Source: Thermaerobacter marianensis DSM 12885 (GTDB lineage Bacteria; Bacillota; Sulfobacillia; Thermaerobacterales; Thermaerobacteraceae). From it: a DNA stretch of 64,000 bases. The translations under genes were made by a program, and so were the position numbers. Numbering within the stretch: the first letter of the stretch is position 1; each line of letters begins with the position of its first letter. Below the pieces are notes generated by a model. That model saw nothing but the letters and a program-made list of their open reading frames with translations. It was not told the origin of the DNA and did no database searches. This document shows, piece by piece, positions 1-64,000 of the stretch. The stretch is from assembly GCF_000184705.1 (NCBI RefSeq), contig NC_014831.1:2418001-2482000 (forward strand), written 5' to 3'.

Positions 1-432
1 GCCGTTCGGGTCGGTGGGCCCGGCCGGAACGGCAACGAGAGCAGGGGCCTCCGAACCTCCCGCACCCGCGTCACGGCCCCTGGTGCCGGCCTCCGGGGCC
101 GGGGCGCCGCCGTGGGCAGCCCGGCCGGCGATCACCCGCAGCGCGTGCTCCGCGTAGTTGAGCCGAGCCCCGGGGAACCACTTCGCACCGGGCATCTCCC
201 GGCTGGCCAGCACCTTCTCGTAGGGCGACGAGGCCTGGATGTCGAAGTACTCCCAGAGGCTGCTCCAGAAGCCTTCCAGGTCGCGGACGGACCACTGCCA
301 GAGGGCGTCGTAGGTCTCGAAGCGCAGGCCCCGGTGTTGCGCCAGCCAATCCATGTAGTGGCGCATCCGGGACCGCCGCTGGAACTCGTCCGAGGGCGTC
401 CAAAGCAGGGTGCCCTCGCTCACCGCCGCCAT
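1..432 (-). CDS. acetoacetyl-CoA synthetase, N-terminal part (runs off left edge)
   Basis: The first 144 codons of a minus-strand gene; the rest lies outside the window. Acetoacetyl-CoA synthetases are acyl-adenylate-forming enzymes that activate acetoacetate with ATP and CoA in the cytosol. The visible segment reads LLWTPSDEFQRRSRMRHYMD, then DALWQWSVRDLEGFWSSLW, then MPGAKWFPGARLNYAEHALR near residue 85, which is the typical N-terminal cap of the AacS/propionyl-CoA-synthetase branch. After it comes an Ala/Pro/Gly-rich stretch before the edge, longer than usual. ATG at 432 is the start that precedes all conserved sequence. The catalytic AMP-binding motifs are not in the window, so substrate choice rests on the N-terminal pattern alone. 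Confidence 0.8.
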   Translation of the reverse strand, partial: MAAVSEGTLLWTPSDEFQRRSRMRHYMDWLAQHRGLRFETYDALWQWSVRDLEGFWSSLWEYFDIQASSPYEKVLASREMPGAKWFPGARLNYAEHALRVIAGRAAHGGAPAPEAGTRGRDAGAGGSEAPALVAVPAGPTDPNG

Positions 433-538
433 GACCCAACCCCCCTGTCGGCGGCGCCTACCACGCGCCGCAGATCTCGCCGCATATCTCGAAGAACACC
501 AGGGTACCGATCACACCGAAAGGAGGCTTCCTGCGACC

Positions 539-1204
539 ATGCCCGCTGCCGCCCCGTCCCCTGCGGCCCGAAACCGCCGGGGTCCGTTCCATACCGGCAA
601 GGTCGGCGCCGGCGGGAACTGCCCCAGCAAGGCCGGCGCCGGTCACGCTGGCGCAGCCCCGCCCGGCACCACCCGCCTCAACCGGTGGCGCGGGGTGGTA
701 GGCCGGTTGCCCCGGTACGCCCGCCTGGCGCGGCGCATCCTGGCCCTCGGGCCCCAGGCCGGCGGCCGGGCCCGCCGCCTCGTCCTGGCAGGCCTGGCGT
801 ACTGGCTGGTCCCCCTGGATCCGCTGCCGGGGTTCATCCCCGTGCTGGGGCAGCTCGACGACCTGCTGGTGGCGCTCTTCGCCCTCCGCCTCGCGCTGCG
901 CTCGCTGCCCCGCCCCTTGCGGACCCGCCTCCTGCGGGAAGCAGGCCTGGACGCCGGCACCGTCGAGAGCGACTGGCGCCTGGTGCGGGAAACCGCCCGG
1001 GGCTTGGTGGTGGCCTCCGGACGGGTCGCTTGGCGCCTCGGGTGGGCGGCCGCCCGCGGCACCGCCCGGCTCGGCACCCGGACGGGTGCATGGCTATTGG
1101 CCCGGATGACGGCCCGGCGGACCCGCCCCAAGGTTGCGCCAGGGGCCTGCCTTGGGGCCGGTCCGGGGACCGGGCCGCGGTGCGAGCCCCGTGGCCGGTC
1201 GTGA
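539..1204 (+). CDS. YkvA/DUF1232-family membrane protein
   Basis: A 221-residue protein with one recognisable element, YWLVPLDPLPGFIPVLGQLD followed by DLLVALFALRLALRSLP, which is the DUF1232 (YkvA) signature of a short hydrophobic hairpin. Function of the family is unknown. The N-terminal 60 residues are Ala/Pro/Gly-rich and the tail is strongly basic, with many Arg. ATG at 539 is chosen because AAAGGAGG lies just upstream at about 518-525; an upstream in-frame start at 410 would overlap the divergent synthetase gene and lacks a ribosome site. It is divergent from that gene with about 105 bases between them. Confidence 0.75.
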   Translation: MPAAAPSPAARNRRGPFHTGKVGAGGNCPSKAGAGHAGAAPPGTTRLNRWRGVVGRLPRYARLARRILALGPQAGGRARRLVLAGLAYWLVPLDPLPGFIPVLGQLDDLLVALFALRLALRSLPRPLRTRLLREAGLDAGTVESDWRLVRETARGLVVASGRVAWRLGWAAARGTARLGTRTGAWLLARMTARRTRPKVAPGACLGAGPGTGPRCEPRGRS

Positions 1205-1230
1205 AGCCGGCCTCCTCCGCGGGGCCGGCT
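1205..1230. terminator. weak hairpin between convergent genes
   Basis: AGCCGGCC at 1205-1212 pairs perfectly with GGCCGGCT at 1223-1230, directly after the stop of the YkvA-like gene and before the 3' end of the convergent reductase. There is no T-run, so an intrinsic-terminator role is only suggested. Confidence 0.35.
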
Positions 1231-1255
1231 GCGTTGGTCCCGTCGAGTCAGGGCG

Positions 1256-2266
1256 CTAGCGCAAACGGACCAGGATCCGGCCCCGCACCCGCCCGGCCAG
1301 GACGTCGTCGAAGGCGCCGGGCAGGCCGGCCAGTTCGACCTCCCGGTAGACCAGATCCTCCAGCGCCTCCGGCCGCAGGTCGCCGGCCAGCCGCTGCCAG
1401 ATCCGCATCCGCAGCGGCATGGGGCAGTACACCGAATCGATCCCGAGCAGGCTCACGCCCCGCAAGATGAAGGGGAAGACCGTGGTGTGCAGGTGGCTGC
1501 CGCCCGTCAGGCCCACCGCCGCCACGGCCCCGCCATAACGGGTGGTGCGGAGGACGTGGGCCAGGGTATCGCCGCCCACGGCGTCGATGGCCGCCACCCA
1601 CTGCTGCTTCTCCAGGGGCTTGCCGCCCTTCACGGCCACTTCGTCCCGCGGGATGACCCGGCTCGCCCCCAGGCGCTCCAGATAGGGGGCGGCCTCCGGC
1701 TTGCCGGTACTGGCCACCACCTCGTAGCCCCGGCGGGCCAGGATGGCCACGGCGACGGAGCCCACGCCGCCCGAGGCGCCGGTGACCAGGACGGGCCCGC
1801 GGCCCGGCGCCAGGCCGTGTTCTTCCAGGCGGTGGAGGGCCAGGGCGGCGGTGAAGCCGGCGGTGCCCAGGATCATGGCCTCCCGGAGGTCGAGGCCCCG
1901 GGGCAGGGGGACGACCCAGTCGCCCGGTACCCGCGCGTACTCCGCATAGCCGCCGTAATGGCTGACGCCGAGCTCGTAGCCCGTCACCAGGACCGGATCC
2001 CCCGGGCGGAAGCGCGGGTCCGCCGATTCCACCACCTTCCCGGCCAGGTCGATGCCCGGCACCATGGGATACGACCGCACCACCCGGCCGTCGGGCCGGC
2101 TGGCCAGGCCGTCCTTGTAGTTCACCCCGGAGTAGGCCACGCGGATCGTGACCTCCCCCGGCGGGAGGTCACCGGGCGTCAGGGAGCGCACGCCCTGGCG
2201 CAGGTGGCCCTGCTCGTCCCGCTCGACCAGGTAGGCGGCAAAGCGGTCGGCCGTGCCGGTGGTCAT
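1256..2266 (-). CDS. YhdH/AcuI-type NADPH:quinone (acryloyl-CoA) reductase
   Basis: A 336-residue zinc-independent medium-chain dehydrogenase/reductase. The quinone-oxidoreductase pattern is clear: SGVNYKDGLASRPDGRVVRS near the N-terminus, PGIDLAGKV, the Rossmann motif LVTGASGGVGSVAVAILARRG mid-protein, and GLTGGSHLHTTVFPFILRGV then LLGIDSV toward the end. Members close to this (E. coli YhdH, Rhodobacter AcuI) reduce acryloyl-CoA to propionyl-CoA with NADPH; others act on quinones, so the substrate is not settled. The ATG at 2266 is chosen because GGGGGAGGGG sits just before it; a start 21 bases upstream would put that site inside the gene. No operon partner is obvious. Confidence 0.85.
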   Translation of the reverse strand: MTTGTADRFAAYLVERDEQGHLRQGVRSLTPGDLPPGEVTIRVAYSGVNYKDGLASRPDGRVVRSYPMVPGIDLAGKVVESADPRFRPGDPVLVTGYELGVSHYGGYAEYARVPGDWVVPLPRGLDLREAMILGTAGFTAALALHRLEEHGLAPGRGPVLVTGASGGVGSVAVAILARRGYEVVASTGKPEAAPYLERLGASRVIPRDEVAVKGGKPLEKQQWVAAIDAVGGDTLAHVLRTTRYGGAVAAVGLTGGSHLHTTVFPFILRGVSLLGIDSVYCPMPLRMRIWQRLAGDLRPEALEDLVYREVELAGLPGAFDDVLAGRVRGRILVRLR

Positions 2267-2346
2267 GGGCAGCCCCTCCCCCCGCATCCGTTGCGTTCCT
2301 CGCTCAACGCGTCGCGTTCCGCGTCCCCGTCGCCTTCACCTTCGTG

Positions 2347-3309
2347 TCAGGCCTTCCCCTGCGCCCGCCGCTGGTGGTAGTCGGCGATACCGATGGAGCA
2401 GATGTGCAGGTCCAGGGCCACCGCCGGTTCCACCTCAGCCCAGTCGAGCCCGTAGGCCTCGGCATCGCGGCGGATGTGCTCCGCCAGCCGGCGCCGGGTC
2501 TCCTCCGGGGTGGCGGGCCGGCCGTCCACCACGCCGCAGGCCACGAAGAGGGGCACCTGCTCCTCCATGCGCTGGGCCACTTCCTCGGGCGTCATCTGCG
2601 CCGCCGCGAAGTGGGGCAACAGCATGACCGCCGGTCGGAGCGCCGGCACCGCCCGCGCCGACCGCAGCATGGCGTCGGGATTGAACTGGTTGGGCGCCGT
2701 CGAAGGAAGCAGGTAGTCGCGGCCGATGCGGGCGGACAGGGAGGGGTAGCGTACGCCCAGCTCGTCGCCCGCCACCAGGGCGCCGGTGCCCTCGTCCAGG
2801 ATCATGTACTGGTGCCGGGCATGGCCGGGGGCTTCGATGAAGCGCAGCCGGTGGCCGCCGCCCAGGTCCAGGGTCTGGTTCGCCTCGGGCACCAGGGTGC
2901 GTTCCGCCGGCACGGGCTCCGGAAGGCCGAACAAGCTCTCCAGCCGGTCGCCGAAGATGCTCCGGGCCCCCTCCACCAGCCGCCCGGGATTCTGCAGGTG
3001 CCGGGCCCCCCGCGGGTGCACGACCACCTGGGCCCGGGGCAGCAGCCGGGCCAGGGTGCCGGCGCCGGCGGCATGGTCCAGGTGGATGTGGGTGACCACG
3101 ATGTATGCGACCTCGTCCCGCGGGATGCCGTGCTGCTCGAGGGCTTCGAGCCACGCCCCGACGCCGGACTTGCCGCCCGTCTCGATCAGGGCCGGCCGCG
3201 GCGCACGGATCAGATAGCCCGCCGTCCGCTGGACGGTGCCGCCCTCGCGCAGATCGACCAGGAACGTGTCGGATGCCAGCGCTGTCAGCCCACCCGTCTC
3301 CCGGGTCAC
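2347..3309 (-). CDS. MBL-fold metallo-hydrolase
   Basis: A 320-residue metallo-beta-lactamase-fold protein. The metal-binding HxHxDH motif appears as VVTHIHLDHAAGAG near residue 75, followed by the third ligand region APGHARHQYMIL near 160 and an acidic ligand in LVAGDELGVRYP. The C-terminal helical half, with MLLPHFAAAQMTPEEVAQRM, resembles hydrolases acting on thioesters or glyoxalase-II-like substrates, but the substrate cannot be named. The GTG at 3309 is preceded by GAGGGGGTGAG. The neighbour downstream is the AcuI-like reductase on the same strand about 80 bases away, so co-transcription is possible. Confidence 0.85.
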   Translation of the reverse strand: MTRETGGLTALASDTFLVDLREGGTVQRTAGYLIRAPRPALIETGGKSGVGAWLEALEQHGIPRDEVAYIVVTHIHLDHAAGAGTLARLLPRAQVVVHPRGARHLQNPGRLVEGARSIFGDRLESLFGLPEPVPAERTLVPEANQTLDLGGGHRLRFIEAPGHARHQYMILDEGTGALVAGDELGVRYPSLSARIGRDYLLPSTAPNQFNPDAMLRSARAVPALRPAVMLLPHFAAAQMTPEEVAQRMEEQVPLFVACGVVDGRPATPEETRRRLAEHIRRDAEAYGLDWAEVEPAVALDLHICSIGIADYHQRRAQGKA

Positions 3310-3801
3310 GCACTCACCCCCTCAAACCCCTAACAGGGATGAATTACGCGACCCGCGGGCGGGAGCCTGCCGGGGCGCCTTTCATCGCCGGCCGGTGATC
3401 GCCCGCCAGCCGCAGCGGTGGGCCCTGCCCGCCGGCCGCAGCGGTGGCCCCCCCCCGCATCCCGCAGTGGTGGGCCCTGGTCACGCCAGAAACCGCGGCC
3501 CAGTTTGGATCGGACCGGGGCCGTTTCCGCCGGACGACCGGGAGACCGGCTCCTGACCCGCCAAGGGCCGTGCCCGCAAGCAGGGATCGACTCGGGCGTG
3601 GAGAATGCCTCCAGTGAATTGTTGTCGCTCTTCCCGGCTGTTTTCTGCCCCTGGGCCGCCCCGGAGTCCCTGCGACGGCCCTTTGCCGCTTGCCGCCGGT
3701 AACCGGCCCGCGCCGGACCGGAACGGGCCCGCCGCTTCGGTGGAAGCGGGCGGCAGGCTGTCACCGGTAGCATGCGGAAACCATTTCTTGGAGGATCGCC
3801 C
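3310..3801. other. 492-base gap between divergent genes
   Basis: No coding region with a recognisable family or ribosome site is seen here. The gap holds a dispersed G+C-rich repeat (3401-3479, listed separately) and a somewhat less G+C-rich stretch around 3600-3650. It presumably carries divergent promoters for the MBL-fold gene and the ABC ATPase gene, but I could not pick convincing -35/-10 pairs. Confidence 0.5.
3401..3479. repeat. two 21-base near-identical direct repeats plus a partial third
   Basis: Units at 3401-3421 and 3427-3447 both read GCCCGCC(A/G)GCCGCAGCGGTGG with a single mismatch. A shorter copy ending CCCGCAGTGGTGGGCCCTG lies at 3461-3479. GGCCCTG follows the first and third copies. 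Confidence 0.8.
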
Positions 3802-4956
3802 ATGGCACGGGTCCAGCTGGTGGAGGTCACCAAGCGCTTCGGCTCCACCGTGGCCGTGGACCGGGTCTCGCTGGACATCGCCGACGGCGAGTTCCTGGTA
3901 CTGGTGGGGCCGTCGGGCTGCGGCAAGTCGACGCTGCTGCGGCTCATCGCCGGTCTGGAGGACGTGACGGAAGGCGCGGTCTACATCGGTGACCGCAACG
4001 TCAACGACGTCCCGCCCAAGGACCGGGACGTGGCCATGGTCTTCCAGAACTACGCCCTCTACCCCCACATGACGGTCTATGACAACATGGCCTTCGGCCT
4101 GCGGATGCGCAAGGTGCCGCGGGACGAGATCGACCGCCGGGTGCGGGAAGCAGCGGAGACCCTGGGCCTGACGAACCTGCTCAAGCGCCGGCCGGCCCAG
4201 CTCTCGGGCGGCCAGCGGCAGCGAGTGGCCCTGGGCCGGGCCATCGTCCGCGACCCCAAGGTCTTCCTGATGGACGAACCCCTCTCCAACCTGGACGCCC
4301 AGCTCCGCGTGCAGATGCGCACGGAGCTGGCCCGCCTGCACCAGCGGCTGGGCACCACCACGATCTACGTCACCCACGACCAGGTGGAGGCCATGACCCT
4401 GGGCGACCGCATCGCCGTCATGCGAGACGGCAAGCTCCAGCAGGTGGCGACGCCCCGCGAGATCTACGCGCGGCCGGCCAACGTGTTCGTGGCCTCCTTC
4501 ATCGGCTCGCCGCCCATGAACTTCGTCCGCGGGGTGGTGGAACGCGGCGACGGGGAGGTCCGCTTTGCGGGCGCCGGCCTGACCTGCCGCCTAGAGGGCG
4601 AGCTGGCGGAGGCGGCCGCGGCGTACCTCGCTGGTGGCGGTGCCGGCTCCGCGGCCGGCAGCCGGGAGGTCCTGCTGGGCGTCCGGCCGGAGCACATCCA
4701 CGCCCGCCCGGCGGACGCCGCCGACGGTGCGGGGGCCCACATGGTGGCGACCGTGGAAGTGGTGGAGCCGCTGGGTGCCGAGACCTTCGTGTACGTGGCA
4801 GCAGGGTCCGTGGCCCTGACGGTGCGGGTCGACCCGCGGCTCGCCGTGCGCCCGGGCGACCGGCTGGCGCTGACCCTGGACGCCGAGCACCTGCACCTGT
4901 TCGATGCGGCCACCGAGCAGTCCCTGCGGGAACTGGCCGCGGCGGTCCCGGCGTAG
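3802..4956 (+). CDS. sugar-type ABC transporter ATPase (MsmK/UgpC/MalK family)
   Basis: A 384-residue ATPase of the carbohydrate-uptake CUT1 type. Walker A is GPSGCGKST (residues about 37-45), followed by the Q-loop VFQNYALYPHMTVYDN, signature LSGGQRQRVALGRA, Walker B VFLMDEPLSNLD and H-loop VTHDQVEAM. A C-terminal TOBE region with VRPEHI follows from about residue 235, as in MsmK and MalK. Such ATPases energise one or several sugar or glycerol-phosphate permeases. No permease or binding-protein gene is adjacent, so it is probably a shared multi-system ATPase. ATG at 3802 follows TTGGAGGATCGCCC; the in-frame ATG ten codons upstream has no site. Confidence 0.92.
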   Translation: MARVQLVEVTKRFGSTVAVDRVSLDIADGEFLVLVGPSGCGKSTLLRLIAGLEDVTEGAVYIGDRNVNDVPPKDRDVAMVFQNYALYPHMTVYDNMAFGLRMRKVPRDEIDRRVREAAETLGLTNLLKRRPAQLSGGQRQRVALGRAIVRDPKVFLMDEPLSNLDAQLRVQMRTELARLHQRLGTTTIYVTHDQVEAMTLGDRIAVMRDGKLQQVATPREIYARPANVFVASFIGSPPMNFVRGVVERGDGEVRFAGAGLTCRLEGELAEAAAAYLAGGGAGSAAGSREVLLGVRPEHIHARPADAADGAGAHMVATVEVVEPLGAETFVYVAAGSVALTVRVDPRLAVRPGDRLALTLDAEHLHLFDAATEQSLRELAAAVPA

Positions 4957-5090
4957 CGTACCGGTGTCGCGGTAAACCGTCGGCACGACCGCAGGCCGAG
5001 GTCACCATGGCAGAGCGTGGCACGGGCGATGGAACGGCGTGCCGCGGCGCATGGCGATCCGGTCGGCAAGACAAGGAGGGCCAGGACCGA

Positions 5091-5600
5091 GTGCTGAGCT
5101 TTGATACGGACGGCGTGCGCTTCAACCTGCGGGTCGCCGGCGTGATCCTCGCCGGCGACCACGTTCTTTTGACCCAGATCGCCGGCGCCGATTACTGGTT
5201 TCTCCCCGGAGGCCGGGTCGAACCGGGCGAGCCGACGGACGCCGCCCTACGCCGGGAACTGTGGGAGGAGCTCGACGTCCACGCCCACGTGGGCAGGTTG
5301 CTCTGGGTGGTCGAATCCTTCTTCACCCTGGAAGGACATCGATTCCACGAGGTGGGCTTCTACTACCGGGTGACGCTACCCGGGGTCGCCGCGTCCGGCG
5401 GGGCCGCCGGGGGACGGGTACCATCGCGCGGGGCCACTTCCCGCAAGCAGGATGGTGCCAACGTACTCTTGTTTCAATGGTTTCCCCTGGGCGACCTCGG
5501 CGCCGGCGTGAGACTCCTGCCTTCTTTCCTGGCCGATGCGCTGGCCCACCTGCCGAAAACCACTCGCCATGTGGTGTACCGGGAAGAACCGGCCGGCTAG
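5091..5600 (+). CDS. NUDIX hydrolase
   Basis: A 169-residue NUDIX-fold pyrophosphohydrolase. The Nudix box begins with GGRVEPGEPTDAALRRELW and continues EEL, matching GX5EX7REUXEEXGU with all glutamates except the usual final Gly, which is Asp-Val here. Preceding strands read VRFNLRVAGVILAGDHVLL and ADYWFLPGG. Substrate (nucleoside diphosphate derivative or oxidised nucleotide) cannot be deduced. GTG at 5091 is chosen because AAGGAGG lies about eleven bases before it; the open frame upstream (from 5007) would place that site inside the gene. A Gly/Ala-rich insertion sits between the last two strands. Convergent with the TerC gene. Confidence 0.88.
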   Translation: MLSFDTDGVRFNLRVAGVILAGDHVLLTQIAGADYWFLPGGRVEPGEPTDAALRRELWEELDVHAHVGRLLWVVESFFTLEGHRFHEVGFYYRVTLPGVAASGGAAGGRVPSRGATSRKQDGANVLLFQWFPLGDLGAGVRLLPSFLADALAHLPKTTRHVVYREEPAG

Positions 5601-5699
5601 AGGCAAGGCCGCTCCGGCCGATCCCCCGCCGGGCAGCGGGGTAGGCATCCCATCGGCGTCCGCCATCCAATCGTCCGCCGCCAAGCGAACGCCCTCCGA

Positions 5700-6689
5700 T
5701 CAAGGTGCGCCCGTCCTGGGGCCTTGCGGCTTGGGGTTGGCGGGCGCAGCCGCTGGGGCCACCGGCGTCCCGCCCGGCTCGACCCCGGGCCGGGCCGGCT
5801 CGGCGGCGGCGCGGGTCAGGGCGCCACCGGGCCGCGAGGCGGGTGCAGGCGCCGCCGGGCCCGCTGGCTCCGTCGGGGCCTGCCGGCCCGTGGCGGCCTG
5901 CGGGCGCTGGGATCCGGGCGCCATGCCGTCGGAGCCGGGTTCGTCCGTCGCCGAGGCGCCCGGGGCATGGGTCCCACCGGTGGCGGGTGACGTCCCTGCG
6001 GCCACCTCCGGCGTGGGGGTCGCGCCCGCCCGGCGGCCTTGGAGAATAAAGAACCCCGTCAACAAGAGGGTTGCCACGATGTGCACGGCCAACAGGACAC
6101 CTTCGGGTACCCCGACCAGCGCCGCATGGACGACCCGGTCCTTCAGCATCATCTCCACGGCGACCCACACCAGGATGCCGGCGCCCACGTAGATCAGCCA
6201 GGGCCACCGGTCCATCAGGCCGCTGAGCAGCGAGCTGCCCCAGACGATCAGCGGCACCGACAGGGCGAGGCCCATCACCAGAAGCCCCAGGTGGCCGCCC
6301 GAGACGCCCACCAGCGCCAGCACGTTGTCCAGGGACATCACCACGTCGGCCAGGATGATGGTCTGTACCGCTTCCCAGACGTTGCCGGCCTCGCGCACGT
6401 TGTCGTGGCCGCCCCGGTCGTCGACCACCAGCTTCCGGGCGATCCACAGCAGGAGGAGCCCGCCCACCGCTTGCAGCAACGGGACGTGCAGCAACCCCGT
6501 GACCACGGCCGCCAGCGCGAGGCGCAGCGCCACGGCGCCGCCGGCGCCCAGCAAGATGGCCTGCCGGCGCATGCGGCCCCGCAACCGCCGCGCCGCCAGG
6601 GCGATGACCACGGCATTGTCACCGGCCAGCAGCAGGTCGACGAACACGAGCCCGAGAAAGCGCGCCACCGATTCCCATAAATCCGCCAC
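5700..6689 (-). CDS. TerC-family integral membrane protein
   Basis: A 329-residue protein with seven or so hydrophobic segments over residues 1-220 and the two family motifs LAGDNAVVIALAAR (about 21-34) and DVVMSLDNVLALVGVSG (about 116-132), each with the conserved intramembrane Asp-Asn. TerC/YjbE proteins are linked to manganese export and metal homeostasis. The last 100 residues are a low-complexity Ala/Pro/Gly tail, probably cytoplasmic or surface-exposed. The GTG start at 6689 follows GGGAGG and lies three bases after the stop of the heptose adenylyltransferase gene, making it the last gene of that operon. No yybP-ykoY manganese riboswitch is present between them. Confidence 0.87.
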   Translation of the reverse strand: MADLWESVARFLGLVFVDLLLAGDNAVVIALAARRLRGRMRRQAILLGAGGAVALRLALAAVVTGLLHVPLLQAVGGLLLLWIARKLVVDDRGGHDNVREAGNVWEAVQTIILADVVMSLDNVLALVGVSGGHLGLLVMGLALSVPLIVWGSSLLSGLMDRWPWLIYVGAGILVWVAVEMMLKDRVVHAALVGVPEGVLLAVHIVATLLLTGFFILQGRRAGATPTPEVAAGTSPATGGTHAPGASATDEPGSDGMAPGSQRPQAATGRQAPTEPAGPAAPAPASRPGGALTRAAAEPARPGVEPGGTPVAPAAAPANPKPQGPRTGAP

Positions 6690-6692
6690 GCA

Positions 6693-7256
6693 TCATGCCT
6701 CCCACGGGGATGGACGAACTGCGGGGCCGGCGTCCTCGCTGCCCGGGTCACCGGCCCCCGCAGCAGCTCCGGCGACGGCCCGGGCCAGCAGGCGAGTGGT
6801 GGAGAGGCCGGGTTCCGGAGGAACCAGCACCACGCGAGCCCCCACCCGCCTCGCCGGCTCCACTTCGGGCAGCCGGTCGAGGCGGTAGTCGCCTCCTTTA
6901 ACGTACCACTGCGGGCGCACGGCCTGGACGAGGCCGGTGGCCGTATCGCCCTCGAAGATCACCACCCAGTCGACGCACTCCAAAGCCGCCACCAGCAGGG
7001 CCCGCTGCCGGGCGGGGACGACGGGCCGTCCCGGCCCCTTGAGCCGGCGGACGCTGGCGTCGTCGTTGACGCCGACCACCAGCACGTCGCCCAGGGACCG
7101 GGCGTGCTCCAGGGTGCGCAGGTGACCGGCGTGGAGCCAGTCGAAGCAGCCGTTGGTCAGCACGACCTGCGCGTCCTGGGGCAGCGCCGCCAGGTGCCCC
7201 AGCAGGCGCTCCAGGGATACCAGCTTGTCCGCGGCACGGCGGGGGACCCCGCGCAT
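6693..7256 (-). CDS. rfaE2: D-glycero-beta-D-manno-heptose 1-phosphate adenylyltransferase
   Basis: A 187-residue nucleotidyltransferase equivalent to the C-terminal domain of E. coli HldE. It makes ADP-heptose from heptose 1-phosphate and ATP. The signature is LTNGCFDWLHAGHLRTLEHA, the (T/H)xGH-type adenylyl-transfer site, followed by VVGVNDDASVRRLKGPGRPV, then ALECVDWVVIFEGDT and WYVKGGDYRLDRLPE; these match RfaE2 closely. ATG at 7256 lies four bases after the stop of the kinase gene, with GCGGGGGTG upstream; the longer frame to 7358 would overlap that gene deeply. It sits between the kinase and TerC genes in one operon. The tail is Ala/Gly-rich. Confidence 0.88.
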   Translation of the reverse strand: MRGVPRRAADKLVSLERLLGHLAALPQDAQVVLTNGCFDWLHAGHLRTLEHARSLGDVLVVGVNDDASVRRLKGPGRPVVPARQRALLVAALECVDWVVIFEGDTATGLVQAVRPQWYVKGGDYRLDRLPEVEPARRVGARVVLVPPEPGLSTTRLLARAVAGAAAGAGDPGSEDAGPAVRPSPWEA

Positions 7257-7260
7257 CCCG

Positions 7261-8658
7261 TCACACCCCCGCGCCCCGTCCGGGACCGCCATCTCCTGGA
7301 GACCGGGGAATCGCCGGGACCGTTTCGGGGTCACCGGCGTGCCCAGCGTCCCTGGCATCCCCGGCGTTGCCGGTCTCCCGGCCTTCGCCCGCCCACGCCC
7401 GCCAGGCTTCCTCCAGTTCTTGCGCCGTCACGGGCCGGGTACCCGGCTTCCGGACCGCGAGGCTGCCGGCCAGGTTGGCCAGGCGCGCCGCACCCACCAC
7501 GTCCAGCCCCGATCCCATGGCGAGGGCCAGCACAGCGGCCACGGTGTCGCCCGCACCGGTGACGTCGTACACGGCGGTGGGCCGCACCGCGGGCACCTCC
7601 ACCGGCGCCCCATCCCCGGGGTCGACCAGCATCCCCTCCGGCCCGCGGGTGACTACCAGGGCGGCGAACCGGCCGCGGGAGCGGATGGCGGCGGCCACGC
7701 GGGGGAGGTCCTCGCGGGGGACCGGGCGGCCCCAGACCTCGGCCAGCTCGTCCAGGTTGGGGGTGGCCAGGGTCGCGCCGCGGAAGCCCAGCAGGCGGTG
7801 GCGGGAGTCGACGATCACGGGCCGGCCCCGCGCCCACCGGGACAGCTGGGGCCACAGCCGGAGCGCCACGTCGCTGAGACCGTAGTCGGCCACCACCACG
7901 GCGTCGGCGGAACGGGCCGCCGCCCGTAATGCCGCGCCGAACCGGCGCCATTCCGGGCCGGCCTCCTCACCGGCCCTGCCGTCCCCGGCAGCGGTGCCCG
8001 TTGCATCGCCCTGGCCGGCGACCGCGTCCCGCTCCGGGTTCGGCCTCCGTTCCGCGTCCGAACCCGTTCCCTGCGCCCGCCAGGGATCCGGTTCCGCCTG
8101 CCCCGGTACCGCGCCGTCGCCCCAGGCCCGGGGCCCCTCCCCGCCTGCCGCCATCCCCGCCGCACCCACCGGATCCAGCCCAAAGGCCGTCGCCCCCGGC
8201 GGCACGTCCAGGCGCAGGACCTGCTGGGCCGGCGCGGCGGGCGGCGCGGCCACGAACCGGGCCTTCAGGGGCGTCTGCCAGCCGGGAGGAACCGGCGCGG
8301 GCAGGAGCCGCACCCCCGCCCGGGCCAGGGCGCCGGCCACCGCTTGTCCCCACGGGTCCCGGCCCAAGGGCCCGGCCAGGATCACCTCACCGCCCAGAGC
8401 GGCCAGGCTGCGGGCGCAGTGGGCCGCACCGCCCGGCATGATCTCCTGGCGGTCGTACTCCAGGATCAGCACCGGCGCCTCGCGGGAGATGCGCCGCGGG
8501 ACGCCGTAGATCCACAGATCGGCCACCGGATCGCCGACCACCAGGACGCGGCACGGCGTGGACCGGGACAGCCAGGCCGGGTAGGGCACCGCGGCGGGTA
8601 GCGCCGCGGCGCGGGCAACCGGGGGTGCCGGCTCCTCCCGGGACACCGGCTCCGTCAT
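7261..8658 (-). CDS. rfaE1: D-glycero-beta-D-manno-heptose-7-phosphate kinase (PfkB family)
   Basis: A 465-residue sugar kinase equivalent to the N-terminal domain of HldE. It phosphorylates heptose 7-phosphate at C1. Typical features: VLVVGDPVADLWIYGVPRRI near residue 38, REAPVLILEY then MPGGAAHCARSLAALGGEV, VVVADYGLSDV, ATPNLDELAEVWG, and the catalytic anion-hole motif DVTGAGDTVAAVLALAMGSG. Two insertions make it longer than the roughly 330 residues expected: about 75 residues of low complexity around 165-240 and a repetitive tail rich in GDA/GHAGD. ATGA overlap with the glycosyltransferase stop (8655-8658) indicates translational coupling. The kinase and adenylyltransferase are separate proteins here rather than fused. 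Confidence 0.88.
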   Translation of the reverse strand: MTEPVSREEPAPPVARAAALPAAVPYPAWLSRSTPCRVLVVGDPVADLWIYGVPRRISREAPVLILEYDRQEIMPGGAAHCARSLAALGGEVILAGPLGRDPWGQAVAGALARAGVRLLPAPVPPGWQTPLKARFVAAPPAAPAQQVLRLDVPPGATAFGLDPVGAAGMAAGGEGPRAWGDGAVPGQAEPDPWRAQGTGSDAERRPNPERDAVAGQGDATGTAAGDGRAGEEAGPEWRRFGAALRAAARSADAVVVADYGLSDVALRLWPQLSRWARGRPVIVDSRHRLLGFRGATLATPNLDELAEVWGRPVPREDLPRVAAAIRSRGRFAALVVTRGPEGMLVDPGDGAPVEVPAVRPTAVYDVTGAGDTVAAVLALAMGSGLDVVGAARLANLAGSLAVRKPGTRPVTAQELEEAWRAWAGEGRETGNAGDARDAGHAGDPETVPAIPRSPGDGGPGRGAGV

Positions 8659-10256
8659 GGCCCCGTTCCTCCTTCATCGCCCGCCTCAGGGCCGGGCACG
8701 ACCGCGCCGGGCAGAACCCGGGGGGCGAGGTCGGGATCGTCCCGTTCCGGCCCGCGGGGTTCCGGACCGCGGCGTTCAGGGTCGCGGCGTTCGGCGTCGT
8801 GGAGGAGTTCCGGGCCGTGACATCCGGAACCGGATCGCTCGCCTCCCGCCGCAGCCAGGGCACCGCCCTCCGGCGGCTCGGAGGAAGCGACCGGTCCGTC
8901 CTGTCTCCCGCCTGCGCCGGCGCCGGCAGCCCCTGTGCCGGCACCTCCCGCGCCGGCGTCCCGCCCGCCCCCGCCGGTGGCAGCCCGCCGGCTCTGAAGC
9001 AGCTCCCCGGCCGCCGCCGCCACCGCCTCCACGGAGATGGTGGCCATGGCCCCGCAGCGGCACTCCGCCGCTTGCAGATAGGCCAGCGGCCCGTTCAGCC
9101 AGCGAATGCACCGGCGACCGCGCCGGCACGTGCCCACCAGGACGCGATGGTGGGCACCCAGGGGCGCGAAGTGGCGGGGCTCGGAGGGGCCGAAGAGGGC
9201 CACCACCGGCGTCCCCACGGCGGCGGCCATGTGCAAGGGCCCGCTGTCGTTGCCCACCATCAGATCGGCCCGCTCCAGTACCGCCGCGGTCTCCAGCAGG
9301 GCCAGCCGCCCGGCGAGGTTCAGCACCGCCGCCCGCCGGACCTGCCGGCCCACCGCTTCCGCCAGGGCTGCGTCGCCCGGCCCGCCCACCAGGACGATCC
9401 GCGCGCCGTAGCGCTCGGCCAGCTCGTCGGCCAGCCGGGCGAACCGCTCGGCGGGCCAGCGCTTGGCAGGGAAGTGGTCGGCCCCGGGGTGGAAGGCCAC
9501 CACCGGCCCCGGGCCGGTGAAGTCCTCCAGCAGGGCCGCGGCGCGGCGGCGTTCGTCCGGCCCGGTGACCAGCTCCATCTCCAGGCCGCAGGGCACACAG
9601 CCCAGCCGGGCCACCACCTCAAGGCAGTACTCGACGGCGTGGAGCTCCCGGTCGCGGCCCCGGCCAAAAAACCAGCTTGCCAACCCGCTGGCCCGCCCGC
9701 CGGGCGCCGCCGCCCACCCCCAGCGGCGGCGGGCCGCCGCGGCCCATCGCCACTCCCGAGGCACGGCCCAGCCGTTGCCCGGGCGTCGCAGCCTGCGCCG
9801 CAACCGGCGGCGAGGGGCCCCGGAGCGGAGCCGGGCCAAGCCGAGCCCGTGGAAGCCCACCCGCACCCGGGCGCGGAAGAAGGGCGTGACCCAGCTGCCG
9901 AAGTGGGAGAGGCCGACGCCCACGTCGAATCGCCGGTCCAGCATGCGCACCGTGGACACGGCCAGATCCCAGGCGCCCGGACAGGCCACCACCTGGTCCA
10001 CGTGGGGGTTGTAGCGCAGCAGCGGCTCGTTGGAGGTCCAGCACAGGGCGGTGATGCGAGCCCGGGGGAAGCGCCGGCGCAGGGCGCGCAGGGCGGGGGT
10101 GGCGAAGAGCGTGTCGCCCAGCGGGCACAAAAGCACCACCAGGACGTCCGCCGCGGCCACGCCCCCGTCCCGCAGCCGGGCGGGGCCGCCGGCGGTGGCC
10201 GTGGCGGAACCCGCCTCCAGGCTCCAACTGGGCTGCAGCTCCCGGCGTCTCGGCAT
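8655..10256 (-). CDS. glycosyltransferase family 9 (ADP-heptose heptosyltransferase-like)
   Basis: A 533-residue GT-B enzyme. N-terminal domain: VLVVLLCPLGDTLFATPALR near residue 40 and FDVGVGLSHFGSWVTPFF. C-terminal nucleotide-sugar domain: VVAFHPGADHFPAKRWPAER, IVLVGGPGDAALAEAV, LNLAGRLALLETAAVLERAD and MVGNDSGPLHMAAAVGTPVV then ALFGPSEPRHFAPLG, all standard for WaaF/WaaC-type heptosyltransferases. It likely transfers heptose onto a cell-surface glycan. It carries a Cys-containing segment CRRGRRCIRWL and ECRCGAM after the core and a 120-residue low-complexity tail with an Arg/Asp/Pro/Glu repeat. ATG at 10256 follows GGAGGTG. It heads the heptose operon, behind an extended -10 promoter. Confidence 0.85.
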   Translation of the reverse strand: MPRRRELQPSWSLEAGSATATAGGPARLRDGGVAAADVLVVLLCPLGDTLFATPALRALRRRFPRARITALCWTSNEPLLRYNPHVDQVVACPGAWDLAVSTVRMLDRRFDVGVGLSHFGSWVTPFFRARVRVGFHGLGLARLRSGAPRRRLRRRLRRPGNGWAVPREWRWAAAARRRWGWAAAPGGRASGLASWFFGRGRDRELHAVEYCLEVVARLGCVPCGLEMELVTGPDERRRAAALLEDFTGPGPVVAFHPGADHFPAKRWPAERFARLADELAERYGARIVLVGGPGDAALAEAVGRQVRRAAVLNLAGRLALLETAAVLERADLMVGNDSGPLHMAAAVGTPVVALFGPSEPRHFAPLGAHHRVLVGTCRRGRRCIRWLNGPLAYLQAAECRCGAMATISVEAVAAAAGELLQSRRAATGGGGRDAGAGGAGTGAAGAGAGGRQDGPVASSEPPEGGALAAAGGERSGSGCHGPELLHDAERRDPERRGPEPRGPERDDPDLAPRVLPGAVVPGPEAGDEGGTGP

Positions 10257-10405
10257 GGGTGGCACCTCCGTCGCGAGGGCTCGTCCCATAACCTAACCCG
10301 ACACCCGGAGGAACCGGCCCCGGGGCCGAACCGGCCTTGAGCCGCACCGGCCTGGCGCCGGGACCGGCCGGGCGCCCCGGCCGGTCCCGGCAGGCGCTCC
10401 TTACC

Positions 10406-10414
10406 ATTTTAGCA
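10406..10414 (-). promoter_or_regulatory. extended -10 promoter of the heptose operon
   Basis: Read on the minus strand the element is TGCTAAAAT, a TGn-extended -10, in a short A+T-rich patch. It predicts a transcript start near 10399 and a leader of about 140 bases before the glycosyltransferase start. No good -35 is visible, as is usual for extended -10 promoters. Confidence 0.45.
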
Positions 10415-10428
10415 GGGCTGCGGGCCGC

Positions 10429-10463
10429 CCGCGGGGCCGCCCCGGGAGGGGGCGGCCCCGCGG
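10429..10463. other. long G+C-rich inverted repeat between divergent genes
   Basis: GGGGCCGCCCC at 10433-10443 pairs perfectly with GGGGCGGCCCC at 10449-10459 around a five-base loop, and pairing extends about four bases further outward. It lies in the 305-base gap (10257-10561) between the divergent heptose operon and the membrane-protein gene, so it is not placed like a terminator and has no T-run. It could be an operator or a boundary hairpin. The rest of the gap shows only the promoter patch at 10406-10414. Confidence 0.5.
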
Positions 10464-10561
10464 CGGGGCAAGAACTGCAGGCGCCGGGGTCACACTGACG
10501 GGGGGAGCCAACTCAACGTGACGCCGTGGTCCGGTGGGGACCACGGCAAGGGGGGAAGCCG

Positions 10562-11335
10562 GTGACCTACCCGTCGGCACCGCAGGCGCAAGACGGTGCG
10601 TGGCGTCAGGCGGGCTGGCTGCTGCTGGCCGGCGGCATCCTGGCCGCCGCCAGCACCGCCCTGCATCCCGTCACCCTGGACCCGGGCGACGCCACCGCCG
10701 TCCTGGATGCCGTGCGCCGCGCTCCCGGCCGGTGGATCGCCGTCCACGTGGCCCTGGGGGTGGGGGTGACCGCCTGGTCCCTCGGCTGGTTCGCCGTCTG
10801 GCAGGGTTTGCAGGCCGCCGGCCGCGCCCGCTGGAGCGGCGCCGGCGCCATGCTGGCCGTGGCGTCCCTGGCGGTGTGGATCCCCCTCCTGGCCCTGGAG
10901 GCGGCCGGGCTCCCCCTGCTCGCCCGGGCCACGGTTCCCGGCCGGAGTCCCCTGTGGTGGAGCGTAGCCTGGCCGGCCACCCTGGCCGGCGGCTACGCGG
11001 CCACGTGGCTGTACTGGCTGGCCGGTATCGCGGCGGCGTGGGACCTGGCGGCCGGCCCGGCGGCCCGTGGAGCGCCGCACCCGCCCGGTCATGCCGCCCG
11101 GCAGCCCGGCCCTGCGGTGCCGGCCGGCGGCGACCCCGCCTGCGACGGTCGCCCCGATCCCGGCCCCCGGATGCCCCTGGGGCTCTCCCTGGCCGCCCTG
11201 TTGCCCGGTCTTCCCGGCATGGCCCTCGCCTGGTTCTGGCCCGCCGCCGCCGCACCGGTCCTGCTGGTGTCGCTGATTCCGGGCGCCCTATGGGCCCTGG
11301 CGCTGGCCTGGCGCATGGCAACGGGCCGGACGTGA
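10562..11335 (+). CDS. hypothetical multi-pass membrane protein
   Basis: A 257-residue hydrophobic protein not matched to a named family. Segments that look transmembrane: WLLLAGGILAAASTAL near residue 20, WIAVHVALGVGVTAWSLGWF, GAGAMLAVASLAVWIPLLAL, WPATLAGGYAATWLYWLAGI, then after a Pro/Gly-rich loop (about 180-210) MPLGLSLAALLPGLPGMALA and a last segment ending VSLIPGALWALALAW. The layout of about six helices resembles small DUF4386-like or permease-like proteins, but this is weak. GTG at 10562 follows AAGGGGGGAAGCC. It stands alone, divergent from the heptose operon. Confidence 0.65.
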   Translation: MTYPSAPQAQDGAWRQAGWLLLAGGILAAASTALHPVTLDPGDATAVLDAVRRAPGRWIAVHVALGVGVTAWSLGWFAVWQGLQAAGRARWSGAGAMLAVASLAVWIPLLALEAAGLPLLARATVPGRSPLWWSVAWPATLAGGYAATWLYWLAGIAAAWDLAAGPAARGAPHPPGHAARQPGPAVPAGGDPACDGRPDPGPRMPLGLSLAALLPGLPGMALAWFWPAAAAPVLLVSLIPGALWALALAWRMATGRT

Positions 11336-11505
11336 CGCCGGGGTGTCGGGGTGTCGGGCCGGGGATCCCTGACCGTCCCTGAAGGCCGCACGACCCCCCG
11401 TGCCGGACCATCGCCCCCGGGTTGGGCAGGCCGGCCGGGCGCCACCGCCCGGCGCGGCCCCCGTCACCTTTCCCATCGCCGCCCGTCGCCCCGTGTTCCC
11501 ACCGT

Positions 11506-11541
11506 GCGGACCCGCCGCTGCTCGCGGACCCGCCGCTCCTC
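11506..11541. repeat. 18-base tandem duplication
   Basis: GCGGACCCGCCGCTGCTC at 11506-11523 is followed immediately by the same 18 bases with one change at 11524-11541. It is intergenic. Confidence 0.85.
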
Positions 11542-11698
11542 GAGCCTGCGGCTGCCTTGGCGGCCCACCGCCGGACATGAAGGCATCCAGCGGCATCCAG
11601 CCATTGCCTGTTGGCGGAGCGGCGCGGCCGGCAGGATCCCGCCGGTTCGTCCCGAAGATATCGAACACAAGAAAACACATTCGACCTTATTCAAACAC

Positions 11699-11728
11699 CG
11701 CGAAATAACATTATCGCACCGTTTCGCG
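11699..11728. promoter_or_regulatory. inverted repeat, candidate DeoR operator
   Basis: CGCGAAA at 11699-11705 is mirrored perfectly by TTTCGCG at 11722-11728, with 16 bases of A+T-rich sequence between. It lies about 80 bases upstream of the regulator gene, inside the A+T-rich promoter island. DeoR-family repressors of sugar operons bind such sites near their own promoters; the assignment is inferred from position. Confidence 0.5.
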
Positions 11729-11809
11729 GGTCGCCGCGGCTCGGCCGGTTGGAGCGGTTCCGGCTGAAGCCGGCGCGACTCATCCCATCCGCCAGGGAGC
11801 GAGGGCACC

Positions 11810-12586
11810 ATGCTGGCCGAGGAACGGCGTCGCCAGGTGTTGCAATGGCTGGAGGAAGAGGGGCGCGTCCAGGTGACCGAGGTCGCCCGGCGGCTCGCCG
11901 TCTCGCCGATGACGGTGCGGCGGGACCTGGAGCGGCTGGAGGCCGACGGACTGCTGGTCCGCACCCACGGCGGCGCCCTGCCCGTGGGCGTCACGACGCC
12001 GCGGGAGCTTCCGTACGCCTCCAAGCGCGCCCGCCAGGTGGAGGCCAAGCGGAAGATCGGGCGACTGGCGGCGAGCCTGGTGCGGGCGGGGGAGACGGTG
12101 ATCCTGGACGCCGGCTCGACCACCCTGGAGATCGCCCGCCACCTGCCGCCCCGCATCACCCTGAAGGTCGTGACCAACGACCTGCTCATCGCCCGGGAAC
12201 TGGCGGACCGCGAGGGGATCGACGTCTACCTGACCGGCGGGCAGGTGCGGCAGGGCGTCTATAGCCTCCAGGGTCCCGAGACCGAGGCCTACCTGCGCGC
12301 CACCCACGTGGACCGTGCCTTTCTGGGCGCCGACGGCGTCGACGCCGTCTACGGCCTGTCGACCACCAACCGGCAGAAGGCTCCCGTCAAGCAGGCGATG
12401 CTCGCCGCCGCCGAGCGGACCTATGTGGTGGCCGACCACAGCAAGCTGGGGCGGCGGGCCTTCGCCCGGTTCGCCGGCATCGGCGAGGTGGGGGCCCTGA
12501 TCTGCGACGACCAGGCCCGGGACGCCTGCGCCTCCCAGCTGGCGGCCCTGGAGGAAGCGGGCCTGGAGGTCTTGCTGGCGACGTGA
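11810..12586 (+). CDS. DeoR-family transcriptional regulator
   Basis: A 258-residue repressor. The N-terminal winged helix reads ERRRQVLQWLEEEGRVQVTE, then LAVSPMTVRRDLERLEADGL and VRTHGGA, the classic DeoR signature. The C-terminal DeoRC sensor domain includes ETVILDAGSTTLEIARHL, VVTNDLLIARELAD, VDRAFLGADGVDAVYGLST and YVVADHSKLGRRAFARF, which binds a phosphorylated sugar-type effector. ATG at 11810 lies after AGGGAGCGAGGGCACC. It is followed 23 bases later by the acid-sugar kinase gene and is expected to control that operon in response to an acid-sugar phosphate or its product. Confidence 0.93.
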   Translation: MLAEERRRQVLQWLEEEGRVQVTEVARRLAVSPMTVRRDLERLEADGLLVRTHGGALPVGVTTPRELPYASKRARQVEAKRKIGRLAASLVRAGETVILDAGSTTLEIARHLPPRITLKVVTNDLLIARELADREGIDVYLTGGQVRQGVYSLQGPETEAYLRATHVDRAFLGADGVDAVYGLSTTNRQKAPVKQAMLAAAERTYVVADHSKLGRRAFARFAGIGEVGALICDDQARDACASQLAALEEAGLEVLLAT

Positions 12587-12609
12587 CCTGGGGAAAAGGA
12601 GGGCCCGGC

Positions 12610-14115
12610 ATGTTTGGGCTGGTGGCGGACGACGTGACGGGGGCCAACGCCACCGCGGCCCGGGTGGCGGCGCGGGCCGGCATCGCGGGCCGGGTGCTGC
12701 TGGACGCCGCGGCGCCCGGCCCGCTGCAGCGCCCGGCGGAGACGGGCGGGGGCGGCGCACCCGCTCTCTGGGTGGTCCCCACCCACTCCCGGGCGGTGGA
12801 ACCGGCCGAGGCGCGCCGGCGGGTGCGGGAGGCCGTGGCGGCCCTGCGCCGCGCGGGGTGCCGCCACTTCGGCAAGCGGATCGACAGTACCCTGCGCGGC
12901 AACCTGGGGGCCGAGCTGGCCGGCGCCCTCGATGCCCTGCCCGATCACCTGGCGGTGGTGGTGGCCGCCTTCCCCGCCTCCGGCCGGGCCACCGTGGGCG
13001 GCCGGCTGCGGGTCCACGGCGCGCCGCTTCTGGCCACCGAGGCCGCCCGCGATCCCATCACCCCGGTGACGGACGACCACGTGGCCCGGCTGCTGGCCGC
13101 CCAGAGCGGCCTGGCCGTCACCTACCTGCCGCCCGGTCCCGCGGGCTACGACGGCCGCCTGCCCGCGCAGCTGGCCCAGCTCCACCGTTCGGGCAGCCGT
13201 GTCGTCGTCCTGGATGCCGCCCGGGACGAGGACATCGAGGCCATCGCGGCCCTGGTGGCCCGCGTCCCCGTCCCCGTGCTGGCCGTGGATCCGGGGCCCT
13301 TCTTCGCCGCCTGGGTGGCCTGGCAGCTGGGCCGCTGCAGCCCGGACCCGGTCGCCCCGCTGCCTGCCGCCGGTCCGTGGCTGGTGGTGGCCGGGAGCCT
13401 CACGGCCCTGACGGACCGGCAGCTGGACGCCCTGACCCGCCGCTGGCCCGTCCCCCGGCTCCACGCCCCCCTGGACGACCTGCTGGCCGACCCAAAGGGG
13501 TGCGCGGCCGCCCTGCTGCCCCAGGCGGCCGCATCCCTGCAACGGTGGGGGCTCGCCATCGTCGAGACCGACCGCCGGCGGGTGGTCGCCACAGAGGGTG
13601 AAACCGCCGCGGTGCGTGGCGCGGCTGCAGCGCCCGGCGCCGCAGCGGGCGGTACGGTCACGGGACGCGAGGCGGCCGCGGCGGGCGGTGCGGTGGCGGG
13701 GCCCGGTGCCACGGCGGTGGCCGGCACCGCCGCCCACCGGGTGGCCCGGCATCTGGCGACCCTCGCCGCCAGCCTGGTGGACCGCCTCCCGGACCTGGCC
13801 GGGCTGGTCCTCACCGGGGGTGATACGGCGGCCGCCGTCGCCGCCGCGCTGGGCGCCACGTCCCTGCGCATCACCGGCGAACTGGCGCCCCTGGTGGCGG
13901 GCGGGTCCCTGGAGGGAGGCCGCCGGCCGGGGCTGGCGGTGATCACCAAGGGCGGGCTGGTGGGCGACGAGGACCTGCTGGTCCGGCTGCTGGAGCCACG
14001 GGTGCGGCCGGCGGCGGCAGCAGCGGCCGCGGCGGCCGGTGCCGCCGGTTCATCCGCGTCCGAGACCGGACCCGCCGGGCGCAAGGCGGCCGGCCGGAAC
14101 GCGGCCGGATTTTGA
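12610..14115 (+). CDS. dtnK: four-carbon acid sugar kinase (DUF1537; D-threonate/D-erythronate kinase)
   Basis: A 501-residue kinase of the DUF1537 family. The N-terminal domain starts MFGLVADDVTGANATAARVA, the family's substrate-binding ADDxTGA motif, and continues with HFGKRIDSTLRGNLGAELAG, the characteristic K-x-DSTLRGN element. The C-terminal nucleotide-binding half carries LAGLVLTGGDTAAAVAAALG and a closing GLAVITKGGLVGDEDLLVRL. Enzymes of this family phosphorylate D-threonate, D-erythronate or related acid sugars at C4. A roughly 50-residue Ala/Gly/Thr linker around residue 340 is extra. ATG at 12610 follows AAAAGGAGGGCCCGGC. Together with the next gene it forms the known kinase/dehydrogenase pair. 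Confidence 0.87.
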   Translation: MFGLVADDVTGANATAARVAARAGIAGRVLLDAAAPGPLQRPAETGGGGAPALWVVPTHSRAVEPAEARRRVREAVAALRRAGCRHFGKRIDSTLRGNLGAELAGALDALPDHLAVVVAAFPASGRATVGGRLRVHGAPLLATEAARDPITPVTDDHVARLLAAQSGLAVTYLPPGPAGYDGRLPAQLAQLHRSGSRVVVLDAARDEDIEAIAALVARVPVPVLAVDPGPFFAAWVAWQLGRCSPDPVAPLPAAGPWLVVAGSLTALTDRQLDALTRRWPVPRLHAPLDDLLADPKGCAAALLPQAAASLQRWGLAIVETDRRRVVATEGETAAVRGAAAAPGAAAGGTVTGREAAAAGGAVAGPGATAVAGTAAHRVARHLATLAASLVDRLPDLAGLVLTGGDTAAAVAAALGATSLRITGELAPLVAGGSLEGGRRPGLAVITKGGLVGDEDLLVRLLEPRVRPAAAAAAAAAGAAGSSASETGPAGRKAAGRNAAGF

Positions 14116-14133
14116 GGAGGAGGTGCAGGGCGG

Positions 14134-15297
14134 ATGACGACAGAATCCCAGATCCCCACGCCCGCCGCCGGGCGGCCCCTGGTGGCCATCACCCTGGGCG
14201 ACCCCGCCGGCATTGGACCGGAGATCGTGGTCAAGGCGCTGGCGGACCCCGAGGTCTACCGGGTGCTGCGGCCCCTGGTCATCGGCGACCGCGGGGCGGT
14301 GGAGCGGGCCCGCGCCCTGGTGCCGGGCGCCCCGGCGGTGCGGGTGGTGGCGGACCCGGCCCATGGCGCCTACACCCCGGGCACCCTGGACCTGGTCGAC
14401 CTGGCCAACGTGCCCGCCGGCTTGGCCCTGGGCCGGGTCCAGGCCGAGGCGGGGCGCGCCGCCTACCAGTTCATCGAGCGGGCGGTGGCCTGGGCCCTGG
14501 CCGGCCAGGTGGACGCCGTGGCCACGGCCCCCATCCACAAGGAGGCCCTGCGGGCGGCGGGCGTCCCCCACATCGGTCACACGGAGATCTTCGCCGAGCT
14601 GACGGGCTCTCCCGACCCCCTGACCATGTTCGAGGTGGCGGGGATCCGCATCTTCTTCCTGACGCGCCACGTCTCCCTGCGCCAGGCGCTGGACCTGGTG
14701 CGGAAGGAGCGGATCGTGACCACGGCACGGGCCGCCCTGGGGCACCTGCGGTCCCTGGGCATCGCCGAGCCGCGGCTGGCCGTGGCGGCCCTGAACCCCC
14801 ATGCCGGAGACGGCGGCCTGCTGGGCCGGGAGGAGATCGAGGAGATCGCCCCGGCCGTGGAGGCGCTGCAGCAGGAGGGCCACCGGGTGGCCGGGCCGGT
14901 GCCGGCCGACTCGGTGTTCCACCTGGCGCGGCAGGGCGCCTTCGACGCGGTGCTGTCCCTCTACCACGACCAGGGCCACATCGCCGCCAAGAGCATGGAC
15001 TTCGAGGGCACCGTCAGCGTGACCCTGGGCCTGCCGTTCATCCGCACGTCGGTGGACCACGGCACGGCCTTCGACATCGCGGGCACCGGCAAGGCCAGCG
15101 CCGTCAGCATGAAGCAAGCCATCCTCGCCGCCGGCCGGCTGGCCGGGCTGCGGGCCGGGCTAACCCGTGCGGCCGGACGACCGGCCGCGCAGCAGAACGG
15201 TACGGCCGGGCGACACGCCGGGCAGCCGGCGGCGGCGCGTCACGGGGCCGGTTCGTCCCGCTCGGAGGAACCGGCGCCCGCCGAGAGGGGAGCGTGA
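14134..15297 (+). CDS. pdxA2: 4-phospho-D-threonate 3-dehydrogenase (PdxA2 type)
   Basis: A 387-residue PdxA-family NAD-dependent oxidative decarboxylase. It begins [20 protein letters not shown]; metal and substrate residues are in [50 protein letters not shown] and [20 protein letters not shown]. Context separates it from vitamin B6 PdxA: it lies between a DUF1537 kinase and a GntP permease, the arrangement described for D-threonate and D-erythronate catabolism, where it converts the 4-phosphate to dihydroxyacetone phosphate and CO2. The 50-residue C-terminal extension after GLRAGL is low-complexity and absent from typical homologues. ATG follows GAGGAGGAGG. Confidence 0.88.
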
Positions 15298-15303
15298 TTC
15301 AGC

Positions 15304-16770
15304 ATGCATGCCAACGGAACCCAGATGGTGCTGGGACTGGTCCTGGGCGTGGCCGTTCTGATCTTCATGGTCCTGCGGACCAAGATCCACACCTTCCTGG
15401 CGCTGATCGCCGCCGCGGCCCTGACGGGGCTGGTGGGCGGGATGGCACCGGCCGACCTGGCCCAGGCCATCACCCAGGGCTTCGGCAACACCCTGGCCAG
15501 CATCGGCATCGTCATCGGCTTCGGCGTGATGCTGGGGCGCATCCTGGAGGTGACCGGCGCGGCCCAGCGCATGGCCCTGACCTTCCTGCGGCTGTTCGGG
15601 CGCGGGCGCGAGGAGTGGGCGCTGGGGGCGACCGGCGCCGTGGTGTCGATCCCCATCTTCTGTGATTCGGGGTTCGTGATCCTCTCGCCCCTGGCGCGGG
15701 CGCTGGCCCGGGAGGCCGGCAAGCCGACCGTGGGCCTGGGCGTCGCCCTGGCGGCGGGCCTGATGGCGACCCACCACCTGGTGCCGCCGACGCCGGGTCC
15801 GCTGGCCGCGGCGGGCACCTTCGGCGTCGACCTGGGACTGATGATTTTCTGGGGGCTGGTGATCGCCATCCCCGTCTACGTCGTGACCATGCTCTACGCC
15901 CGCTGGCTCGGCCGGTGGGCGGCCGCCCGGGGCATCACCGTGGAGACCGGCGTGGCGCGGCAGGGCGCGGCCGGGTCCGCCTCTGCGGCCGCCGCTTTGC
16001 CGCCCATCACCGGCGGCTCCGATGCGGCCGTGACGGCGGGCACTAGCGCGGCGGGCTGGGCCGGCGGGGTCGCCGCGGGGCCGGCGGGCGGCGCCGGCGG
16101 CGAGGCCGAGCTGCCCAGCGCCTGGCGGGCCTTCGCACCCATCGTGGTACCGGTGTTGTTGATCTTCCTGAATACCACCCTGTCGGCGGTGGGCGCCCAG
16201 GGGCCCGTGGCGAACTATCTGATCTTCCTCGGCAACCCGGTGATCGCCGTGGCCATCGGCCTGCTGCTGGCGGTGTACGGCCTGATGGGGCGTGCGCCGC
16301 GGGAGGAAGTCCTCCGCCGGGTCGAGGAGGGCGTGGCGTCGGCCGGCATCATCATCCTGGTCACCGGCGCGGGCGGCGCCCTGGGCAACGTGCTGCGGGC
16401 CAGCGGCACCGGCGACTTCATCGCCCAGCAGATCGCCCAGATGCCCCTGCCGCCCCTGCTCCTGCCCTTCCTGGTGGCGACCCTGGTGCGCCTGGTCCAG
16501 GGCAGCGGCACCGTGGCCATCGTGACGGCGGCGTCCATCACCGCGCCGATCCTGGCGTCCCTGGACGTGGCCCCGGTCATGGCGGCCCAGGCGGCGGCCG
16601 TGGGGTCGATGGTCTTCTCCTACTTCAACGACAGCTACTTCTGGGTGATCAACCGCACCCTGGGCATCACGGACGTGAAGACCCAGATCCTCACCTGGTC
16701 GGTGCCGTCGACCCTGGGCTGGCTGACGGGCCTGGTCACGCTGCTGGTGGTCAACGGCCTGTTCTTCTGA
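15304..16770 (+). CDS. GntP-family permease, predicted acid-sugar importer
   Basis: A 488-residue permease of the gluconate:H+ symporter (GntP) family with about a dozen hydrophobic segments. Typical stretches are GFGNTLASIGIVIGFGVMLG, VSIPIFCDSGFVILSPLARA, ATHHLVPPTPGPLAAAGTFG, then late in the protein GSGTVAIVTAASITAPILAS and FSYFNDSYFWVINRTLGITD. A 45-residue Ala/Gly-rich loop near residue 220-265 is inserted in the central cytoplasmic region. The ATG at 15304 is only six bases after the dehydrogenase stop; GAGAGGGGAGCG provides the ribosome site. By operon logic it imports D-threonate or D-erythronate rather than gluconate. Confidence 0.9.
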   Translation: MHANGTQMVLGLVLGVAVLIFMVLRTKIHTFLALIAAAALTGLVGGMAPADLAQAITQGFGNTLASIGIVIGFGVMLGRILEVTGAAQRMALTFLRLFGRGREEWALGATGAVVSIPIFCDSGFVILSPLARALAREAGKPTVGLGVALAAGLMATHHLVPPTPGPLAAAGTFGVDLGLMIFWGLVIAIPVYVVTMLYARWLGRWAAARGITVETGVARQGAAGSASAAAALPPITGGSDAAVTAGTSAAGWAGGVAAGPAGGAGGEAELPSAWRAFAPIVVPVLLIFLNTTLSAVGAQGPVANYLIFLGNPVIAVAIGLLLAVYGLMGRAPREEVLRRVEEGVASAGIIILVTGAGGALGNVLRASGTGDFIAQQIAQMPLPPLLLPFLVATLVRLVQGSGTVAIVTAASITAPILASLDVAPVMAAQAAAVGSMVFSYFNDSYFWVINRTLGITDVKTQILTWSVPSTLGWLTGLVTLLVVNGLFF

Positions 16771-16853
16771 CGGACGAACGGGGTGCGGCCTCAGGGTGGC
16801 CGGCAACCACCGCCGGGGAACGGTCCACCCGGCCGGGCCGGAAGGGACCAAGC

Positions 16854-16892
16854 GCGGCGGGGCGGGTCTCTGGGGGAGACCCGCCCCGCCGC
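16854..16892. terminator. 17-bp hairpin ending the acid-sugar operon
   Basis: GCGGCGGGGCGGGTCTC at 16854-16870 pairs perfectly with GAGACCCGCCCCGCCGC at 16876-16892 around TGGGG, some 85 bases after the permease stop. There is only a short CTTC after the stem, so release efficiency is uncertain, but position and stem length support termination. It may serve the convergent coat-protein gene as well. Confidence 0.7.
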
Positions 16893-16911
16893 CTTCAAGG
16901 GGAGACGGGTT

Positions 16912-16951
16912 CTGCCGGCAGCGGTACCGTACTGCCGGCAGTGGTGCCGTA
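16912..16951. repeat. 20-base tandem duplication
   Basis: CTGCCGGCAGCGGTACCGTA at 16912-16931 is repeated immediately at 16932-16951 with two changes. Each unit contains the palindrome CTGCCGGCAG. It is intergenic, between convergent genes. Confidence 0.85.
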
Positions 16952-17018
16952 CGACGGGGCACCTGATGGCACCTCGCCCGCGCGGCTGGGAGCGCCGCGC
17001 CCGGTTACCGCCGTCCCG

Positions 17019-17855
17019 TCAGGCCCGGGCGTACGTCCGTGGCGTGGTGTAGGTGTCCTGGGTCCCGCCGGGCTGGGTGCCCTGGTAACCCGGGACCCCC
17101 TGGTACCCGGCCTGGTGGGCCGCATACCCGCCGGTGGTCCCGGCGTACGGACCCTGGGCGGCCGCACCCGCCCCGGCTGCCGCGAAGGCCGGGTTGGCGG
17201 GCGCCAGCCCCTGGGCGGCCACGGCCTGGCCCACCTGCATGAGCTGGCTCAGCTTCTGCCCGTACTCCTGCACCGCCTGGTGGTCCACCCGCGGCGAGGC
17301 GTAGACCTGGTGCTGCTCCAGCCAGCGGTAGTGGTCCATGGCCATGCGCAGGTGCTCGCCGGCCAGCTGGTGCAGGTAGGTGCGCGCGGGCTCGGCGCAC
17401 TCCGTGGCCCCCCAGATGCACTGGACGGCGAAGGTCTTGCACATGCGCAGGCAGTCCGACGCCAGGGCGATGTCCAGGGGCTGGGCCTGGATGCCCGCCG
17501 CCCCGAAGACCTGGTTCGTCCCGTGAGCATAGGACGGGTTCTGCCACGACGGGCCACCGGCCGCGCCGGTTTGCCATTGGGCCTGATACGGCGACTGCCA
17601 CGCCGCCGGTGACTGCCACTGCCAGGTGCCGGCCTGCCCCGGGCCGTACTGCCCGCCGTAGGGCGCCTGGTCCTGGAGGAAGCTCATCAGCCGCTGGGCG
17701 GCCTGCTGGAACTCGCCGGCGTGCCGCTCCAGGGTGTGCCGCAGCGAGGCGTCCTGACAGCAGGACGCCAGGGCGCGCAGCTTGGCCCCGGCCACGGCAT
17801 GGTCGCGACCCAGTTCCCACAGCTCGGCCGCCTGGTGCTGGGCCATCTGGGGCAT
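17019..17855 (-). CDS. CotF-like spore coat protein
   Basis: A 278-residue protein with two alpha-helical ferritin-like halves. The first (about residues 8-60) contains AAELWELGRDHAVAGAKLRA and LRHTLERHAGEFQQAAQRLM; the second (about 140-200) contains LASDCLRMCKTFAVQCIWGA and ARTYLHQLAGEHLRMAMDHY then RWLEQHQVY. This duplicated four-helix pattern is that of CotF/YraD-type spore coat proteins. The linker (60-135) is rich in Gln, Trp, Tyr, Gly and Pro, and the C-terminal 80 residues are a Gly/Ala/Gln/Tyr tail ending in GYQGVPGYQGTQPGG-like repeats, as expected for a structural coat component. ATG at 17855 follows AGGAGGGACGCCC. Family is recognised at moderate strength; role in the spore is inferred. 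Confidence 0.75.
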   Translation of the reverse strand: MPQMAQHQAAELWELGRDHAVAGAKLRALASCCQDASLRHTLERHAGEFQQAAQRLMSFLQDQAPYGGQYGPGQAGTWQWQSPAAWQSPYQAQWQTGAAGGPSWQNPSYAHGTNQVFGAAGIQAQPLDIALASDCLRMCKTFAVQCIWGATECAEPARTYLHQLAGEHLRMAMDHYRWLEQHQVYASPRVDHQAVQEYGQKLSQLMQVGQAVAAQGLAPANPAFAAAGAGAAAQGPYAGTTGGYAAHQAGYQGVPGYQGTQPGGTQDTYTTPRTYARA

Positions 17856-18126
17856 GGGCGTCCCTCCTCGTGCTGGTGTGGCATACGCAGGCAAGACCCG
17901 CGGGCCGCGTCCCGCCGCGCGCCGCCGAGCGCCACCCCGCGGACCCGGCCGCCCGCCGCAACGGCGCCACGGCGCGCCGCGGCCGCCCCTAGTATGCGTC
18001 CCGGTGGCGGGAGGAACCCGCCCGGCGCGCCGCGCGGCCCCGCGCCGCCGGGGAGCTGGTGGCACAACCCGCGACCTGCGGCGGGCGTTCCGCGGCCGCC
18101 AGGGCACCGGACGCCGGTGGCCCCGT

Positions 18127-18134
18127 GGTATGAT
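18127..18134 (+). promoter_or_regulatory. extended -10 promoter element
   Basis: GGTATGAT, preceded by GT to give TGG-TATGAT, is a TGn-extended -10 in a G+C-rich gap. It points toward the DUF1614 gene 157 bases downstream, with the tandem duplication in the predicted leader. No clear -35. Confidence 0.4.
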
Positions 18135-18157
18135 GATGGCGATCGTCACCAGCCGGC

Positions 18158-18213
18158 CCTGACGGCGGCTCCGCCGGCGGGTCACCCTGACGGCGGCTCC
18201 GCAGGCCGGTCAC
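18158..18213. repeat. 28-base tandem duplication upstream of the DUF1614 gene
   Basis: CCTGACGGCGGCTCCG begins both units (18158-18185 and 18186-18213); each ends in GGTCAC or GGGTCAC. The copies differ at a few positions in the middle. Confidence 0.85.
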
Positions 18214-18290
18214 CATGGCGCGCCCGGGGACGGGTCCGGAACCCGCCGTGCCCGCTGCCTTGTCGCCGCGCCACCCGGGGAGGTCGCCCC

Positions 18291-18953
18291 GTGCCGCTCT
18301 TGCCGCTTCTGCTCTTCTTCCTGTTGTCGCTGCCGATGCTGTTCTTTTTCACCTACGCCCAGGTGGCGGCCCTGTCCTTTGCCCGGCTGGGGCTCAGCCC
18401 GGGGGGCGCCTTCCTCCTGTTCGCCCTCTCCCTGCTGGGCAGCGGGATCAACCTGCCCCTCCGCCGCCAGCGGGTGCCGGTGGATCCTCCGCCGGTGCCG
18501 CCCGTCGCCTTCTTCTGGCTGTTTCCCATGGTCCAGCCGCCGCGGGTGGCGGAGCGGGTGCTGGCCGTCAACGTGGGCGGCGCGGTGATCCCGGCGCTGT
18601 TCAGCCTCTACCTTCTGGGCGCCGGCCGGGCGCCGCTGGTCCCCGCCGTCCTGGCCACGGTCCTGGTGGCCGCCATCGCCAAGGCCCTGGCCCGGCCCGT
18701 ACCCGGCCGCGGCATCGTGCTGCCGGCCTTCATCCCGCCCCTGGCCGCGGCGGTGATCGCCCTGCTGGTGGCGCCGGCAGGAAGCCGCGCGGCGGTGGCG
18801 TACGTGGCCGGCACCCTGGGTACCCTGGTAGGCGCCGACCTGCTCAACCTGCGGGTGCTCAACCGGATGGGTCCGGGGATGCTCAGCATCGGCGGCGCCG
18901 GGGTCTTCGACGGGATCTTCCTGGTGGGCGTGCTGGCGGCGTTCCTGGCCTGA
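18291..18953 (+). CDS. DUF1614 family membrane protein
   Basis: A 220-residue multi-pass membrane protein. It opens with LLPLLLFFLLSLPMLFFFTY, then FARLGLSPGGAFLLFALSLL and GSGINLPLRR, the DUF1614 signature; VGGAVIPALFSLYLLG, GAGRAPLVPAVLATVLVAAI, FIPPLAAAVIALLVAPAG and GTLVGADLLNL follow, and GAGVFDGIFLVGVLAAFLA closes it. The function of the family is unknown. GTG at 18291 is selected because GGGGAGG stands eight bases upstream and the hydrophobic N-terminus starts at once; the open frame extends upstream but without similarity. It is divergent from the coat-protein gene. Confidence 0.8.
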   Translation: MPLLPLLLFFLLSLPMLFFFTYAQVAALSFARLGLSPGGAFLLFALSLLGSGINLPLRRQRVPVDPPPVPPVAFFWLFPMVQPPRVAERVLAVNVGGAVIPALFSLYLLGAGRAPLVPAVLATVLVAAIAKALARPVPGRGIVLPAFIPPLAAAVIALLVAPAGSRAAVAYVAGTLGTLVGADLLNLRVLNRMGPGMLSIGGAGVFDGIFLVGVLAAFLA

Positions 18954-19188
18954 GGGTCGACGGCCGGGCAGCCGGCGCCGGCCGGGTGGGAAGCCGGACG
19001 GACGCCAGGGTGGTGGTCTGGCAACAGCCGGCGGCGGACGAAGCCGGCCACCGGGGTCCGCAAGCAGCCGGCAACAGGGCCGGGCGAGAAGCCGGCGGTT
19101 CGGAAGCCTGGGGCAGCGGGACGGACCGGGTGCCGGCGATCCTGCCGGATCTACCGACTGGATCCAGAAGAACGGAGCGACGGTTGCC

Positions 19189-20433
19189 ATGCCCCGCCTG
19201 CGTTACGTGGTCACCCCCGCCGACGAGGGACAGAAGCTGCACCGGCTGGCGCGCCGCTGGCTGCGCGACGTGCCGTTGAGCGCCGTCTTCCGGCTGCTGC
19301 GCCAGGGGCGGATCACCGTCAACGGCCGGCGCGCGCCCCGGGATGCCGTGCTGCGGGCCGGCGACGTCATCGAGGCCGAGCTGGAGCGGGTCGAGGGTCC
19401 CGGCCCCGACCCGTCCGGGCTCCGGCCCGGAGCCGCTGGCCGGCCCGGCCCGCGCCCCGCAGCCCCTCACCCGCCCGGGCCGCGCCCCGCCGCACCGCAG
19501 CCGCCCGGCCTGCGCCCTGCAGCACCGCACCCGCCCGCGCCGCACGTGCCGGGACCGCGGGTGCCCGAGCTCGACCCCGTCATCGTCTACGAGGACGACC
19601 ATGTCCTGGTGGTCAACAAGCCCGCCGGCATGCTGACCCACGGCGACGGCCACGCCGAGTGGACGCTGCTGGCGTGGGTGCGGGACCAACTGGCCCGTCG
19701 CGGCACCTTGCCCGCCGGCGCCCTGTTCCAGCCCTCGCCCGCCCACCGGCTGGACCGCAACACCTCGGGGCTCGTCGCCTTCGGCAAGACCCGCCACGGT
19801 GCCGCCCGGCTGGCGGAGGCGCTGCGCAGCGGCCAGGCGATCAAGGAATACCTGGCGGTGGTGCGGGGGCGGCCGCCGGAGGGCCTCCTGCAGCACCGGC
19901 TCTGGCGGGACCGGGACCACCGGGTGAGCCGGGTGATAGGGCAGGATGGGGAGGCCCCCACGGCGGCCACGACGTCCCGCGACATCCGGGCCTCCAGCGG
20001 TGCCGGCAGGACCCTTCCGGCCCGTCCGGCGGCGGACGAACCCGGCCCCGGGGCCGCCGGAGCGCCTCCCGCGGCCACGGGCGACCTCCGCCGGACCGGC
20101 GCCGCCGCGCCCGGCGCCGCCCGGGAGGCCCGCCACGCCGCCCTCCGGCTCGCGGTGTTGGCAGTTGGACACGGCTTCAGCCTCTGCCGCATCCACCTGC
20201 TCACCGGCCGGACCCATCAGATCCGCGCCCAGCTGGCGGCCACGGGCCATCCCCTGGCGGGCGACCGCAAGTACGGCGGCCCGAAGGTGCCGGGCCTCCA
20301 GCGCCCCGCCCTGCACTGTTACCGGCTGGTTCTTCCCGGTGGGGTCGACGTGGTGGCGCCCCTGCCGCCGGACCTGACCGGGCTCTGCCGGCGACTGGGG
20401 CTCGCGCTGCCGGGGATCCGCGGGGAAGGATAG
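19189..20433 (+). CDS. RluA-family 23S/tRNA pseudouridine synthase
   Basis: A 414-residue pseudouridine synthase. Residues 10-65 are an S4 RNA-binding domain (RLARRWLRDVPLSAVFRLLR then QGRITVNGRRA). The catalytic domain has VIVYEDDHVLVVNKPAGMLT, the active-site motif AHRLDRNTSGLVAFGKT with the nucleophilic Asp, IKEYLAVVRG, and GRTHQIRAQLAATGHPLAGD then RKYGG. The S4 plus catalytic arrangement fits RluC/RluD-like enzymes; the exact uridine target is not deducible. Two low-complexity insertions are present: a Pro-rich tandem repeat between the two domains (residues about 87-116) and an Ala/Gly-rich stretch near residue 250-300. ATG at 19189 follows GGAGCGACGGTTGCC. Confidence 0.9.
   Translation: MPRLRYVVTPADEGQKLHRLARRWLRDVPLSAVFRLLRQGRITVNGRRAPRDAVLRAGDVIEAELERVEGPGPDPSGLRPGAAGRPGPRPAAPHPPGPRPAAPQPPGLRPAAPHPPAPHVPGPRVPELDPVIVYEDDHVLVVNKPAGMLTHGDGHAEWTLLAWVRDQLARRGTLPAGALFQPSPAHRLDRNTSGLVAFGKTRHGAARLAEALRSGQAIKEYLAVVRGRPPEGLLQHRLWRDRDHRVSRVIGQDGEAPTAATTSRDIRASSGAGRTLPARPAADEPGPGAAGAPPAATGDLRRTGAAAPGAAREARHAALRLAVLAVGHGFSLCRIHLLTGRTHQIRAQLAATGHPLAGDRKYGGPKVPGLQRPALHCYRLVLPGGVDVVAPLPPDLTGLCRRLGLALPGIRGEG
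19447..19536 (+). repeat. 30-base unit repeated three times inside the pseudouridine synthase gene
   Basis: Three adjoining 30-base units (19447-19476, 19477-19506, 19507-19536) encode GPRPAAPHPP, GPRPAAPQPP and GLRPAAPHPP-like decapeptides. This forms a Pro-rich linker between the S4 and catalytic domains, so the repeat stays in frame. Confidence 0.9.
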
Positions 20434-20566
20434 GCCGGACGAACCGGCCACGCCTGCGGCCACGCCTCGGCCGTTCACCTGCCTTGCGCAGCCGGCCATC
20501 CCTTGCCAGACCGTGAAGCCGGGTGCGGCGGCGGGGCGGGGCACGGATCCGCCCTTTCCGGCCCGG

Positions 20567-21016
20567 TTAGAAGCTCTCCTGGGTGGGGTCGATGGGCCCC
20601 TGCCACTTGCCCTCGGCCCGCAGCTGGCGGCGGTACTGGCGCACCGCCTCCTTGAGGGTGCTGAGGGCCAGGGTGGCGCAGCGGGGTCGGGTGGCCAGCG
20701 CCGATTCGCCCACGAACTGCTTCATGTCCTCCCCGCGCAGGTGGAGGACCTGGTCCATGGTGAGGCCGTCGTCGACCACCTTCTGCAGCAGCATGGAGGC
20801 CGCCGCCTGGCTGACGTTGCAGCCGCTGCCCTCGAACTTCACCCCGGCGATGCCGTGGCCGTCGCCCGTGCCCTTGAGGTAGATGTGCACCACGTCCCCG
20901 CAACCCGGATTGCCGCCCGTCACGGTCACGTCGGCGTCGTCCAGCCGCCCGCGCATCCGGGGGTTGCGGGCCTCTTCGATCAGGATCTGGATCAGGGTCT
21001 CCCGGTCCCACGCCAC
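20567..21016 (-). CDS. sufU: SufU iron-sulfur cluster assembly protein
   Basis: A 149-residue IscU-fold protein. The zinc/sulfur-acceptor residues are in place: Cys39 and Asp41 in GGNPGCGDVVHIYL, Cys66 in KFEGSGCNVSQAAASMLL, and Cys113 in ATRPRCATLALSTLKEA. The spacer between the second and third Cys that distinguishes SufU from IscU is present. In Firmicutes SufU accepts persulfide sulfur from the desulfurase SufS for the SufBCD scaffold. Here no sufS is adjacent and sufB lies 20 kb away. GTG at 21016 is chosen because MAWDRETL is a typical SufU beginning and GGGGGGACG lies just upstream. Confidence 0.92.
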   Translation of the reverse strand: MAWDRETLIQILIEEARNPRMRGRLDDADVTVTGGNPGCGDVVHIYLKGTGDGHGIAGVKFEGSGCNVSQAAASMLLQKVVDDGLTMDQVLHLRGEDMKQFVGESALATRPRCATLALSTLKEAVRQYRRQLRAEGKWQGPIDPTQESF

Positions 21017-21047
21017 GCTGGCGTCCCCCCTGGCTGGTTACTTAACT

Positions 21048-21056
21048 AATGTACCA
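21048..21056 (-). promoter_or_regulatory. extended -10 promoter of sufU
   Basis: On the minus strand TGGTACATT gives a TGn-extended -10 (TACATT) some 32 bases before the sufU start codon, within an A+T-rich stretch next to GTTAAGTAAC. No clear -35. Confidence 0.45.
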
Positions 21057-21213
21057 CGCCCGGGTCCTGCGCGGCGTCGATGCACCGAACCCGCCCCGAG
21101 GCCGGCGCAGGCCGCCGTCTCAGGACGAAACCCTGAATTGAGGGGCATGTCTGTACCGGATGCCTACACCGTGCTCACCGCCGGTTCGTCCGGGAAAGGC
21201 AGGGCCATACTGC

Positions 21214-21243
21214 TTGCTGTGTTGCACGCGCTTAGCTTACAAT
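21214..21243 (+). promoter_or_regulatory. sigma-A-type promoter of the sulfurtransferase gene
   Basis: TTGCTG at 21214-21219 and TACAAT at 21238-21243 are separated by 18 bases and lie about 40 bases upstream of the GTG start. The A+T content is well above the surroundings. Confidence 0.7.
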
Positions 21244-21282
21244 TCCCGTTAGGTAACTCAGATTTCCCGAGGAGGGGTTGCC

Positions 21283-22176
21283 GTGTCCGAGGCCGCGGAG
21301 AAGGTCTTCCAGGAGCGGGGCTACGCCCACCCCGAGGTCCTGGTCAGCACCGAGTGGGTGGCCGAGCACCTGGACGAGCTGGCCGACCCCAACAGCACCA
21401 AGTACCGCCTCGTGGAGTCCGACGAGGACGTGACCCTCTACGAGGTCGGGCACATCCCGGGGGCCGTCAAGATCGACTGGCATACCGACCTGCAGGATCC
21501 GGTGGTGCGGGACTACCTCTCGCCGGAGCAGTTCGCCAAGCTGATGTCGGAGAAGGGCATCGACAACGACACCACGGTGATCTTCTACGGGGACAAGAAC
21601 AACTGGTGGGCGGCCTACGCCTTCTGGGTCTTCCAGCTGTTCGGCCACAAGAACCTGAAGATCATGGACGGCGGCCGCGCCAAGTGGGAGGCGGAGGGCC
21701 GGCCGCTGACCAAGGAAGTGCCCACCTTCCCCAAGACCCACTACAAGGCGGTCACCCGCTACGACCCCTACATCCGCGCCTTCAAGGAAGACGTGCTGCG
21801 CCACATCGAGTTCGGCAAGCCCCTGATCGACGTGCGCTCCCCCGACGAGTACTCCGGCAAGCTGCTGCACATGGAGAACTACCCGCAGGAAGGCGCCCAG
21901 CGGGGCGGGCACATCAAGGGCGCCAAGAACGTGCCCTGGGCCAAGGCGGTCAACCCCGACGGCACCTTCAAGTCCGCCGACCAGCTGCGCAAGATCTATC
22001 TGGAAGAACAGGGCCTCAAGCCCGACGACGACGTCATCGTGTACTGCCGCATCGGCGAGCGGTCGTCCCACACCTGGTTCGCCCTGAAGTACCTGCTGGG
22101 CTTCGACAGCGTCCGCAACTACGACGGCTCGTGGACCGAGTGGGGCAACCTGGTGCGGGCGCCCATCGAGCGTTAG
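21283..22176 (+). CDS. thiosulfate sulfurtransferase (two-domain rhodanese)
   Basis: A 297-residue tandem rhodanese. The C-terminal domain carries the active loop [20 protein letters not shown] with catalytic Cys255; CRIGERS is the loop of the mycobacterial CysA/SseA-type thiosulfate sulfurtransferases. The N-terminal domain (residues 15-130) contains [17 protein letters not shown] and [20 protein letters not shown], where the catalytic Cys position is Asp104, so it is structural only, as usual. The enzyme moves sulfane sulfur from thiosulfate to a thiophilic acceptor. GTG at 21283 follows GAGGAGG. It has its own promoter and a strong terminator, so it is monocistronic. It is adjacent to and divergent from sufU, suggesting a link with sulfur supply. 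Confidence 0.93.
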
Positions 22177-22518
22177 GGGTCACCTCTCGCTCCGCCTGCT
22201 CCTCGGTTCGGGCGCCGGGTGAAGCCGGGTTCCGCCGTGGACCCGGGTGCTTCACCCGGCGCCTTTGCTTGTCCGCCGGCTGTCCGCCGGCGCCCAGGGG
22301 CGGGGACAAGGGCATCGGGCCGGGCCGCGGGCGCGCCATATGGAAAGACTTGCCGGGACGCGTTGCGCCCCTGACTGAGGGTCGGCGTGGCGGCGCAGGC
22401 TACCCTTGGAGCGCCTTCCTGTGGGCCGTGGAGGAGGCCGCGGCTGGCCCCGGCGGCCGGCCGGACCGCACCGCCACGACAGGGAGCACCAAGAAGCATC
22501 CCAAGGAGGTCGGGGACC
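22177..22518. other. 342-base gap after the sulfurtransferase gene
   Basis: It holds the terminator at 22211-22269. The remaining 250 bases show no supported gene or clear promoter; the G+C content remains high up to the ribosome site of the next gene. Confidence 0.5.
22211..22269 (+). terminator. intrinsic terminator of the sulfurtransferase gene
   Basis: GGCGCCGGGTGAAGC at 22211-22225 pairs perfectly with GCTTCACCCGGCGCC at 22249-22263, and TTTGCTT follows directly. The 23-base loop holds a smaller inner stem. It begins about 35 bases after the stop codon. Confidence 0.85.
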
Positions 22519-23370
22519 ATGGCCCAGACAACGGTCCAGACGACGGTCCCGGAGACGAACCGCCGGGCGCACCGCGCCGCCCTCGGGGTCCGGCATCCCG
22601 CACCCCACATCCGCGGCCGGCGGCCCGAACACCGCGCCGGCAGCCCGCACTGCCGGCTCGTCGGCGGCACCGGCAGCCGGCCCCGCCGGCCCGGTCGCCC
22701 CGCCGCCCCCATGGCCGCCCTCCTGGCGGCGGCCTTGGTCGCCATCCTGGCCGGGGGGTGCAGCACGCCGGCGGCGAAGCCCGATGCCGGCCAGAACCGC
22801 CGCATGATCACGTCCCTGGCCAGCGATCCGCAGGTCCAGCGCGCCTTCGCCACCGGCCGCGGGCGGGTGATGGCCACCGATCCCGGGACGCGCCGGGTCA
22901 TCCTGGAGGAGATGGTGCGGGAGCAGCGGCGCCTGCTGGAGGAACCGGCGGTCCGGGACGATGCCCTCCGGGTCAATGCCGAGTTGACCCGGGCCACGTC
23001 GACCGGCCGGGAGACCCGGCCGGTCATGCTGGAGAATACCGTGAACCTTCTGGAAGGCATCCCCGACGACCCCGAGCTGCGCCGGCGCCTGGTCAACGTG
23101 ATGCGGGAGTTGATGAAGGACCCCGCCCTGCGGGCGGACATGATGGCGATGATGCAGTCCATGATGGCGCAATCCGGCGGCGGCGGGGCGGGCAGCGGCT
23201 CGGGTTCGGCCGGCGGCTCCGGCACCACGGGCGGTTCTGGCGGAAGCGCCGGTTCAGGTGGGGGCAGCGGCTCCGGCGGCAGTGGGGCGGCCGGAGGGGG
23301 AAGTGGTGCCGGTACAGGCGGCACCGGCGGCTCAGGCGGCGCCGGCGGGAGTTCCGGGGGTGCACGCTGA
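22519..23370 (+). CDS. GerD-like spore germination lipoprotein
   Basis: A 283-residue protein. A hydrophobic segment MAALLAAALVAILAGGCS gives a good lipobox (LAGG|C), so it is predicted to be a lipoprotein. After the Cys, the region to about residue 215 is helical and charged with GerD-like steps: SDPQVQRAF, EEMVREQRRLLEEPAVRDDA, MLENTVNLLEGIPDDPELRR and MRELMKDPALRADMMAMMQS then MMAQ. The last 70 residues are a Gly/Ser repeat tail. GerD organises germinosomes in spores. ATG at 22519 has AAGGAGG upstream but places 65 basic residues before the signal sequence; ATG at 22711 would give a normal signal peptide and is an alternative start. Confidence 0.65.
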   Translation: MAQTTVQTTVPETNRRAHRAALGVRHPAPHIRGRRPEHRAGSPHCRLVGGTGSRPRRPGRPAAPMAALLAAALVAILAGGCSTPAAKPDAGQNRRMITSLASDPQVQRAFATGRGRVMATDPGTRRVILEEMVREQRRLLEEPAVRDDALRVNAELTRATSTGRETRPVMLENTVNLLEGIPDDPELRRRLVNVMRELMKDPALRADMMAMMQSMMAQSGGGGAGSGSGSAGGSGTTGGSGGSAGSGGGSGSGGSGAAGGGSGAGTGGTGGSGGAGGSSGGAR

Positions 23371-23430
23371 ACCCTGGCGGTGCGACGGCGCGGTGGAGTC
23401 GCCCGGCGAGATGGCGCGGTGAGACGGCGT

Positions 23431-23455
23431 CAGGGCGGCCCGGCGGGCCGCCCTG
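23431..23455. terminator. hairpin between convergent genes
   Basis: CAGGGCGGCCC at 23431-23441 pairs perfectly with GGGCCGCCCTG at 23445-23455 around GGC. GAGGCTTTG follows on the plus strand. It could end both the lipoprotein and trpS transcripts; the T-run is weak. Confidence 0.55.
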
Positions 23456-23484
23456 GAGGCTTTGAGCCGCAGCGTTCGAACGGG

Positions 23485-24534
23485 TCAGCGCGGGAGCGAG
23501 GCCTGTCCCCCGGCCGTCACCGCCTCCCACCCGCCGGGTTCGTCCCGCACCAGGCCGCAGGCTTCCTTGACCTCGGCCATGGTCTCGCGGGCCAGGGCCC
23601 GGGCCCGCCGGATCCCGTCGCGCAGCACCCGCTCCAGGTACGCCGGGTCGTTCTCCAGTTGCGCCCGGCGGCGGCGGAAGGGCTCCAGGCTGCGGATGAT
23701 GGCATCGGCCAGGGTCCGCTTCAGGTTGACGTACCGCAGCGTCCCCGCATCGTATTCCGCCCGCAGGGAGCGGTACTCCTCGTCGGTGCCGAAGATCTTC
23801 AGCAGGTGGAAGAGGTTGGCCACGCCCGGGCTCATGCCCTCGCCCGTGGGCCCGGTGTCGGTGACCGCCTTCATGATCTTGTCCCGGATCTCCTCGGGTG
23901 GGTCGGCCAGGGCGATCAGGCTGCGCGGCCCGAGGGTCTTGCTCATCTTCTTCTCGGGGTCGGTCAGGCTCATGATCCGCGCCGTGTCTTCCTGCACCAG
24001 GGCCTGGGGCTCGGGAAAGATCTTGACCCCGAACAGGTGGTGGAACCGGCGCACGATCTCGCGGGTCAGCTCCAGGTGGGGCAGCTGGTCCTCGCCGACG
24101 GGGACGACCTCGGCCTTGTACAGCACGATGTCGGCGGCCATCAGCACGCCGTAGGACAGCAGGCCCAGGTGGACGTAGTCCGGGTGCTGCTCTGCCTTCT
24201 CCTTGAAGGTGGGCACCCGCTCGAGCCACGACACCGGCGTCACGGTGCCCAGGATCCACGCCAGCTCGGTGTGCTCCGGCACGGCGGACTGGACCATCAG
24301 GATGGAGCGCTCGGGGTCGACCCCGGCCGCCAGGTAGTCGATGAGCAGTTCCCGCACGTTGGCCCGCATCTCCGCCGGCTGGTAGGGCGTGGTCATGCCG
24401 TGGTAATCCACGATGGCGTAGATGCACTCGTAGCGGTCCTGCAGCTCGATCCAGCTCTTGATCGCCCCGAGGTAGTTGCCCAGGTGGATCGGACCCGTCG
24501 GCCGGATGCCGCTGAAAACCCGCTTCCGCGCCAC
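23485..24534 (-). CDS. trpS: tryptophan--tRNA ligase
   Basis: A 349-residue class I aminoacyl-tRNA synthetase that charges tRNA-Trp. The N-terminus reads KRVFSGIRPTGPIHLGNYLG, the HIGH-equivalent of TrpRS. IVDYHGMTTPYQP, then SYGVLMAADIVLYKAEVVPV and GEDQLPHLELTREIVRRF follow; the second signature is PEKKMSKTLG. ANLFHLLKIFGTDEEY and YVNLKRTLADAI lie in the C-terminal anticodon-binding part. GTG at 24534 follows GGGAGGCGCGAGC. Length fits the family. I looked for a T-box leader because Firmicute trpS genes often have one; the upstream region lacks the TGGnACCGCG sequence and is too short. Confidence 0.96.
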   Translation of the reverse strand: MARKRVFSGIRPTGPIHLGNYLGAIKSWIELQDRYECIYAIVDYHGMTTPYQPAEMRANVRELLIDYLAAGVDPERSILMVQSAVPEHTELAWILGTVTPVSWLERVPTFKEKAEQHPDYVHLGLLSYGVLMAADIVLYKAEVVPVGEDQLPHLELTREIVRRFHHLFGVKIFPEPQALVQEDTARIMSLTDPEKKMSKTLGPRSLIALADPPEEIRDKIMKAVTDTGPTGEGMSPGVANLFHLLKIFGTDEEYRSLRAEYDAGTLRYVNLKRTLADAIIRSLEPFRRRRAQLENDPAYLERVLRDGIRRARALARETMAEVKEACGLVRDEPGGWEAVTAGGQASLPR

Positions 24535-24591
24535 CGCTCGCGCCTCCCGTGGCCCCTGCCCGAGTTGCCGAATTCCGTCGGTGCGTTCATC

Positions 24592-24620
24592 ATCTTACCC
24601 TTCCCCGCCGCTCCTGTCGA
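24592..24620 (-). promoter_or_regulatory. promoter of trpS
   Basis: On the minus strand TCGACA (24615-24620) and TAAGAT (24592-24597) are separated by 17 bases, about 58 bases before the start codon. One mismatch from the -35 consensus and two from the -10. Confidence 0.55.
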
Positions 24621-24676
24621 CCGGCCCGGCCGCCGGGCCACCCCCAGGCGTATGGCCGCCCCCCGCCCGCATACCG

Positions 24677-25858
24677 ATGATTGCCATGATCCGCGACCCG
24701 CACCGCCGCCACTGGCACCGCCCCGCAGCGGGCCTTGCGGCTCCGCACCCGCCCGCGCCGCCGGCCTCGCCCCCAGCGCCGGCTCCGCCGGTCCCCGGGC
24801 CCTGGCCCGTGGCCGCCACCTTCATCGGCACGGTGGTCGGGGCCGGCTTCGCCTCAGGCCAGGAGATCCTGTCCTTCTTCACCCTGTACGGGTGGCCGGG
24901 AACCGCCGGCATCCTCCTGGTGGCCGCGGCGTTCGTGGCCGGCGGCCGCTGGTGGCTGGAGATGGGCGCCCGGACCGGCGCCTCCTCCTACCGCGACGCC
25001 CTGCAGGCGGTGGCCGGGCCGTGGGCGGGCAGCTTCATGGACGGCCTGCTGGCCGCCTCCCTCTTCGCCGGCGTGGGGGTGATGACCGCCGGCGCCGCCG
25101 CCGTCACCGCCGAGCAGTTGGGCTGGTCGCCGTGGACGGGGCGCCTGGTGTTCGCGGTGCTGTGCGCGGCGACGGTGTGGCGTGGCCTGCCGGGCGTGCT
25201 GGCCGCCAATGCCGCCGTGGTCCCGCTGCTGGTGGCCGCCGTGCTGGTGGTGACGGTCCACGGGCTCCTTGGGGCGCCAGGACCCGCCGTGCCCCTGCCC
25301 CGGAGCGGCCTGCCCGCCTTCCCCGCGCTGGCGCCCATGGCCGCCTCCCTGCCGGTGGCCCCCGCCCGTCACTGGCTGCTGGCGGCCCTGCTCTATGCCG
25401 GGTTCAACCTGTTGCTGTCCCTGCCCGTGCTGGTCCCCCTGGGCGCGGCCGCGCCGCCCCCATCCCGCCGCACCGGCAGCCTGGTGGGAGGAACCGGCCT
25501 GGCGGCCCTGGCCCTGCTGCTCCACCTGGCCATGCTGGTCCACATGCCGGGCCCGGCCACCCGGGAGATCCCCGTGTTCCACCTGGCCGCGGGACTGCCG
25601 GGCTGGGTCCGCGCCGGGCTCGGGGCGGTCCTCTGGACGGAGATCTTCACCACGGCCGTGGGCAGCCTCTACGGCCTGGCCAGCCGGGCCGGACCGCCGG
25701 GCACCTGCCGCTACCGGCTGGCGGTGGTGGCGGTGGCCGCCGCGGCGACCACGGTGGCCGGGGCCGGCTTCGCCCACCTGGTGCGCCTGCTCTACCCCTT
25801 GATGGGCTGGCTCGGGCTGGTGCTGATGGCGTGGCTGCTGGCGGCGCCCCGGCGGTGA
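24677..25858 (+). CDS. YkvI-family membrane transporter-like protein
   Basis: A 393-residue protein with about ten hydrophobic helices. The family signature is VAATFIGTVVGAGFASGQEI then LSFFTLYGWPG near residue 45-75. A glycine-rich first helix ending GAGFASGQE is diagnostic for the YkvI group within the APC superfamily. Later helices include SLFAGVGVMTAGAAAVTAEQ, VLAANAAVVPLLVAAVLVVT, WLLAALLYAGFNLLLSLPVL and GAVLWTEIFTTAVGSLYGLA. The substrate is unknown. The first 44 residues are Pro/Ala/His-rich and look poorly conserved. Either ATG at 24677 or ATG at 24686 could be the start; neither has a good ribosome site. Divergent from trpS. Confidence 0.75.
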   Translation: MIAMIRDPHRRHWHRPAAGLAAPHPPAPPASPPAPAPPVPGPWPVAATFIGTVVGAGFASGQEILSFFTLYGWPGTAGILLVAAAFVAGGRWWLEMGARTGASSYRDALQAVAGPWAGSFMDGLLAASLFAGVGVMTAGAAAVTAEQLGWSPWTGRLVFAVLCAATVWRGLPGVLAANAAVVPLLVAAVLVVTVHGLLGAPGPAVPLPRSGLPAFPALAPMAASLPVAPARHWLLAALLYAGFNLLLSLPVLVPLGAAAPPPSRRTGSLVGGTGLAALALLLHLAMLVHMPGPATREIPVFHLAAGLPGWVRAGLGAVLWTEIFTTAVGSLYGLASRAGPPGTCRYRLAVVAVAAAATTVAGAGFAHLVRLLYPLMGWLGLVLMAWLLAAPRR

Positions 25859-26021
25859 GCGCGGAGCGGCGCCAAGCTCCGCGGGGGACCGCCCCGCCCT
25901 TCCCAAGACCGCCGGCCTCCGGCTACCATGGGACTAGCACCCCGGCCGTCGCCACAGCGACCGGCCACGCCCAGGATGCCGGGGCCTTCACGGGTACACC
26001 AGAGAATTCACGGTTTGCGCG

Positions 26022-26048
26022 TATTGATCGAATTGAGCGCATTGAGAC
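26022..26048. repeat. 9-base unit, three tandem copies
   Basis: TATTGATCG, AATTGAGCG and CATTGAGAC follow one another at 26022-26030, 26031-26039 and 26040-26048. They lie directly upstream of the ribosome site of the BdbD-like gene and are much richer in A+T than the surroundings. Confidence 0.75.
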
Positions 26049-26065
26049 AAGAAAGGACGGATAGC

Positions 26066-26968
26066 TTGACCCGCAAGTCCACCCCGCCCGCGGGCACCCC
26101 TCCCGCCGGCGCCCGCGGCGAAGCCGCCGGTCAGCCAGCCCGTCGCCCGCGGCGGTCGAACCCGGCGGGCTACGGCCGTGCCGCCCGCCACGAGCAGGAA
26201 GCCCGCCGCCGGCGGCTGCGCTGGCTCACCCTGGCCACCGCCGGCGTCGTGGTGCTGGCCGTGGCCCTGGCCGTCGCCGCCACCCGCCGCGGCGAGGCAC
26301 CGGCGTCGCCCGACGTCTTCCAGCTCGACCGCCAGCCCATGCTGGGTTCCGCCGGCGCGCCGGTCACCGTGGTGGAGTTCGCGGATTTCAAGTGCCCGTA
26401 CTGCCGCGAATTCGCCATGAACGAGTTCCCGCGGTTCCGGGAAGCCTACATCGACACCGGCAAGGTGCGCTTCTACTTCATCAATTACCCTTTCATCGGG
26501 CCCGACTCCGACACCGCCGCCCAGGCACTGGAGGCCATCTACGCCCAGGCGCCTGAGGGCGTGTGGGCCTTCATCGACCGGGTGATGCAGCTCCAGGGAC
26601 CCGAAGACCAGCAGTGGGCCACGCCGGAGTTCCTGGTCGACGCGGCGCGGCAGGCCGTGCCGGGCATCGACGCCGAGCGCCTGGCCCAGGACCTGCGGTC
26701 GGGCCGCTACCGTGACGCGGTGGAGGCCGACCGGGCCATCGCCCGCCGGGTGGGCGTCCAGGGTACGCCGGCGCTCTTCGTCAACGGCCGGTTCGTCCCC
26801 GACTGGTCCTTCGAGGGCTTAAGCGCGGCGGTGGACGAGGCCCTGGCGGCCCAGGACCAGGGCGACCGCGGCGAGGGCAGCACCGGTGAGGGCGGCAGCT
26901 CCGAGGACGGCAGCGGCAAGGGCAGCTCCGGCGGGCAGGGCGCGGGCGGCACGGCCAGCGGAAGCTGA
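26066..26968 (+). CDS. DsbA-family thiol:disulfide oxidoreductase (BdbD-like)
   Basis: A 300-residue membrane-anchored thioredoxin-fold protein. Basic cytoplasmic N-terminus (1-50), one membrane segment LRWLTLATAGVVVLAVALAV (51-70), then the extracytoplasmic DsbA-like domain with the redox motif EFADFKCPYCREF (Cys110, Cys113), YFINYPFIGPDSD, and the cis-Pro loop GVQGTPALFVNGRFVPDW. The tail is a Gly/Ser/Glu/Asp-rich linker. It should oxidise exported proteins to form disulfides. TTG at 26066 is chosen because GAAAGGACGG stands at the right distance; the open frame continues upstream into the 9-base repeats without similarity. It pairs with the BdbC gene 153 bases downstream. Confidence 0.9.
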   Translation: MTRKSTPPAGTPPAGARGEAAGQPARRPRRSNPAGYGRAARHEQEARRRRLRWLTLATAGVVVLAVALAVAATRRGEAPASPDVFQLDRQPMLGSAGAPVTVVEFADFKCPYCREFAMNEFPRFREAYIDTGKVRFYFINYPFIGPDSDTAAQALEAIYAQAPEGVWAFIDRVMQLQGPEDQQWATPEFLVDAARQAVPGIDAERLAQDLRSGRYRDAVEADRAIARRVGVQGTPALFVNGRFVPDWSFEGLSAAVDEALAAQDQGDRGEGSTGEGGSSEDGSGKGSSGGQGAGGTASGS

Positions 26969-27083
26969 CGGATGGCTAGCGCGCGGAGCAGGCTGGCCAC
27001 CGCCCCGTGCGGGCCCGGCGGCAGCGCCTGGACGGTCGCGAACCCTGGCTGGGACGGGGAAGGCCGTTCCCTCCCCAACAACC

Positions 27084-27119
27084 CTCGAAGCGGACGAAGC
27101 GCTCGAAGCGGAGGAAGCG
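27084..27119. repeat. 9-base unit, four tandem copies
   Basis: CTCGAAGCG, GACGAAGCG, CTCGAAGCG and GAGGAAGCG occupy 27084-27119 without gaps. The last copy supplies the GGAAG ribosome site of the BdbC gene, whose GTG follows two bases later. Confidence 0.85.
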
Positions 27120-27121
27120 CC

Positions 27122-27568
27122 GTGCGCCGGTTCTTCCAGATCTACGGGCTCTACCTGGCGTGGCTGGTGTCGGTGGTGGCCACCCTGGGGAGCCTCTACT
27201 TCAGCGAGGTCATGGGGTTCGTCCCCTGCAAGCTGTGCTGGTGGCAGCGGATCTTCATGTACCCGCAGGCGCTGCTGCTGGGCATGGCCAGCTACCGCGA
27301 CGACCGGCGGGTGATCCCCTACCTGTGGCCGTTGAGCGCCGTGGGTGGGTCCATCTCGGCCTTCCACTACGTCCAGGAGCAGCTACCGGGCCTGCGGCTG
27401 CCCGTCTGCGGGGCCGACGTCTCCTGCTTCACCCCCTGGATCGACTGGTTCGGGTTCATCACCATCCCCTTCATGGCCCTGACGGCCTTCACGCTGATCC
27501 TGATCTGCCTCGCCCTGGCCCGCACGGCCCCGGATTCCGCGGCGGGCCAGGGCACGGATCCGGCGTAA
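27122..27568 (+). CDS. bdbC: DsbB/BdbC-family disulfide bond formation protein
   Basis: A 148-residue four-helix membrane protein that re-oxidises the DsbA-like partner and passes electrons to quinone. First redox pair: FVPCKLCWWQR (Cys36, Cys39). Second pair: Cys96 and Cys102 in LPVCGADVSC. Helices: YGLYLAWLVSVVATLGSLYF, YPQALLLGMASY, LWPLSAVGGSISAFHYVQEQ and FGFITIPFMALTAFTLILIC. Length matches B. subtilis BdbC (about 140). GTG at 27122 follows the GGAGGAAGC provided by the 9-base repeat; the open frame further upstream (26972) has no hydrophobic or conserved sequence. Same strand and immediate neighbour of the BdbD-like gene. Confidence 0.93.
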   Translation: MRRFFQIYGLYLAWLVSVVATLGSLYFSEVMGFVPCKLCWWQRIFMYPQALLLGMASYRDDRRVIPYLWPLSAVGGSISAFHYVQEQLPGLRLPVCGADVSCFTPWIDWFGFITIPFMALTAFTLILICLALARTAPDSAAGQGTDPA

Positions 27569-27615
27569 ATCCTGGGCCTGCGCCTCACCCCAGCGACGGC
27601 GGCCGAGGCCGGCCC

Positions 27616-27649
27616 CAAAATCAAAGGCGCCGCACCGAAGTGCGGCGCC
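27616..27649 (-). terminator. intrinsic terminator of the cold-shock gene
   Basis: On the minus strand GGCGCCGCAC and GTGCGGCGCC (27640-27649 and 27626-27635) form a perfect 10-bp stem with a TTCG tetraloop, followed by TTTGATTTT. It begins 24 bases past the stop. On the plus strand it could also stop bdbC transcription. Confidence 0.88.
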
Positions 27650-27672
27650 CGTTCGGATTCCGGTTCTGGGGC

Positions 27673-27873
27673 TTACAGAACGACGACGTTCTGCGCCTTG
27701 GGGCCCTTCTCACCCTCGACCACGTCGAAGGTGACCTTCTGGCCCTCCTCCAGCGTCCGGTAACCGGTGCCGACGATCGCGGAGAAGTGGACGAACACGT
27801 CGCCCTGGCCATCGTCGCGGGTGATGAAGCCGTAACCCTTCTCCGCATTGAACCACTTGACTGTCCCGGTCAA
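27673..27873 (-). CDS. cold-shock protein (CspA family)
   Basis: A 66-residue single-stranded nucleic-acid-binding OB-fold protein. [20 protein letters not shown] contains RNP1 (KGYGFI) and [17 protein letters not shown] contains RNP2 (VFVHF). The tail reads [20 protein letters not shown]. It acts as an RNA chaperone. TTG at 27873 is the start: GGAGG stands eight bases upstream and the usual family N-terminus (M-x-G-T-V-K-W-F-N) begins there. It has its own promoter, a leader of about 160 bases and a clean terminator, hence monocistronic. Long leaders are usual for csp messages and could be temperature-responsive. Confidence 0.95.
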
Positions 27874-28040
27874 ACCGCGGATACCTCCGTACCGATATGA
27901 GACTCGCTAGCCGGGATTGCGCCCCGGACCCCGCTTCGCCGGTTGCGGGTGCCGGCCCCCGCTGTCCCGATGGCCGGGTCCGGGTCGCGACGGTGAAGCC
28001 CGATCGTCGAGACCGGCCTACCGAACGGCTAACTATTCGC

Positions 28041-28049
28041 ATTTTACCA
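28041..28049 (-). promoter_or_regulatory. extended -10 promoter of the cold-shock gene
   Basis: On the minus strand TGGTAAAAT, a TGn-extended -10, predicts a start near 28034 and a leader of about 160 bases. The same TGn-TAAAAT form occurs before the heptose operon. Confidence 0.55.
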
Positions 28050-28078
28050 CACGCCGCGTCCATGCACTACACCAAATT

Positions 28079-29335
28079 TTACGGCAACGGCTGCAGCGAC
28101 GCACCGCCCATGACCCGCGCCACCAGGGGCACGCCGCCGATGCGATACAGGTAACGCCACAAGGTGGCGGACTTGAGCACCCGCGCCGCACGGCCGGTAA
28201 CCCGGTACCCGTTGCGCAGCAGGCCCACGCCGTCCCGCCGCCCCAGGCTGATCACCGTGCCCAGCAGGTGGGGCCGGAAGGGTTCCACGGGCTGGCCGCG
28301 CAGCCGCCGCGTCAGGGCCCGCGCCAGGTACTCGCCCTGCTGGAGCGCCACCTGGGCCGTGGGCGGCAGGGGCCGGCCGTCGTCGCCGGGGAAGGCGGCC
28401 GCGTCGCCCGCCAGGTACACGCCCTCGCAGCCGCGGGCCGCCAGGTCCCGCTCCACCAGCGCGCGACCGCGCTTGTCGACCTCGAACCCGGCCTGTTCGA
28501 CCAGGCGGTGGGCACGCACGCCGCCCGTCCAGATCACCGTGCCCGCCTCCAGCCGGCGCCCGTCGGCCAGGATCACGTGGCGTGGCGTCACCTCGGCGAT
28601 GGGCGTGCCGGTGATCACCCGGACCCCCACCCGCTCCAGGAACCGGGTGACGTAACGGACCAGGGGGGGATCGAACCCGGGCAACAACGTGGGTGCCGCC
28701 TCCACCAGGTAGATCTCGATGGCGCCGGGGGCCACCCCCGTCGCCCGCGCCAGGTCGTGCCGGACCTCGGCCAGCTCGGCAGCCAGTTCGACCCCCGTGT
28801 AACCGCCCCCGCCGATGACGATGCGCCGCCCCTCGGGACCCATCTCGCCGGCGGCATAGCGGGCCAGGTGGTGCTCCACCGTGCTGCGGATCAGCGGACC
28901 CGACGACAGGTCCCGCACCGTCAGCGCCCGTTCCTCCAGCCCGGCGATGCCGAAGAAGAGGGGCTCGCTGCCCACCGCCACCACCAGCAGGTCGGCCTGG
29001 AGGCGGCGGCGGGCCCCCGTGGCCCGGTCCTCCACCTCCACCACGCGCCGGCGCGGGTCGATGGCCGTTGCCCGCCCCAGCCACAGCCGCACGTTGGGCG
29101 GCAGGTAGGGAGCCAGCGGCAGGGCGACGCGCTCCCGCTGGCGCGGCCGCGCCACAGGCTCGTGGAGCAGTGTTGTAAAGTAGTGATATGAATAGGGGTT
29201 GACCAGGGTTACCCGGGCCGGCGCCGCCCCCAACCCGCGGGCCACGGCGAAGCCGGCGTAACCCGCACCCAGGATCACCACATGGGGTGGGCCGTATCGG
29301 GATGCCCCGGCCGGGCCCCGCGCCCGGTCGCCCAC
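28079..29335 (-). CDS. type II NADH dehydrogenase (NDH-2)
   Basis: A 418-residue FAD-dependent, non-proton-pumping NADH:quinone oxidoreductase at the inner face of the membrane. FAD Rossmann motif: PHVVILGAGYAGFAVARGLG at residues about 17-36. NADH motif: GRRIVIGGGGYTGVELAAEL mid-protein. FAD-binding C-terminal motif: GVYLAGDAAAFPGDDGRPLP followed by TAQVALQQGEYLAR, with the quinone-site AQ-Q pattern typical of NDH-2. VAVGSEPLFFGIAGLEERAL and GTVIWTGGVRAHRL fit the family. The C-terminal 50 residues form the membrane-binding region. GTG at 29335 follows GAGGAGGGAATGCC. Divergent from the HPr gene with only 63 bases between start codons. Confidence 0.9.
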   Translation of the reverse strand: MGDRARGPAGASRYGPPHVVILGAGYAGFAVARGLGAAPARVTLVNPYSYHYFTTLLHEPVARPRQRERVALPLAPYLPPNVRLWLGRATAIDPRRRVVEVEDRATGARRRLQADLLVVAVGSEPLFFGIAGLEERALTVRDLSSGPLIRSTVEHHLARYAAGEMGPEGRRIVIGGGGYTGVELAAELAEVRHDLARATGVAPGAIEIYLVEAAPTLLPGFDPPLVRYVTRFLERVGVRVITGTPIAEVTPRHVILADGRRLEAGTVIWTGGVRAHRLVEQAGFEVDKRGRALVERDLAARGCEGVYLAGDAAAFPGDDGRPLPPTAQVALQQGEYLARALTRRLRGQPVEPFRPHLLGTVISLGRRDGVGLLRNGYRVTGRAARVLKSATLWRYLYRIGGVPLVARVMGGASLQPLP

Positions 29336-29398
29336 GGCATTCCCTCCTCGGCCTTAGGGTGTCCCGCCCGCGGTGCCACCCCCAGAAAGGGGTTCCCC

Positions 29399-29668
29399 AT
29401 GGCAGAAGTCACCGTCACCATCCAGCATCCCACGGGCCTGCACGCGCGCCCGGCCGCCCTGTTCGTCCAGACCGCCAGCCGCTTCCGCAGCCAGATCGAG
29501 GTGCAGGCCAACGGCAAGACCGCCAACGCCAAGAGCATGATGGCCATCCTGAGCCTAGGGGCGCGCCAGGGCACGGCCCTGACCATCCGCGCCGAAGGGG
29601 ACGACGCCGGCGACGCCGTGGCCGCCCTCAAGGAACTGGTGGAGACCAACTTTGGCGAAGGGTCGTGA
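29399..29668 (+). CDS. ptsH: phosphocarrier protein HPr
   Basis: An 89-residue HPr. The phospho-accepting His15 is in IQHPTGLHARPAALF and the regulatory Ser46 in KTANAKSMMAILSLG; both are needed for the Gram-positive HPr kinase/CcpA circuit. The C-terminal part reads GDDAGDAVAALKELVETNFG. HPr relays phosphate from enzyme I to PTS permeases. ATG at 29399 follows GAAAGGGG. The gene is followed five bases later by enzyme I. No PTS enzyme II gene is in the window. Confidence 0.95.
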   Translation: MAEVTVTIQHPTGLHARPAALFVQTASRFRSQIEVQANGKTANAKSMMAILSLGARQGTALTIRAEGDDAGDAVAALKELVETNFGEGS

Positions 29669-29672
29669 TGCC

Positions 29673-31565
29673 GTGCAGGACGAACCGGCTGCGCCGCACG
29701 CAGATGCGCCCGGGAGCGCGCCGGGGGCTGCGCCCGGGGGTGCACCGGCGGAGGGTTCACCCGGGCATGGGCCGGGAACGGCCCGCCATGCAACCGCCCC
29801 GGATCAGCCCCCGCCGCCCATGGCCGGCGACGCCAAGGAGCGGGTGATCGAGGGCATCGCGGCCGCCCCGGGCCTGGCCCTGGGCCCGGCCTGGGTCTAC
29901 CGCCCGCCGGACCTGACGGTCCTGCCGCCCGCGGGGCCCGTGGACCCGGAGGCCGAGTTGGGGCGCTGGGAGGCGGCCCGGCGCCAGGTGCGGGAGCGCC
30001 TGGACGAGCTGGCCGGCCGGGCGCGGGAACACGCGGGCGAGGACGAGGCGGCCATCTTCGCCGCCCACCGGCTGCTGGTGGACGATCCGGAGCTGGACGG
30101 GCAGGTACGCCAGGCCATCGCCGGCGGGCGCACCGCCGCCGCGGCCGTGGCGACCGTGACCGAATCCTTTGCCGAGAGCCTCGAACAGCTGGACGACGAG
30201 TACCTGCGCGGCCGCGCCGCCGACATCCGCGACGTAGGCCGCCAGCTGCTGGCCGCCTTGTTGGGCGTCCGCCTCGACCTGGCGCCGGAGGAACCCAGCG
30301 TCATCGTGGCCCACGATCTGGCGCCGTCGGACACCGCCCGCTGGCCGCGGGAGCGGGTCCTCGGCCTGGTCACCGAAGCCGGCGGGGCCACATCCCACGT
30401 GGCGATCCTGGCCCGCGCTGCCGGCGTGCCGGCGGTGGCGGGCGCGGCAGGCGTGGTGGCGGCCGTCACCCCGGGGCAACCGGTGGTGGTGGACGGCTCC
30501 GCCGGCCAGGTCGTCCTGCATCCCACGGTGGAGCGGCGCCAGGCGGTGGAACGGGCCCTGGCGGCCCGGGCGGAGCGGGCCCGGACCCTGGCCGCCCTGC
30601 GGGACCTGCCCGCCGTCACCCCCGACGGCCGGCGGGTGGAGCTGGCCGTCAACATCGGCCGGCCCGAGGACATCGCCGCCGCCGAGGAATTCGGCCCCGA
30701 AGGGGTGGGGCTGTTCCGCACGGAGTTCCTCTTTCTCGACCGGTCGCGGCCGCCCGGCGAGGAGACGCAGTGGCAGGCGTATGTCGCCGCCGTGCGAGCG
30801 CTGAAGGGCCGGCGGCTGGTGCTGCGCACCCTGGACGTGGGCGCCGACAAGCGGCTGCCCTTCATCGACTGGCCCGACGAGATGAACCCGGCCCTGGGCT
30901 GGCGCGGGGCGCGCCTCAGCTTGGAGCGCCCGGACCTGCTGCAGACCCAGCTGCGGGCGATGCTGCGGGCGGCGGCAGAGGGTCCGGTCAGCGTGATGTT
31001 CCCCATGGTCACCACCCTGGAGGAGGTGCGCCGGCTGCGCCACGCGGTGGAGGAGGCGGCCGCCAGCCTGGAACGGGAAGGGGTGGCGCACGGCCGGGTG
31101 GAAGTGGGGATCATGGTGGAGACACCGGCCGCCGCCCTGTCGGCCCGGGCCCTGGCCGGAGCCGTCGACTTCTTCTCCATCGGCACCAACGACCTGACCC
31201 AGTACACCCTGGCCGTCGACCGGACCAGCCAGCAGGTCGCGGCCCTCTACGACCCCCTCCATCCCGCCGTGCTGCGGCTGATCCTGGAGGTGGGCCGGGC
31301 GGCCGAGGAGGCAGGCATCTGGGCCGGCGTGTGCGGCGAGCTGGCCGGCGAGCCCCTGGCCACGCCCTTCCTGCTGGGAGCAGGGATGGCGGAACTGAGC
31401 ATGCACCCGCGGGCCCTGCCCGAGGTCAAGCGGGTGATCCGGGCCGTCCGCTACGACGAGGCGCGGCAGCTGGCCGGGGAGCTGGTCAACCTGCCCACGG
31501 GGGACGAGGTCCGCCGGCGGCTGCGGTCCTTCCTGGCCGAGCGGGGCGTAGAGCCGGAAACGTGA
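29673..31565 (+). CDS. ptsI: PTS enzyme I (phosphoenolpyruvate-protein phosphotransferase)
   Basis: A protein of about 630 residues that autophosphorylates with PEP and passes phosphate to HPr. Conserved parts: VIEGIAAAPGLALGPAWVYR after an Ala/Pro/Gly-rich start, the phospho-His domain TEAGGATSHVAILARAAGVP, PEGVGLFRTEFLFLDRSRPP, the PEP-binding LVLRTLDVGADKRLPF and MNPALGWRGARLSLERPDLL, VSVMFPMVTTLEEVRRL, VEVGIMVETPAAALSARALA and FFSIGTNDLTQYTLAVDRTS, then WAGVCGELAGEPLATPFLLG. GTG at 29673 follows GAAGGG five bases after the ptsH stop. Homologues begin near the internal ATG at 29820, but no ribosome site is visible there. Confidence 0.95.
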   Translation: MQDEPAAPHADAPGSAPGAAPGGAPAEGSPGHGPGTARHATAPDQPPPPMAGDAKERVIEGIAAAPGLALGPAWVYRPPDLTVLPPAGPVDPEAELGRWEAARRQVRERLDELAGRAREHAGEDEAAIFAAHRLLVDDPELDGQVRQAIAGGRTAAAAVATVTESFAESLEQLDDEYLRGRAADIRDVGRQLLAALLGVRLDLAPEEPSVIVAHDLAPSDTARWPRERVLGLVTEAGGATSHVAILARAAGVPAVAGAAGVVAAVTPGQPVVVDGSAGQVVLHPTVERRQAVERALAARAERARTLAALRDLPAVTPDGRRVELAVNIGRPEDIAAAEEFGPEGVGLFRTEFLFLDRSRPPGEETQWQAYVAAVRALKGRRLVLRTLDVGADKRLPFIDWPDEMNPALGWRGARLSLERPDLLQTQLRAMLRAAAEGPVSVMFPMVTTLEEVRRLRHAVEEAAASLEREGVAHGRVEVGIMVETPAAALSARALAGAVDFFSIGTNDLTQYTLAVDRTSQQVAALYDPLHPAVLRLILEVGRAAEEAGIWAGVCGELAGEPLATPFLLGAGMAELSMHPRALPEVKRVIRAVRYDEARQLAGELVNLPTGDEVRRRLRSFLAERGVEPET

Positions 31566-31622
31566 GATCGCCGGACGGGGCGTGGACTTGGGGCCCGGCC
31601 ACCCCGGGCCCACCGGGGGGGG

Positions 31623-32897
31623 ATGAGCGCCATGACACGGCGGCGCGTGGTGATCGCCGGCGGCGGCTGGGGCGGCATCAAGGCCGCCCTGGAGTTGCGC
31701 GCCCGGCTGGATCCTGGCGATGAGGTGGTGCTGATCGACCCGAACCCCGTCTTCCGCCTGGGGTTCCGCAAGACGTGGCTTCTGGTGGGCAAGACCCGGC
31801 CCGGCGAGGCCACCCGTTCCAAGCACGCCCTGGCCGCCCGCGGCATCCGCTATCTGCAGGCGCGGGTCACCGCGATCCAACCGGAGGAGCGCTGGGTCGC
31901 CGTCGAACCGGTGGCGGGCGCCGAACAGGCCGGCACGCCCCCGCGCCTGGAGTGGGACTACCTCATCGTCGCCCTGGGGGCCCAGCCCCGGCCCGACCTG
32001 GTGTCCGGCTTCACCGAGGTGCCCAACGCCTTCAACCTCTACGACCCCGACGGCGCCCTGGCCGCCGGCCGCCACCTGGCCCGCATGGAGGGCGGCCGGA
32101 TCGTGGTGGCGATCCTCGGCCTGCCGTACAAGTGCCCGCCGGCGCCCTACGAAGCCGCCCTGCTGGTCGACGAGTTCCTCCGCCACCGCGGTCACGATGG
32201 CGCCCGCGACGGCGGAGCCGGCGGCGGCCGCCCCGCCCGGGCGCCGGGGGACCTGGCCGCCTTCGAGATCGCCGTCTTCACCCCCCAGCCCGGCTCCTTG
32301 CCCGTGGCCGGCCCGGCGGGCTGCCAGGCCATCGAGTCCAGCCTGGCCCTGCGCCAGATCGCCTTCCACCCCAACCGCCGGTTCGTCCGGGTGGAACCGG
32401 GTGCCCTGGTGGACGCCGAAGGCCGCCGGGAGCCCTTCGACCTCCTGCTGGGCGTGCCGCCCCACCGCGTCCCGGCCGTGGCCGTGGAGGCGGGCCTGGC
32501 GCCGGCGGACGGGTGGATCGCCGTCGATCCCGCCACGCTCCGCACCCGGTTCCCGCGGGTGTACGCCATCGGCGACTGCACCCAGATCGCCATGGCCAAC
32601 GGCCAGCCGTTGCCGAAGGCCGGCGTCTTCGCCGAGGGGGAGGCCGTGGTGGCCGCAGCCGCCATTGCGGCCGAAGCCGCCGGTACGCCGCCGCCCGCGC
32701 CCTACCGCGGCGAGGGCTACTGCTTCCTCGAGCTGGGCGGCGGGCTGGCCACCCTGGTGCGCGGGGAGTTCCTGGCCCAGCCGGCGCCTCGGGTCGAGGT
32801 GGCCTCGCCCTCCCGGGACTTCCTGGCGCAGAAGCTGGCCTTCGAGCGGGAACGGCTGGAGGGCTGGTTCGGCCCGGACGAACCGGCCGGCGGCTAG
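31623..32897 (+). CDS. SQR-like FAD-dependent oxidoreductase
   Basis: A 424-residue flavoprotein of the sulfide:quinone oxidoreductase / flavocytochrome c sulfide dehydrogenase group. FAD motif: RRVVIAGGGWGGIKAALELR at residues about 6-25. YLIVALGAQPRPDLV and a diagnostic GLPYKCPPAPYEAALLVDEF with Cys follow; the second FAD motif is VYAIGDCTQIAMANGQPLPK then AGVFAEGEAV. The YKCPPAPYE element aligns with the catalytic-Cys region of SQR-type enzymes; whether the three-Cys relay is complete is unclear, so electron donor is open. C-terminal half is soluble with FLELGGGLATLVRGEFL. ATG at 31623 or 31632; GGGGGGG precedes the first. No partner gene next to it. Confidence 0.8.
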   Translation: MSAMTRRRVVIAGGGWGGIKAALELRARLDPGDEVVLIDPNPVFRLGFRKTWLLVGKTRPGEATRSKHALAARGIRYLQARVTAIQPEERWVAVEPVAGAEQAGTPPRLEWDYLIVALGAQPRPDLVSGFTEVPNAFNLYDPDGALAAGRHLARMEGGRIVVAILGLPYKCPPAPYEAALLVDEFLRHRGHDGARDGGAGGGRPARAPGDLAAFEIAVFTPQPGSLPVAGPAGCQAIESSLALRQIAFHPNRRFVRVEPGALVDAEGRREPFDLLLGVPPHRVPAVAVEAGLAPADGWIAVDPATLRTRFPRVYAIGDCTQIAMANGQPLPKAGVFAEGEAVVAAAAIAAEAAGTPPPAPYRGEGYCFLELGGGLATLVRGEFLAQPAPRVEVASPSRDFLAQKLAFERERLEGWFGPDEPAGG

Positions 32898-32944
32898 GCG
32901 CCGGCGCAACACCGGACATTCCCGGCGAAGTCGCCAGCCGTGGC

Positions 32945-32990
32945 GGCCCGGTGGGTAGCGTCGACGGCATCGTCGCCGACCCGCCGGGCC
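32945..32990 (+). terminator. candidate terminator hairpin
   Basis: GGCCCGGTGGGT (32945-32956) and ACCCGCCGGGCC (32979-32990) form a 12-bp stem with one G-T pair; the loop can fold further. It lies 48 bases past the flavoprotein stop. There is no T-run. Confidence 0.4.
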
Positions 32991-33128
32991 GCTCGCCGTC
33001 ACCAGGTCGCGGCGGAAGATGCCCGCCCATGGCTTCCCCATCCCGTTCGGCCTGCGGCGCCCCGGGCGGGCCGGCCAGCGGACGACTCCCGGTGGACCCG
33101 CCCCGGGGTCCCCGCTGGCCCAAGTCTC

Positions 33129-33157
33129 TTGGTGACAGGAAGGTTCCCGGCTACAAT
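33129..33157 (+). promoter_or_regulatory. sigma-A-type promoter of the MFS transporter gene
   Basis: TTGGTG at 33129-33134 and TACAAT at 33152-33157 are separated by 17 bases. Predicted start near 33164 leaves a leader of about 105 bases. Confidence 0.75.
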
Positions 33158-33271
33158 AGTTAGAGTACCGAAATATTCGGACGGCGACCGGCGAGCGCCG
33201 GCTGCCCCGGTGGCCGGACCGGGAGGCAGCCGGAGCCGGAACCCGTCCCAGGGTTGGTCGGAGGTCGACCC

Positions 33272-34780
33272 ATGCCGGATCGGACATCCTCCACCGGGGC
33301 CCCGCAGGGCGGCGCGCCCGTCGGCGGGAACCTCTCCCGCCACGGGTTTTTCGTTCTCCTGCTCACCATGTTCCTGACCGTGGCCGGGTTCGGGATCGTG
33401 CTCCCGGTGCTGCCCTACTTCGCCCGGGAACTGGGCGCCAGCAGCCTGGAGATGGGGCTGATGGTGTCCCTCTACGCCCTGGCCCAGTTCCTCTTCGCGC
33501 CCGTGTGGGGGTCCCTGTCCGACCGCATCGGCCGCAAGCCCGTTCTGATCCTGGGCATGACCGGGTTCGGCCTCTCCTTCACGGCCATGGCCTTCGTGCA
33601 CTCGGTGGCGCTGCTGATCCTGGTGCGCTTTTTGGGCGGGATGCTTTCGGCCTCCACGTTCCCCGCCGCGCAGGCGCTGGTGGCCGACCTGACGCCCCCC
33701 GAGCGGCGGGGCAGCGCCCTGGCCATGATGGGGGGCTCCAGCAACCTGGGCTTCGTCATGGGCCCGCTGCTGGGGGTGCCCATCACTTCGCTGGGCTACG
33801 GCTTCCCCGGCCTGGCGCTGACCGGCGGCGTCGCCATCCTGCTCACCGCCGCCCTGGCCACGGCGGTGCTGCCGGCGCCCGCTCCCCGGGCCGCCAGCGG
33901 CGGGCGCCGGCCACCGCTGGCGGAGGCGCTGCGGCTGGCGGTGGCCAGCCCGGAGGCGCCCTGCTACTGGCTGGTCCTGGTGGCCGCCCTGGCCGGATCC
34001 AGCGTCTTCTCCATGCTGGGCTATTACCTGATGGATCGGATGGGCGCGCCGGAGTCGGCCAACCAGCTGGCCTTCTCGGTGATGGGCATCGCCTCGGCCA
34101 TCATCCAGTTCACCACCGTGGGTTGGGCCATGGGCCGCTGGGGCGAGACCAAGGTGGCGGGTGGCGGCTTTTTGGCCGGTTCCGCCGCCTTCATGCTGCT
34201 GCTGGCGGCCGGGCAGGTCTGGCAGGCCTGCGCGGCGGTGGCCGTCTGGGGCATCGCCCTGGCGCTGATCCGGCCGCCCCTGACCACGCTGGTGTCGCGG
34301 CGCACGCGCCTGGGCCAGGGCGTGGCGCTGGGGATCCAGGCGTCCTTCGAGAGCATGGGGCGCATGGTGGGACCGTTGCTGGCGGGGTCCCTGTTCGGCC
34401 TGCACCCCCAGCTGCCCTACGCCGTCGTCGCGGGGCTGCTCCTGGTGGCGCTGGTCTGGGGAACCCGCACCCTGCGGCGCCTGGAATCGGGCCCAGCCGG
34501 CGTGCCAGGCGGGGCGGGCCCGGGCCCGTGGAACCAGCCGGCCGTGCGGAAGCTCGGCGGGAACCCGGTGGTCCCTGCGCATCGCCCCGCCTCGCGCCGC
34601 CCCGGACCTGCCGGCCAAGGCGTGCCCGTGGAGGATGCCCCAGCCGGCGCCCGGCCTGCCGGCAGGACGCCCGCGGCCGGGCGACCACCCGCACGGAATG
34701 GATCGCTGGTCGCGGGCGGGCAGGCACCCTGCGGGCCGGCGCCGGCGCCGGGGGCGCCCGCACCGGTGCGCGACCGGTGA
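33272..34780 (+). CDS. MFS transporter (drug efflux type)
   Basis: A 502-residue major facilitator with 12 predicted helices over residues 25-410. First helix: FFVLLLTMFLTVAGFGIVLP, then VLPYFARELGASSLEMGLMV. The loop 2-3 motif is GSLSDRIGRKPVLILGM (family motif A) and LVADLTPPERRGSALAMMGG follows helix 4. FVMGPLLGVPITSLGYGFPG resembles motif C of TetA/MdtG-like drug:H+ antiporters. The last 95 residues are a Pro/Ala/Gly/Arg tail, probably cytoplasmic and unusual for the family. ATG at 33272 follows GGAGG; a start six codons upstream lacks one. The exported compound is unknown. Confidence 0.88.
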   Translation: MPDRTSSTGAPQGGAPVGGNLSRHGFFVLLLTMFLTVAGFGIVLPVLPYFARELGASSLEMGLMVSLYALAQFLFAPVWGSLSDRIGRKPVLILGMTGFGLSFTAMAFVHSVALLILVRFLGGMLSASTFPAAQALVADLTPPERRGSALAMMGGSSNLGFVMGPLLGVPITSLGYGFPGLALTGGVAILLTAALATAVLPAPAPRAASGGRRPPLAEALRLAVASPEAPCYWLVLVAALAGSSVFSMLGYYLMDRMGAPESANQLAFSVMGIASAIIQFTTVGWAMGRWGETKVAGGGFLAGSAAFMLLLAAGQVWQACAAVAVWGIALALIRPPLTTLVSRRTRLGQGVALGIQASFESMGRMVGPLLAGSLFGLHPQLPYAVVAGLLLVALVWGTRTLRRLESGPAGVPGGAGPGPWNQPAVRKLGGNPVVPAHRPASRRPGPAGQGVPVEDAPAGARPAGRTPAAGRPPARNGSLVAGGQAPCGPAPAPGAPAPVRDR

Positions 34781-34832
34781 GCCCGGAATCCGCTGGTCAG
34801 GGGATCAACGGGTTCTCATCACGGAACCCATG

Positions 34833-34856
34833 ACCCGCGGGTGGGGGCCCGCGGGT
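34833..34856. terminator. hairpin between convergent genes
   Basis: ACCCGCGGG at 34833-34841 pairs with CCCGCGGGT at 34848-34856 in the 105-base gap between the MFS gene and the convergent unknown gene. No T-run. Confidence 0.4.
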
Positions 34857-34885
34857 GGGGCCGGTGCCCTCCCGCCGCCTGGGCC

Positions 34886-35869
34886 CTACCGGCCCGCCAA
34901 GCGGCTGTGGGCCGGCGGCGCGCCGAGTTCTTCCAGGATCCGGACCGCCTCCGGCGCCCGCTCGTAGGCCAGCAAGATCCCGTCGGCGTAGGCATCGGCC
35001 ACCCGGGCGGCCTTGAGCAGCGCCTTGCGGTCCACGTTCAGGGCGTAGAGCTCGACCACGAAGGGCACAGCGCCCAGCAGGTCCCGGAAGCCCCAGGCCA
35101 GGGTCTCGACCCAGTACGTGGTGCTGTAGTGCAGGTCGTAGATGGGCACCACGAAGAAGTCGACCAGCGGCGCCAGCTGGGCCAGGTCCAGGCCGAAGCG
35201 CCGGAACTGGTGGTCGCCGTAGGGGTCGGGGTAGAGGGTCAGGGACAGGGGCGGGCGCGGCGCCGGTTCCGTTCCGGCACCCGGCTGCCGGCCCATCCGC
35301 GCCACCGCCTCCCGGACGAACCCGGCAATGGCCGCAGCGCGCCAGGTCGCCGGATCCAGCCCGGAGGCGGCCTGCGCCGCGCGGCAGCGGGGGCACTGGC
35401 AGAAACCCTCGCGGGGAAAGCTCACCGTATCCAGCCGCAGGCCGGCGACGGGCGCCGCCGCGGCCTGTTCCACCAGGTCCAGCAGGCGCTGGCGGTAGGC
35501 TGCATCGCTCGGGCAGACCCAATCCCAGTCGAAGTAGGGGGTACCCCGCACCGCCCGCATGCCGCCGGGGCCCACCGCCGCCAGGCCGGGCTCCCGCTCC
35601 ACCGCCTGGTTGTCGCCGAAGCAGCTGATCATGTTGTGGGCACCCGGCACCGGCGGGTCGACTCGTCCCAGCACGCTCTTGATCTCGTAGAACACGTGCA
35701 CGGGAAAGGGAAGCACCGGCGCAGCCGGGGCCGGCTTGACCGCAGCCGGCCGCCCTGCCGGCGCATCCCCCGGCGGCGCCCCCGCCCCCGAACCGTCGGC
35801 AAATGGTAGGTACCCCATCTCCCGCAGCGCCCGCAGGTCCCGCCGGTCGTAGGTCACGATCCCGCGCAT
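34886..35869 (-). CDS. unknown protein with a TIM-barrel glycosidase-like layout
   Basis: A 327-residue protein I cannot place in a named family. Strand-like segments alternate with helices: VHVFYEIKSVLGRVDP, AHNMISCFGDNQAVERE, DWDWVCPSDAAYRQRLLDLV, VAGLRLDTVSFPREGFCQCP then RCRAAQ, PPLSLTLYPDPYGDHQF, LVDFFVVPIYDLHYSTTYWV and VPFVVELYALNVDRKALLKA. The order, with Asp after GLRL and Pro-Ile-Tyr-Asp late, resembles (beta/alpha)8 glycoside-hydrolase-like proteins of unknown activity. A CxCxxC cluster (FCQCPRC) after strand 4 could bind metal. Residues 26-50 are Pro/Ala/Gly-rich. No signal peptide, so it is cytoplasmic. ATG at 35869 has only a weak ribosome site. It lies just downstream of ychF. 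Confidence 0.6.
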   Translation of the reverse strand: MRGIVTYDRRDLRALREMGYLPFADGSGAGAPPGDAPAGRPAAVKPAPAAPVLPFPVHVFYEIKSVLGRVDPPVPGAHNMISCFGDNQAVEREPGLAAVGPGGMRAVRGTPYFDWDWVCPSDAAYRQRLLDLVEQAAAAPVAGLRLDTVSFPREGFCQCPRCRAAQAASGLDPATWRAAAIAGFVREAVARMGRQPGAGTEPAPRPPLSLTLYPDPYGDHQFRRFGLDLAQLAPLVDFFVVPIYDLHYSTTYWVETLAWGFRDLLGAVPFVVELYALNVDRKALLKAARVADAYADGILLAYERAPEAVRILEELGAPPAHSRLAGR

Positions 35870-35926
35870 CCCGGATCCCCCGTCCCCCGTCCCTGGCGCC
35901 GTCCCCCTGCCAGGGATGCCGCAATC

Positions 35927-36997
35927 TTAGACGTTGAACCGGAACAGGATCACGTCGCCGTCCTGGACCACGTAGTCCCGGCCCTCGAGGCGCAGCAGCC
36001 CCGCCTCCCGCACGGCGGCCATGGAGCCCAGGCGGACCAGGTCGTCGTAGGCCACCACCTCGGCGCGGATGAACCCGCGCTCGATGTCGGAGTGGATCTT
36101 GCCGGCCGCCTGCTTGGCGGTGGTGCCGCGGCGGATGGGCCAGGCGCGGACCTCCTCCTCGCCGGCGGTGAAGAAGCTGATGAGCCCGCTGGCCTCGTAG
36201 GCCGCCCGGGCCAGGCGGGCCACCCCCGGCTCGGCGATGCCGTACTCCGCCATGAAGGCCTCCCGCTCGCCGGGCGCCAGCTCCGCGATGTCCGCCTCCA
36301 CCGGCCCGCAGAAGGTGATCACCGGCTCGCCCCACCGGGCGGCGGCCTCCCGCAGCCCCGCCTCGCCGGTGAAGGTGCCCTCCTGCAGCTGCGCCTCGTC
36401 CACGTTGACGGCCAGGACCAGGGGCTTGAGGGTGAGCAGGCCGAAGCCCCTGACCAGCCGCAGGTCCTCGTCGGTCCATTCCAGTTCCCGCAGCGGCCGT
36501 TCCTGCTCCAGGGTCTCCTGGAGCAAGGGCAGGCGCTCCAGCAGGGCCTGGTCGTCGGGCCGGCGCTTGCGGGGCGGCGTCGCCTCCAGGCGCTGGCGGG
36601 CGCTCTCCACCACGGCCAGGTCCGTCAGGATCAGCTCGTCGCGGATCAGGCGGGCATCCCGCAAGGGGTCGACCTCGCCCAGCACGTGGGGCAGCGCCGG
36701 ATCGGCGAAGGCCCGGATGACGTGGACCAGCACGTCCGCGCCCCGGACGGCCTCCAGGAACCGGTTCCACCGGGCCCGGTCCTCACCCGGCACGGCGCCG
36801 GGGATGTCGGTGACCCGCAGGGCGGCGGGCGTGATCTTGCGGGGGTTGTACAGGGCGGCCAGGCGGTCGAGGCGCGGGTCGGGGATGGCCGCCATGCCCA
36901 CGGTGGCTTGGCCGGGCCCGCCGCGGCCCTCGCCGGCCAGCAGCCGGAACAGCAGGGATTTCCCCACCTGGGGAAGGCCGATCAAGCCGATGTCCAC
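35927..36997 (-). CDS. ychF: redox-regulated ATPase YchF (OLA1 family)
   Basis: A 356-residue Obg-like P-loop ATPase that associates with ribosomes. G1 motif: DIGLIGLPQVGKSLLFRLLA; G2/G3: ATVGMAAIPDPRLDRLAALY, KITPAALRVTDIPGAVPGED; the position of the NKxD element reads LAVNVDEAQLQ, consistent with ATP rather than GTP preference. A coiled-coil stretch (about 130-190) and the C-terminal TGS-like domain with LISFFTAGEEEVRAWPIRRG and AAGKIHSDIERGFIRAEVVA complete it; LEGRDYVVQDGDVILFRFNV is the usual end. GTG at 36997 follows GAGGAGGCCAACCC; the open frame upstream to 37261 is unrelated low-complexity sequence. Confidence 0.95.
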   Translation of the reverse strand: MDIGLIGLPQVGKSLLFRLLAGEGRGGPGQATVGMAAIPDPRLDRLAALYNPRKITPAALRVTDIPGAVPGEDRARWNRFLEAVRGADVLVHVIRAFADPALPHVLGEVDPLRDARLIRDELILTDLAVVESARQRLEATPPRKRRPDDQALLERLPLLQETLEQERPLRELEWTDEDLRLVRGFGLLTLKPLVLAVNVDEAQLQEGTFTGEAGLREAAARWGEPVITFCGPVEADIAELAPGEREAFMAEYGIAEPGVARLARAAYEASGLISFFTAGEEEVRAWPIRRGTTAKQAAGKIHSDIERGFIRAEVVAYDDLVRLGSMAAVREAGLLRLEGRDYVVQDGDVILFRFNV

Positions 36998-37175
36998 GGG
37001 TTGGCCTCCTCGTGCGGAAGGTGCAGGACGGGAGCCGTCCGGTGGGGGGACGAACCTGGCGCCGCAGAGGCTGGCTTCGTGCGCACCTGCGCTGCCGGGC
37101 GCCGCGGGCGGGCTGCGCCGAGCGTCGTGCGCCCGCTGTGCCCGGTGCTCACGTCCGGCGGCGGCGCGGCCGCCC

Positions 37176-38945
37176 TCAGCGGGCGCCCGGCCCCGGTTCC
37201 CGGGCGGCGACGGCGGCGATGCGGATGGCCGTCCGGCCGTCCGGGCCGGGTTCTTCCACAAAGGTGACGGTGATCCGGGAGCCGTCGCTGCGGGTCACCA
37301 CCAGCGGGCCCCGCCGGTCGCCGCCGGCGGCCGGTTCGACCCGCCACCCCTGGCCCAGGGGACGCTGGGTCAGGAGGTCGCGGCCCGCCGCCAGCACGGC
37401 AGGATCCTGCCCGCGGACCAGCGCGGCGGCTTCCGCCAGATCCCCCCGGCTCACCAGCGTAATGAACGCCTGCAGCACGCTCAAGGGCTGGTCGACGGGC
37501 CGGGTGGAGGCGGGCAGATAGGTGCCGGCCGTGGCCGACCAGATCCAGCGCTGGTGCCAGAGGCCGGTGACCGGGCCGTCGGGCGTCACCAGCACGGGGC
37601 GCCCGGCGGGTCCAGAGGCCGACGAACCGGTTCCCTCCGGGCCAAAAGCCCACCGCCCCGCCGGTACCGGCGCTTCCGTCACCACGTCGATCCACGTGGC
37701 GTCCGGGGCCACCTCCACCTGGCGCAAGGGCCCGGCGGCGGGGAAACCGGACGAACCGGCCGGCGTACCCGCCGGCGCAGCGGCGGCCCCTCCGGGCCCG
37801 CCCGCACCGCCGGTCGCCCCTGCCGTGCCCGCCGCCGTCCCGTCGGCGGCCGCCGCCGCGGCAGATCCCGCCGCGGGCACCGCCTGCGGACTGCCCAGGC
37901 TCCAAACTGCCTGCCACGAACCCCCGGCCCGTTCCAGCAAGGTCACCCGCAAGGCAGGCTGGCCGCCCGCGGGATAGTGCTCCGTGACCAGCAGCAGGCG
38001 GGCCGGCTGGTCGCCGCCGCCCGGCCACAGCCAGGCGTCCTTCACCACGGCCGCCAGCCCTGGAGCCGGTCCGGTCCCGGTTCCGGCGGGCCCGGAGGCT
38101 TTCCCGCCTGCGGCCGCCAGCGGGCTGGCGCCCCAGTCGCCCAGGACCTGCAGCTGGACACCGGGCTCGCGGGTCCAGGTGGCGATGATGTGCCCCGCCG
38201 TCTCCGGGAAGCGGGGACCGAAGTCCACCAGCAGGACGGCCCGGGGTTCGCCGGCTTCCGGGCTTGAGCCACCGCCGCGGCTTCCGCGTCCCGCCGCGCT
38301 CGGGGTGGCGGACCCGTCCGAGGCGGTTCCCGCGCCGGAGCCGGCGCCGGCGCCCGGGCCGGCTCGGCTGCCGGGATCGCCGGCGGATGTGCTCTGCATT
38401 GGCCCGGAAAACGCCCCGTCCTGGAGCCGGCGGGGCTGCGCCACACGGACGAAGGGCATCTCCGGGGTGGCCAGTTCCAGTTCGAGGACCACCGGGTCCA
38501 GGGGCCGGGTCGTGGGGTCCAGCCGCTCCAGGCGATAGAGAATTTGCTGGACGGCCCGGGCGAAGGCGTCGCCGGGACCCGCCGGAGGCGGTCCGAGGGC
38601 CGAACGGGTTTCGTTGCGGGGCTCGCCGGGCGGGATGCCGGTGCCTCCTACCGGCGGACCGCCCGGTGGTCCGGCCTGGACGGTCAGGGGTGCCGGGCTG
38701 CCGGCGCCCCCTGCCGACAGGGCGGGACGAACGACCTCCGGGGAACCGGCGGGACGTGCCACCGCCATGGCTCCCCCTGCGGAGGGCCCGGCCGGGGCGA
38801 GCCCCAGGACTTCGACCCCCGCCACCTGGCGCCAGAAAAAAGCGGCCAGCAGCACCGCAGGGGCAAGAACCCGGATCGCCCGAGCCCGCACGCCCGCGGT
38901 GGCGGCCGCTGGTCGCCTCGTCGGGACGGAAGTCGGGATCGTCAT
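37176..38945 (-). CDS. unknown secreted or membrane-anchored protein
   Basis: A 589-residue protein with an N-terminal signal/anchor (basic residues, then IRVLAPAVLLAAFFWRQVAG at about 24-43). It has long Ala/Pro/Gly/Ser-rich linkers and four islands of ordered sequence: FARAVQQILYRLERLDPTTR (about 128), AVLLVDFGPRFPETAGHIIA (about 245), ARLLLVTEHYPAGGQPALRV then TLLERAGGSWQAVWSLGSPQ (about 310), and PLSVLQAFITLVSRGDLAEA through GSRITVTFVEEPGPDGRTAI at the C-terminus. The last island, with a helix pair followed by beta strands, recalls a ligand-binding NTF2-like or sigma-anti-sigma accessory fold, but I recognise no family. ATG at 38945 lies only about 8 bases downstream of the -10, with no ribosome site, so the message is nearly leaderless. 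Confidence 0.6.
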   Translation of the reverse strand: MTIPTSVPTRRPAAATAGVRARAIRVLAPAVLLAAFFWRQVAGVEVLGLAPAGPSAGGAMAVARPAGSPEVVRPALSAGGAGSPAPLTVQAGPPGGPPVGGTGIPPGEPRNETRSALGPPPAGPGDAFARAVQQILYRLERLDPTTRPLDPVVLELELATPEMPFVRVAQPRRLQDGAFSGPMQSTSAGDPGSRAGPGAGAGSGAGTASDGSATPSAAGRGSRGGGSSPEAGEPRAVLLVDFGPRFPETAGHIIATWTREPGVQLQVLGDWGASPLAAAGGKASGPAGTGTGPAPGLAAVVKDAWLWPGGGDQPARLLLVTEHYPAGGQPALRVTLLERAGGSWQAVWSLGSPQAVPAAGSAAAAAADGTAAGTAGATGGAGGPGGAAAAPAGTPAGSSGFPAAGPLRQVEVAPDATWIDVVTEAPVPAGRWAFGPEGTGSSASGPAGRPVLVTPDGPVTGLWHQRWIWSATAGTYLPASTRPVDQPLSVLQAFITLVSRGDLAEAAALVRGQDPAVLAAGRDLLTQRPLGQGWRVEPAAGGDRRGPLVVTRSDGSRITVTFVEEPGPDGRTAIRIAAVAAREPGPGAR

Positions 38946-38952
38946 GGTAACA

Positions 38953-38981
38953 GGTTAATCTTTCTGTAATCTTTATGTCAA
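38953..38981 (-). promoter_or_regulatory. promoter with consensus -35 for the secreted unknown; direct repeats in the spacer
   Basis: On the minus strand TTGACA (38976-38981), 17-base spacer and TTAACC (38953-38958). The spacer and flank contain ATAAAGATTA and AGAAAGATTA, two copies of AAAGATTA exactly 11 bases apart, i.e. one helical turn. The start codon is immediately downstream. The region is by far the most A+T-rich of this part of the window. Confidence 0.6.
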
Positions 38982-39044
38982 ATTTGCTTCACCACCGGTC
39001 CCGGCCGTCCCACCCCACGTTGGCCGTTTTGCGTTGCCGTCCGC

Positions 39045-40109
39045 TCACGACCACGCCGCCGGGAAGCCCTCGCCCAGCACCTCCGCCGCGTCGGTGACGG
39101 CCACGAAGGCGTAGGGATCGATGTCACGGATCAGCTGCTTGAGCCGCGCCAGCTCCCGCCGGTTCAGCACCACCAGCACCACCGCCCGTTCTTCCCCCGT
39201 CCAGGCACCGGTGGCCCGCAGCAGCGTGGCACCGCGCCCCAGCTGCGTGGTGACCGCCTGGGCCACCTCCTGCGGCCGCGTGGTGACGATCCAGGCGCTC
39301 TTGGCCCGCAGCGGGCCCTCCTGGACCACGTCGGCCACCCGCCCGCCCAGGAACGTGACCAGGATGGAGTAGAGGGCGGTGTCGGCGCCCAGGGTCAGGG
39401 CAAAGGCCGCCAGCACCAGGCTGTCGAACACCAGGAACGTCTCGGCGATGCCGATGCCGTACCGCTCCTTGAGAAACCGGGCCACGATGTCGACGCCGCC
39501 GCTGGACGCCCCCGCCCGGAACAGGAGGCCGATGCCGGCGCCGATGAAGGCGCCGCCGTAGAGGCTGGCCAGCAGGGGCTCGTCGACCGGGAAGGCCACG
39601 CCCTCGGTGAGCCGCAGGGCCAGGGTCACCAGCAGCGTGGCCAGGCCCGTGCGCAGGATGAACCCGCGCCCGATGGCCCACCACCCGAAGACGAAGAGGG
39701 GCACGTTGAGCAGCAGGTACAGCAGCGAGACGGGCAGGCCGGTGGCGTAGTGGAGCAGCAGGGACACGCCGCTGAGGCCGCCCTCGCCCAGCCGGGCCGG
39801 CACCAGAAAGCCGTTGATGCCCAAGCTGAACAGGGTCGCCCCGGCGGCCAAGAACGCCACCTGGACGAACCGGCCCGCCCCGGCCGGGCCGCCGCTCCCC
39901 GACCCGCTGCGGGCCGCCGTGCCGCCCTCCGGCCCGCCCCCTGCCATCCCGCCACCGGCCGGGTCTCGTCCCGCCGCACCCCGGCGGTCCCGGCGCGGGC
40001 CCGCCGGTAGGGCACCGGCTGCGACCCCGCCGGCCGCCGCGCCACGTGGCACCGGACCGGCCGCCATCCCGCCGGCCCGGGCCGGCTGCTCCGGCTTGCC
40101 TGACGTCAC
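39045..40109 (-). CDS. YitT-family membrane protein (DUF161 + DUF2179)
   Basis: A 354-residue protein. After an 80-residue Ala/Gly/Arg-rich cytoplasmic leader, five to six helices follow: FVQVAFLAAGATLFSLGING, GEGGLSGVSLLLHYATGLPV, LLYLLLNVPLFVFGWWAIG, FILRTGLATLLVTLALRLTE, LASLYGGAFIGAGIGLLFRA. The signature GASSGGVDIVARFLKERYGI and FLVFDSLVLAAFALTLGADT are typical of YitT. The C-terminal DUF2179 domain reads SAWIVTTRPQEVAQAVTTQL then GRGATLLRATGAWTG and IRDIDPYAFVAVTDAAEVLG. Function is unknown. GTG at 40109 follows GGGGAGGCGGCAGG. It lies about 60 bases beyond the Rieske gene, perhaps in the same transcript. Confidence 0.9.
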   Translation of the reverse strand: MTSGKPEQPARAGGMAAGPVPRGAAAGGVAAGALPAGPRRDRRGAAGRDPAGGGMAGGGPEGGTAARSGSGSGGPAGAGRFVQVAFLAAGATLFSLGINGFLVPARLGEGGLSGVSLLLHYATGLPVSLLYLLLNVPLFVFGWWAIGRGFILRTGLATLLVTLALRLTEGVAFPVDEPLLASLYGGAFIGAGIGLLFRAGASSGGVDIVARFLKERYGIGIAETFLVFDSLVLAAFALTLGADTALYSILVTFLGGRVADVVQEGPLRAKSAWIVTTRPQEVAQAVTTQLGRGATLLRATGAWTGEERAVVLVVLNRRELARLKQLIRDIDPYAFVAVTDAAEVLGEGFPAAWS

Positions 40110-40167
40110 ACCCTGCCGCCTCCCCGCCGCCCAACCTCCGTCACCTGGTTCCCGGCGGCCGCCGGCC

Positions 40168-40482
40168 TCATTCCGGCCACTGGATCAGGATGGCGTCGCC
40201 CTCCACCCGCACGGGGTAGGTGCGCAAGGGCACCACCGCCGGAAGGGCCCGCACGGCGCCGGTGCGCACGTCGAACCGCGCCCCGTGGCGCGGGCAGATG
40301 CAGACGTGCCCGTCGAGCCCGCCCTCGCTCAGCGAAGCCTGGGCATGGGTGCAGGTGTCGTCGGTAGCGTACAACTCGCCGTCTGCCGTGTGCCAGATGG
40401 CGACGGGGTGGCCGTCCACCTCCACCTTGAGGCCGGTCCCGGCCGGCACCTGGTCCCGCGTCGCCACTTGCCGCCATGCCAT
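40168..40482 (-). CDS. Rieske [2Fe-2S] ferredoxin-like protein
   Basis: A 104-residue Rieske domain protein. Cluster ligands are Cys44 and His46 (CTHAQASLSEGGLDG) and Cys63 and His66 (VCICPRHGARFDVRTG), in the standard CxH...CxxH arrangement, with the closing strands PLRTYPVRVEGDAILIQW. Stand-alone Rieske proteins of this size act as electron carriers for oxygenases or accompany suf operons, where they are presumed to take part in Fe-S cluster assembly. ATG at 40482 follows GGGGGAGGACGGCAGC. It is 106 bases downstream of sufB on the same strand, which supports the second role. Confidence 0.92.
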   Translation of the reverse strand: MAWRQVATRDQVPAGTGLKVEVDGHPVAIWHTADGELYATDDTCTHAQASLSEGGLDGHVCICPRHGARFDVRTGAVRALPAVVPLRTYPVRVEGDAILIQWPE

Positions 40483-40588
40483 GCTGCCGTCCTCCCCCAC
40501 GTGCGAAGGCCGGTGGCCACCGGCCACCGGCCTTCGCCGGTTCGTCCATCGCGTCGGTCTCCGCTGCGGCCCGGGAGGGCGCCGCCGA

Positions 40589-41989
40589 TCAGCCGACGGA
40601 GCCCTCCATCTCCAGCTGGATCAGCCGGTTCATCTCGATGGCGTACTCCATGGGCAGCTCCTTGGTGAAGGGCTCGATGAAGCCGCTGACGATCATCGTG
40701 GTCGCCGTCTGCTCGTCGATGCCGCGGCTCATCAGGTAGAAGAGCTGCTCCTCGCTGACCTTGGACACCGTCGCCTCGTGCTGGATGGTGACGTTGTCCT
40801 CGTTGATCTCGATGTAGGGGAAGGTGTCCGTCTTGGAGTAGGGGTCGAGGATCAAAGCGTCGCACTGGACGTTGACCTTCGCCCGCTCCGCCCCCTCGTG
40901 CACCTGCACCAGGCCGCGGTAGGTCTGGATGCCGCCGTCCTTGCAGATGCCCTTGGACACCACGGTGGACGAGGTGTCGGGGGCCACGTGGATCACCTTG
41001 CTGCCGGCGTCCTGGTGCTGGCCCCGGCCGGCGAAGGCGATGGACAGGATGTCGGCCTTGGCGCCGCGGCCCAGCAGGTACACGCTGGGGTACTTCATGG
41101 TGACCTTGGAGCCAATGTTGCCGTCGACCCACTCCATGGTGGCCTCCTCGTGGGCGACGGCCCGCTTGGTCACCAGGTTGTAGACGTTGTGGGACCAGTT
41201 CTGGATGGTGGTGTAGCGGCAGCGGCCGCCCTTCTTGACGATGATCTCCACCACCGCCGAGTGCAGCGAGTCGGTGGAGTAGATGGGCGCCGTGCAGCCC
41301 TCAACGTAGTGAACGAAGGCACCCTCGTCCACGATGATCAGGGTCCGCTCGAACTGCCCCATGTTCTGGGCGTTGATGCGGAAGTAGGCCTGCAGCGGGA
41401 TCTCGACCCGGACGCCCGGCGGGACGTAGATGAAGCTCCCGCCGGACCACACCGCCGTGTTCAGCGCGGCGAACTTGTTGTCCTCCGCCGGGACCACGGT
41501 GCCGAAGTACTCCCGCACCAGGTCCGGGTACTCCTTGACGGCGGTGTCCGTGTCGCAGAAGATCACGCCCTGCTTCTCCAGGTCTTCCCGGATGCTGTGG
41601 TACACCACTTCGGACTCGTACTGGGCGCTGACCCCGGCCAGGAACTTGCGCTCGGCCTCGGGGATGCCCAGCCGGTCGAAGGTCTGCTTGATGTACTCGG
41701 GCACCTCGTCCCAGCTACGGCCCTGGCGCTCCGCCGGCTTGATGTAGTAATGGATGTCCTCGAAGCGCAGGCCGGACAGGTCGGGGCCCCACGTGGGCAT
41801 GGGCTTCTTCTGGAAGATCTCGAAGGCCTTGAGCCGGATCTCCCGCATCCAGGCGGGCTCGTCCTTGTAGTGGGAGATGCTCTCCACGATCTCCCGGGTC
41901 AGGCCCTTGGGGGACTTGAAGACGTAGTCTTCGGGGTCGCGGAAGCCGTACTTGTATTCACGGCCCAGTTCGACCAGTTCCTTGGCCAC
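40589..41989 (-). CDS. sufB: Fe-S cluster scaffold protein SufB
   Basis: A 466-residue SufB, nearly collinear with B. subtilis Suf[101 protein letters not shown] then [20 protein letters not shown], and the C-terminal [20 protein letters not shown] and [20 protein letters not shown]. With SufC and SufD it forms the scaffold on which clusters are built. GTG at 41989 is preferred: GGAGG lies eight bases before it, while the GTG at 41998 overlaps that site. Homologues start M-A-K, matching V-A-K here. No sufC, sufD or sufS is adjacent. Confidence 0.96.
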
Positions 41990-42056
41990 CCAGCTCACCT
42001 CCGGGCGTGGCCCCGTGGGCGATGGCGGACCAACCGTCCATGGGGGTGTTTTTGCG

Positions 42057-42084
42057 AATCTATCCTTATTTGGTTCTGGTCTAA
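42057..42084 (-). promoter_or_regulatory. candidate promoter of sufB
   Basis: On the minus strand TTAGAC (42079-42084), 16-base spacer and TAGATT (42057-42062) in an A+T-rich patch about 68 bases before the sufB start. Confidence 0.45.
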
Positions 42085-42240
42085 GGTTACCCGTGGGCGG
42101 GAAGCCGTGTCAACCGACGAGCCCGGCGCGCCGGTGCACCCGCGGCCCTTCCGGCTCCGTCGGCTCCCTCGGCGGCCGCAGCGACTGCCAAGTCGGCATC
42201 CAACACCCGGCGTGGCACCGGACCCCGTCCGGGGCGCCGT

Positions 42241-42280
42241 CAGCGGCCCTTGGGCGCCGTCAGCGCTGCTTGGGCGCCAC
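42241..42280. repeat. 20-base tandem duplication over the pyrE stop codon
   Basis: Units at 42241-42260 and 42261-42280 share GGGCGCC and flanking bases. On the minus strand both contain GGCGCCCAAG and end in CGCTGAC, so the pyrE stop TGA is present in each copy. Confidence 0.7.
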
Positions 42281-43033
42281 CAGCGGCACGCCCTGCCGGC
42301 ACAGCGGGCAGCGGTCCGGCGGATAGGCCGCCACGGGGCGGGACAGCAAGGCAACGAACGGGACGCCGAAGTCCACACCCCCGCCGCTGCGATCCACCAC
42401 GGCGCCCACCGCCACGACGCGCCCGCCCGCCGCGGCCACGGCATCCATGGTCTTACGCACCGAGCCGCCGGTGGTCACTGCATCTTCGACCACCACCACC
42501 GGCTCGCCCGGTTCGAGCCGGAACCCGCGCTTGAGGCGCATGGCCCCGCCGTCGTCCTTTTCGGCGAAGAGGGAGCGGGCCTTGAGGACGCGGGCCACGG
42601 CGTGGGCCAGCAGCACGCCCCCCATGGCCGGCCCGACGACGGCGCCCACCGGCCGGGCACCGCCTCCTCCAGCCGGCCCGCGGTCCCCGGCCACCGGCCG
42701 CAGGCCGTCCCCTGCGGCCCACCCGGCCGGCGCGCCGCCTTCCCCGGCCGGCCCACCCGCCGGGCCCTCACCGGGCGGTAGAACCCGGCGCAGCGCGGCG
42801 GCCAGGGCCGCGCCCAGCTGCTCCAGCACCTCCGGGTACTGGAAGGATTGAGCGAGCAGGAAGAACTCGTCGCTGTGGAGGCCCGTGGTGAGGACGAAGT
42901 GCCCGCGCCGGTGGGCGCCCGTCCGCTCCAGGAGGGCGGCCACGCCGGCGGTTTCCCCCTCCCCGGTCTGCCCCCCACCGGGCATATCCGGCAACCCGTT
43001 GCCGCGGGACGGTCGCGGTTCAGCGGCGTTCAT
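42260..43033 (-). CDS. pyrE: orotate phosphoribosyltransferase
   Basis: A 257-residue type I phosphoribosyltransferase that makes OMP from orotate and PRPP. Motifs: GHFVLTTGLHSDEFFLLAQS near residue 45, VGAVVGPAMGGVLLAHAVAR, SLFAEKDDGGAMRLKRGFRL (catalytic flexible loop with Lys) and the PRPP loop EPVVVVEDAVTTGGSVRKTM. An Ala/Gly/Pro-rich insertion of about 40 residues lies at 86-128. The C-terminal DRCPLCRQGVPLV contains a CxxC seen in some longer PyrE proteins. ATG at 43033 follows AAAGGAGG and overlaps pyrF by 14 bases. Last gene of the pyr operon. Confidence 0.95.
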   Translation of the reverse strand: MNAAEPRPSRGNGLPDMPGGGQTGEGETAGVAALLERTGAHRRGHFVLTTGLHSDEFFLLAQSFQYPEVLEQLGAALAAALRRVLPPGEGPAGGPAGEGGAPAGWAAGDGLRPVAGDRGPAGGGGARPVGAVVGPAMGGVLLAHAVARVLKARSLFAEKDDGGAMRLKRGFRLEPGEPVVVVEDAVTTGGSVRKTMDAVAAAGGRVVAVGAVVDRSGGGVDFGVPFVALLSRPVAAYPPDRCPLCRQGVPLVAPKQR

Positions 43034-43826
43034 CCCCTCCGCCTCCTTTCACCGCCTGGTGGCTCCCGGCCTGGCCGCCGGCGGCGCCGCCGGCCAGGGC
43101 CCGCTCCACTTCCCCCGCGATGGCCACCAAGGCCGCCCACGGGTCGGCGGCAGCCGTCACCGGCCGCCCCACCACCAGGTAGTCCGCACCGGCGCGGATC
43201 GCGGCACCCGGCGTGGCAACCCGCCGCTGGTCGCCCGCCGGGCTTCCCGCAGGCCGGATGCCGGGGCTCACCAGCCAGGCTTCGCCGCCGGCCACGGCCC
43301 GCAGCCGGCCCAGCTCGGCCGGCGCGCAGACGAAGCCGCCCAGGCCCCAGGCCCGGCCGTTGCGCGCCCGTCGCACCACCTCGTCGGCCAGGGGGAGCCG
43401 GGCGCCGGTGGCCTCCTCATACGCCATGCCCTCCAGGCTGGTCAGGACCGTCACGCCCAGCACCCGCACCGGTCCGGTCCCCGCGGCCGCCGCACCCGCG
43501 GCGGCTCCCTCCACGGCCGCCCGGCACATGGCCTCGCCCCCGGCCAGGTGGACCGTCAGCAGCCACGCCCCCCGCGCGGCCAGGGCCCGGGCCGCGCCGT
43601 AGACGGTGTTGGGGATGTCGTGGAGCTTGGCGTCGACGAACACCCGCAGGCCGCGGCTGGCCAGCCGGTCGATCCAGGCCGGTCCCAGGGCGTACAGCAG
43701 CTCGAGGCCGACCTTGAAGGCGCAGCCCGCCGGGGCCAGGGCGCCAACCAGCGCCTCCGCCCGGGCGCCGTCGGCCACGTCCAGGGCGACGATCAGCCGC
43801 TCGGCCCCTGCCACGGTGCGGCTCAT
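43020..43826 (-). CDS. pyrF: orotidine-5'-phosphate decarboxylase
   Basis: A 268-residue OMP decarboxylase, last step to UMP. RLIVALDVADGARAEALVGA, FKVGLELLYALGPAWIDRLA, the catalytic array RVFVDAKLHDIPNTVYGAAR (Asp-Ala-Lys-x-x-Asp), LTVHLAGGEAM, VLGVTVLTSL, WLVSPGIRPAGSPAGDQRRV and AGADYLVVGRPVTAAADPWA are all present. ATG at 43826 overlaps the pyrD stop as ATGA and follows GGGAGGAACCGGC. The 20-residue tail is Gly-rich. Confidence 0.96.
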   Translation of the reverse strand: MSRTVAGAERLIVALDVADGARAEALVGALAPAGCAFKVGLELLYALGPAWIDRLASRGLRVFVDAKLHDIPNTVYGAARALAARGAWLLTVHLAGGEAMCRAAVEGAAAGAAAAGTGPVRVLGVTVLTSLEGMAYEEATGARLPLADEVVRRARNGRAWGLGGFVCAPAELGRLRAVAGGEAWLVSPGIRPAGSPAGDQRRVATPGAAIRAGADYLVVGRPVTAAADPWAALVAIAGEVERALAGGAAGGQAGSHQAVKGGGGDERR

Positions 43827-44833
43827 GCCGGTTCCTCCCCCCTGGTGCGACCGTGGGCTCGCCCCACCAGCTGGGCCGCGGCCAGGCCCTTGGCCGCCAG
43901 GATCGCCTCCAGTTCCTCCAGCACCCGCACGGGCGCCAGCGGGTCGGCCAGCGCGGCCGTGCCCACGGCCACCGCCGTCGCCCCCGCCAGCATCAGCTCC
44001 GCCGCGTCGCGGCCCAAGACCACGCCGCCCATGCCGAGGATCGGCGCCCGCAGGTGCCGGTACACCTCCCAGATCCAGTACACCGCCACCGGCCGGATGG
44101 CCGGGCCCGACAGGCCGCCGCCCACGGTGGCCAGCACCGGCCGCTCGGCGTCCACGTCCACCGCCGCGCCCCGCAAGGTGTTGATCAGCGAGAGCCCGCC
44201 GGCCCCTGCCTCCATCACCGCGGCGGCCACCTCCAGCAGCCGCCCGCCCTCCGGCGACAGCTTGACCAGCAGGGGCCGGCGCGTCACCCGGCGCACCGCC
44301 CGCACCAGGGACGCCGCCACCTGGGGGTCGCGGCCGAACTCCAGGCCGCCCGCCTTGACGTTGGGACACGAGAGGTTGAGTTCCAGGGCATCGACACCCG
44401 CCGCATCCAGCCGGCGCGCCACCTCCACGTACTCGTCCACGGTCTTCCCCACCACGTTGGCGATGACGGGTACCTCGAAGCGCCGCAGCCAGGGCAGGTC
44501 GCGGGCCAGGAAGTGGTCCACGCCCGGGTTCTGCAGGCCGATGGCGTTCAGCATGCCGGCGGGCGTCTCCACCGCCCGGGGCGGCGGGTTGCCGGGCCAG
44601 GGCTCCAGGCTCAGGCCCTTGACCGTCACGGCCCCCAGCCGGTCCAGGGGGTAGAACGCGGCCGCCTCGCGGCCGTACCCGGAGGTCCCCGCCGCGGTGA
44701 CCACGGGGTTCTTCAAGGTCAGGGGGCCGAGGCGGACCTCCAGGCGGCGTCCTGCGCCGGCACCGGCGGCAGGGGGGGCGCCGGTGCCGGCGGGGCCACC
44801 GGCGGCCCGGGCGGGACGGGAGGGGCCGGTCAC
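43823..44833 (-). CDS. pyrD: dihydroorotate dehydrogenase, NAD-type catalytic subunit (class 1B)
   Basis: A 336-residue FMN enzyme that oxidises dihydroorotate to orotate and works with PyrK. LKNPVVTAAGTSGYGREAAA, GAVTVKGLSLEPWPGNPPPR, MLNAIGLQNPGVDHFLARDL, the catalytic Cys loop ALELNLSCPNVKAGGLEFG, PLLVKLSPEGG, GLSLINTLRGAAVDVDAERP, and GGGLSGPAIRPVAVYWIWEV then ILGMGGVVLGRDAAELMLAG are diagnostic for the 1B type (Cys as base). GTG at 44833 overlaps the pyrK stop (GTGA), with an Ala/Gly/Pro leader of 30 residues before the core. Confidence 0.96.
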   Translation of the reverse strand: MTGPSRPARAAGGPAGTGAPPAAGAGAGRRLEVRLGPLTLKNPVVTAAGTSGYGREAAAFYPLDRLGAVTVKGLSLEPWPGNPPPRAVETPAGMLNAIGLQNPGVDHFLARDLPWLRRFEVPVIANVVGKTVDEYVEVARRLDAAGVDALELNLSCPNVKAGGLEFGRDPQVAASLVRAVRRVTRRPLLVKLSPEGGRLLEVAAAVMEAGAGGLSLINTLRGAAVDVDAERPVLATVGGGLSGPAIRPVAVYWIWEVYRHLRAPILGMGGVVLGRDAAELMLAGATAVAVGTAALADPLAPVRVLEELEAILAAKGLAAAQLVGRAHGRTRGEEPA

Positions 44834-45888
44834 GGGATCACCACCTCCTCCGCGGGAAACCAGCGCCCCTCGCAGCACGCCCGCTCGTAGCGGACGGACC
44901 CCGCGGCATCCCGCACCGGGACCGCGCAGGCCAGGCACGCGCCGTACCCGCACGGCATGTACGCGTCGACCACCAGGTACCCTTCCGCCGCCGTCCCCGC
45001 CAGCGCCGCCTGCACCTGGCGGAGGAACCCGGCCGGCCCGGCCGCCACCACCCGCGCCGGTGCGGCGCCCATCTGCCGGCGAAGGAGTTCTCCCAGCGAG
45101 CCGGCACCGCCCCCGACCCGGGCCATCCGGACGGGTGGGGCCGGTGGGCCAAGTTCGTCCCACACGGCGGCCAGCGGCGCCGCCGCGCCGCCGGTCCGGC
45201 GCTGGCTGCCGCGGGTCGCGTGGGCTGAGGGGCATCCGCCCGGTGCTCCCCCACCCCGGGATTCCGCCTCTTCCCAGTTCTCCAGCGCCAGCACGGACAC
45301 GGGCACCCCGCCCGCCAGGGCCCGGGCGGCCAGCAGGCGCAGGGCCAGAACCTGCCACCCGGGCGCCACCAGAAGCAAGGGGAGCGGCCGCCCACGGTCG
45401 GGCCGTTCTCCGGGTGCGGCGGCGGGCGCCACCTCCCCTGCCCCAGCCGTCCACCACGGCGGCGCCGGGCGGCCCAGGGGACCCAGCAGCGGGATCTCGG
45501 CGCCCGGGGTCAGCCGGGCCAGGACCGCCGTCGCAGGTCCGATCACGCGGTACACCAGGGTGACCTGGCCGGCGGCGGAATCGACCCCCACCACGGAAAA
45601 GGGGCGGCCCAGGAAGGGTCGCCCCACGGAAGCGGCCGGCGGGATCGACACCTGGGGCGCTGGATCCGCTGTGGACGCCACCGCCGCCCCCGCCGCTGCA
45701 GCACCTCCGGCGACCTGCACCTGCACGAACTGCAGCGGCTCCACCCGCCGCGCCACGTCGGCGGTCGCCAGGGTCGTCGCCGCCACCCCGGGCGCCACCC
45801 GGCGGGTGGAGACCACCCGGGCCATCCCGCGCCACGGGGCAGGGGCCGGGACGTCCTGGCATCCCGCGACCGGCTGGGACATGGACAT
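44830..45888 (-). CDS. pyrK: dihydroorotate dehydrogenase electron-transfer subunit
   Basis: A 352-residue iron-sulfur flavoprotein subunit that links PyrD to NAD. FAD domain: MARVVSTRRVAPGVAATTLA, GRPFLGRPFSVVGVDSAAGQ, VTLVYRVIGPATAVLARLTP and EIPLLGPLGRP. NAD-binding half with LLLVAPGWQVLALRLLAARA. The C-terminal [2Fe-2S] ligands are in YMPCGYGACLACAVPVRDAA and YERACCEGRWF. It is about 100 residues longer than B. subtilis PyrK because of two Ala/Gly/Pro-rich insertions (near 60-85 and 215-260). ATG at 45888 shares one base with the carB stop (TGATG) and has GAGGGG upstream. Confidence 0.92.
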   Translation of the reverse strand: MSMSQPVAGCQDVPAPAPWRGMARVVSTRRVAPGVAATTLATADVARRVEPLQFVQVQVAGGAAAAGAAVASTADPAPQVSIPPAASVGRPFLGRPFSVVGVDSAAGQVTLVYRVIGPATAVLARLTPGAEIPLLGPLGRPAPPWWTAGAGEVAPAAAPGERPDRGRPLPLLLVAPGWQVLALRLLAARALAGGVPVSVLALENWEEAESRGGGAPGGCPSAHATRGSQRRTGGAAAPLAAVWDELGPPAPPVRMARVGGGAGSLGELLRRQMGAAPARVVAAGPAGFLRQVQAALAGTAAEGYLVVDAYMPCGYGACLACAVPVRDAAGSVRYERACCEGRWFPAEEVVIP

Positions 45889-48800
45889 CACCGGCCCCTC
45901 CCCGCCGCGGCGGCCGCGTCGCCCGGCACCGGGACGCCACCCTGCCCAGGACCACCGCCACCGGTCCTGGGATTGCCGCTGGCCGCGGCCGCCACCTCCA
46001 CCACCGGCCGCAGGTCCTGCAGCGCCCGCACCGTGGCCGCCAGGGCGCGCCGGTCGGGATGGCGCATCAGCACCTCCACCAGGGCGGCGGCCGTATCCAG
46101 CGACGTCAGGCAGGGGATGCCCCGCTCCACCGCCGCCCGGCGGATGCGGAAGCCGTCCCGCTCGGGCCGGCGCCCCTCGGTCAGGGTGTTGATCACCAGC
46201 CGCACCCGGCCGTCCCGCAAAGCCGCCAAGAGCGGCGCCTGCGCCGGCCCGGCCCCGGGTTCGTCTGAGGACCCCGCACCCGAGATCTTGGGCAGCACCA
46301 CCGCCTCCAGCCCGGCCGCGGCCAGCGCCGCCGCCGTCCCCGGCGTGGCGTAGAGCCGGTAGCCGGCCGCCGCCAGGCGCCGGGCCAGTTCCACCGCCGC
46401 GGGCTTGTCGGCGTCGGCCACCGTCAGCAGCACCCCCTGGCCGGGCTCGGGCAGCTTCATCCCCGCCGCCAGCAGGCCCCGCGCCAGGGCCCCCTCCAGC
46501 GTGGTGTCGACCCCCATGACCTCGCCCGTGGACTGCATCTCCGGCCCCAGCGACGGGTCGACGCCGGGCAGCTTGTTCCACGAGAAGACCGGCAGCTTCA
46601 CCGCCACGTGGGCGGGCGGGGGCAGCAGCCCCGTCCGCCAGCCCAGGTCCGCCAGGCGCTGGCCCAGGGCGGCGCGGGTCGCCAGCTCCGTCAGGGGCAC
46701 CCCCGTGGCCTTGGTGATGAAGGGCACGGTGCGGCTGGCCCGGGGGTTGACCTCCAGGACGTACAGCTCCTCCCCGTCCCAGACGAACTGCAGGTTGATC
46801 ACGCCCCGCACCTGCAGGGCCCGGGCCAGCTCCACGGTGGCCGCCTCCACCCGGGCCAGGACCTCGCCCGGGACCCCCGGCGCCGGCACCACGGCGATGG
46901 AGTCCCCCGAGTGGACCCCGGCCCGCTCGATGTGGCGCATCACCGCGGGGATCACCACCGTCTCCCCGTCGGCCACGGCGTCGACCTCCAGCTCCATGCC
47001 GGCGATGTAGCGGTCGACCCACACGGGGCGGTCGCCGGCCACCCGGGCCGCCGTCGCCAGGTAGCGGGCCAGTTCCTCCGGCGAGCGGGCCACCTGCATG
47101 GCCCGGCCGCCCAGCACGTAGGAGGGCCGCACGATCACGGGATAGCCGATGCGCTCCGCCGCCGCCAGCGCCTCGGCCACCGACCGTGCCGCCGCCCCCG
47201 GCGGCCGCTGCAGCCCCAGCCGGGCCAGGAGGCGGTCGAAGCGCTCGCGGCTCTCGGCCACGTCGACGGACTCGGGCGATGTCCCCAGGATCCGCACGCC
47301 GGCCGCGGCCAGGGGCGCCACCAGGTTGACCGCCGTCTGGCCGCCGAACTGGGCCAGGACCCCCACGGGCTGCTCCAGATCCAGCACGTTGCGCACGTCT
47401 TCCGGTGTCAGGGGCTCGAAGTAGAGCCGGTCCGCGGTGTCGAAGTCGGTGCTGACCGTCTCGGGGTTGTTGTTGACGATCACCGCCCGGTACCCCAGGG
47501 CCCGCAGGGTGCGCACGGCGTGGACGGAGCTGTAGTCGAACTCGATGCCCTGGCTGATGCGGATCGGCCCGGCCCCCAGCACCACCACCACGGGGCGGTC
47601 GCCGTCCTCGGCCTTGCGCGGCCCGGCCTCGTCGGCCTCGCCGTGGGTGGAGTAGAAGTAGGGCGTCAGCGCCTCGAACTCCGCCGCGCAGGTGTCGACC
47701 ATCTTGTAGCCGGGGCGCAGGCCCGCTTGGAGCCGCGCTCGCCGCACCGCCTCCTCGGACGAACCGATCAGCTGGGCGATGCGCCGGTCCGTGAGACCCA
47801 GGCGCTTGGCCTCGAGGAGCAGGTCCGGCGGGACCGGGGCTGCGGGTCCGCCGGCCGGAGCGGCGCCAGGCGGTGCCGGTGCCGCGGGCTCGGGCACCGG
47901 CGCCGTGCCGTGGGCGGTGCCAACGGCCGCATCCTTCACGGCGGCACCCGCTTCAGGCTTGGTAGCAGCGACGGCCCCGCCGCCGAGCCCGGCCGCCGCC
48001 CGGGCCGCCGTCCCGTGGCGGTCCCCGGCCCGCGGGGCGGGCGTGGTGCCGGGCGCGCCGGAACCGTGGCGCCCCACTGCCCGCAGCCGCTCCTCCAGCG
48101 CCACCACCCGGGCGATGCGGTGGAGGAAGAACCGGTCGATGCCGGTCCACTGGTGAAGTTCCTCCACGCTGCGGCCACGGCGCAGGGCCTCGGCCAGCAG
48201 GAAGAGCCGCCGGTCGTCGCCCTGGCGGATGGCGGCCTCCAGGGCCGGTTCGTCCAGGTCGCGGGCCTCGGGCCACTCCAGGGCGTCGACGCCGATCTCC
48301 AGCGACCGCGCCGCCTTGAGCAGCGCTCCCTCGAAGCTGCGGTCGATGGCCATGACCTCGCCGGTGGCCTTCATCTGCGTGCCCAGGCGCCGGTCGGCGG
48401 TGGCGAACTTGTCGAAGGGCCAGCGCGGGATCTTCACCACCACGTAGTCCAGGGCCGGCTCGAACAGGGCGGAGGTGCCGGTGATGGGGTTGCGGATCTC
48501 GTCCAGGCGCCGGCCCAGGGCCACCCGGGCCGCCACCTTGGCGATGGGGTAGCCCGTGGCCTTGGAGGCCAGGGCGCTGGAGCGGCTGACCCGGGGGTTC
48601 ACCTCGATCACCCGGTACGCGGCGCCGTCGGGCCGCAGGGCGAGCTGCACGTTGCACCCGCCCTCGACGCCGATGGCGTCGACGATGCGCAGGGAGGCCG
48701 AGCGCAGCCGCTGCAGCTGCCGGTCAGTCAGGGTCAGGGCCGGGGCCACCACGATGCTGTCGCCGGTGTGGACGCCCACGGGGTCCACGTTCTCCATGCT

Positions 48801-49628
48801 GCAGATGGCGATGGCGTTGCCCGCCCCGTCACGGATGACCTCGAACTCGATCTCCTTCCACCCGAGCAGGCTCTCCTCGAGGAGCACCTGGCCGATGGGG
48901 CTGGCCGCCAGGCCGCGGTCGATCAGGGCCTCCAGCTCCCGCTCGTCCCGGGCGATGCCGCCGCCGGTGCCGCCCAGGGTGTAGCCCGGCCGGGCGATCA
49001 CGGGAAAGCCCACCCGGCGGGCGAAGGCCAGGGCCTCGTCGTAGGACCGCACGATGGTGCTTTGGGGCACCGGCTCGCCGATGGACAGCATGAGCTGCTT
49101 GAAGGCGTCGCGGTCTTCCGCCCGCTGGATCGCCTCGGGCGGCGTGCCCAGCAGGCGCACCCCGTACCGGTCCAGCACCCCCGCCCGCACCAGCTCCATG
49201 GCCAGGTTGAGGCCCACCTGGCCCCCCAGGGTCGGGAGCAGCGCGTCGGGCCGCTCCTGGCGGATCACCGCCTCGGCGAACTCCGCCGTCAGCGGCTCCA
49301 CGTAGATGCGGTCGGCGGTGCCGGGGTCGGTCATCACCGTGGCGGGGTTGGAGTTGAGCAGGACCACCTCCAGGCCCTCTTCCTTGAGCGCCCGGCACGC
49401 CTGGGTACCCGAGTAGTCGAACTCGGCCGCCTGGCCGATGATGATGGGCCCCGAGCCGATGACCAGCACCTTGCGCACGCCGGCGGGCGCGCCCGCGGCG
49501 GCGGCCGCTGCGCCCGAGGGGGTCGCCCCTGCGCCCGGAGGGGTCGCGGCCGTGCCCCGCGCCTCGGCCGGGGATCCGGCGGCCGGACCGGAGAGCGTCG
49601 CCGGAGAGGATGCCGGACGGTCAGTCAC
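45888..49628 (-). CDS. carB: carbamoyl-phosphate synthase large subunit
   Basis: A 1246-residue synthetase that makes carbamoyl phosphate from bicarbonate, ammonia and two ATP. The first ATP-grasp half begins [20 protein letters not shown] and includes [20 protein letters not shown] and [20 protein letters not shown]; the second begins [20 protein letters not shown] with [20 protein letters not shown] and [20 protein letters not shown]. The oligomerisation domain lies between, and the C-terminal MGS-like allosteric domain includes [20 protein letters not shown] and [20 protein letters not shown]. It is roughly 170 residues longer than usual: an Ala/Pro-rich N-terminus of about 50 residues and a linker near residues 525-595. 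GTG at 49628 overlaps the carA 3' end by 8 bases. Confidence 0.97.
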
Positions 49629-51192
49629 CGGCCATCCCTCCTTCCCACACCGGCACGCCCCGCCACCCGGCCGCGGCGGGCGCAGGACCTCCGGCCGCCG
49701 TCCGATCCGGCGCAGCCGCCGCCGCTCCCACCGCGGCCCCTGCGGCTTCGTTGGCGCCGCCCGCCGGCGTGCCGCCCGTCACCTGCCGGAGGAACTCGGC
49801 CAGCAGCGGGGCCGCATCCCGCGGACCCGGCGCCGCCTCCGGGTGGAACTGCAGCCCCCGTACCGGCAGCTCGGGATGGCAGAGGCCTTCCACCGTGCCG
49901 TCGTTGAGGTTGACGTGGGTGACGATCAGCCCCGCCGCCTCCAGGGACTCCGCGTCCAGGGCGTAGCCGTGGTTCTGGGAGGTCATGAAGACCCGGCCGT
50001 CGCCGCGTCCCGATCCGGCCCAGGCCGCCGCCGCGATCTCCTTGACGGGGTGGTTGGCGCCCCGGTGGCCGAAGGGCAGCTTGTAGGCGCGGCCGCCGAA
50101 GGCCAGGCCGAGGAGCTGGTGACCGAGGCAGATGCCGAAGGTGGGCACCGTCTCCGCCAGCCGCCGGACGGTGTCCAGCACCGGCCCCAGGTCCCGCGGA
50201 TCGCCGGGGCCGTTGGACAGGATCACCGCGTCGGGCTGCAGCGCCAGCACGTCGTGGGCCGGAGTGAGGGCGGGGACCACGGTGACCCGCCAGCCCTGGG
50301 CCACCAGGGCCCGGAGGATGTTGCGCTTGACGCCGAAGTCCACCAGCACCGCGTGGCGGGCGGGCGCCCGCGTCGCCCCGGCCGCCGCCGGTTCGACCCG
50401 GTACGGCTGCCGCGTCCCCGCCTCCAGGGCGGAGGGCGGCCGCCAGCTCTGGGCCTGGGCGACCAGTGCGGCGGCGGGCGCCTCCAGGTCGGTGGTGAGC
50501 ACGCCCCGCAGGGTGCCGTGGCGCCGCAGGTGCAGGGTCAGAGCCCGGGTGTCGAAGCCGTCGGCCGCGGGCACCCCGGCCCGTGCCAGGTGGGCGGCCA
50601 GGGGGTGCAGGCCGACGGGGCCGGCGTCGAACAGCTCGCGGGCGATCAGGGCCTGCACCCGCGGGCCGGCCGACTCGTCCTCGCCGTCGTGGACGCCGTA
50701 ATTGCCGACCAGCGGATAGGTGAGCACCACGATCTGGCCGTCGTAGGAGGGGTCCGAGAGCAGTTCCTGGTAACCCGTCATGCTGGTGTTGAAGACCACC
50801 TCGCCGGTGACGGCCCAAGCGATCGCCGGGGCGGCCGCGGCCGCGGCGCCGCCCGACCCGGTACCGCCGGGGCCTGCAGCGGCGGGCCGGGCGCTACCGG
50901 GCTCCGCCCCGATGCCCTCCGCCCCATCCGCCCTGGAACCGCCGGATGCCGCGCCGCCGGCGCACCTTGCCGGCCAGACCACCACCCGGCCGAACCACTG
51001 GGTGCCGTCTTCCAGCACCAGGCGGGCGGGAACGGTCCGCGGGTCCGTGGTCGTCGGGGAAGCGGCCGACGAACCGGCGGAAGAACCGGCCCCGGCCGGG
51101 CCCGCCGGGGCGCCGCTCGCGGCCGCCGCACCGGCCTCGGGGGCTTCCTGGGGATGCAGGGGCGCAGGGGGGACGGGCTCGCCGCAGTCCAT
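49621..51192 (-). CDS. carA: carbamoyl-phosphate synthase small subunit (glutaminase)
   Basis: A 523-residue glutamine amidotransferase subunit that supplies ammonia to CarB. N-terminal CPSase domain: [20 protein letters not shown] then [20 protein letters not shown]. Class I amidotransferase domain: [40 protein letters not shown], the nucleophile loop [20 protein letters not shown] and the His-Glu in [20 protein letters not shown]. Extra low-complexity sequence appears at the N-terminus, at residues about 80-130 and at the tail. ATG at 51192 follows AAAGGAGGCCGGAAGC. It follows an internal promoter region after pyrC. Confidence 0.96.
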
Positions 51193-51208
51193 GCTTCCGG
51201 CCTCCTTT

Positions 51209-51242
51209 GGCGCAAACCTGTTGGGTGGCGCAAATCTGTCGG
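51209..51242. repeat. 16-base direct repeats, 18-base period, in the carA leader
   Basis: GGCGCAAACCTGTTGG (51209-51224) and GGCGCAAATCTGTCGG (51227-51242) differ at two positions. They lie just upstream of the carA ribosome site. Upstream of them in the same leader, ACGGGACG and CGTCCCGT form an 8-bp inverted repeat on the minus strand. Confidence 0.75.
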
Positions 51243-51292
51243 ACGTCACGGTGACGGGACGCAACGCAGCCCCGTCCCGTGGGGACTGCATA

Positions 51293-51322
51293 AATATACA
51301 CACAGTCTTCAATATTATACAA
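51293..51322 (-). promoter_or_regulatory. internal promoter between pyrC and carA
   Basis: On the minus strand TTGTAT (51317-51322), 18-base spacer and TATATT (51293-51298), preceded by a perfect TATAAT at 51314-51319 that could itself be a -10. This 60-base A+T-rich island lies immediately after the pyrC stop codon and predicts a leader of about 95-115 bases for carA. Confidence 0.6.
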
Positions 51323-51340
51323 TCCCGCTCCCCGCGGGTT

Positions 51341-52981
51341 TCACTGCGCCTCCGAGCTGCGGGCCGCGGCCGCCACCGGCGCGAAGCTCCCGGCCGGCCC
51401 CCAGGTCGCCCCCGGTTCCGCACCGCCCTCCACCGGTACGGCCACCGGCGCCGGGTAGCCCGGCAGCCGGAAGACCTCCCGGCCGCCGACCAGCGTGCAC
51501 ACCGCCCGGCCCCGCAAGGTCCAGCCGGCGAAGGGCGTGTTGCGCCCGAGGCTCCGGAACTTCTCCGGTTCCACCACCCACCGGTGCTCGGGGTCGATCA
51601 GGGTCACGTCCGCCGGCGCGCCGGGCCGCAGGGTGCCGCCCGGCACGCCCAGGATGCGGGCGGGTCCCCGCGCCATCAGCTCCACCAGCCGGGCGGGCGA
51701 CAGGGGATCGGGCACGAGGTGCGTGAGCAGCAGACCCAGGGCCGTCTCCAGCCCCACGATCCCGAAGGCGGCCTCGGGGAAGGGCGCGTCCTTGTCCAGA
51801 GCATGATGGGGCGCGTGGTCGGTGGCGATGGCGTCCACCGTGCCGTCGGCCACGGCCTCCAGCAGCGCCTCCCGGTCCCGGCGGGAGCGCAGGGGCGGGT
51901 TCATCTTCCAGTGCGGGTGGAAACCGGCCGCGGCCACGTCCTCGTCGCAGAGCAGCAGGTGGTGGGGCGTGACCTCCATGGTCACCGGGACGCCCCGCGC
52001 CTTGCCCCAGCGCACCAGGTCGACGGTGGCGGCGGCGCTGGCGTGGAGCACGTGCAACCGCGCCCCGGACCGCTCGGCCAGCAGCAGGTCCCGGGCCACC
52101 ATCACCGCCTCGGCGGTGTCCGGGATGCCGGGGATCCCCGTGGCCGCCGCCACGGCGCCGGCGTGCATGGCGCCGCCTGCGCTGAGCTCCGGTTCTTCCG
52201 CGTGGATCAGGACGGGCAGGCCCGCCGCCGCCGCGCCCTCAAGGACCCGGGCCATGACGCCTGCCCGGGCGATGGGCCGGCCGTCGTCGGTCACGGCCAC
52301 GGCTCCCGCCGCCTTCAAGGCGGCGTAGGGGGCCGGCTCCTCGCCGGCCAGGCCGCGGGTGGCGGCGGCCACCACGTACACCCGCACCGGCACTTGGGCG
52401 GCGGCCTTCATGGCCAGCCACTCCACCCGGATGGCATCGTCCAGGGGCGGGCGGGTGTTGGGCATGCAGGCCACCGCCGTGAAGCCCCCCGCCGCCGCGG
52501 CCGCGCCACCTGTGGCCAGGGTCTCCTTGTGGGTCTCGCCGGGGGTGCGCAGGTGGACGTGGGGGTCGATGAGGCCTGGGACCACCCAGAGCCCGCGGGC
52601 ATCGAGGATGGAGAGCCGGCCCGGAGGCAAGGGAGCCGCCGCGGCGTCGGACGGAGCGGGCGCTGAGGCGGCGGCCGCGGTCGCACCATGGCCCGCCCCG
52701 AGCCCGGCCCTGCTCCCGCCCATGGCAGGCCCGGCGGCGGGCGCCTCGGGTGCCGCCGCGGGCCCGTGGGGCGCCAGGGCGGGCGTCCCGGCCGCCACCG
52801 CGGGCGCCCCAGGCACGGTCACCCGCACGGCGGCAGCCGCATCGGGCAGGGGCGGTCCGGCGTAGACGACGCGACCGTCCTCGACCACCACGTCGCCGGG
52901 GCCATCCAGGCCCTGGCTGGGGTCGATCAGTCGCCCGCCGCGGATCCAGAGGCGGTTCACGGGCCGCTCCGGGTGCGTCAC
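51341..52981 (-). CDS. pyrC: dihydroorotase
   Basis: A 546-residue zinc amidohydrolase that cyclises carbamoyl aspartate. Start region: NRLWIRGGRLIDPSQGLDGP. Metal-binding motif: WVVPGLIDPHVHLRTPGETH. Then FTAVACMPNTRPPLDDAIRV, VLIHAEEPELSAGGAM, ARLHVLHASAAATVDLVRWG, VTMEVTPHHLLLCDEDV, the carboxy-side AIATDHAPHHALDKDAPFPE and ADVTLIDPEHRWVVEPEKFR then SLGRNTPFAGWTLRGRAVCT. About 100 extra residues of Ala/Pro/Gly-rich sequence lie at 50-115. GTG at 52981 overlaps the pyrB stop (GTGA) and has GAGGAGG upstream. Confidence 0.96.
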   Translation of the reverse strand: MTHPERPVNRLWIRGGRLIDPSQGLDGPGDVVVEDGRVVYAGPPLPDAAAAVRVTVPGAPAVAAGTPALAPHGPAAAPEAPAAGPAMGGSRAGLGAGHGATAAAASAPAPSDAAAAPLPPGRLSILDARGLWVVPGLIDPHVHLRTPGETHKETLATGGAAAAAGGFTAVACMPNTRPPLDDAIRVEWLAMKAAAQVPVRVYVVAAATRGLAGEEPAPYAALKAAGAVAVTDDGRPIARAGVMARVLEGAAAAGLPVLIHAEEPELSAGGAMHAGAVAAATGIPGIPDTAEAVMVARDLLLAERSGARLHVLHASAAATVDLVRWGKARGVPVTMEVTPHHLLLCDEDVAAAGFHPHWKMNPPLRSRRDREALLEAVADGTVDAIATDHAPHHALDKDAPFPEAAFGIVGLETALGLLLTHLVPDPLSPARLVELMARGPARILGVPGGTLRPGAPADVTLIDPEHRWVVEPEKFRSLGRNTPFAGWTLRGRAVCTLVGGREVFRLPGYPAPVAVPVEGGAEPGATWGPAGSFAPVAAAARSSEAQ

Positions 52982-54345
52982 CGCGCGCTCACCTCCTCTG
53001 CCGGCCGCGCGCAGGGACGGGCGGCGTCGGCGGCCCGGGGCGTGCCGCCGGCGGCCGGTTCGACCCGCCCGGCGGGACCGGCCCGTTCGACCCGATGGGC
53101 GGTGCCTGCCCGCTCGACCGCCCCGGCGGCACCCGGAGCCGGTTCGGCCCCCTCGGCGGCGCCGGCCGAGGTCGCCGGCCCGCCCAGCGCCCACTCCAGC
53201 ACCGCCATCCGCGCGGCGACGCCGCAGGCGACCTGCTCCTCGATGACGCAGCGCGGGTCCTCCATGAGCTCGGGGTCCAGCTCGATGCCCCGGTTCACGG
53301 GGCCCGGGTGCATCAGGATGGCGCCGGGCCGGGCCCACGCCAGCTGCCGCGGGCCGATGCCCCAGCCGCGCCGGTACTCGGCCAGGTCGGGCAGCACCCC
53401 GCCCAGCCGCTCTCGCTGAATGCGCAGGGCCATCACCACGTCGGCATCGGCCAGGGCTTCGTCGAGCCGGGCCGTCACCGTCACGCCCGGGCGGGGCGGC
53501 GCGGAGGGCAAGAGGCCCGGTGGGCCGCAGAGCCACACCTCCGCCCCCAGGCGGCTGAGGAGCAGCGCGTTGGAGCGCGCCACCCGGCTGTGGCGCACGT
53601 CGCCCACGATGGCCACCTTCAGCCCCGCCAGCCGCCCCTTGTGCCGGAGGATGGTCAGGGCATCGAGAAGGGCCTGGGTGGGGTGCTCGCCGGTACCGTC
53701 GCCGGCGTTGATGACGGGAACGTCCAGCACGGACGCCGCATAGGCCGCCGCGCCCGTGACCGGGTGGCGCAGGATCACGGCGTCGAAGCCCAGGGCCGCA
53801 CAGGTGCGCAGCGTGTCCCGCAGGCTCTCGCCCTTCTGCACGCTGCTGCGGGCGACGGGCAGGTCGAAGGCGGCGGCCCCCAGCAGGTGGGCCGCCACGT
53901 GGAAGGACTGGCTGGTCCGGGTGCTGTTCTCGTAGAACAGGGTGACCACGCGCCGGCCCTGGAGGGGCGCGGGGTCAAGGCCCGCATCCCTGCGGGCCTC
54001 GAGCGTGGCCATCATCCGGATGGCTCTGGCGAGAAGGTCTTCCAGGTCCGGGTCGGCCAGGGTGGCGATGCCGGTGAGGGAGCGGGGCCGCGAGATGTCG
54101 AGCTGCCCCGGCGGGGTCCCCGGCGGCGCGGGCGGCACGCCGGGCTGCGCGGCCGGGAGGCCCGACGGGTCGGCCGACGCCAGGGTTCTCGACCCGCCAT
54201 GGCTTTTCGGCTGGGGATGAACCGGCGAGGGCGAGGGGATCGGAACGGGAAGGGGAACGGGCCTCGTTGCGCGGGCCGCTTCGCGCAGGGCGTGCGGCGG
54301 GGTCGCCGCGGGGCTCACGGACTGGGGCGTCGTCCCGGTCAGCAC
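52978..54345 (-). CDS. pyrB: aspartate carbamoyltransferase catalytic subunit
   Basis: A 455-residue ATCase. Catalytic motifs: VTLFYENSTRTSQSFHVAAH (STRT), SSVQKGESLRDTLRTCAALG, AVILRHPVTGAAAYA, INAGDGTGEHPTQALLDALT, VAIVGDVRHSRVARSNALLL, VVMALRIQRERLGG and AILMHPGPVNRGIELDPELM. It has an unusual Pro/Ser-rich leader of about 80 residues before the enzyme core and an Ala/Gly/Glu-rich tail of about 50. GTG at 54345 is chosen because CTGGAGGCGAGACC stands just upstream; an ATG further up (54405) lies inside the attenuator hairpin and cannot be the start. First gene of the UMP operon. Confidence 0.95.
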   Translation of the reverse strand: MLTGTTPQSVSPAATPPHALREAARATRPVPLPVPIPSPSPVHPQPKSHGGSRTLASADPSGLPAAQPGVPPAPPGTPPGQLDISRPRSLTGIATLADPDLEDLLARAIRMMATLEARRDAGLDPAPLQGRRVVTLFYENSTRTSQSFHVAAHLLGAAAFDLPVARSSVQKGESLRDTLRTCAALGFDAVILRHPVTGAAAYAASVLDVPVINAGDGTGEHPTQALLDALTILRHKGRLAGLKVAIVGDVRHSRVARSNALLLSRLGAEVWLCGPPGLLPSAPPRPGVTVTARLDEALADADVVMALRIQRERLGGVLPDLAEYRRGWGIGPRQLAWARPGAILMHPGPVNRGIELDPELMEDPRCVIEEQVACGVAARMAVLEWALGGPATSAGAAEGAEPAPGAAGAVERAGTAHRVERAGPAGRVEPAAGGTPRAADAARPCARPAEEVSAR

Positions 54346-54380
54346 GGTCTCGCCTCCAGATCGCCCCGTCCCGCAGGCAC

Positions 54381-54410
54381 AAAAAAACTTCTTGCCCACC
54401 GGCAAGAAGT
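54381..54410 (-). terminator. attenuator terminator in the pyr leader
   Basis: On the minus strand ACTTCTTGCC and GGCAAGAAGT form a perfect 10-bp stem with a GGTG loop, followed by a run of seven T. It sits 36 bases upstream of pyrB, as expected for PyrR-controlled attenuation. Confidence 0.9.
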
Positions 54411-54523
54411 CGTTGCTGGGCGGCGCGGCCGGTTCTGGTCACGACGGCCGGGCTCTCGCCCGCGATGGCAGGCCCGGTCGCATGCACGCCCGGACCCTCG
54501 CCGCGCCCCCGTATGGCTCCTTA

Positions 54524-54540
54524 CCGGCCTCACGGGACCA
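54524..54540 (-). promoter_or_regulatory. PyrR-binding loop of the pyr attenuator
   Basis: The minus-strand sequence TGGTCCCGTGAGGCCGG contains TCCCGTGAGG, a match to the UCCNGNGAGG core recognised by PyrR in Bacillus pyr leaders. It lies 25-45 bases after the predicted transcript start and 115 bases before the terminator stem, the usual layout of anti-antiterminator, antiterminator and terminator. No pyrR gene is in the window, so the regulator is presumably encoded elsewhere. Confidence 0.8.
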
Positions 54541-54569
54541 GTTTAAAGGGCGTTTTTTCACTCGCAGGG

Positions 54570-54598
54570 AGACTAGCACAGGGGGCAGCAGCTGTCAA
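54570..54598 (-). promoter_or_regulatory. main promoter of the pyr operon
   Basis: On the minus strand a consensus TTGACA (54593-54598), 17-base spacer and TAGTCT (54570-54575). It starts only four bases after the stop codon of the metal ATPase gene. Predicted transcript start is near 54563, giving a leader of about 220 bases that contains the attenuator. Confidence 0.8.
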
Positions 54599-54601
54599 CC
54601 A

Positions 54602-56803
54602 TCATTCCGCGCGCGCCGGCTCGCCAGGAGAGGGCGGCTGGCCGCGTTCGTCCCGCCCCGCCCGCAGGACCCGCACGGCGTTCAGGACGGCCAGCAGGGC
54701 CACGCCCACGTCGGCAAACACCGCTTCCCACAGCGTGGCGGCACCGGCGGCGCCCAGTGCGGCGAAGGCGCCCTTGACCCCCAGCGCCAGGGCGATGTTC
54801 TGCTGCACCACGCGGCGGGTGGCGCGGGCCACGGTCACCGCCGTGGCGAGGCGGGCCGGGTCGTCGTCCATGATCACCACGTCGGCCGCCTCGATGGCGG
54901 CATCGGAGCCCAGCCCGCCCATGGCGACCCCGACCGTCGCCCGGGTGAGGACCGGCGCGTCGTTGATCCCGTCGCCCACGAAGGCCAGGGCCGGCCGCCG
55001 CCGTCGCGATCCTTGTCCCGATCCTGCCGCCTCCAGCTGCTCCAGGGCGGCCACCTTCTCCTCCGGCAGCAACCCGGCCCGGACCTGGTCGATCCCCAGG
55101 GCAGCGGCCACGGCCCGGGCCACCGCAGGCCGGTCGCCCGTCAGCATGACCTGGCGCCGGATGCCCAGGCTCCGCAGGGCCCGAACGGCGCCGGCCGCTT
55201 CGGGCTTGACCCGGTCCGCGATGACGATGCGCCCGGCCAGCCGGCCCGCCACGGCCACGAAGACCAGGGTGCCACCGGGCCCGTCCCCAGCCCCTCCATC
55301 CCCAGGGACCTTGCCGGTCCCTTCGCCGTCCGCCACGGTGACCCCCTCTTCCCGGAGGAACCGGGCGCTGCCAACCAGGACCGGCTGCCCGTCCACCCGG
55401 GCGCGGACCCCCCGGCCCGCCAGCTCCTCGAAGCCGGCCACCCGCCCGGCGTCCACCGGCTTGCCGTAGGTGCGGGCGATGGCGGCGGCGATGGGGTGCC
55501 CCGAGGGCACCTCGGCGTGGGCGGCCAGTTCGACCACCCGTTCCGGCAGCATCCCGTCGCAGGCGGTGACCTCCACCACCTCGAACTCGCCCCGGGTCAA
55601 GGTGCCGGTCTTGTCCCAGACCACCGTGTCAAGCCGGGCCAGGGCATCCAGGTAATGGGCTCCCTTGACCAGCACGCCCCGCCGCGAGGCGGCGCCCAAA
55701 CCGGCGAAGTAACCTAGGGGCACCGACACCACCAGCGCGCACGGACAGGCGATCACCAAAAGGACCAGCGCGCGCCGGATCCACTCGCCCCAGGCCGCCC
55801 CGGGCACCACCAGCGGCGGGATCAACGCCAGGGCCGCAGCCGCCGCCACCACCGCGGGGGTGTAGTACCGGGCGAAGCTGGTGATGAAGCGCTCCGCGGG
55901 CGCCTTGCGGGCGGCGGCCCGTTCCACCAACTCGAGGATCCGCGCCACCTGGGAGGCGCCGAAGGGACGGGTCACCCGCACCGTCAGCACCGCACGGGTG
56001 TTCACCATGCCGGCCAGGACCTCGTCGCCGGGTTCGACCCGCCGCGGCACCGCCTCGCCGGTGAGAGCCGAGGTGTCCACGAAGGACGAACCGGCCGTCA
56101 CCCGGCCGTCCAGGGGAATGCGCTCTCCGGGCCGCACCTCGATCTCCTCGCCCACCGCCACCGTGGCGGGATCGACCGTCAACACCGTGCCGCCCCGGCG
56201 CACCCGGGCGAACTCGGGCCGCAGGTCCAGCAGGGCGCGGATCGACCGGCGGGAGCGCTGCACGGCCAGGTCCTGGAAGAACTCGCCCACGGTGAAGAAG
56301 AGCATCACGGCCACGGCCTCGGGCAGCTCGCGCAGGGCAATGGCCCCCAGGGTGGCGACGGTCATGAGGAAGTTCTCGTCGAAGACCCGACCGCGCCGCA
56401 GGTTGCGCAGGGCGGCGCGCAGCACGCCGTGGCCAACCCAGAGGTACACCGCCAGCAGCACGGCATCGGCGACCAGGGCCGGAGGTGACCCCGCGAACTG
56501 CTGGCGGGCGACGGCGGCGGCAGCGAAGAGGATCGTCGCCAGGCCGATGGCCGTCAGCCGCCGGCGGGCGGCGCCGCGCTCCGCCTCTCCTGCGCCGGCG
56601 CCTTCGCCTCGACCTGCCAACGTGCCGGAGTCGGCGGCAGATCCGCTTCTGCCGGAACCGGCAGCCGATCCGCCCCCGGTTGGCCGGCGGCGGGGTCCTG
56701 CGGAAGCCTCCCCGCGCAGGGCATCTTCGATGCGCTGGGCGCAGCGGGCGCAGTCCCCGCCGGTGATCGGGTAGGCTTGCTGGGTCCGGGTTGCCGTGCC
56801 CAT
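54602..56803 (-). CDS. P1B-type heavy-metal-transporting ATPase (Cd/Zn/Co type)
   Basis: A 733-residue ATPase. A short N-terminal GGDCARC (Cys18, Cys21) is all that remains of a metal-binding domain. Membrane and catalytic motifs: PGERIPLDGRVTAGSSFVDT, SALTGEAVPRRVEPGDEVLA, the ion-channel CPC in VLLVIACPCALVVSVPLGYF, phosphorylation site VVWDKTGTLTRGEFEV, SGHPIAAAIARTYG (the HP motif), VMLTGDRPAVARAVAAALG and AFVGDGINDAPVLTRATVGV. CPC with a HP locus fits Zn/Cd/Pb/Co exporters of the CadA/ZntA group. It has extra Gly/Ser/Arg-rich sequence at residues 35-80. ATG at 56803 follows GGAGGGACGCCA. It is the likely target of the CadC-type regulator 140 bases upstream. Confidence 0.93.
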   Translation of the reverse strand: MGTATRTQQAYPITGGDCARCAQRIEDALRGEASAGPRRRPTGGGSAAGSGRSGSAADSGTLAGRGEGAGAGEAERGAARRRLTAIGLATILFAAAAVARQQFAGSPPALVADAVLLAVYLWVGHGVLRAALRNLRRGRVFDENFLMTVATLGAIALRELPEAVAVMLFFTVGEFFQDLAVQRSRRSIRALLDLRPEFARVRRGGTVLTVDPATVAVGEEIEVRPGERIPLDGRVTAGSSFVDTSALTGEAVPRRVEPGDEVLAGMVNTRAVLTVRVTRPFGASQVARILELVERAAARKAPAERFITSFARYYTPAVVAAAAALALIPPLVVPGAAWGEWIRRALVLLVIACPCALVVSVPLGYFAGLGAASRRGVLVKGAHYLDALARLDTVVWDKTGTLTRGEFEVVEVTACDGMLPERVVELAAHAEVPSGHPIAAAIARTYGKPVDAGRVAGFEELAGRGVRARVDGQPVLVGSARFLREEGVTVADGEGTGKVPGDGGAGDGPGGTLVFVAVAGRLAGRIVIADRVKPEAAGAVRALRSLGIRRQVMLTGDRPAVARAVAAALGIDQVRAGLLPEEKVAALEQLEAAGSGQGSRRRRPALAFVGDGINDAPVLTRATVGVAMGGLGSDAAIEAADVVIMDDDPARLATAVTVARATRRVVQQNIALALGVKGAFAALGAAGAATLWEAVFADVGVALLAVLNAVRVLRAGRDERGQPPSPGEPARAE

Positions 56804-56943
56804 TGGCGTCCCTCCAGGGGCCGGGCTGCGCCGTGCAGCCCGGGCGGGATGGCCGGCCGCCGCGCTGCAGGACCGGTGGCCCGCGCCGGTTGCGGCGCGG
56901 GATCGCCCGCTGGAGGCGCGGCGGCCCGCGGCGGTGCCGGCGG

Positions 56944-57351
56944 TCAGCGCTGCTCCGCGTAGTGCTCCTGGGCGACCTGGATCAGCCGCAGCACGTGCTC
57001 GTCCGCCAGCGAATAGTAGACGTTCTTGCCCTCCCGCCGGTACTTGACCAGGCGCATGGTCTTCAGCAGGCGCAGGTGGTGGGAGACGGCGGGCAGGGAC
57101 AGGTCCAGGGCGGCGGCCAGGTCGCAGACGCACAATTCCGCGACCGCCAGCAGGTAGAGGATCTTGGTCCGCGTCTCGTCGGCCAGGACCTGGAAGAGCT
57201 CCGACAGGCCGGCCACCTCCAGGATCCGGTCCCGCAGGGTGGCAATCCGATCCGCATGGGGCTCGAAGCGCAGGCACACGTCCCGCCGGGACGGGCTGGG
57301 CTGGATGCTCACCGGGCAACCCTCCAGGGCGCAGGCCGTGACGTTGCCCAC
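56944..57351 (-). CDS. ArsR/CadC-family metal-responsive repressor
   Basis: A 135-residue winged-helix repressor. SELFQVLADETRTKILYLLA is the family's first helix-turn region. ELCVCDLAAALDLSLPAVSH then HLRLLKTMRLVKYRREGKNV forms the DNA-binding domain, with the ELCVCDL Cys pair that senses metal in CadC/ArsR types. N-terminal Cys residues (ACALEGC) and CLRFEPH provide further possible ligands of the CadC alpha-N site. C-terminal ends YSLADEHVLRLIQVAQEHYA. GTG at 57351 lacks a strong ribosome site (GCGGG only). It sits directly below its own operator and ahead of the metal ATPase gene. Metal specificity is unproven. Confidence 0.92.
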   Translation of the reverse strand: MGNVTACALEGCPVSIQPSPSRRDVCLRFEPHADRIATLRDRILEVAGLSELFQVLADETRTKILYLLAVAELCVCDLAAALDLSLPAVSHHLRLLKTMRLVKYRREGKNVYYSLADEHVLRLIQVAQEHYAEQR

Positions 57352-57374
57352 GGACCCGCAATCACGATTCCGCC

Positions 57375-57402
57375 ATCCTATAACGATTCCACAATCGTTT
57401 AA
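57375..57402 (-). promoter_or_regulatory. promoter of the metal-resistance operon
   Basis: On the minus strand TTAAAC (57397-57402), 16-base spacer and TAGGAT (57375-57380); TATAG overlaps and is an alternative -10. The operator palindrome fills the spacer. Confidence 0.5.
57382..57399. promoter_or_regulatory. CadC/ArsR-type operator palindrome
   Basis: AACGATT-CCAC-AATCGTT is a perfect 7-4-7 inverted repeat. Related half-sites AATCGTCGTT (57401-57410) and CACGATT (57363-57369) flank it. Position between -35 and -10 fits repression by the adjacent regulator. Confidence 0.8.
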
Positions 57403-57469
57403 TCGTCGTTGCCATGATAAGCCCGGCCGCGCGGCCAGGTCAACGGCCGGCGCCCGTCAGGAATGGGCT

Positions 57470-57979
57470 CTAGACCGGAATGGGCCGGTGCCCCCCGGTC
57501 CGGCGGGCAATCCGGGCGAAGTAGAAGCGGTGGAGGTTGCCCTCCCGCTCGTGGACGCAGCGCAGGCCGAGGCGGGTGGCGATGCGCTCGAACTGGCCGT
57601 AGTAGAAGGCGTGCCACTGGTCGCGGCCGATGCCGAAGCCGGCCAGCAGGTCGTCGTCGGTGGACGGCGGCTCCAGCTCCAGGCGGGCGATGCCTCCTTC
57701 GTCCCGCACCGTCACCACCCGGTCGCCCCCCGCCGTGACCATCTGGGCCAGCGCCTGGGCGAACTCGAAGCCCGAGCACTGGCGCAGCGGCCCCCAGGTC
57801 TGGGCGACCTGGTCCCCCAGGTACCGCGCCAGCGCCTCCGGCCCGTCACCGTGCTCCTGCGCGTATCGGAGGAAGAGCATCAGGTACCCACGCAGGTTGG
57901 CGCGGGCGATGAGGAGATGCTGCTCCAGGCTGGAAGGATCGGGTTGAGCCCCGGGTGCGGCGCCGGGATGGGCGTCCAC
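57470..57979 (-). CDS. conserved-looking hypothetical protein
   Basis: A roughly 169-residue soluble protein not assigned to a family. The region LEQHLLIARANLRGYLMLFL then RYAQEHGDGPEALARYLGDQ looks helical; FAQALAQMVTAGGDRVVTVR and DEGGIARLELEPPSTDDDLL are beta-like; and GIGRDQWHAFYYGQFERIAT then RLGLRCVHEREGNLHRFYFA closes it. The later half recalls small-molecule-binding folds that combine a helical N-domain with a beta sheet, but I cannot name one. The start is uncertain: GTG at 57979 is chosen because conserved-looking sequence begins soon after, while the open frame extends to 58210. It is the first gene beyond the metal operon, on the same strand. Confidence 0.55.
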   Translation of the reverse strand: MDAHPGAAPGAQPDPSSLEQHLLIARANLRGYLMLFLRYAQEHGDGPEALARYLGDQVAQTWGPLRQCSGFEFAQALAQMVTAGGDRVVTVRDEGGIARLELEPPSTDDDLLAGFGIGRDQWHAFYYGQFERIATRLGLRCVHEREGNLHRFYFARIARRTGGHRPIPV

Positions 57980-58234
57980 CGTCTCACCTGTGGCCGGCGG
58001 CGTGGATCGGGACGAACCGGCGGATCCGGTGCAGGGCCGCTTGCCTGCGGGCCTCCCGGCCCGCCACCGCCCTCGCCGCGGAAGGACCGGCATCCGGCCA
58101 TCCGCCACACTGGCGCCCGCACGGCGCCACCGGACACGGTCCCGCCGGCGAGGCACGTCGCTGCCCCGGCCACGCTCCCATTGTAAGTCAAGGCCGGGCG
58201 CCGTCGCCAAGGGCGGGCCCGGCCCATGCCCCTT

Positions 58235-60184
58235 CTATTCCGAATCCCCCGGTCGTTCCTCCGGCGCCGGCGATCCGCCCCATGCCTGGATCACCTGCGC
58301 GGCCCCGGCTTCTCCCGTCCAGAAGGCCGCCAGCGGCGGGCGCACCTGCCGGCCCACGTCGTCGTGCTCGGGCCCGGGCGCCCCCGGCACCGCCGGGTAC
58401 GTGACGGCCAGCCGCCGCCAACGGCCGCGGTCGTCGCGATTCCAGACCCCCAGGGCCAGGTGCTCCAACTGCCGGCGGTAGACCGCGGGCAGGGGGCTCT
58501 CGGCCTGCCACGCCGCCAGGGAGGTGACGTCGGCAGGCACCGCCAGCAGCCGCCGGGTCAACACGTCGGTCCGCCACCGGCTGAGGAAGCGCGCCAGCTC
58601 CACCGCCGCCTGGGTGTGGTCGTCGCCGCGGTAACGGTTCTGCCGGAAGACCATCAGTCCCCCGACCTCCAACAACGCCGGCCGCGGCGCCCCCTCCGGC
58701 ACGGGCGGGGGCAGCAGGACCAGCCCCTCCGCGTCCGGCGACACCAGCGGTTCGAGGCGGCGCGGGTCGTCGGGGGCGGGAAGGCCGCCCGTCACGCGCC
58801 CGGACGCGTCGACCCGCGGGGCCGGCGGCACGGGCCAGCGTTCCGGGACGGCGGCCGTGACCTGGCTGCCGCCCCGGGTCACCGGCGGCACCGGCCCGCG
58901 GCCCGGACGGGGGGGCGGGGGTTCGTCCGCCGGGCGCGGCATCAACCCCGTTTCCCGCTCGAGCAACCAGCGGCCCAGGGCCGGGGGGAACCCGCCCGCC
59001 AGCGCGGCCGGCGCCCCGCCCGCCAGCCACTGGGCGGCGGTGCCCGCCGTCACGGGCCGCAGGAGCTTCCGATCCCGCAGCCGCTCCAGCCACGCCAGGG
59101 TCGCCTGGCCGTCCGGCCCCGCCCAGAGGACCGCCCCCGACGGGGCGAGGGGCGCCGCCACGCCCCGGACGCGCAGAAGTTGTTCCACCGGAAGATCGGG
59201 CCGGCCCGCCCACAGGGTCAGGCCGGGGCCTTGGGGTTCGCCGTCCCGAGGCGCCGTCGCCCGCGGCTCCGCGGTGCCGGGGCCGGGTTCTTCCGGACCC
59301 AGGCCGGCCAGCCGGTCGACGTCCGCGTACGTCCAGCCCATGAGCGCCAGCGTGTTGGGGTCCAGCCCCACTGCCCGCACCCGGGCGGCCTGCACCCACC
59401 ACGTGTGGGGTGCCACCCAGCGCGGCCAGACCCAGAGGCGCCGGTCCGCCTGGTAGAGGGTGAGGGCCGTCGGGTTGTACCAGCGGCGCTCCGCCCGGGC
59501 CAGGTAGGGGTCGAGCGGCACCTGCAGCGGGTGACGAACCAGCAGGGCGCTGCCCCACCCGCCGAAGACGTCGGGCGGTTTGCCGTCGGCCAGCGCCTGC
59601 TGCAGCCGGGCAGCCGCCTCCCGCGCGGGGATCCACTCCACCCGGACGTGGACGTTGGGGAATTGCTGGGCAAAGGCGCGCAGGGCCTGGTCCAGGTACT
59701 CCCGGTGGGTGAACGGACCGGGCCCCTCGAGCGGTGGCACCGGCGGCGGGCCGTCGCGGCGGGGAGAGGCCTTCGGCTTGCCGCTCGGGTTGCTTGGGCT
59801 AGCCGGCCCGCCGGGCCCTGCCGAGCCTCCTGGTCCGACCGGACCCTCCTGGTTTCCCGCGCGCCCCTGGCCCGCCGGACCGCCTTGCGGGCGGAATCGC
59901 GGCTCGGGGCTGGGTCCGCCGGGCAGCCGCAAGGGATCCGGGAGGACCGCCACCGGCAATTCCGTCTCCCAGAGCACCAGTTCGTACGTCTTGGCAGGGT
60001 CCAGCGGCACCGCACGGTACCGGGCCCAGGGATCGCCCTGGCGCTGGCGCCAGAGGGTGAAGGCCGCGGCGGCCACCACCAGGAGCGCCGCCATTCCTGC
60101 CACCAGGGCCACCCGCCGCCACCACTGCCGTCCCGCCTGCGGCCCCGGCGGCGCCCCGGTGACGCGGTTCGTCCGTGGTGCCAT
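58235..60184 (-). CDS. orphan extracellular solute-binding protein
   Basis: A 649-residue membrane-anchored protein. One helix (WWRRVALVAGMAALLVVAAA near residue 21-40) precedes a bacterial family-1 substrate-binding fold: KTYELVLWETELPVA, FAQQFPNVHVRVEWIPARE, ADGKPPDVFGGWGSALLVRH, VPLDPYLARAERRWYNPTAL, LWVWPRWVAPHTWWVQAARV and ALMGWTYADVDRLAGLG all match sugar-binding proteins of ABC systems, and LMVFRQNRYRGDDHTQAAVE follows in the C-lobe. Pro/Gly/Arg-rich inserts lie near 75-135 and 450-500. ATG at 60184 follows GGGGGGAGAAGCC. No permease or ATPase gene lies next to it. Confidence 0.7.
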   Translation of the reverse strand: MAPRTNRVTGAPPGPQAGRQWWRRVALVAGMAALLVVAAAAFTLWRQRQGDPWARYRAVPLDPAKTYELVLWETELPVAVLPDPLRLPGGPSPEPRFRPQGGPAGQGRAGNQEGPVGPGGSAGPGGPASPSNPSGKPKASPRRDGPPPVPPLEGPGPFTHREYLDQALRAFAQQFPNVHVRVEWIPAREAAARLQQALADGKPPDVFGGWGSALLVRHPLQVPLDPYLARAERRWYNPTALTLYQADRRLWVWPRWVAPHTWWVQAARVRAVGLDPNTLALMGWTYADVDRLAGLGPEEPGPGTAEPRATAPRDGEPQGPGLTLWAGRPDLPVEQLLRVRGVAAPLAPSGAVLWAGPDGQATLAWLERLRDRKLLRPVTAGTAAQWLAGGAPAALAGGFPPALGRWLLERETGLMPRPADEPPPPRPGRGPVPPVTRGGSQVTAAVPERWPVPPAPRVDASGRVTGGLPAPDDPRRLEPLVSPDAEGLVLLPPPVPEGAPRPALLEVGGLMVFRQNRYRGDDHTQAAVELARFLSRWRTDVLTRRLLAVPADVTSLAAWQAESPLPAVYRRQLEHLALGVWNRDDRGRWRRLAVTYPAVPGAPGPEHDDVGRQVRPPLAAFWTGEAGAAQVIQAWGGSPAPEERPGDSE

Positions 60185-60383
60185 GGCTTCTCCCCCCGTC
60201 CAGCAGAGCTCAGGGCCGCCTCGCGTGTCGCCCCGCGCGTCGCCCAGGTTGAATGGGGTCTCGGCGACCGACCGTGAAGGGGTCCTCCACGCTGCTCGAC
60301 GCTGCACGAGCCCGCCCCTCAGGGGACGGTCCCGGGCAAGATAAAGGGTGGAAGGCCGTTGACGGCACGCCGGCCAGGCCAAG

Positions 60384-61496
60384 TCAGGGCCGGTACCCTA
60401 CGAGCCACTGCAGGGCTGCGTCGGCCGTCCCGTCCGGTTCTAGCCCGAACCACCACTCCGCCGCGGCCACCGCTTTCTCCGTGGTACCGCCGTAGACGCC
60501 GTCGGCCACCCCGGGGTTGAACCCGGCGGCCCGCAGGGACAGCTGCAACAAGGCCACGTCCTGGCCGACAGCCCCCCGCCGGTAGACGGGCAGCTTGTAG
60601 TAGACCTCGGTGGTACCGGTGATCTTGACGGGCGTACCGACCTTGACCAGGTCGTCCAGGGTCAGGACGTCTTCGTTGAACATGCGGATGCAGCCCAGGC
60701 TGGCGTAGGTGCCGATGGAGCCGGGGTTGTTGGTGCCGTGAATCCCGTAGGAACCCCAGGGCGCACTCAGCCCAAACCAGCGGGCGCCGAACGGGCCGCC
60801 GGGCCAGTGGGCGATGTCCGTCACCCGCCACTCGCCCACAGGCGACGGCTCGCCGGGCCGGCCGGCCGCGATGGGGTAGGTCCTGACGGGCTGCCCGTTG
60901 CGGTAGACGGTGAGCTCCCGCTGGTCGATGTCGATGACGATGAGGACGTCTTCCGCCGCCGCGACGGCCGACCGCCCGCCCTGGAGGGCCAACCCCGCTA
61001 CGGCCCCCCACCAGCGGAGGAACCGCCAGTACGGGGTGCGGGCACCTTCCCGCTCGCCGCAAACGGGCCCCGCGCCCGCGGCGCCCCCACCGGCCTGGTA
61101 ACCTCCCACCCAGAGGACGGCGCCGGCCAGCACCAGGCACGCCAGCATGAGCCTGGCCAGGCGCAAACCGGGCAGGGGCGCCCGCCCGCCCGGGTCCGAG
61201 TGGGATGCCCCTCGTCCCCCTGGGGCCCCCACCGGTTCGACCGGCCCGGACGAACCGGCCCCGAAGGGCCACCGGCGCCCCCACCGTATCCGGGGCCCCG
61301 GTTCACCGCGCTCCGAGGCCCCGCGTCTTGGTGTGCCGGGCTTCGGAGCGGACACCCCGAACGCCGAACCTGTGAAGAACGGCTCTGCCCCGCGCTTCGG
61401 GCCCCCGGGCTCTCGTGTCCCGCGATCCGGTGCCGAGAGCCGTGGTGTGCTGCCACGTGCCCCCTGCCCGGATGTCCCGTGCCCCGGTGTATCCAT
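60384..61496 (-). CDS. L,D-transpeptidase (YkuD) with C-terminal peptidoglycan-binding domain
   Basis: A 370-residue cell-wall enzyme. A low-complexity cytoplasmic N-terminus (1-112) leads to one membrane helix LMLACLVLAGAVLWVGGYQ. The YkuD catalytic domain follows: IVIDIDQRELTVYRNGQPVR, TYPIAAGRPGEPSPVGEWRV, and the active-site HGTNNPGS through ASLGCIRM with catalytic Cys and His. A peptidoglycan-binding-like repeat with LQLSLRAAGFNPGVADGVYG is C-terminal. Such enzymes make 3-3 cross-links or attach proteins and are often spore-related in Firmicutes. ATG at 61496 follows GGGGGTGGGTG; internal starts nearer the helix are possible. Confidence 0.88.
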   Translation of the reverse strand: MDTPGHGTSGQGARGSTPRLSAPDRGTREPGGPKRGAEPFFTGSAFGVSAPKPGTPRRGASERGEPGPRIRWGRRWPFGAGSSGPVEPVGAPGGRGASHSDPGGRAPLPGLRLARLMLACLVLAGAVLWVGGYQAGGGAAGAGPVCGEREGARTPYWRFLRWWGAVAGLALQGGRSAVAAAEDVLIVIDIDQRELTVYRNGQPVRTYPIAAGRPGEPSPVGEWRVTDIAHWPGGPFGARWFGLSAPWGSYGIHGTNNPGSIGTYASLGCIRMFNEDVLTLDDLVKVGTPVKITGTTEVYYKLPVYRRGAVGQDVALLQLSLRAAGFNPGVADGVYGGTTEKAVAAAEWWFGLEPDGTADAALQWLVGYRP

Positions 61497-61884
61497 TCAC
61501 CCACCCCCGACACGGTCCGCGGATTGGGACCGGCCCAGGCTAGGCTATGCGGCCGGGGGGTGGGGTAGAAGATCGGCAGCAGCGGGCGGAAGGGGAGCAT
61601 ACAACCGGGGCAGCAGCCACGGGCGGGGAGCGGAATCGACCGGGAAGCGGCAGCGGGCCCCACCGCCGGGCCGCATCGCCCGGCGCGGCCGGCATGCTGT
61701 CGACCTCCGGTTACCCCGAAATCCCTGGCGGGTCGACAGCAGGTGGAAGACACACCCAAATGGCGTCGCCACGCGGTTTCTTGACCTTTGGCTTCCATGA
61801 TAACCCTTGCTTCCTGGATATGGCTCGACAGCAGGGGAGGAAACAAACCGTTGCAGGAAAAGGGTTCTCGGGGTCGAAGGTAGG
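61497..61884 (+). other. CRISPR leader region
   Basis: No supported gene in these 388 bases; the one long frame here runs on into the repeats. The last 120 bases before the first repeat are richer in A+T than the surroundings, as leaders are, with TTGACC near 61780 as the only promoter-like hexamer. A perfect 10-bp inverted repeat (61696-61740) and a repeated TCGACAGCAGG (61733-61743 and 61825-61835) lie inside. Confidence 0.55.
61696..61740. repeat. inverted repeat in the CRISPR leader
   Basis: GCTGTCGACC at 61696-61705 and GGTCGACAGC at 61731-61740 are perfect reverse complements, separated by 25 bases. The second arm begins a TCGACAGCAGG that recurs 92 bases downstream at 61825-61835. Confidence 0.8.
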
Positions 61885-63108
61885 GTTTGTAGAGTGCCTA
61901 TGAGGAATCGAAACCGACGCCCTGGTCGACGATTCGGGCATCGACTGGACAGTTTGTAGAGTGCCTATGAGGAATCGAAACTTCCAGTTCCCACCGCGAA
62001 GAGCGGCCCGCGCGAACGTTTGTAGAGTGCCTATGAGGAATCGAAACATGTTGTTCGCCGGGTCCTGGCCGGGCAGCGAGTAGGTTTGTAGAGTGCCTAT
62101 GAGGAATCGAAACGACCCGGCAGGGAGCGGCACCTGAAAACCGGCAATTTGTTTGTAGAGTGCCTATGAGGAATCGAAACGGGAGCCACCATGACGGCCG
62201 GGGCGGTCTGCCGGTCCGTTTGTAGAGTGCCTATGAGGAATTGAAACTATTTACGAATGGTCCAGCGGTATTTTTGGGCGATGGGTTTGTAGAGTGCCTA
62301 TGAGGAATCGAAACCAAGGAACCTGAAAGCCCTTCTAGTTCTCGTGCTACGTTTGTAGAGTGCCTATGAGGAATCGAAACACCGAGGCGGGTATCACGGA
62401 CCAGGACCTGCTGCCGTTTGTAGAGTGCCTATGAGGAATCGAAACCTGATCGTCGGCCACCGGCTCTCCGAGCGTGAGGCGGCCAGGTTTGTAGAGTGCC
62501 TATGAGGAATCGAAACGCGCCCATTGCGTAGATCCGGCGGCCGAACAGGTACGTTTGTAGAGTGCCTATGAGGAATCGAAACACCCCGGCACATGGCGCA
62601 ACCTGCAGGACGTGGTGCGTTTGTAGAGTGCCTATGAGGTATCGAAACAGGCGGCGCTTGGTCGCCCCGTCCGAGTCGACGAGGTTTGTAGAGTGCCTAT
62701 GAGGAATCGAAACATCTTCTACGTGGAGGACGAGACCAGCGCGGCGCCGGGTTTGTAGAGTGCCTATGAGGAATCGAAACGTCACCGTCACGGTGGACGT
62801 GGGCCAGGCCACCGAGTTTGTAGAGTGCCTATGAGGAATCGAAACTCAGCTGGACCGCCGGCGCTCATCCCCTCCGTCGCAGTTTGTAGAGTGCCTATGA
62901 GGAATCGAAACCTCCATCCCGGCCTGCGGCACGGCAATGCCAACTGGGTTTGTAGAGTGCCTATGAGGAATCGAAACATGTGGACGGCGTCCTAGCCGCT
63001 TCGGCTAGTAACGTTTGTAGAGTGCTTATGAGGAATCGAAACCCGCATTGTCATACGTCCATCGCAAGGCGCTGCGTCGTTTGTAGAGTGCCTATGAGGA
63101 ATCCAAAC
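61885..63108 (+). CRISPR. CRISPR array: 19 repeats, 18 spacers
   Basis: The 30-base repeat begins GTTTGTAGAG, continues TGCCTATGAG and ends GAATCGAAAC. Repeat starts: 61885, 61952, 62018, 62084, 62151, 62218, 62285, 62351, 62416, 62487, 62553, 62619, 62684, 62751, 62816, 62882, 62948, 63013, 63079. Spacers are 35-37 bases except spacer 9 (41). Single changes occur in repeat 6 (ATTG for ATCG), 12 (GGTATC), 18 (GCTTATG) and 19 (ATCCAAAC). The ...GAAAC 3' end predicts transcription on the plus strand with an ATCGAAAC crRNA handle, as in type I-B/III repeats. Variants and decay cluster at the right end, so the leader is on the left. No cas gene is in the window. Confidence 0.98.
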
Positions 63109-63144
63109 GCGGTTCAGCGGGGGCTGCAAAGCAGGACATGAACT

Positions 63145-63155
63145 GTTTGTGGAGT
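63145..63155 (+). repeat. decayed terminal CRISPR repeat
   Basis: GTTTGTGGAGT lies exactly 36 bases after repeat 19, one spacer length. It matches the first 11 bases of the repeat with one change; the remaining 19 bases do not match. Confidence 0.7.
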
Positions 63156-63313
63156 TCGTGTCGTCGCGGGCCGGGAGTGGGTCAGCCGCCGGATCCTGCG
63201 CGCCATCGAGGAAGCCGGCATGGAGTCGACGCGCCTGGGCGTGGGAAAGGTACCCGGACCCTGGAGCAGGCGGCCGCTTGAGAAAGCCCTCCCTTTACCG
63301 GTCTCGTCACGCC
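63156..63313. other. gap after the CRISPR array, possible gene remnant
   Basis: From about 63160 to 63230 the plus strand encodes VVAGREWVSRRILRAIEEAG followed by MEST, which has the look of a helical coding remnant but has no start and no family that I can name. It may be a fragment left beside the array, or chance in an open G+C-rich frame. Confidence 0.25.
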
Positions 63314-64000
63314 TTACGTCACCGCTTCCCCCGACGCCGCCTCCGGTGTCACCGGGTGCAAGAGCTTCTGCAGGTCTCCAAGCGCCTCCCGAAGAGCGCG
63401 AGCGCCCGCCTCGATGCACTCCGGTACCCGGTGCAGGTCCGTCAGTTGAACGTCCGGCAGGTCCGGCTGAAGCACCAGGTCGGCAAACCGCTCCAGCTTG
63501 AAGGCCGCCAGGTCCCGTGCCATGAGGTCGAAGGCCTGCCCGAGAAAGTCCAGCAGCCCCGCCGGTTCCCGGCGCCGGCGAGATGAGACGTCCACCGCCA
63601 GGACCACTCGCGCCCCCAGAGCGCGCGCCGCCTCGGCTGGCACCTTGTCCTTGACGGCGCCGTCCACCAGGATGTACGGCCCCAGCCGCTTGGGTTCGAA
63701 GATCCCGGGAATCGCAATGCTTGCCCTCACCGCCGCCGCCAACGTCCCCTTGTCCAGCACGATGGCCCCCGGCATGGCCCGCTGCACCCGTTCCTTGTAC
63801 ACCGGCGGGCAGAACACCGCCGCGCGACCCGACCGCACGTCGGCCGCCATGATGGCCACGGGCCGCTCCAGCTGCTCCAGCCGGGCGCCGCGCGTCCACA
63901 GGCCGAGGAGCCGTTCCAGCTTCTGCCCCTGGATCATCCCCTGGGGAACGGGCCGGCGCGGGCGCCACCGGAACCCCAGCACCTGGGCCAGCACGGCGAG
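63314..64000 (-). CDS. patatin-like phospholipase, C-terminal part (runs off right edge)
   Basis: About 228 residues of a minus-strand gene whose N-terminus lies outside the window. The catalytic Asp motif DGA is in GPYILVDGAVKDKVPAEAAR, preceded by VRASIAIPGIFEPKRLG, the usual patatin/RssA-NTE sequence; RPVAIMAADVRSGRAAVF and LGARVVLAVDVSSRRRREPA fit the same fold. The oxyanion hole and the nucleophile GxSxG would be upstream, beyond base 64000, so activity cannot be confirmed. Members are acyl hydrolases, some membrane-associated. The tail QLTDLHRVPECIEAGARALR is typical of the RssA group. Confidence 0.85.
   Translation of the reverse strand, partial: LAVLAQVLGFRWRPRRPVPQGMIQGQKLERLLGLWTRGARLEQLERPVAIMAADVRSGRAAVFCPPVYKERVQRAMPGAIVLDKGTLAAAVRASIAIPGIFEPKRLGPYILVDGAVKDKVPAEAARALGARVVLAVDVSSRRRREPAGLLDFLGQAFDLMARDLAAFKLERFADLVLQPDLPDVQLTDLHRVPECIEAGARALREALGDLQKLLHPVTPEAASGEAVT

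What the first reader, a model, noticed from the sequence alone, without database searches (positions are those of the whole stretch)
38930..38985. Near-leaderless gene with 11-base-spaced repeats inside its promoter spacer
A consensus TTGACA and a TTAACC -10 lie so close to the ATG that the transcript must start within a few bases of it. Two AAAGATTA copies spaced one helical turn lie between and beside the promoter elements, which resembles a response-regulator site. The gene product is an exported protein of unknown family. Other genes in the window have strong ribosome sites, so this one stands out.
Basis: partly seen in the sequence, partly recalled or inferred. Interest (0 to 1): 0.55.

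Follow-up and report, generated by a model that had tools for sequence, protein, structure and literature searches.

The report
Leaderless promoter with response-regulator-type repeats
In a GC-rich bacterium, a gene for an exported protein of unknown family seems to start its message almost exactly at the start codon, and its promoter carries 11-base repeats like those found there near several cell-wall genes; this looks like an ordinary control site on an unstudied gene.

Summary
On the minus strand, TTGACA (38976-38981), two exact AAAGATTA copies 11 bases apart and an ATG at 38945 are there; the 19-base pattern occurs once in the genome. The -10 is better read as TAACCT (38952-38957; TANNNT, first T 12 bases before the ATG). 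The four relatives found with the gene keep TGACnnAAnnnTTnCnnAAnnnTTAnnnT-N6-ATG, while upstream DNA has diverged (G000-G003: 31/40 against 12/60 identical). The TAA/TAG inside the -10 is an in-frame stop and no transcribed Shine-Dalgarno fits: very probably a leaderless gene. Invariant bases recur at 11-bp steps through the spacer, as in a tandem OmpR/PhoB-family response-regulator site. Sites of similar class stand before sigI-rsgI, a SleB-type wall hydrolase (also near-leaderless) and htrA in the genus. Best reading: a WalR/MtrA-like wall regulator binds across -35 and spacer, most likely blocking RNA polymerase. Separation from a phosphate-type (PhoP) site is clear in two genomes but weak in the others. 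Binding, sign of regulation and the protein's role are untested. In the searches made, the protein occurs only in this genus and one related MAG. A new member of a known kind; modest interest.

The parts
37176..38945 (-). Gene: 589-aa probably exported or membrane-anchored, Ala/Gly/Pro-rich protein of unknown family
   Evidence: ORF; 0 Pfam and 0 NCBIfam families; orthologs in 4 of 40 other genomes searched; hydrophobic N-terminal segment read by eye, no signal-peptide predictor run
38943..38945 (-). ATG start codon, first possible start in its frame
   Evidence: in-frame TAA four codons upstream; same arrangement (TAA or TAG) in the 4 relatives
38952..38957 (-). -10 element TAACCT (TANNNT), 6 bases before the ATG; its TAA is the in-frame stop
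   Evidence: TAACCT/TAAGCT/TAAACT/TAAACT/TAGCAT in 5 of 5 genomes, same distance
38976..38981 (-). -35 element TTGACA, 18 bases from the -10; also the first half-site of the tandem box
   Evidence: TGAC invariant in 5 of 5
38971..38981 (-). 11-base unit TTGACATAAAG
   Evidence: invariant positions -35,-34,-33,-32,-29,-28
38960..38970 (-). 11-base unit ATTACAGAAAG, in the spacer
   Evidence: invariant positions -24,-23,-21,-18,-17
38949..38959 (-). partial 11-base unit ATTAACCTGTT, overlapping the -10
   Evidence: invariant positions -13,-12,-11,-7
38982..38992 (-). possible further unit GTGAAGCAAAT; not conserved
   Evidence: overlapping 3-mismatch hit; no matching unit in the relatives' sequences
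38965..38981 (+). WalR-style reading of the tandem box: TGTAAT-CTTTA-TGTCAA, on the strand opposite the gene
   Evidence: exact match to TGTMAH-N5-TGTMAH; highest two-unit score in the window at spacing 11 (partly circular, see report)

Best explanation
This is a self-contained sigma-70-type promoter whose transcript starts at or within about one base of the ATG (leaderless mRNA), overlaid by a tandem 11-bp direct-repeat site for an OmpR/PhoB-family response regulator of the WalR/MtrA type, the class that controls cell-wall metabolism. Two half-sites (TGTAAT-N5-TGTCAA on the strand opposite the gene) cover -35 and the spacer, and a third, weak one runs into the -10. The likeliest mode is that the phosphorylated regulator occupies the promoter and blocks RNA polymerase, releasing the gene when wall-related signalling falls; class-II activation from the same place is not excluded. 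The product is a probably exported, lineage-specific protein that may act at the cell envelope. Shown: the conserved promoter anatomy, the 11-bp register and related sites before envelope genes. Inferred: leaderlessness, the identity of the regulator, its sign and the protein's role.
For: Conserved block in 5 of 5 genomes with invariant positions at 11-bp steps, including in the spacer, where sigma-70 is not known to need sequence (recalled). TANNNT with its first T 12 bases before the ATG in 5 of 5, the position of leaderless-gene signals in PMC3160421 (passages). TGTMAH-N5-TGTMAH with up to 1 mismatch: 126 matches against 59 for the reversed pattern over 5 genomes. Sites recur in G000-G003 upstream of sigI-rsgI, a Hydrolase_2 (SleB-type) gene, an HtrA-like protease gene and an ABC ATPase gene (orthology checked by tblastn). 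The hydrolase promoter has a similar layout: GTTACA-N5-GTTACTAT with TACTAT-N9-ATG in 4 of 4 genus genomes. Four degenerate 11-bp-spaced units also precede the GerMN gene beside the WalR-like pair in 4 genomes. T or G stands at the third base of the half-sites here and at sigI, hydrolase and htrA, A or C at pst. A WalR/MtrA-like regulator gene is in 5 of 5 genomes; its best NCBIfam model is YycF/WalR, 260 bits, against MtrA 247 and PhoB 220. Published motifs: WalR TGTWAH-N5-TGTWAH (PMC9210968, passages); MtrA of Streptomyces KTRACC-N5-GTKACN, with one site over the -10 of bldD, which MtrA represses (PMC5650626, passages).
Against: The site departs from the B. subtilis WalR consensus (C for W in TGTCAA). 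In G002 (same block in G001) and G004 the two half-sites are weak: 6.7 and 6.0, 5.2 and 3.1, against 9.9 and 12.2 in G000 and G003; the pst pair of G001/G002 (TTAACA, TTCACA: 6.9 each) scores as high or higher than these. The WalR-like regulator is below NCBIfam's cut-off (260 against 340); the pst-side regulator is a near tie between PhoB (251) and YycF (250), and both regulators have the same two best solved relatives, RegX3 and MtrA, so that test does not tell them apart. The genome has 8 Trans_reg_C genes. A looser box pattern was barely enriched (495 against 361 control). Of the 31 G000 matches about 10, at 8 places, lie before envelope-type or exported-protein genes. The sign of regulation has no direct evidence.
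Confidence: 0.55

Rival explanations
1. The box belongs to another OmpR-family regulator, most plausibly the PhoP/PhoB-like one about 10 kb from the pst operon, and the gene is phosphate-regulated.
For: PhoP/PhoB sites are also 11-bp direct repeats (recalled); a regulator with PhoB as best model lies near pst, and a PnpS/PhoR-like kinase (375 bits, cut-off 400) next to pstS. Under the score matrix the pst pair of G001/G002 (13.8) is not below this promoter's pair in G002 (12.7) or G004 (8.3).
Against: The repeats upstream of pstS (TTAACC or TTAACA, TTCACA, TTCCCC; found in the 3 of 5 fetched stretches that hold pstS) carry A or C at the third base, where this promoter has T or G in 5 of 5 genomes, as do sigI, the hydrolase and htrA; in G000 pst units score 1.3, 6.9 and -4.9 against 9.9 and 12.2.
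Confidence: 0.2
2. It is only a conserved leaderless promoter; the 11-bp repeats reflect -35, -10 and an A/T-rich spacer and no dedicated regulator binds.
For: Two of the three repeat units coincide with -35 and -10, and A/T-rich promoters stand out in a 74% G+C genome.
Against: Five spacer positions (-24,-23,-21,-18,-17) are invariant in 5 genomes and sit 11 bases from invariant positions of the first unit (chance of this was not computed); similar repeats occur at unrelated promoters.
Confidence: 0.17
3. The gene is mainly expressed by read-through from the YitT gene upstream, so most of its mRNA has a leader.
For: Same strand, 99 bases between the genes; no terminator called in the gap.
Against: No SD in a usable place before the ATG in the 5 genomes; in G003 no YitT match lies in the roughly 1.4 kb held upstream, yet the promoter block is kept.
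Confidence: 0.08

Closest known systems
WalR (YycF/VicR) boxes of Firmicutes, TGTWAH-N5-TGTWAH
   Same: Two hexamers at 11-bp period; TGTAAT exact and TGTCAA one base off; sigI-rsgI and wall hydrolase genes among the genes with related sites here
   Different: C in the fourth base of a half-site; regulator below the YycF equivalog cut-off; box inside a leaderless-type promoter
MtrA sites of actinobacteria (KTRACC-N5-GTKACN in S. coelicolor)
   Same: TTGACA-N5-ATTACA on the gene strand fits at most positions; a GerMN-domain gene near the two-component pair recalls the MtrAB-LpqB layout (LpqB recalled)
   Different: Sixth base A, not C, and first base of the second half-site A, not G; host is not an actinobacterium; GerMN gene not shown to be an LpqB
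Leaderless genes of high-GC bacteria (TANNNT about 12 bp before the start)
   Same: Position and consensus, no SD
   Different: Few cases in the DNA sampled here; carries a -35 and a tandem regulator-type box
WalR-repressed B. subtilis genes iseA and pdaC
   Same: Envelope-related genes under a WalR-type regulator (repression: PMC4478028 and, for iseA, PMC7299342, passages)
   Different: No sequence relation tested; repression here is inferred from box position only

Membership tests
Leaderless gene | TANNNT with its first T about 12 bp upstream of the start codon | tested here: met
   12 bases in 5 of 5 genomes
Leaderless gene | no Shine-Dalgarno in a transcribed leader | tested here: met
   GGAG, GAGG, AGGA or AAGG in the 22 bases before the ATG: 1 of 5 (G003, an AAGG upstream of the -10, so not transcribed)
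Leaderless gene | mapped mRNA 5' end at the start codon | not testable with these tools
   no transcript data held
OmpR/PhoB-family tandem site | direct repeats at 11-bp period | tested here: met
   exact 11-base period in G000; invariant columns at 11-base steps in 5 genomes
WalR regulon | TGTWAH-N5-TGTWAH | tested here: inconclusive
   one departure (C for W) in G000 and G003; more in G001, G002 and G004
WalR regulon | true WalR (YycF) ortholog by curated cut-off | tested here: not met
   260.4 bits against 340, though the best of the models
WalR regulon | binding and response to WalR phosphorylation | not testable with these tools
   needs footprinting or expression data
Pho regulon (pst-type box) | half-sites like those before pstS of the same genome | tested here: inconclusive
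   third-base class differs in 5 of 5 and scores differ clearly in G000, but the matrix does not separate the pst pair of G001/G002 from this promoter in G002 and G004
Known protein family for the product | Pfam or NCBIfam match | tested here: not met
   0 families; 0 of 4 orthologs with a Pfam match up to E 10

The most novel reading that the evidence does not exclude
The protein is a lineage-specific secreted modulator of wall hydrolases, functionally an IseA-like brake, made from a leaderless message and switched by a WalR/MtrA-type regulator, so that this lineage runs a wall-homeostasis circuit with its own effector and with leaderless output genes (this one and a SleB-type hydrolase).
Probability: 0.12. 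Interest if true: 0.5.

Novelty: new member of a known kind. Interest (0 to 1): 0.3.

Why it matters
If right, it gives a first sketch of a cell-wall two-component regulon in a GC-rich branch of Bacillota whose regulator and sites look intermediate between the WalR and MtrA styles, places an unknown exported protein in it, and offers a test of how a response regulator works when its site lies inside a promoter whose transcript has no leader. Each part is of a known kind, so the gain is one of annotation and of testable hypotheses rather than of principle. Whether such a regulon has been described was searched only by 'Thermaerobacter' with 'two-component' and with 'leaderless'.

Tried and rejected
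Tried: strict sigma-70 scan (no promoter called). 29-base full motif in 5 genomes: this gene's promoters, plus one overlapping hit and one 3-mismatch hit between ruvB and the sigI operon, which gave the lead. Looser box TGYAANCNTTYCGNCA with 2 mismatches: 495 matches against 361 control, too unspecific to use. The hit at 501249, 193 or more bases before a LysM-SleB gene, is doubtful: it lies beyond that gene's TATAAT. Structure prediction of the MAG ortholog aligned with the window protein: mean pLDDT 52.6; Foldseek gave no hit at E 0.001 or better, though many of the listed weak hits are beta-propellers (fold class recalled); not used. PDB sequence search with the family alignment: one hit at E 0.6, taken as noise. 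Papers: searches returned 0 papers; searches gave the papers used; one search listed 3 papers, seen as a listing only. PMC7299342, PMC5650626, PMC9210968, PMC3160421, PMC12340547 and PMC4478028 were seen as passages only.

Rejected: TTAACC as the -10; the octamer AAAGATTA as the recognition unit; PhoP box as first choice, though it is not excluded.

Full report
WHAT IS THERE. The finding lies on the minus strand of a single 2,844,696-base contig, 74% G+C in the window. No tool names the organism; size and gene content recall Thermaerobacter marianensis (recalled, not tested). The gene, 37176-38945 (-), follows a YitT-family gene (39045-40109, -) and precedes a YchF-type GTPase gene. Its promoter, read on the gene strand, is GTGAAGCAAAT TTGACATAAAG ATTACAGAAAG ATTAACCTGTT ACC ATG. 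The exact pattern AAAGATTA-N3-AAAGATTA occurs once in the genome; in 100 shuffles of the window it was not met even with 3 mismatches.

IS IT CONSERVED. Orthologs of the 589-aa protein were found in 4 of 40 other genomes searched: three of the same genus (G001-G003) and one of the same family (G004). G004's contig is also in genome contigs, titled Bacillota MAG ZC4RG37, the one locus returned by that scan. In all five genomes the bases before the ATG fit TGACnnAAnnnTTnCnnAAnnnTTAnnnT-N6-ATG. G000 and G003 share 31 of 40 bases at -40 to -1 but 12 of 60 at -100 to -41; G000 and G002, 22 of 40 against 14 of 60; G000 and G004, 19 of 40 against 20 of 60, so for the most distant pair the excess is slight. 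G001 and G002 are near-identical here (39 of 40) and count as about one lineage. Invariant positions fall on an 11-base grid: T at -35/-24/-13; G, T, T at -34/-23/-12; C at -32/-21; A at -29/-18 and -28/-17; -33, -11 and -7 are invariant without a partner. The chance of such a grid was not computed.

LEADERLESS. The conserved -10 is TANNNT with its first T 12 bases before the ATG (TAACCT, TAAGCT, TAAACT, TAAACT, TAGCAT). Its TAA or TAG is in frame with the gene in all five, so no start lies further upstream, and no SD sequence stands in the few bases that could be transcribed. TANNNT about 12 bp before the start is the published signature of leaderless genes in bacteria (PMC3160421, passages; see also PMC12340547, passages). 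In the window plus 18 fetched G000 stretches, 474 candidate starts gave TANNNT-N6 at this gene only, N7 to N10 8 matches at 7 starts (two of them alternative starts of the SleB-type gene), N11 to N18 1 match, and N19 to N24 9 matches. So a near-leaderless class is hinted at but not established by this count, which rests on a crude coding filter and up to three candidate starts per frame. No 5' end has been mapped.

THE REPEATS ELSEWHERE. The one other G000 place matching the full motif (3 mismatches) lies between ruvB and an operon of a small membrane protein, a SigI-like sigma factor and an RsgI_N protein. There the other orientation reads, for instance, TGTAAACATTTCGTCATCTTATTGTAAAC in G002. 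This suggested the WalR-style pattern TGTMAH-N5-TGTMAH. With up to one mismatch it has 126 matches in 5 genomes against 59 for the reversed pattern. Sites recur in G000-G003 before sigI-rsgI, a Hydrolase_2 (SleB-type) gene, an HtrA-like protease gene and an ABC ATPase gene; Pfam was run on the G000 members only and the others were tied to them by tblastn. In G003 the htrA match begins several hundred bases further from the site than in the other three. A site before an Amidase_3-SLH gene is seen in G000 and G002 and a matching string is listed in G001. Of the 31 G000 matches, 30 were inspected (the 31st is this promoter). Counting this one, about 10 matches at 8 places precede envelope-type or exported-protein genes, one of them (before a LysM-SleB gene) doubtful. 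The other 21 lie inside or at the start of other coding frames, before genes with no clear wall role (an octopine-dehydrogenase-type gene, for one), or away from any start by my filter. The hydrolase gene has a promoter plan like the finding's: GTTACA-N5-GTTACTAT, with TACTAT 9 bases before the ATG, in 4 of 4 genus genomes.

A score matrix trained on the sigI, hydrolase and htrA units, not on this gene, puts 38981 (-) first in the window at spacing 11 (22.1; next independent site 11.1); the best values at spacings 8-10 and 12-14 are 11.3 to 16.5. In 264,360 positions of 20 other G000 stretches two sites score as high: htrA (in training) and the site before an exported protein in L095. This is partly circular, because the training sites had been picked by a pattern that the finding also fits, and the stretches were chosen for such sites. 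The evidence independent of that is the cross-species conservation and the excess over the reversed-pattern control.

WHICH REGULATOR. The genome has 8 Trans_reg_C genes. One (L044 3091-4071) has YycF/WalR as its best NCBIfam model (260 bits, cut-off 340; MtrA 247, PhoB 220), a kinase with HAMP but no PAS match, and a GerMN-domain gene nearby; orthologs exist in 5 of 5 genomes. Before that GerMN gene stand four degenerate 11-bp-spaced units in 4 genomes. Another regulator (L037 4320-5087) is a near tie of PhoB (251) and YycF (250) and lies about 10 kb from the pst operon, which has a PnpS/PhoR-like kinase next to pstS. Both regulators have RegX3 and MtrA as best solved relatives. The box before pstS was found in the three fetched stretches that hold pstS (G000, G001, G002) of five; its third base (A or C) differs from the finding's class (T or G, 5 of 5). 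In G000 the scores differ clearly (pst 1.3, 6.9, -4.9; finding 9.9, 12.2), but the pst pair of G001/G002 (6.9 each) is not below the finding's pair in G002 (6.7, 6.0) or G004 (5.2, 3.1). So the WalR/MtrA-like protein is the best candidate, on motif class and neighbourhood only. Because the WalR cut-off is not met, I say that the site works like a WalR/MtrA box, not that it is a member of the WalR regulon.

MODE. The half-sites cover -35 and spacer and touch the -10, while a -35 and a TANNNT are kept: a layout that suits repression by occlusion. In S. coelicolor an MtrA site overlaps the -10 of bldD, which MtrA represses (PMC5650626, passages), and WalR represses iseA and pdaC in B. subtilis (PMC4478028, PMC7299342, passages). 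Activators of this family can also bind over the -35 (recalled), so activation stays open.

THE PROTEIN. No Pfam or NCBIfam family, no PDB relative by sequence beyond one hit at E 0.6, a poor model and weak fold hits. It has an N-terminal hydrophobic stretch, a conserved C-terminal region and linkers of very different length between species (427 to 838 aa). In G001 the ATG frame ends after 252 codons while the conserved C-terminal part is open in another frame; I left G001 out of the protein alignment for that reason.

VERDICT.

Noticed in passing
L087 about 1989-2064 (-), with L088, L089, L090: A SleB-type (Hydrolase_2) gene has a near-leaderless promoter with GTTACA-N5-GTTACTAT, and further upstream a TGTAAA-N5-CGACAC-like box in the opposite orientation; seen in four genus genomes.
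   Followed up: partly
L044 about 6872-6926 (+), with L122, L123, L124: Four 11-bp-spaced units before the GerMN-domain gene near the WalR-like pair, the last ending 10 bases before a TANNNT, as an activator site might; the layout recalls MtrAB-LpqB (recalled).
   Followed up: partly
L105 about 1990-2040 (-) and L128 about 1290-1345 (-): A LysM-SleB gene has TATAAT followed at once by 11-bp-spaced TTAC-like repeats (three in G004), then an SD and the ATG: perhaps an operator downstream of the -10.
   Followed up: no
window 51303 (-): A TANNNT 8 bases before a GTG of a 560-codon frame: another possible near-leaderless start in the window.
   Followed up: no
L010 1157 onwards (G001 ortholog): The reading frame of the G001 ortholog is broken: the ATG frame stops after 252 codons and the conserved C-terminal part continues in another frame. 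Mutation or sequencing error not distinguished.
   Followed up: no
L097 and L098 about 2001-2028: A partly palindromic TGTGACAAATTTGTCAAATTTATGACAC upstream of an Amidase_3-SLH gene in G000, kept with small changes in G002 and, as a listed string, in G001.
   Followed up: no

Follow-up and report, generated by a model that had tools for sequence, protein, structure and literature searches.

Near the right end of the window, a stretch of 64,000 nucleotides of the Thermaerobacter marianensis DSM 12885 chromosome, lies a CRISPR array with no cas genes beside it. The question it raises is which genes, if any, serve the array, and whether it can still be read or extended.

The Array and Its Boundaries

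Within and around the array we distinguish the following features of the window:

60384..61496, minus strand: L,D-transpeptidase-like gene, the left flank, syntenic in the congeners G001 to G003
61695..61884, plus strand: leader of 190 nt, conserved by alignment with array leaders of the congeners G001 and G002
61697..61739, no strand: inverted repeat CTGTCGACC...GGTCGACAG, situated at the leader's outer edge
61885..63108, plus strand: CRISPR array of 19 repeats of 30 nt and 18 spacers
61915..61951, plus strand: spacer 1, identical in 36 of 37 nt to a resident prophage (G000:C1:51553-51589)
63109..63144, plus strand: spacer-sized stretch of 36 nt after repeat 19, read directly from the sequence
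63145..63160, plus strand: degenerate start of a 20th repeat, GTTTGTGGAGTTCGTG, read directly from the sequence
63161..63226, plus strand: relic of an IS1634-family transposase gene, 66 nt of its middle part, 82% identity
63314..64000, minus strand: patatin-like phospholipase gene, the right flank, syntenic in G001 to G003 and running off the window

Recounting confirmed the 19 repeats and 18 spacers of the first-pass annotation at 61885-63108. The consensus repeat is GTTTGTAGAGTGCCTATGAGGAATCGAAAC, with its first copy at 61885-61914 and its last at 63079-63108, and the 18 spacers (35-41 nt) are all different; by the regularity of its repeats and the uniqueness of its spacers, this is a genuine CRISPR array. 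Fifteen of the 19 repeats are perfect, and R6, R12, R18, and R19 carry one change each, so that the variants noted earlier in repeats 18 and 19 stand, with R6 and R12 to be added to them. The genome is a single contig of 2,844,696 bp, in which we find 19 copies of the repeat at up to three mismatches, every one of them in the array, and hence no other array with this repeat; the reversed repeat pattern, run over the whole genome as a control, gave 0 matches. The I-C repeat of the genus is absent from this genome, and the repeat pattern has no match in viral contigs.

The plus-strand orientation proposed in the first-pass annotation is supported, because the leader is conserved in arrays of two congeners. 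This leader begins near 61695, which places the earlier start of 61497 about 200 bp too far left, and it is richer in AT than its surroundings, with GC dropping from 0.79 to 0.53. A search for promoter or terminator consensus sequences found none. The inverted repeat CTGTCGACC...GGTCGACAG opens all five leaders that we compared (61697-61739 in the window; L055 18528, L059 3166, L060 5758, and L062 6607), lying ~150-190 bp upstream of the first repeat with 9-12 bp per arm: 9 bp in the window and about 12 bp in the congeners. It may be a protein-binding site for transcription or acquisition, and none was seen upstream of cas6.

At the other end, the truncated copy reported one spacer length further on is indeed present, as a degenerate repeat start 36 nt past R19, and the decay of this end has a probable explanation. 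The degenerate repeat directly adjoins the transposase relic at 63161-63226, which resembles transposase genes elsewhere in the genome and in the congeners (IS1634 family, assigned by NF033559 with E 1e-127 for the G002 copy), and an old IS1634 insertion followed by a deletion is the likely cause of the truncation. The gene to the right is a phospholipase, as annotated (patatin-like, RssA-like, E 2e-17). Genome-wide searches found no cas1, cas2, cas6, or cas8b within the window, in agreement with the earlier view that no cas genes lie within 60 kb on the left of the array, and none right of it either, so that the complete operon directly right of 64000 that would have made the array ordinary was not found.

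A Type I-B Effector Operon 590 kb Away

The first-pass annotation held that the array either depends on cas genes elsewhere or is an orphan, and it proposed a search for effector genes in the rest of the genome. That search located a compact five-gene operon, cas6-cas8b-cas7-cas5-cas3 (G000:C1:1881398-1889501, minus strand, by profile matches), on the same chromosome at a distance of 590 kb. None of its proteins is interrupted (Cas6 358 aa, Cas8b 699 aa, Cas7 313 aa, Cas5 255 aa, and Cas3 1038 aa). The best models for Cas8b (E 5e-242), Cas7, Cas5, and Cas6 are those of type I-B, and Cas3 matches Cas3b and retains GSGKT, DEPQ, TATMP, and QAAGRANR together with an HD pair. With the signature gene cas3, the subtype gene cas8b, and cas5, cas7, and cas6 in one operon, this is a type I-B effector set, and among four Thermaerobacter genomes it is the only apparently intact one. 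The first alternative of the annotation is thereby borne out, and the array is no orphan in the strict sense of having no compatible cas genes in its genome.

Immediately upstream of the operon lies a regulator-like gene that, from its N-terminus, we take for one of the WYL type. Across the 34 kb around the operon there is neither an array nor a relic of cas4, cas1, or cas2, and the repeat has no match there at up to 10 mismatches. Cas6, whose gene occupies 1888425-1889501, was detected by TIGR01877 (1888605-1889144), although PF10040 found nothing in the genome; one empty model is therefore not absence, and absences of Cas1 and Cas2 that rest on one model each carry some risk.

Kinship of Repeat and Leader

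In the congener G002, an array near a homologous I-B operon has the repeat GTTTGTAGGGTACCTATGAGGGATCGAAAC, with three differences from the repeat studied here, and its leader aligns with that of the window; mobile elements now lie between that array and its operon, in which cas3 is cut off after ~300 residues beside a transposase. At the corresponding locus, G001 has an array with the same repeat, GTTTGTAGGGTACCTATGAGGGATCGAAAC, and the same leader as G002. Its I-B set is reduced to Cas6, with an I-C-like set in its place, and no I-B Cas8b was found in the G001 genome. G037, from another family of the same class, has 69 copies of GTTTATAGCCTACCTATGAGGAATTGAAAC (five differences) around a homologous operon. 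The repeat is thus of a type found with I-B genes, at three differences from the G002 and G001 arrays and five from that of G037. The repeats share one small hairpin that shuffled sequence forms equally well, and the evidence for pairing the array with the operon is therefore kinship of sequence, not structure. Judged by this kinship, the array and the I-B operon almost certainly work together.

We further observed in G001 an I-B type Cas6 directly upstream of the I-C-like cas operon (L061:8175-15251), beside I-B-type arrays. An I-C-like operon occupies, in two congeners, the regulator locus that holds the I-B operon in the array genome.

Adaptation Genes

Genome-wide searches detected neither Cas1 (PF01867) nor Cas2 (PF09827), whereas the same searches were positive in G001, G003, and control genomes; in G002, Cas1 gave no match above threshold and Cas2 was absent. 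We thus find no adaptation module of cas1 and cas2, usually accompanied by cas4, which was sought near the operon only. Loci with effector genes only are still typed by those genes. Among the closest known systems are the I-B operons of the class-level relatives G024 and G043, cas6-cas8b-cas7-cas5-cas3-cas4-cas1-cas2, which have the same effector order and homologous proteins (Cas7 about 61% and Cas8b 36-45% identical to those of the array genome); G037 shares the repeat type. Unlike these operons, which run on from cas3 into cas4, cas1, and cas2, that of the array genome has no such genes after cas3, and its array lies 590 kb away. Because G024 and G043 have these genes, the absence of Cas1 and Cas2 here and in G002 looks like loss. 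The adaptation module has apparently been lost from the array genome, and the array can therefore probably be read and not extended. The earlier suggestion of recent activity finds no support, with Cas1 and Cas2 undetected and the internal repeats R6 and R12 mutated.

We rejected as a Cas1 candidate a 310-aa protein encoded beside the congeners' arrays (L055:15684-16616 in G002; L059:5527-6459 in G001), its match being below threshold and covering ~70 residues, and its match to DUF2325 equally weak. It is probably a chance neighbor, because a homologue (68% identical, L198:18374-19303) occurs in the array genome with no array nearby. A gene next to it, tried as a CARF protein, turned out to be saccharopine-dehydrogenase-like.

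Spacers and a Resident Prophage

The comparison of the spacers with phage, plasmid, and host sequences that the first-pass annotation proposed gave matches at chance level only in phage and plasmid records, and further ones in a resident prophage of 43 kb, the same element being a separate viral contig in IMG/VR. Spacer 1 differs from its target, a weakly tail-fibre-like gene, by a single C to G change at position 13, which is synonymous (GTC to GTG). For spacers 9 (35/41) and 16 (28/36), the agreement with this prophage is poorer, so that three spacers point to one mobile element; several spacers of G001 and G002 also match the resident prophage, at 6-9 mismatches, and reversed spacers, used as a control, gave no matches to it.

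Protospacer 1 is preceded on its 5' side by GCGTTA. A T at position -2, proposed as a PAM from the six best prophage protospacers, was rejected, most of these being diverged matches in coding DNA, and a comparison of part of the G001 spacers with G003 for PAM evidence returned mobile-element-like matches only. Candidate explanations for toleration of the spacer 1 match are PAM failure, escape by mismatch, an anti-CRISPR, or silencing.

History of the Site

The L,D-transpeptidase and phospholipase genes occur in the same order in all three congeners, with no array between them. Relative to G001 and G002, the array genome has ~1.6 kb extra (61694-63317). On its left, this segment starts where the conserved leader does, its exact breakpoint being uncertain because identity near this edge is only ~72% overall. 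In G001 and G002, the large arrays are flanked by a saccharopine-dehydrogenase-like gene on one side and an ABC transporter gene on the other. The same interval of the array genome is free of the repeat and is occupied by different genes, which by eye look two-component and ApbE-like. With three congeners lacking an array here and two having a similar one at a site that is empty in the array genome, either units of leader plus array have moved or several ancestral arrays have been lost differentially. The comparison shows such units at differing chromosomal sites, away from the cas operon.

The oddest observation lies outside the window, in the G002 array near the I-B operon. Its five leader-proximal repeats (L060:5945-6247), with four spacers of 35-41 nt between them, are chimeras of CRISPR repeat (GTTTGTAGGGTACCTATGA) and the left end of an IS1634 element (CTCGGGTTTGAC), the fifth copy being the IS junction itself. 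From this arrangement, it appears that IS1634 entered the first repeat and that the resulting half-transposon repeat was afterwards copied four times in the course of spacer acquisition, an event for which a narrow search of the literature turned up no published case. Two G002 copies of the element (L056:1059-2923 and L060:6236-8101) share 99.95% identity across about 1865 bp and occupy the same repeat position in two different arrays. Each is flanked on both sides by TATGA, the pattern expected of a 5-bp target duplication. The paired insertions may reflect a preference of the element for the repeat as its target, or else its transfer through recombination.

Discussion

We consider it likely that this is a genuine type I-B array served in trans, a frozen memory whose right end was truncated where IS1634 probably once inserted. 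The observations behind this reading are the array, its leader, the uninterrupted effector operon, the lack of detectable Cas1 and Cas2, the kinship of repeat and leader, and the prophage match of spacer 1. Transcription would run rightward from the leader, Cas6 from the operon at 590 kb distance would cleave the transcript within its repeats, and the resulting crRNAs would load into a Cas8b-Cas7-Cas5 complex that recruits Cas3 for interference. Since no Cas1 or Cas2 was found, no new spacers would be added, acquisition having presumably been lost, and the array would be a frozen memory. Against service in trans stand the two CRISPRs listed in a table of the T. marianensis genome paper (PMC3035304), where our genome searches found one, and the expectation that a near-matching resident prophage would come under attack if the system were fully active and the PAM suitable.

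Toleration of that near-perfect match would suit a dead relic, in which array and cas operon persist but are silent or uncoupled and no crRNA-guided interference takes place, as would the undetected adaptation genes, the broken or missing I-B effector sets of the congeners, and the decayed right end of the array. All five effector genes are nevertheless uninterrupted with their motifs kept, 15 of the 19 repeats carry no change, and a leader can still be recognized; we regard a dead relic as rather unlikely. It is very unlikely that the effector-only system has been kept to control and not to destroy, with spacer 1 guiding the I-B complex to the tail-fibre-like gene of the prophage, and the mismatch or the PAM permitting binding and not cutting, such that the phage is held in check and the host spared.

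The intact leader and leader-side repeats, and a first spacer nearly matching a phage now resident, could also be read as continued acquisition by a Cas1-Cas2 pair that either has diverged beyond the reach of the models or is brought by a visiting element; as the models are negative here but positive in two congeners and the control genomes, this is extremely unlikely. There is next to no chance that the array serves a type I-C or type III effector in place of the I-B operon. Two congeners do carry an I-C-like operon at the regulator locus of the I-B operon, but the I-C repeat of the genus differs in sequence and is absent here, no RAMP-family protein was found in the genus, and the effector genes of this genome score as I-B.

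These findings fit what is known of isolated type I arrays: the case is ordinary and well resolved, of interest for its loss and its self-match, and presents no new kind of system. Isolated arrays and cas loci are not rare. In a survey of them, 12% of type I cas loci were isolated, array and cas locus of a genome likewise being separated by over 10 kb (PMC5294841); unlike in those cases, the partner operon can here be named by repeat and leader kinship, and genes for adaptation are also lacking. Self-targeting spacers nearly identical to integrated prophages are likewise known (reviewed in PMC6990116), the difference here being one synonymous mismatch at position 13. The locus offers a clear type I-B case in which the memory lies far from its effector and the recording machinery is apparently gone, and it would permit testing for how long such a frozen memory remains of use and by what means a resident prophage that is matched almost perfectly is tolerated.
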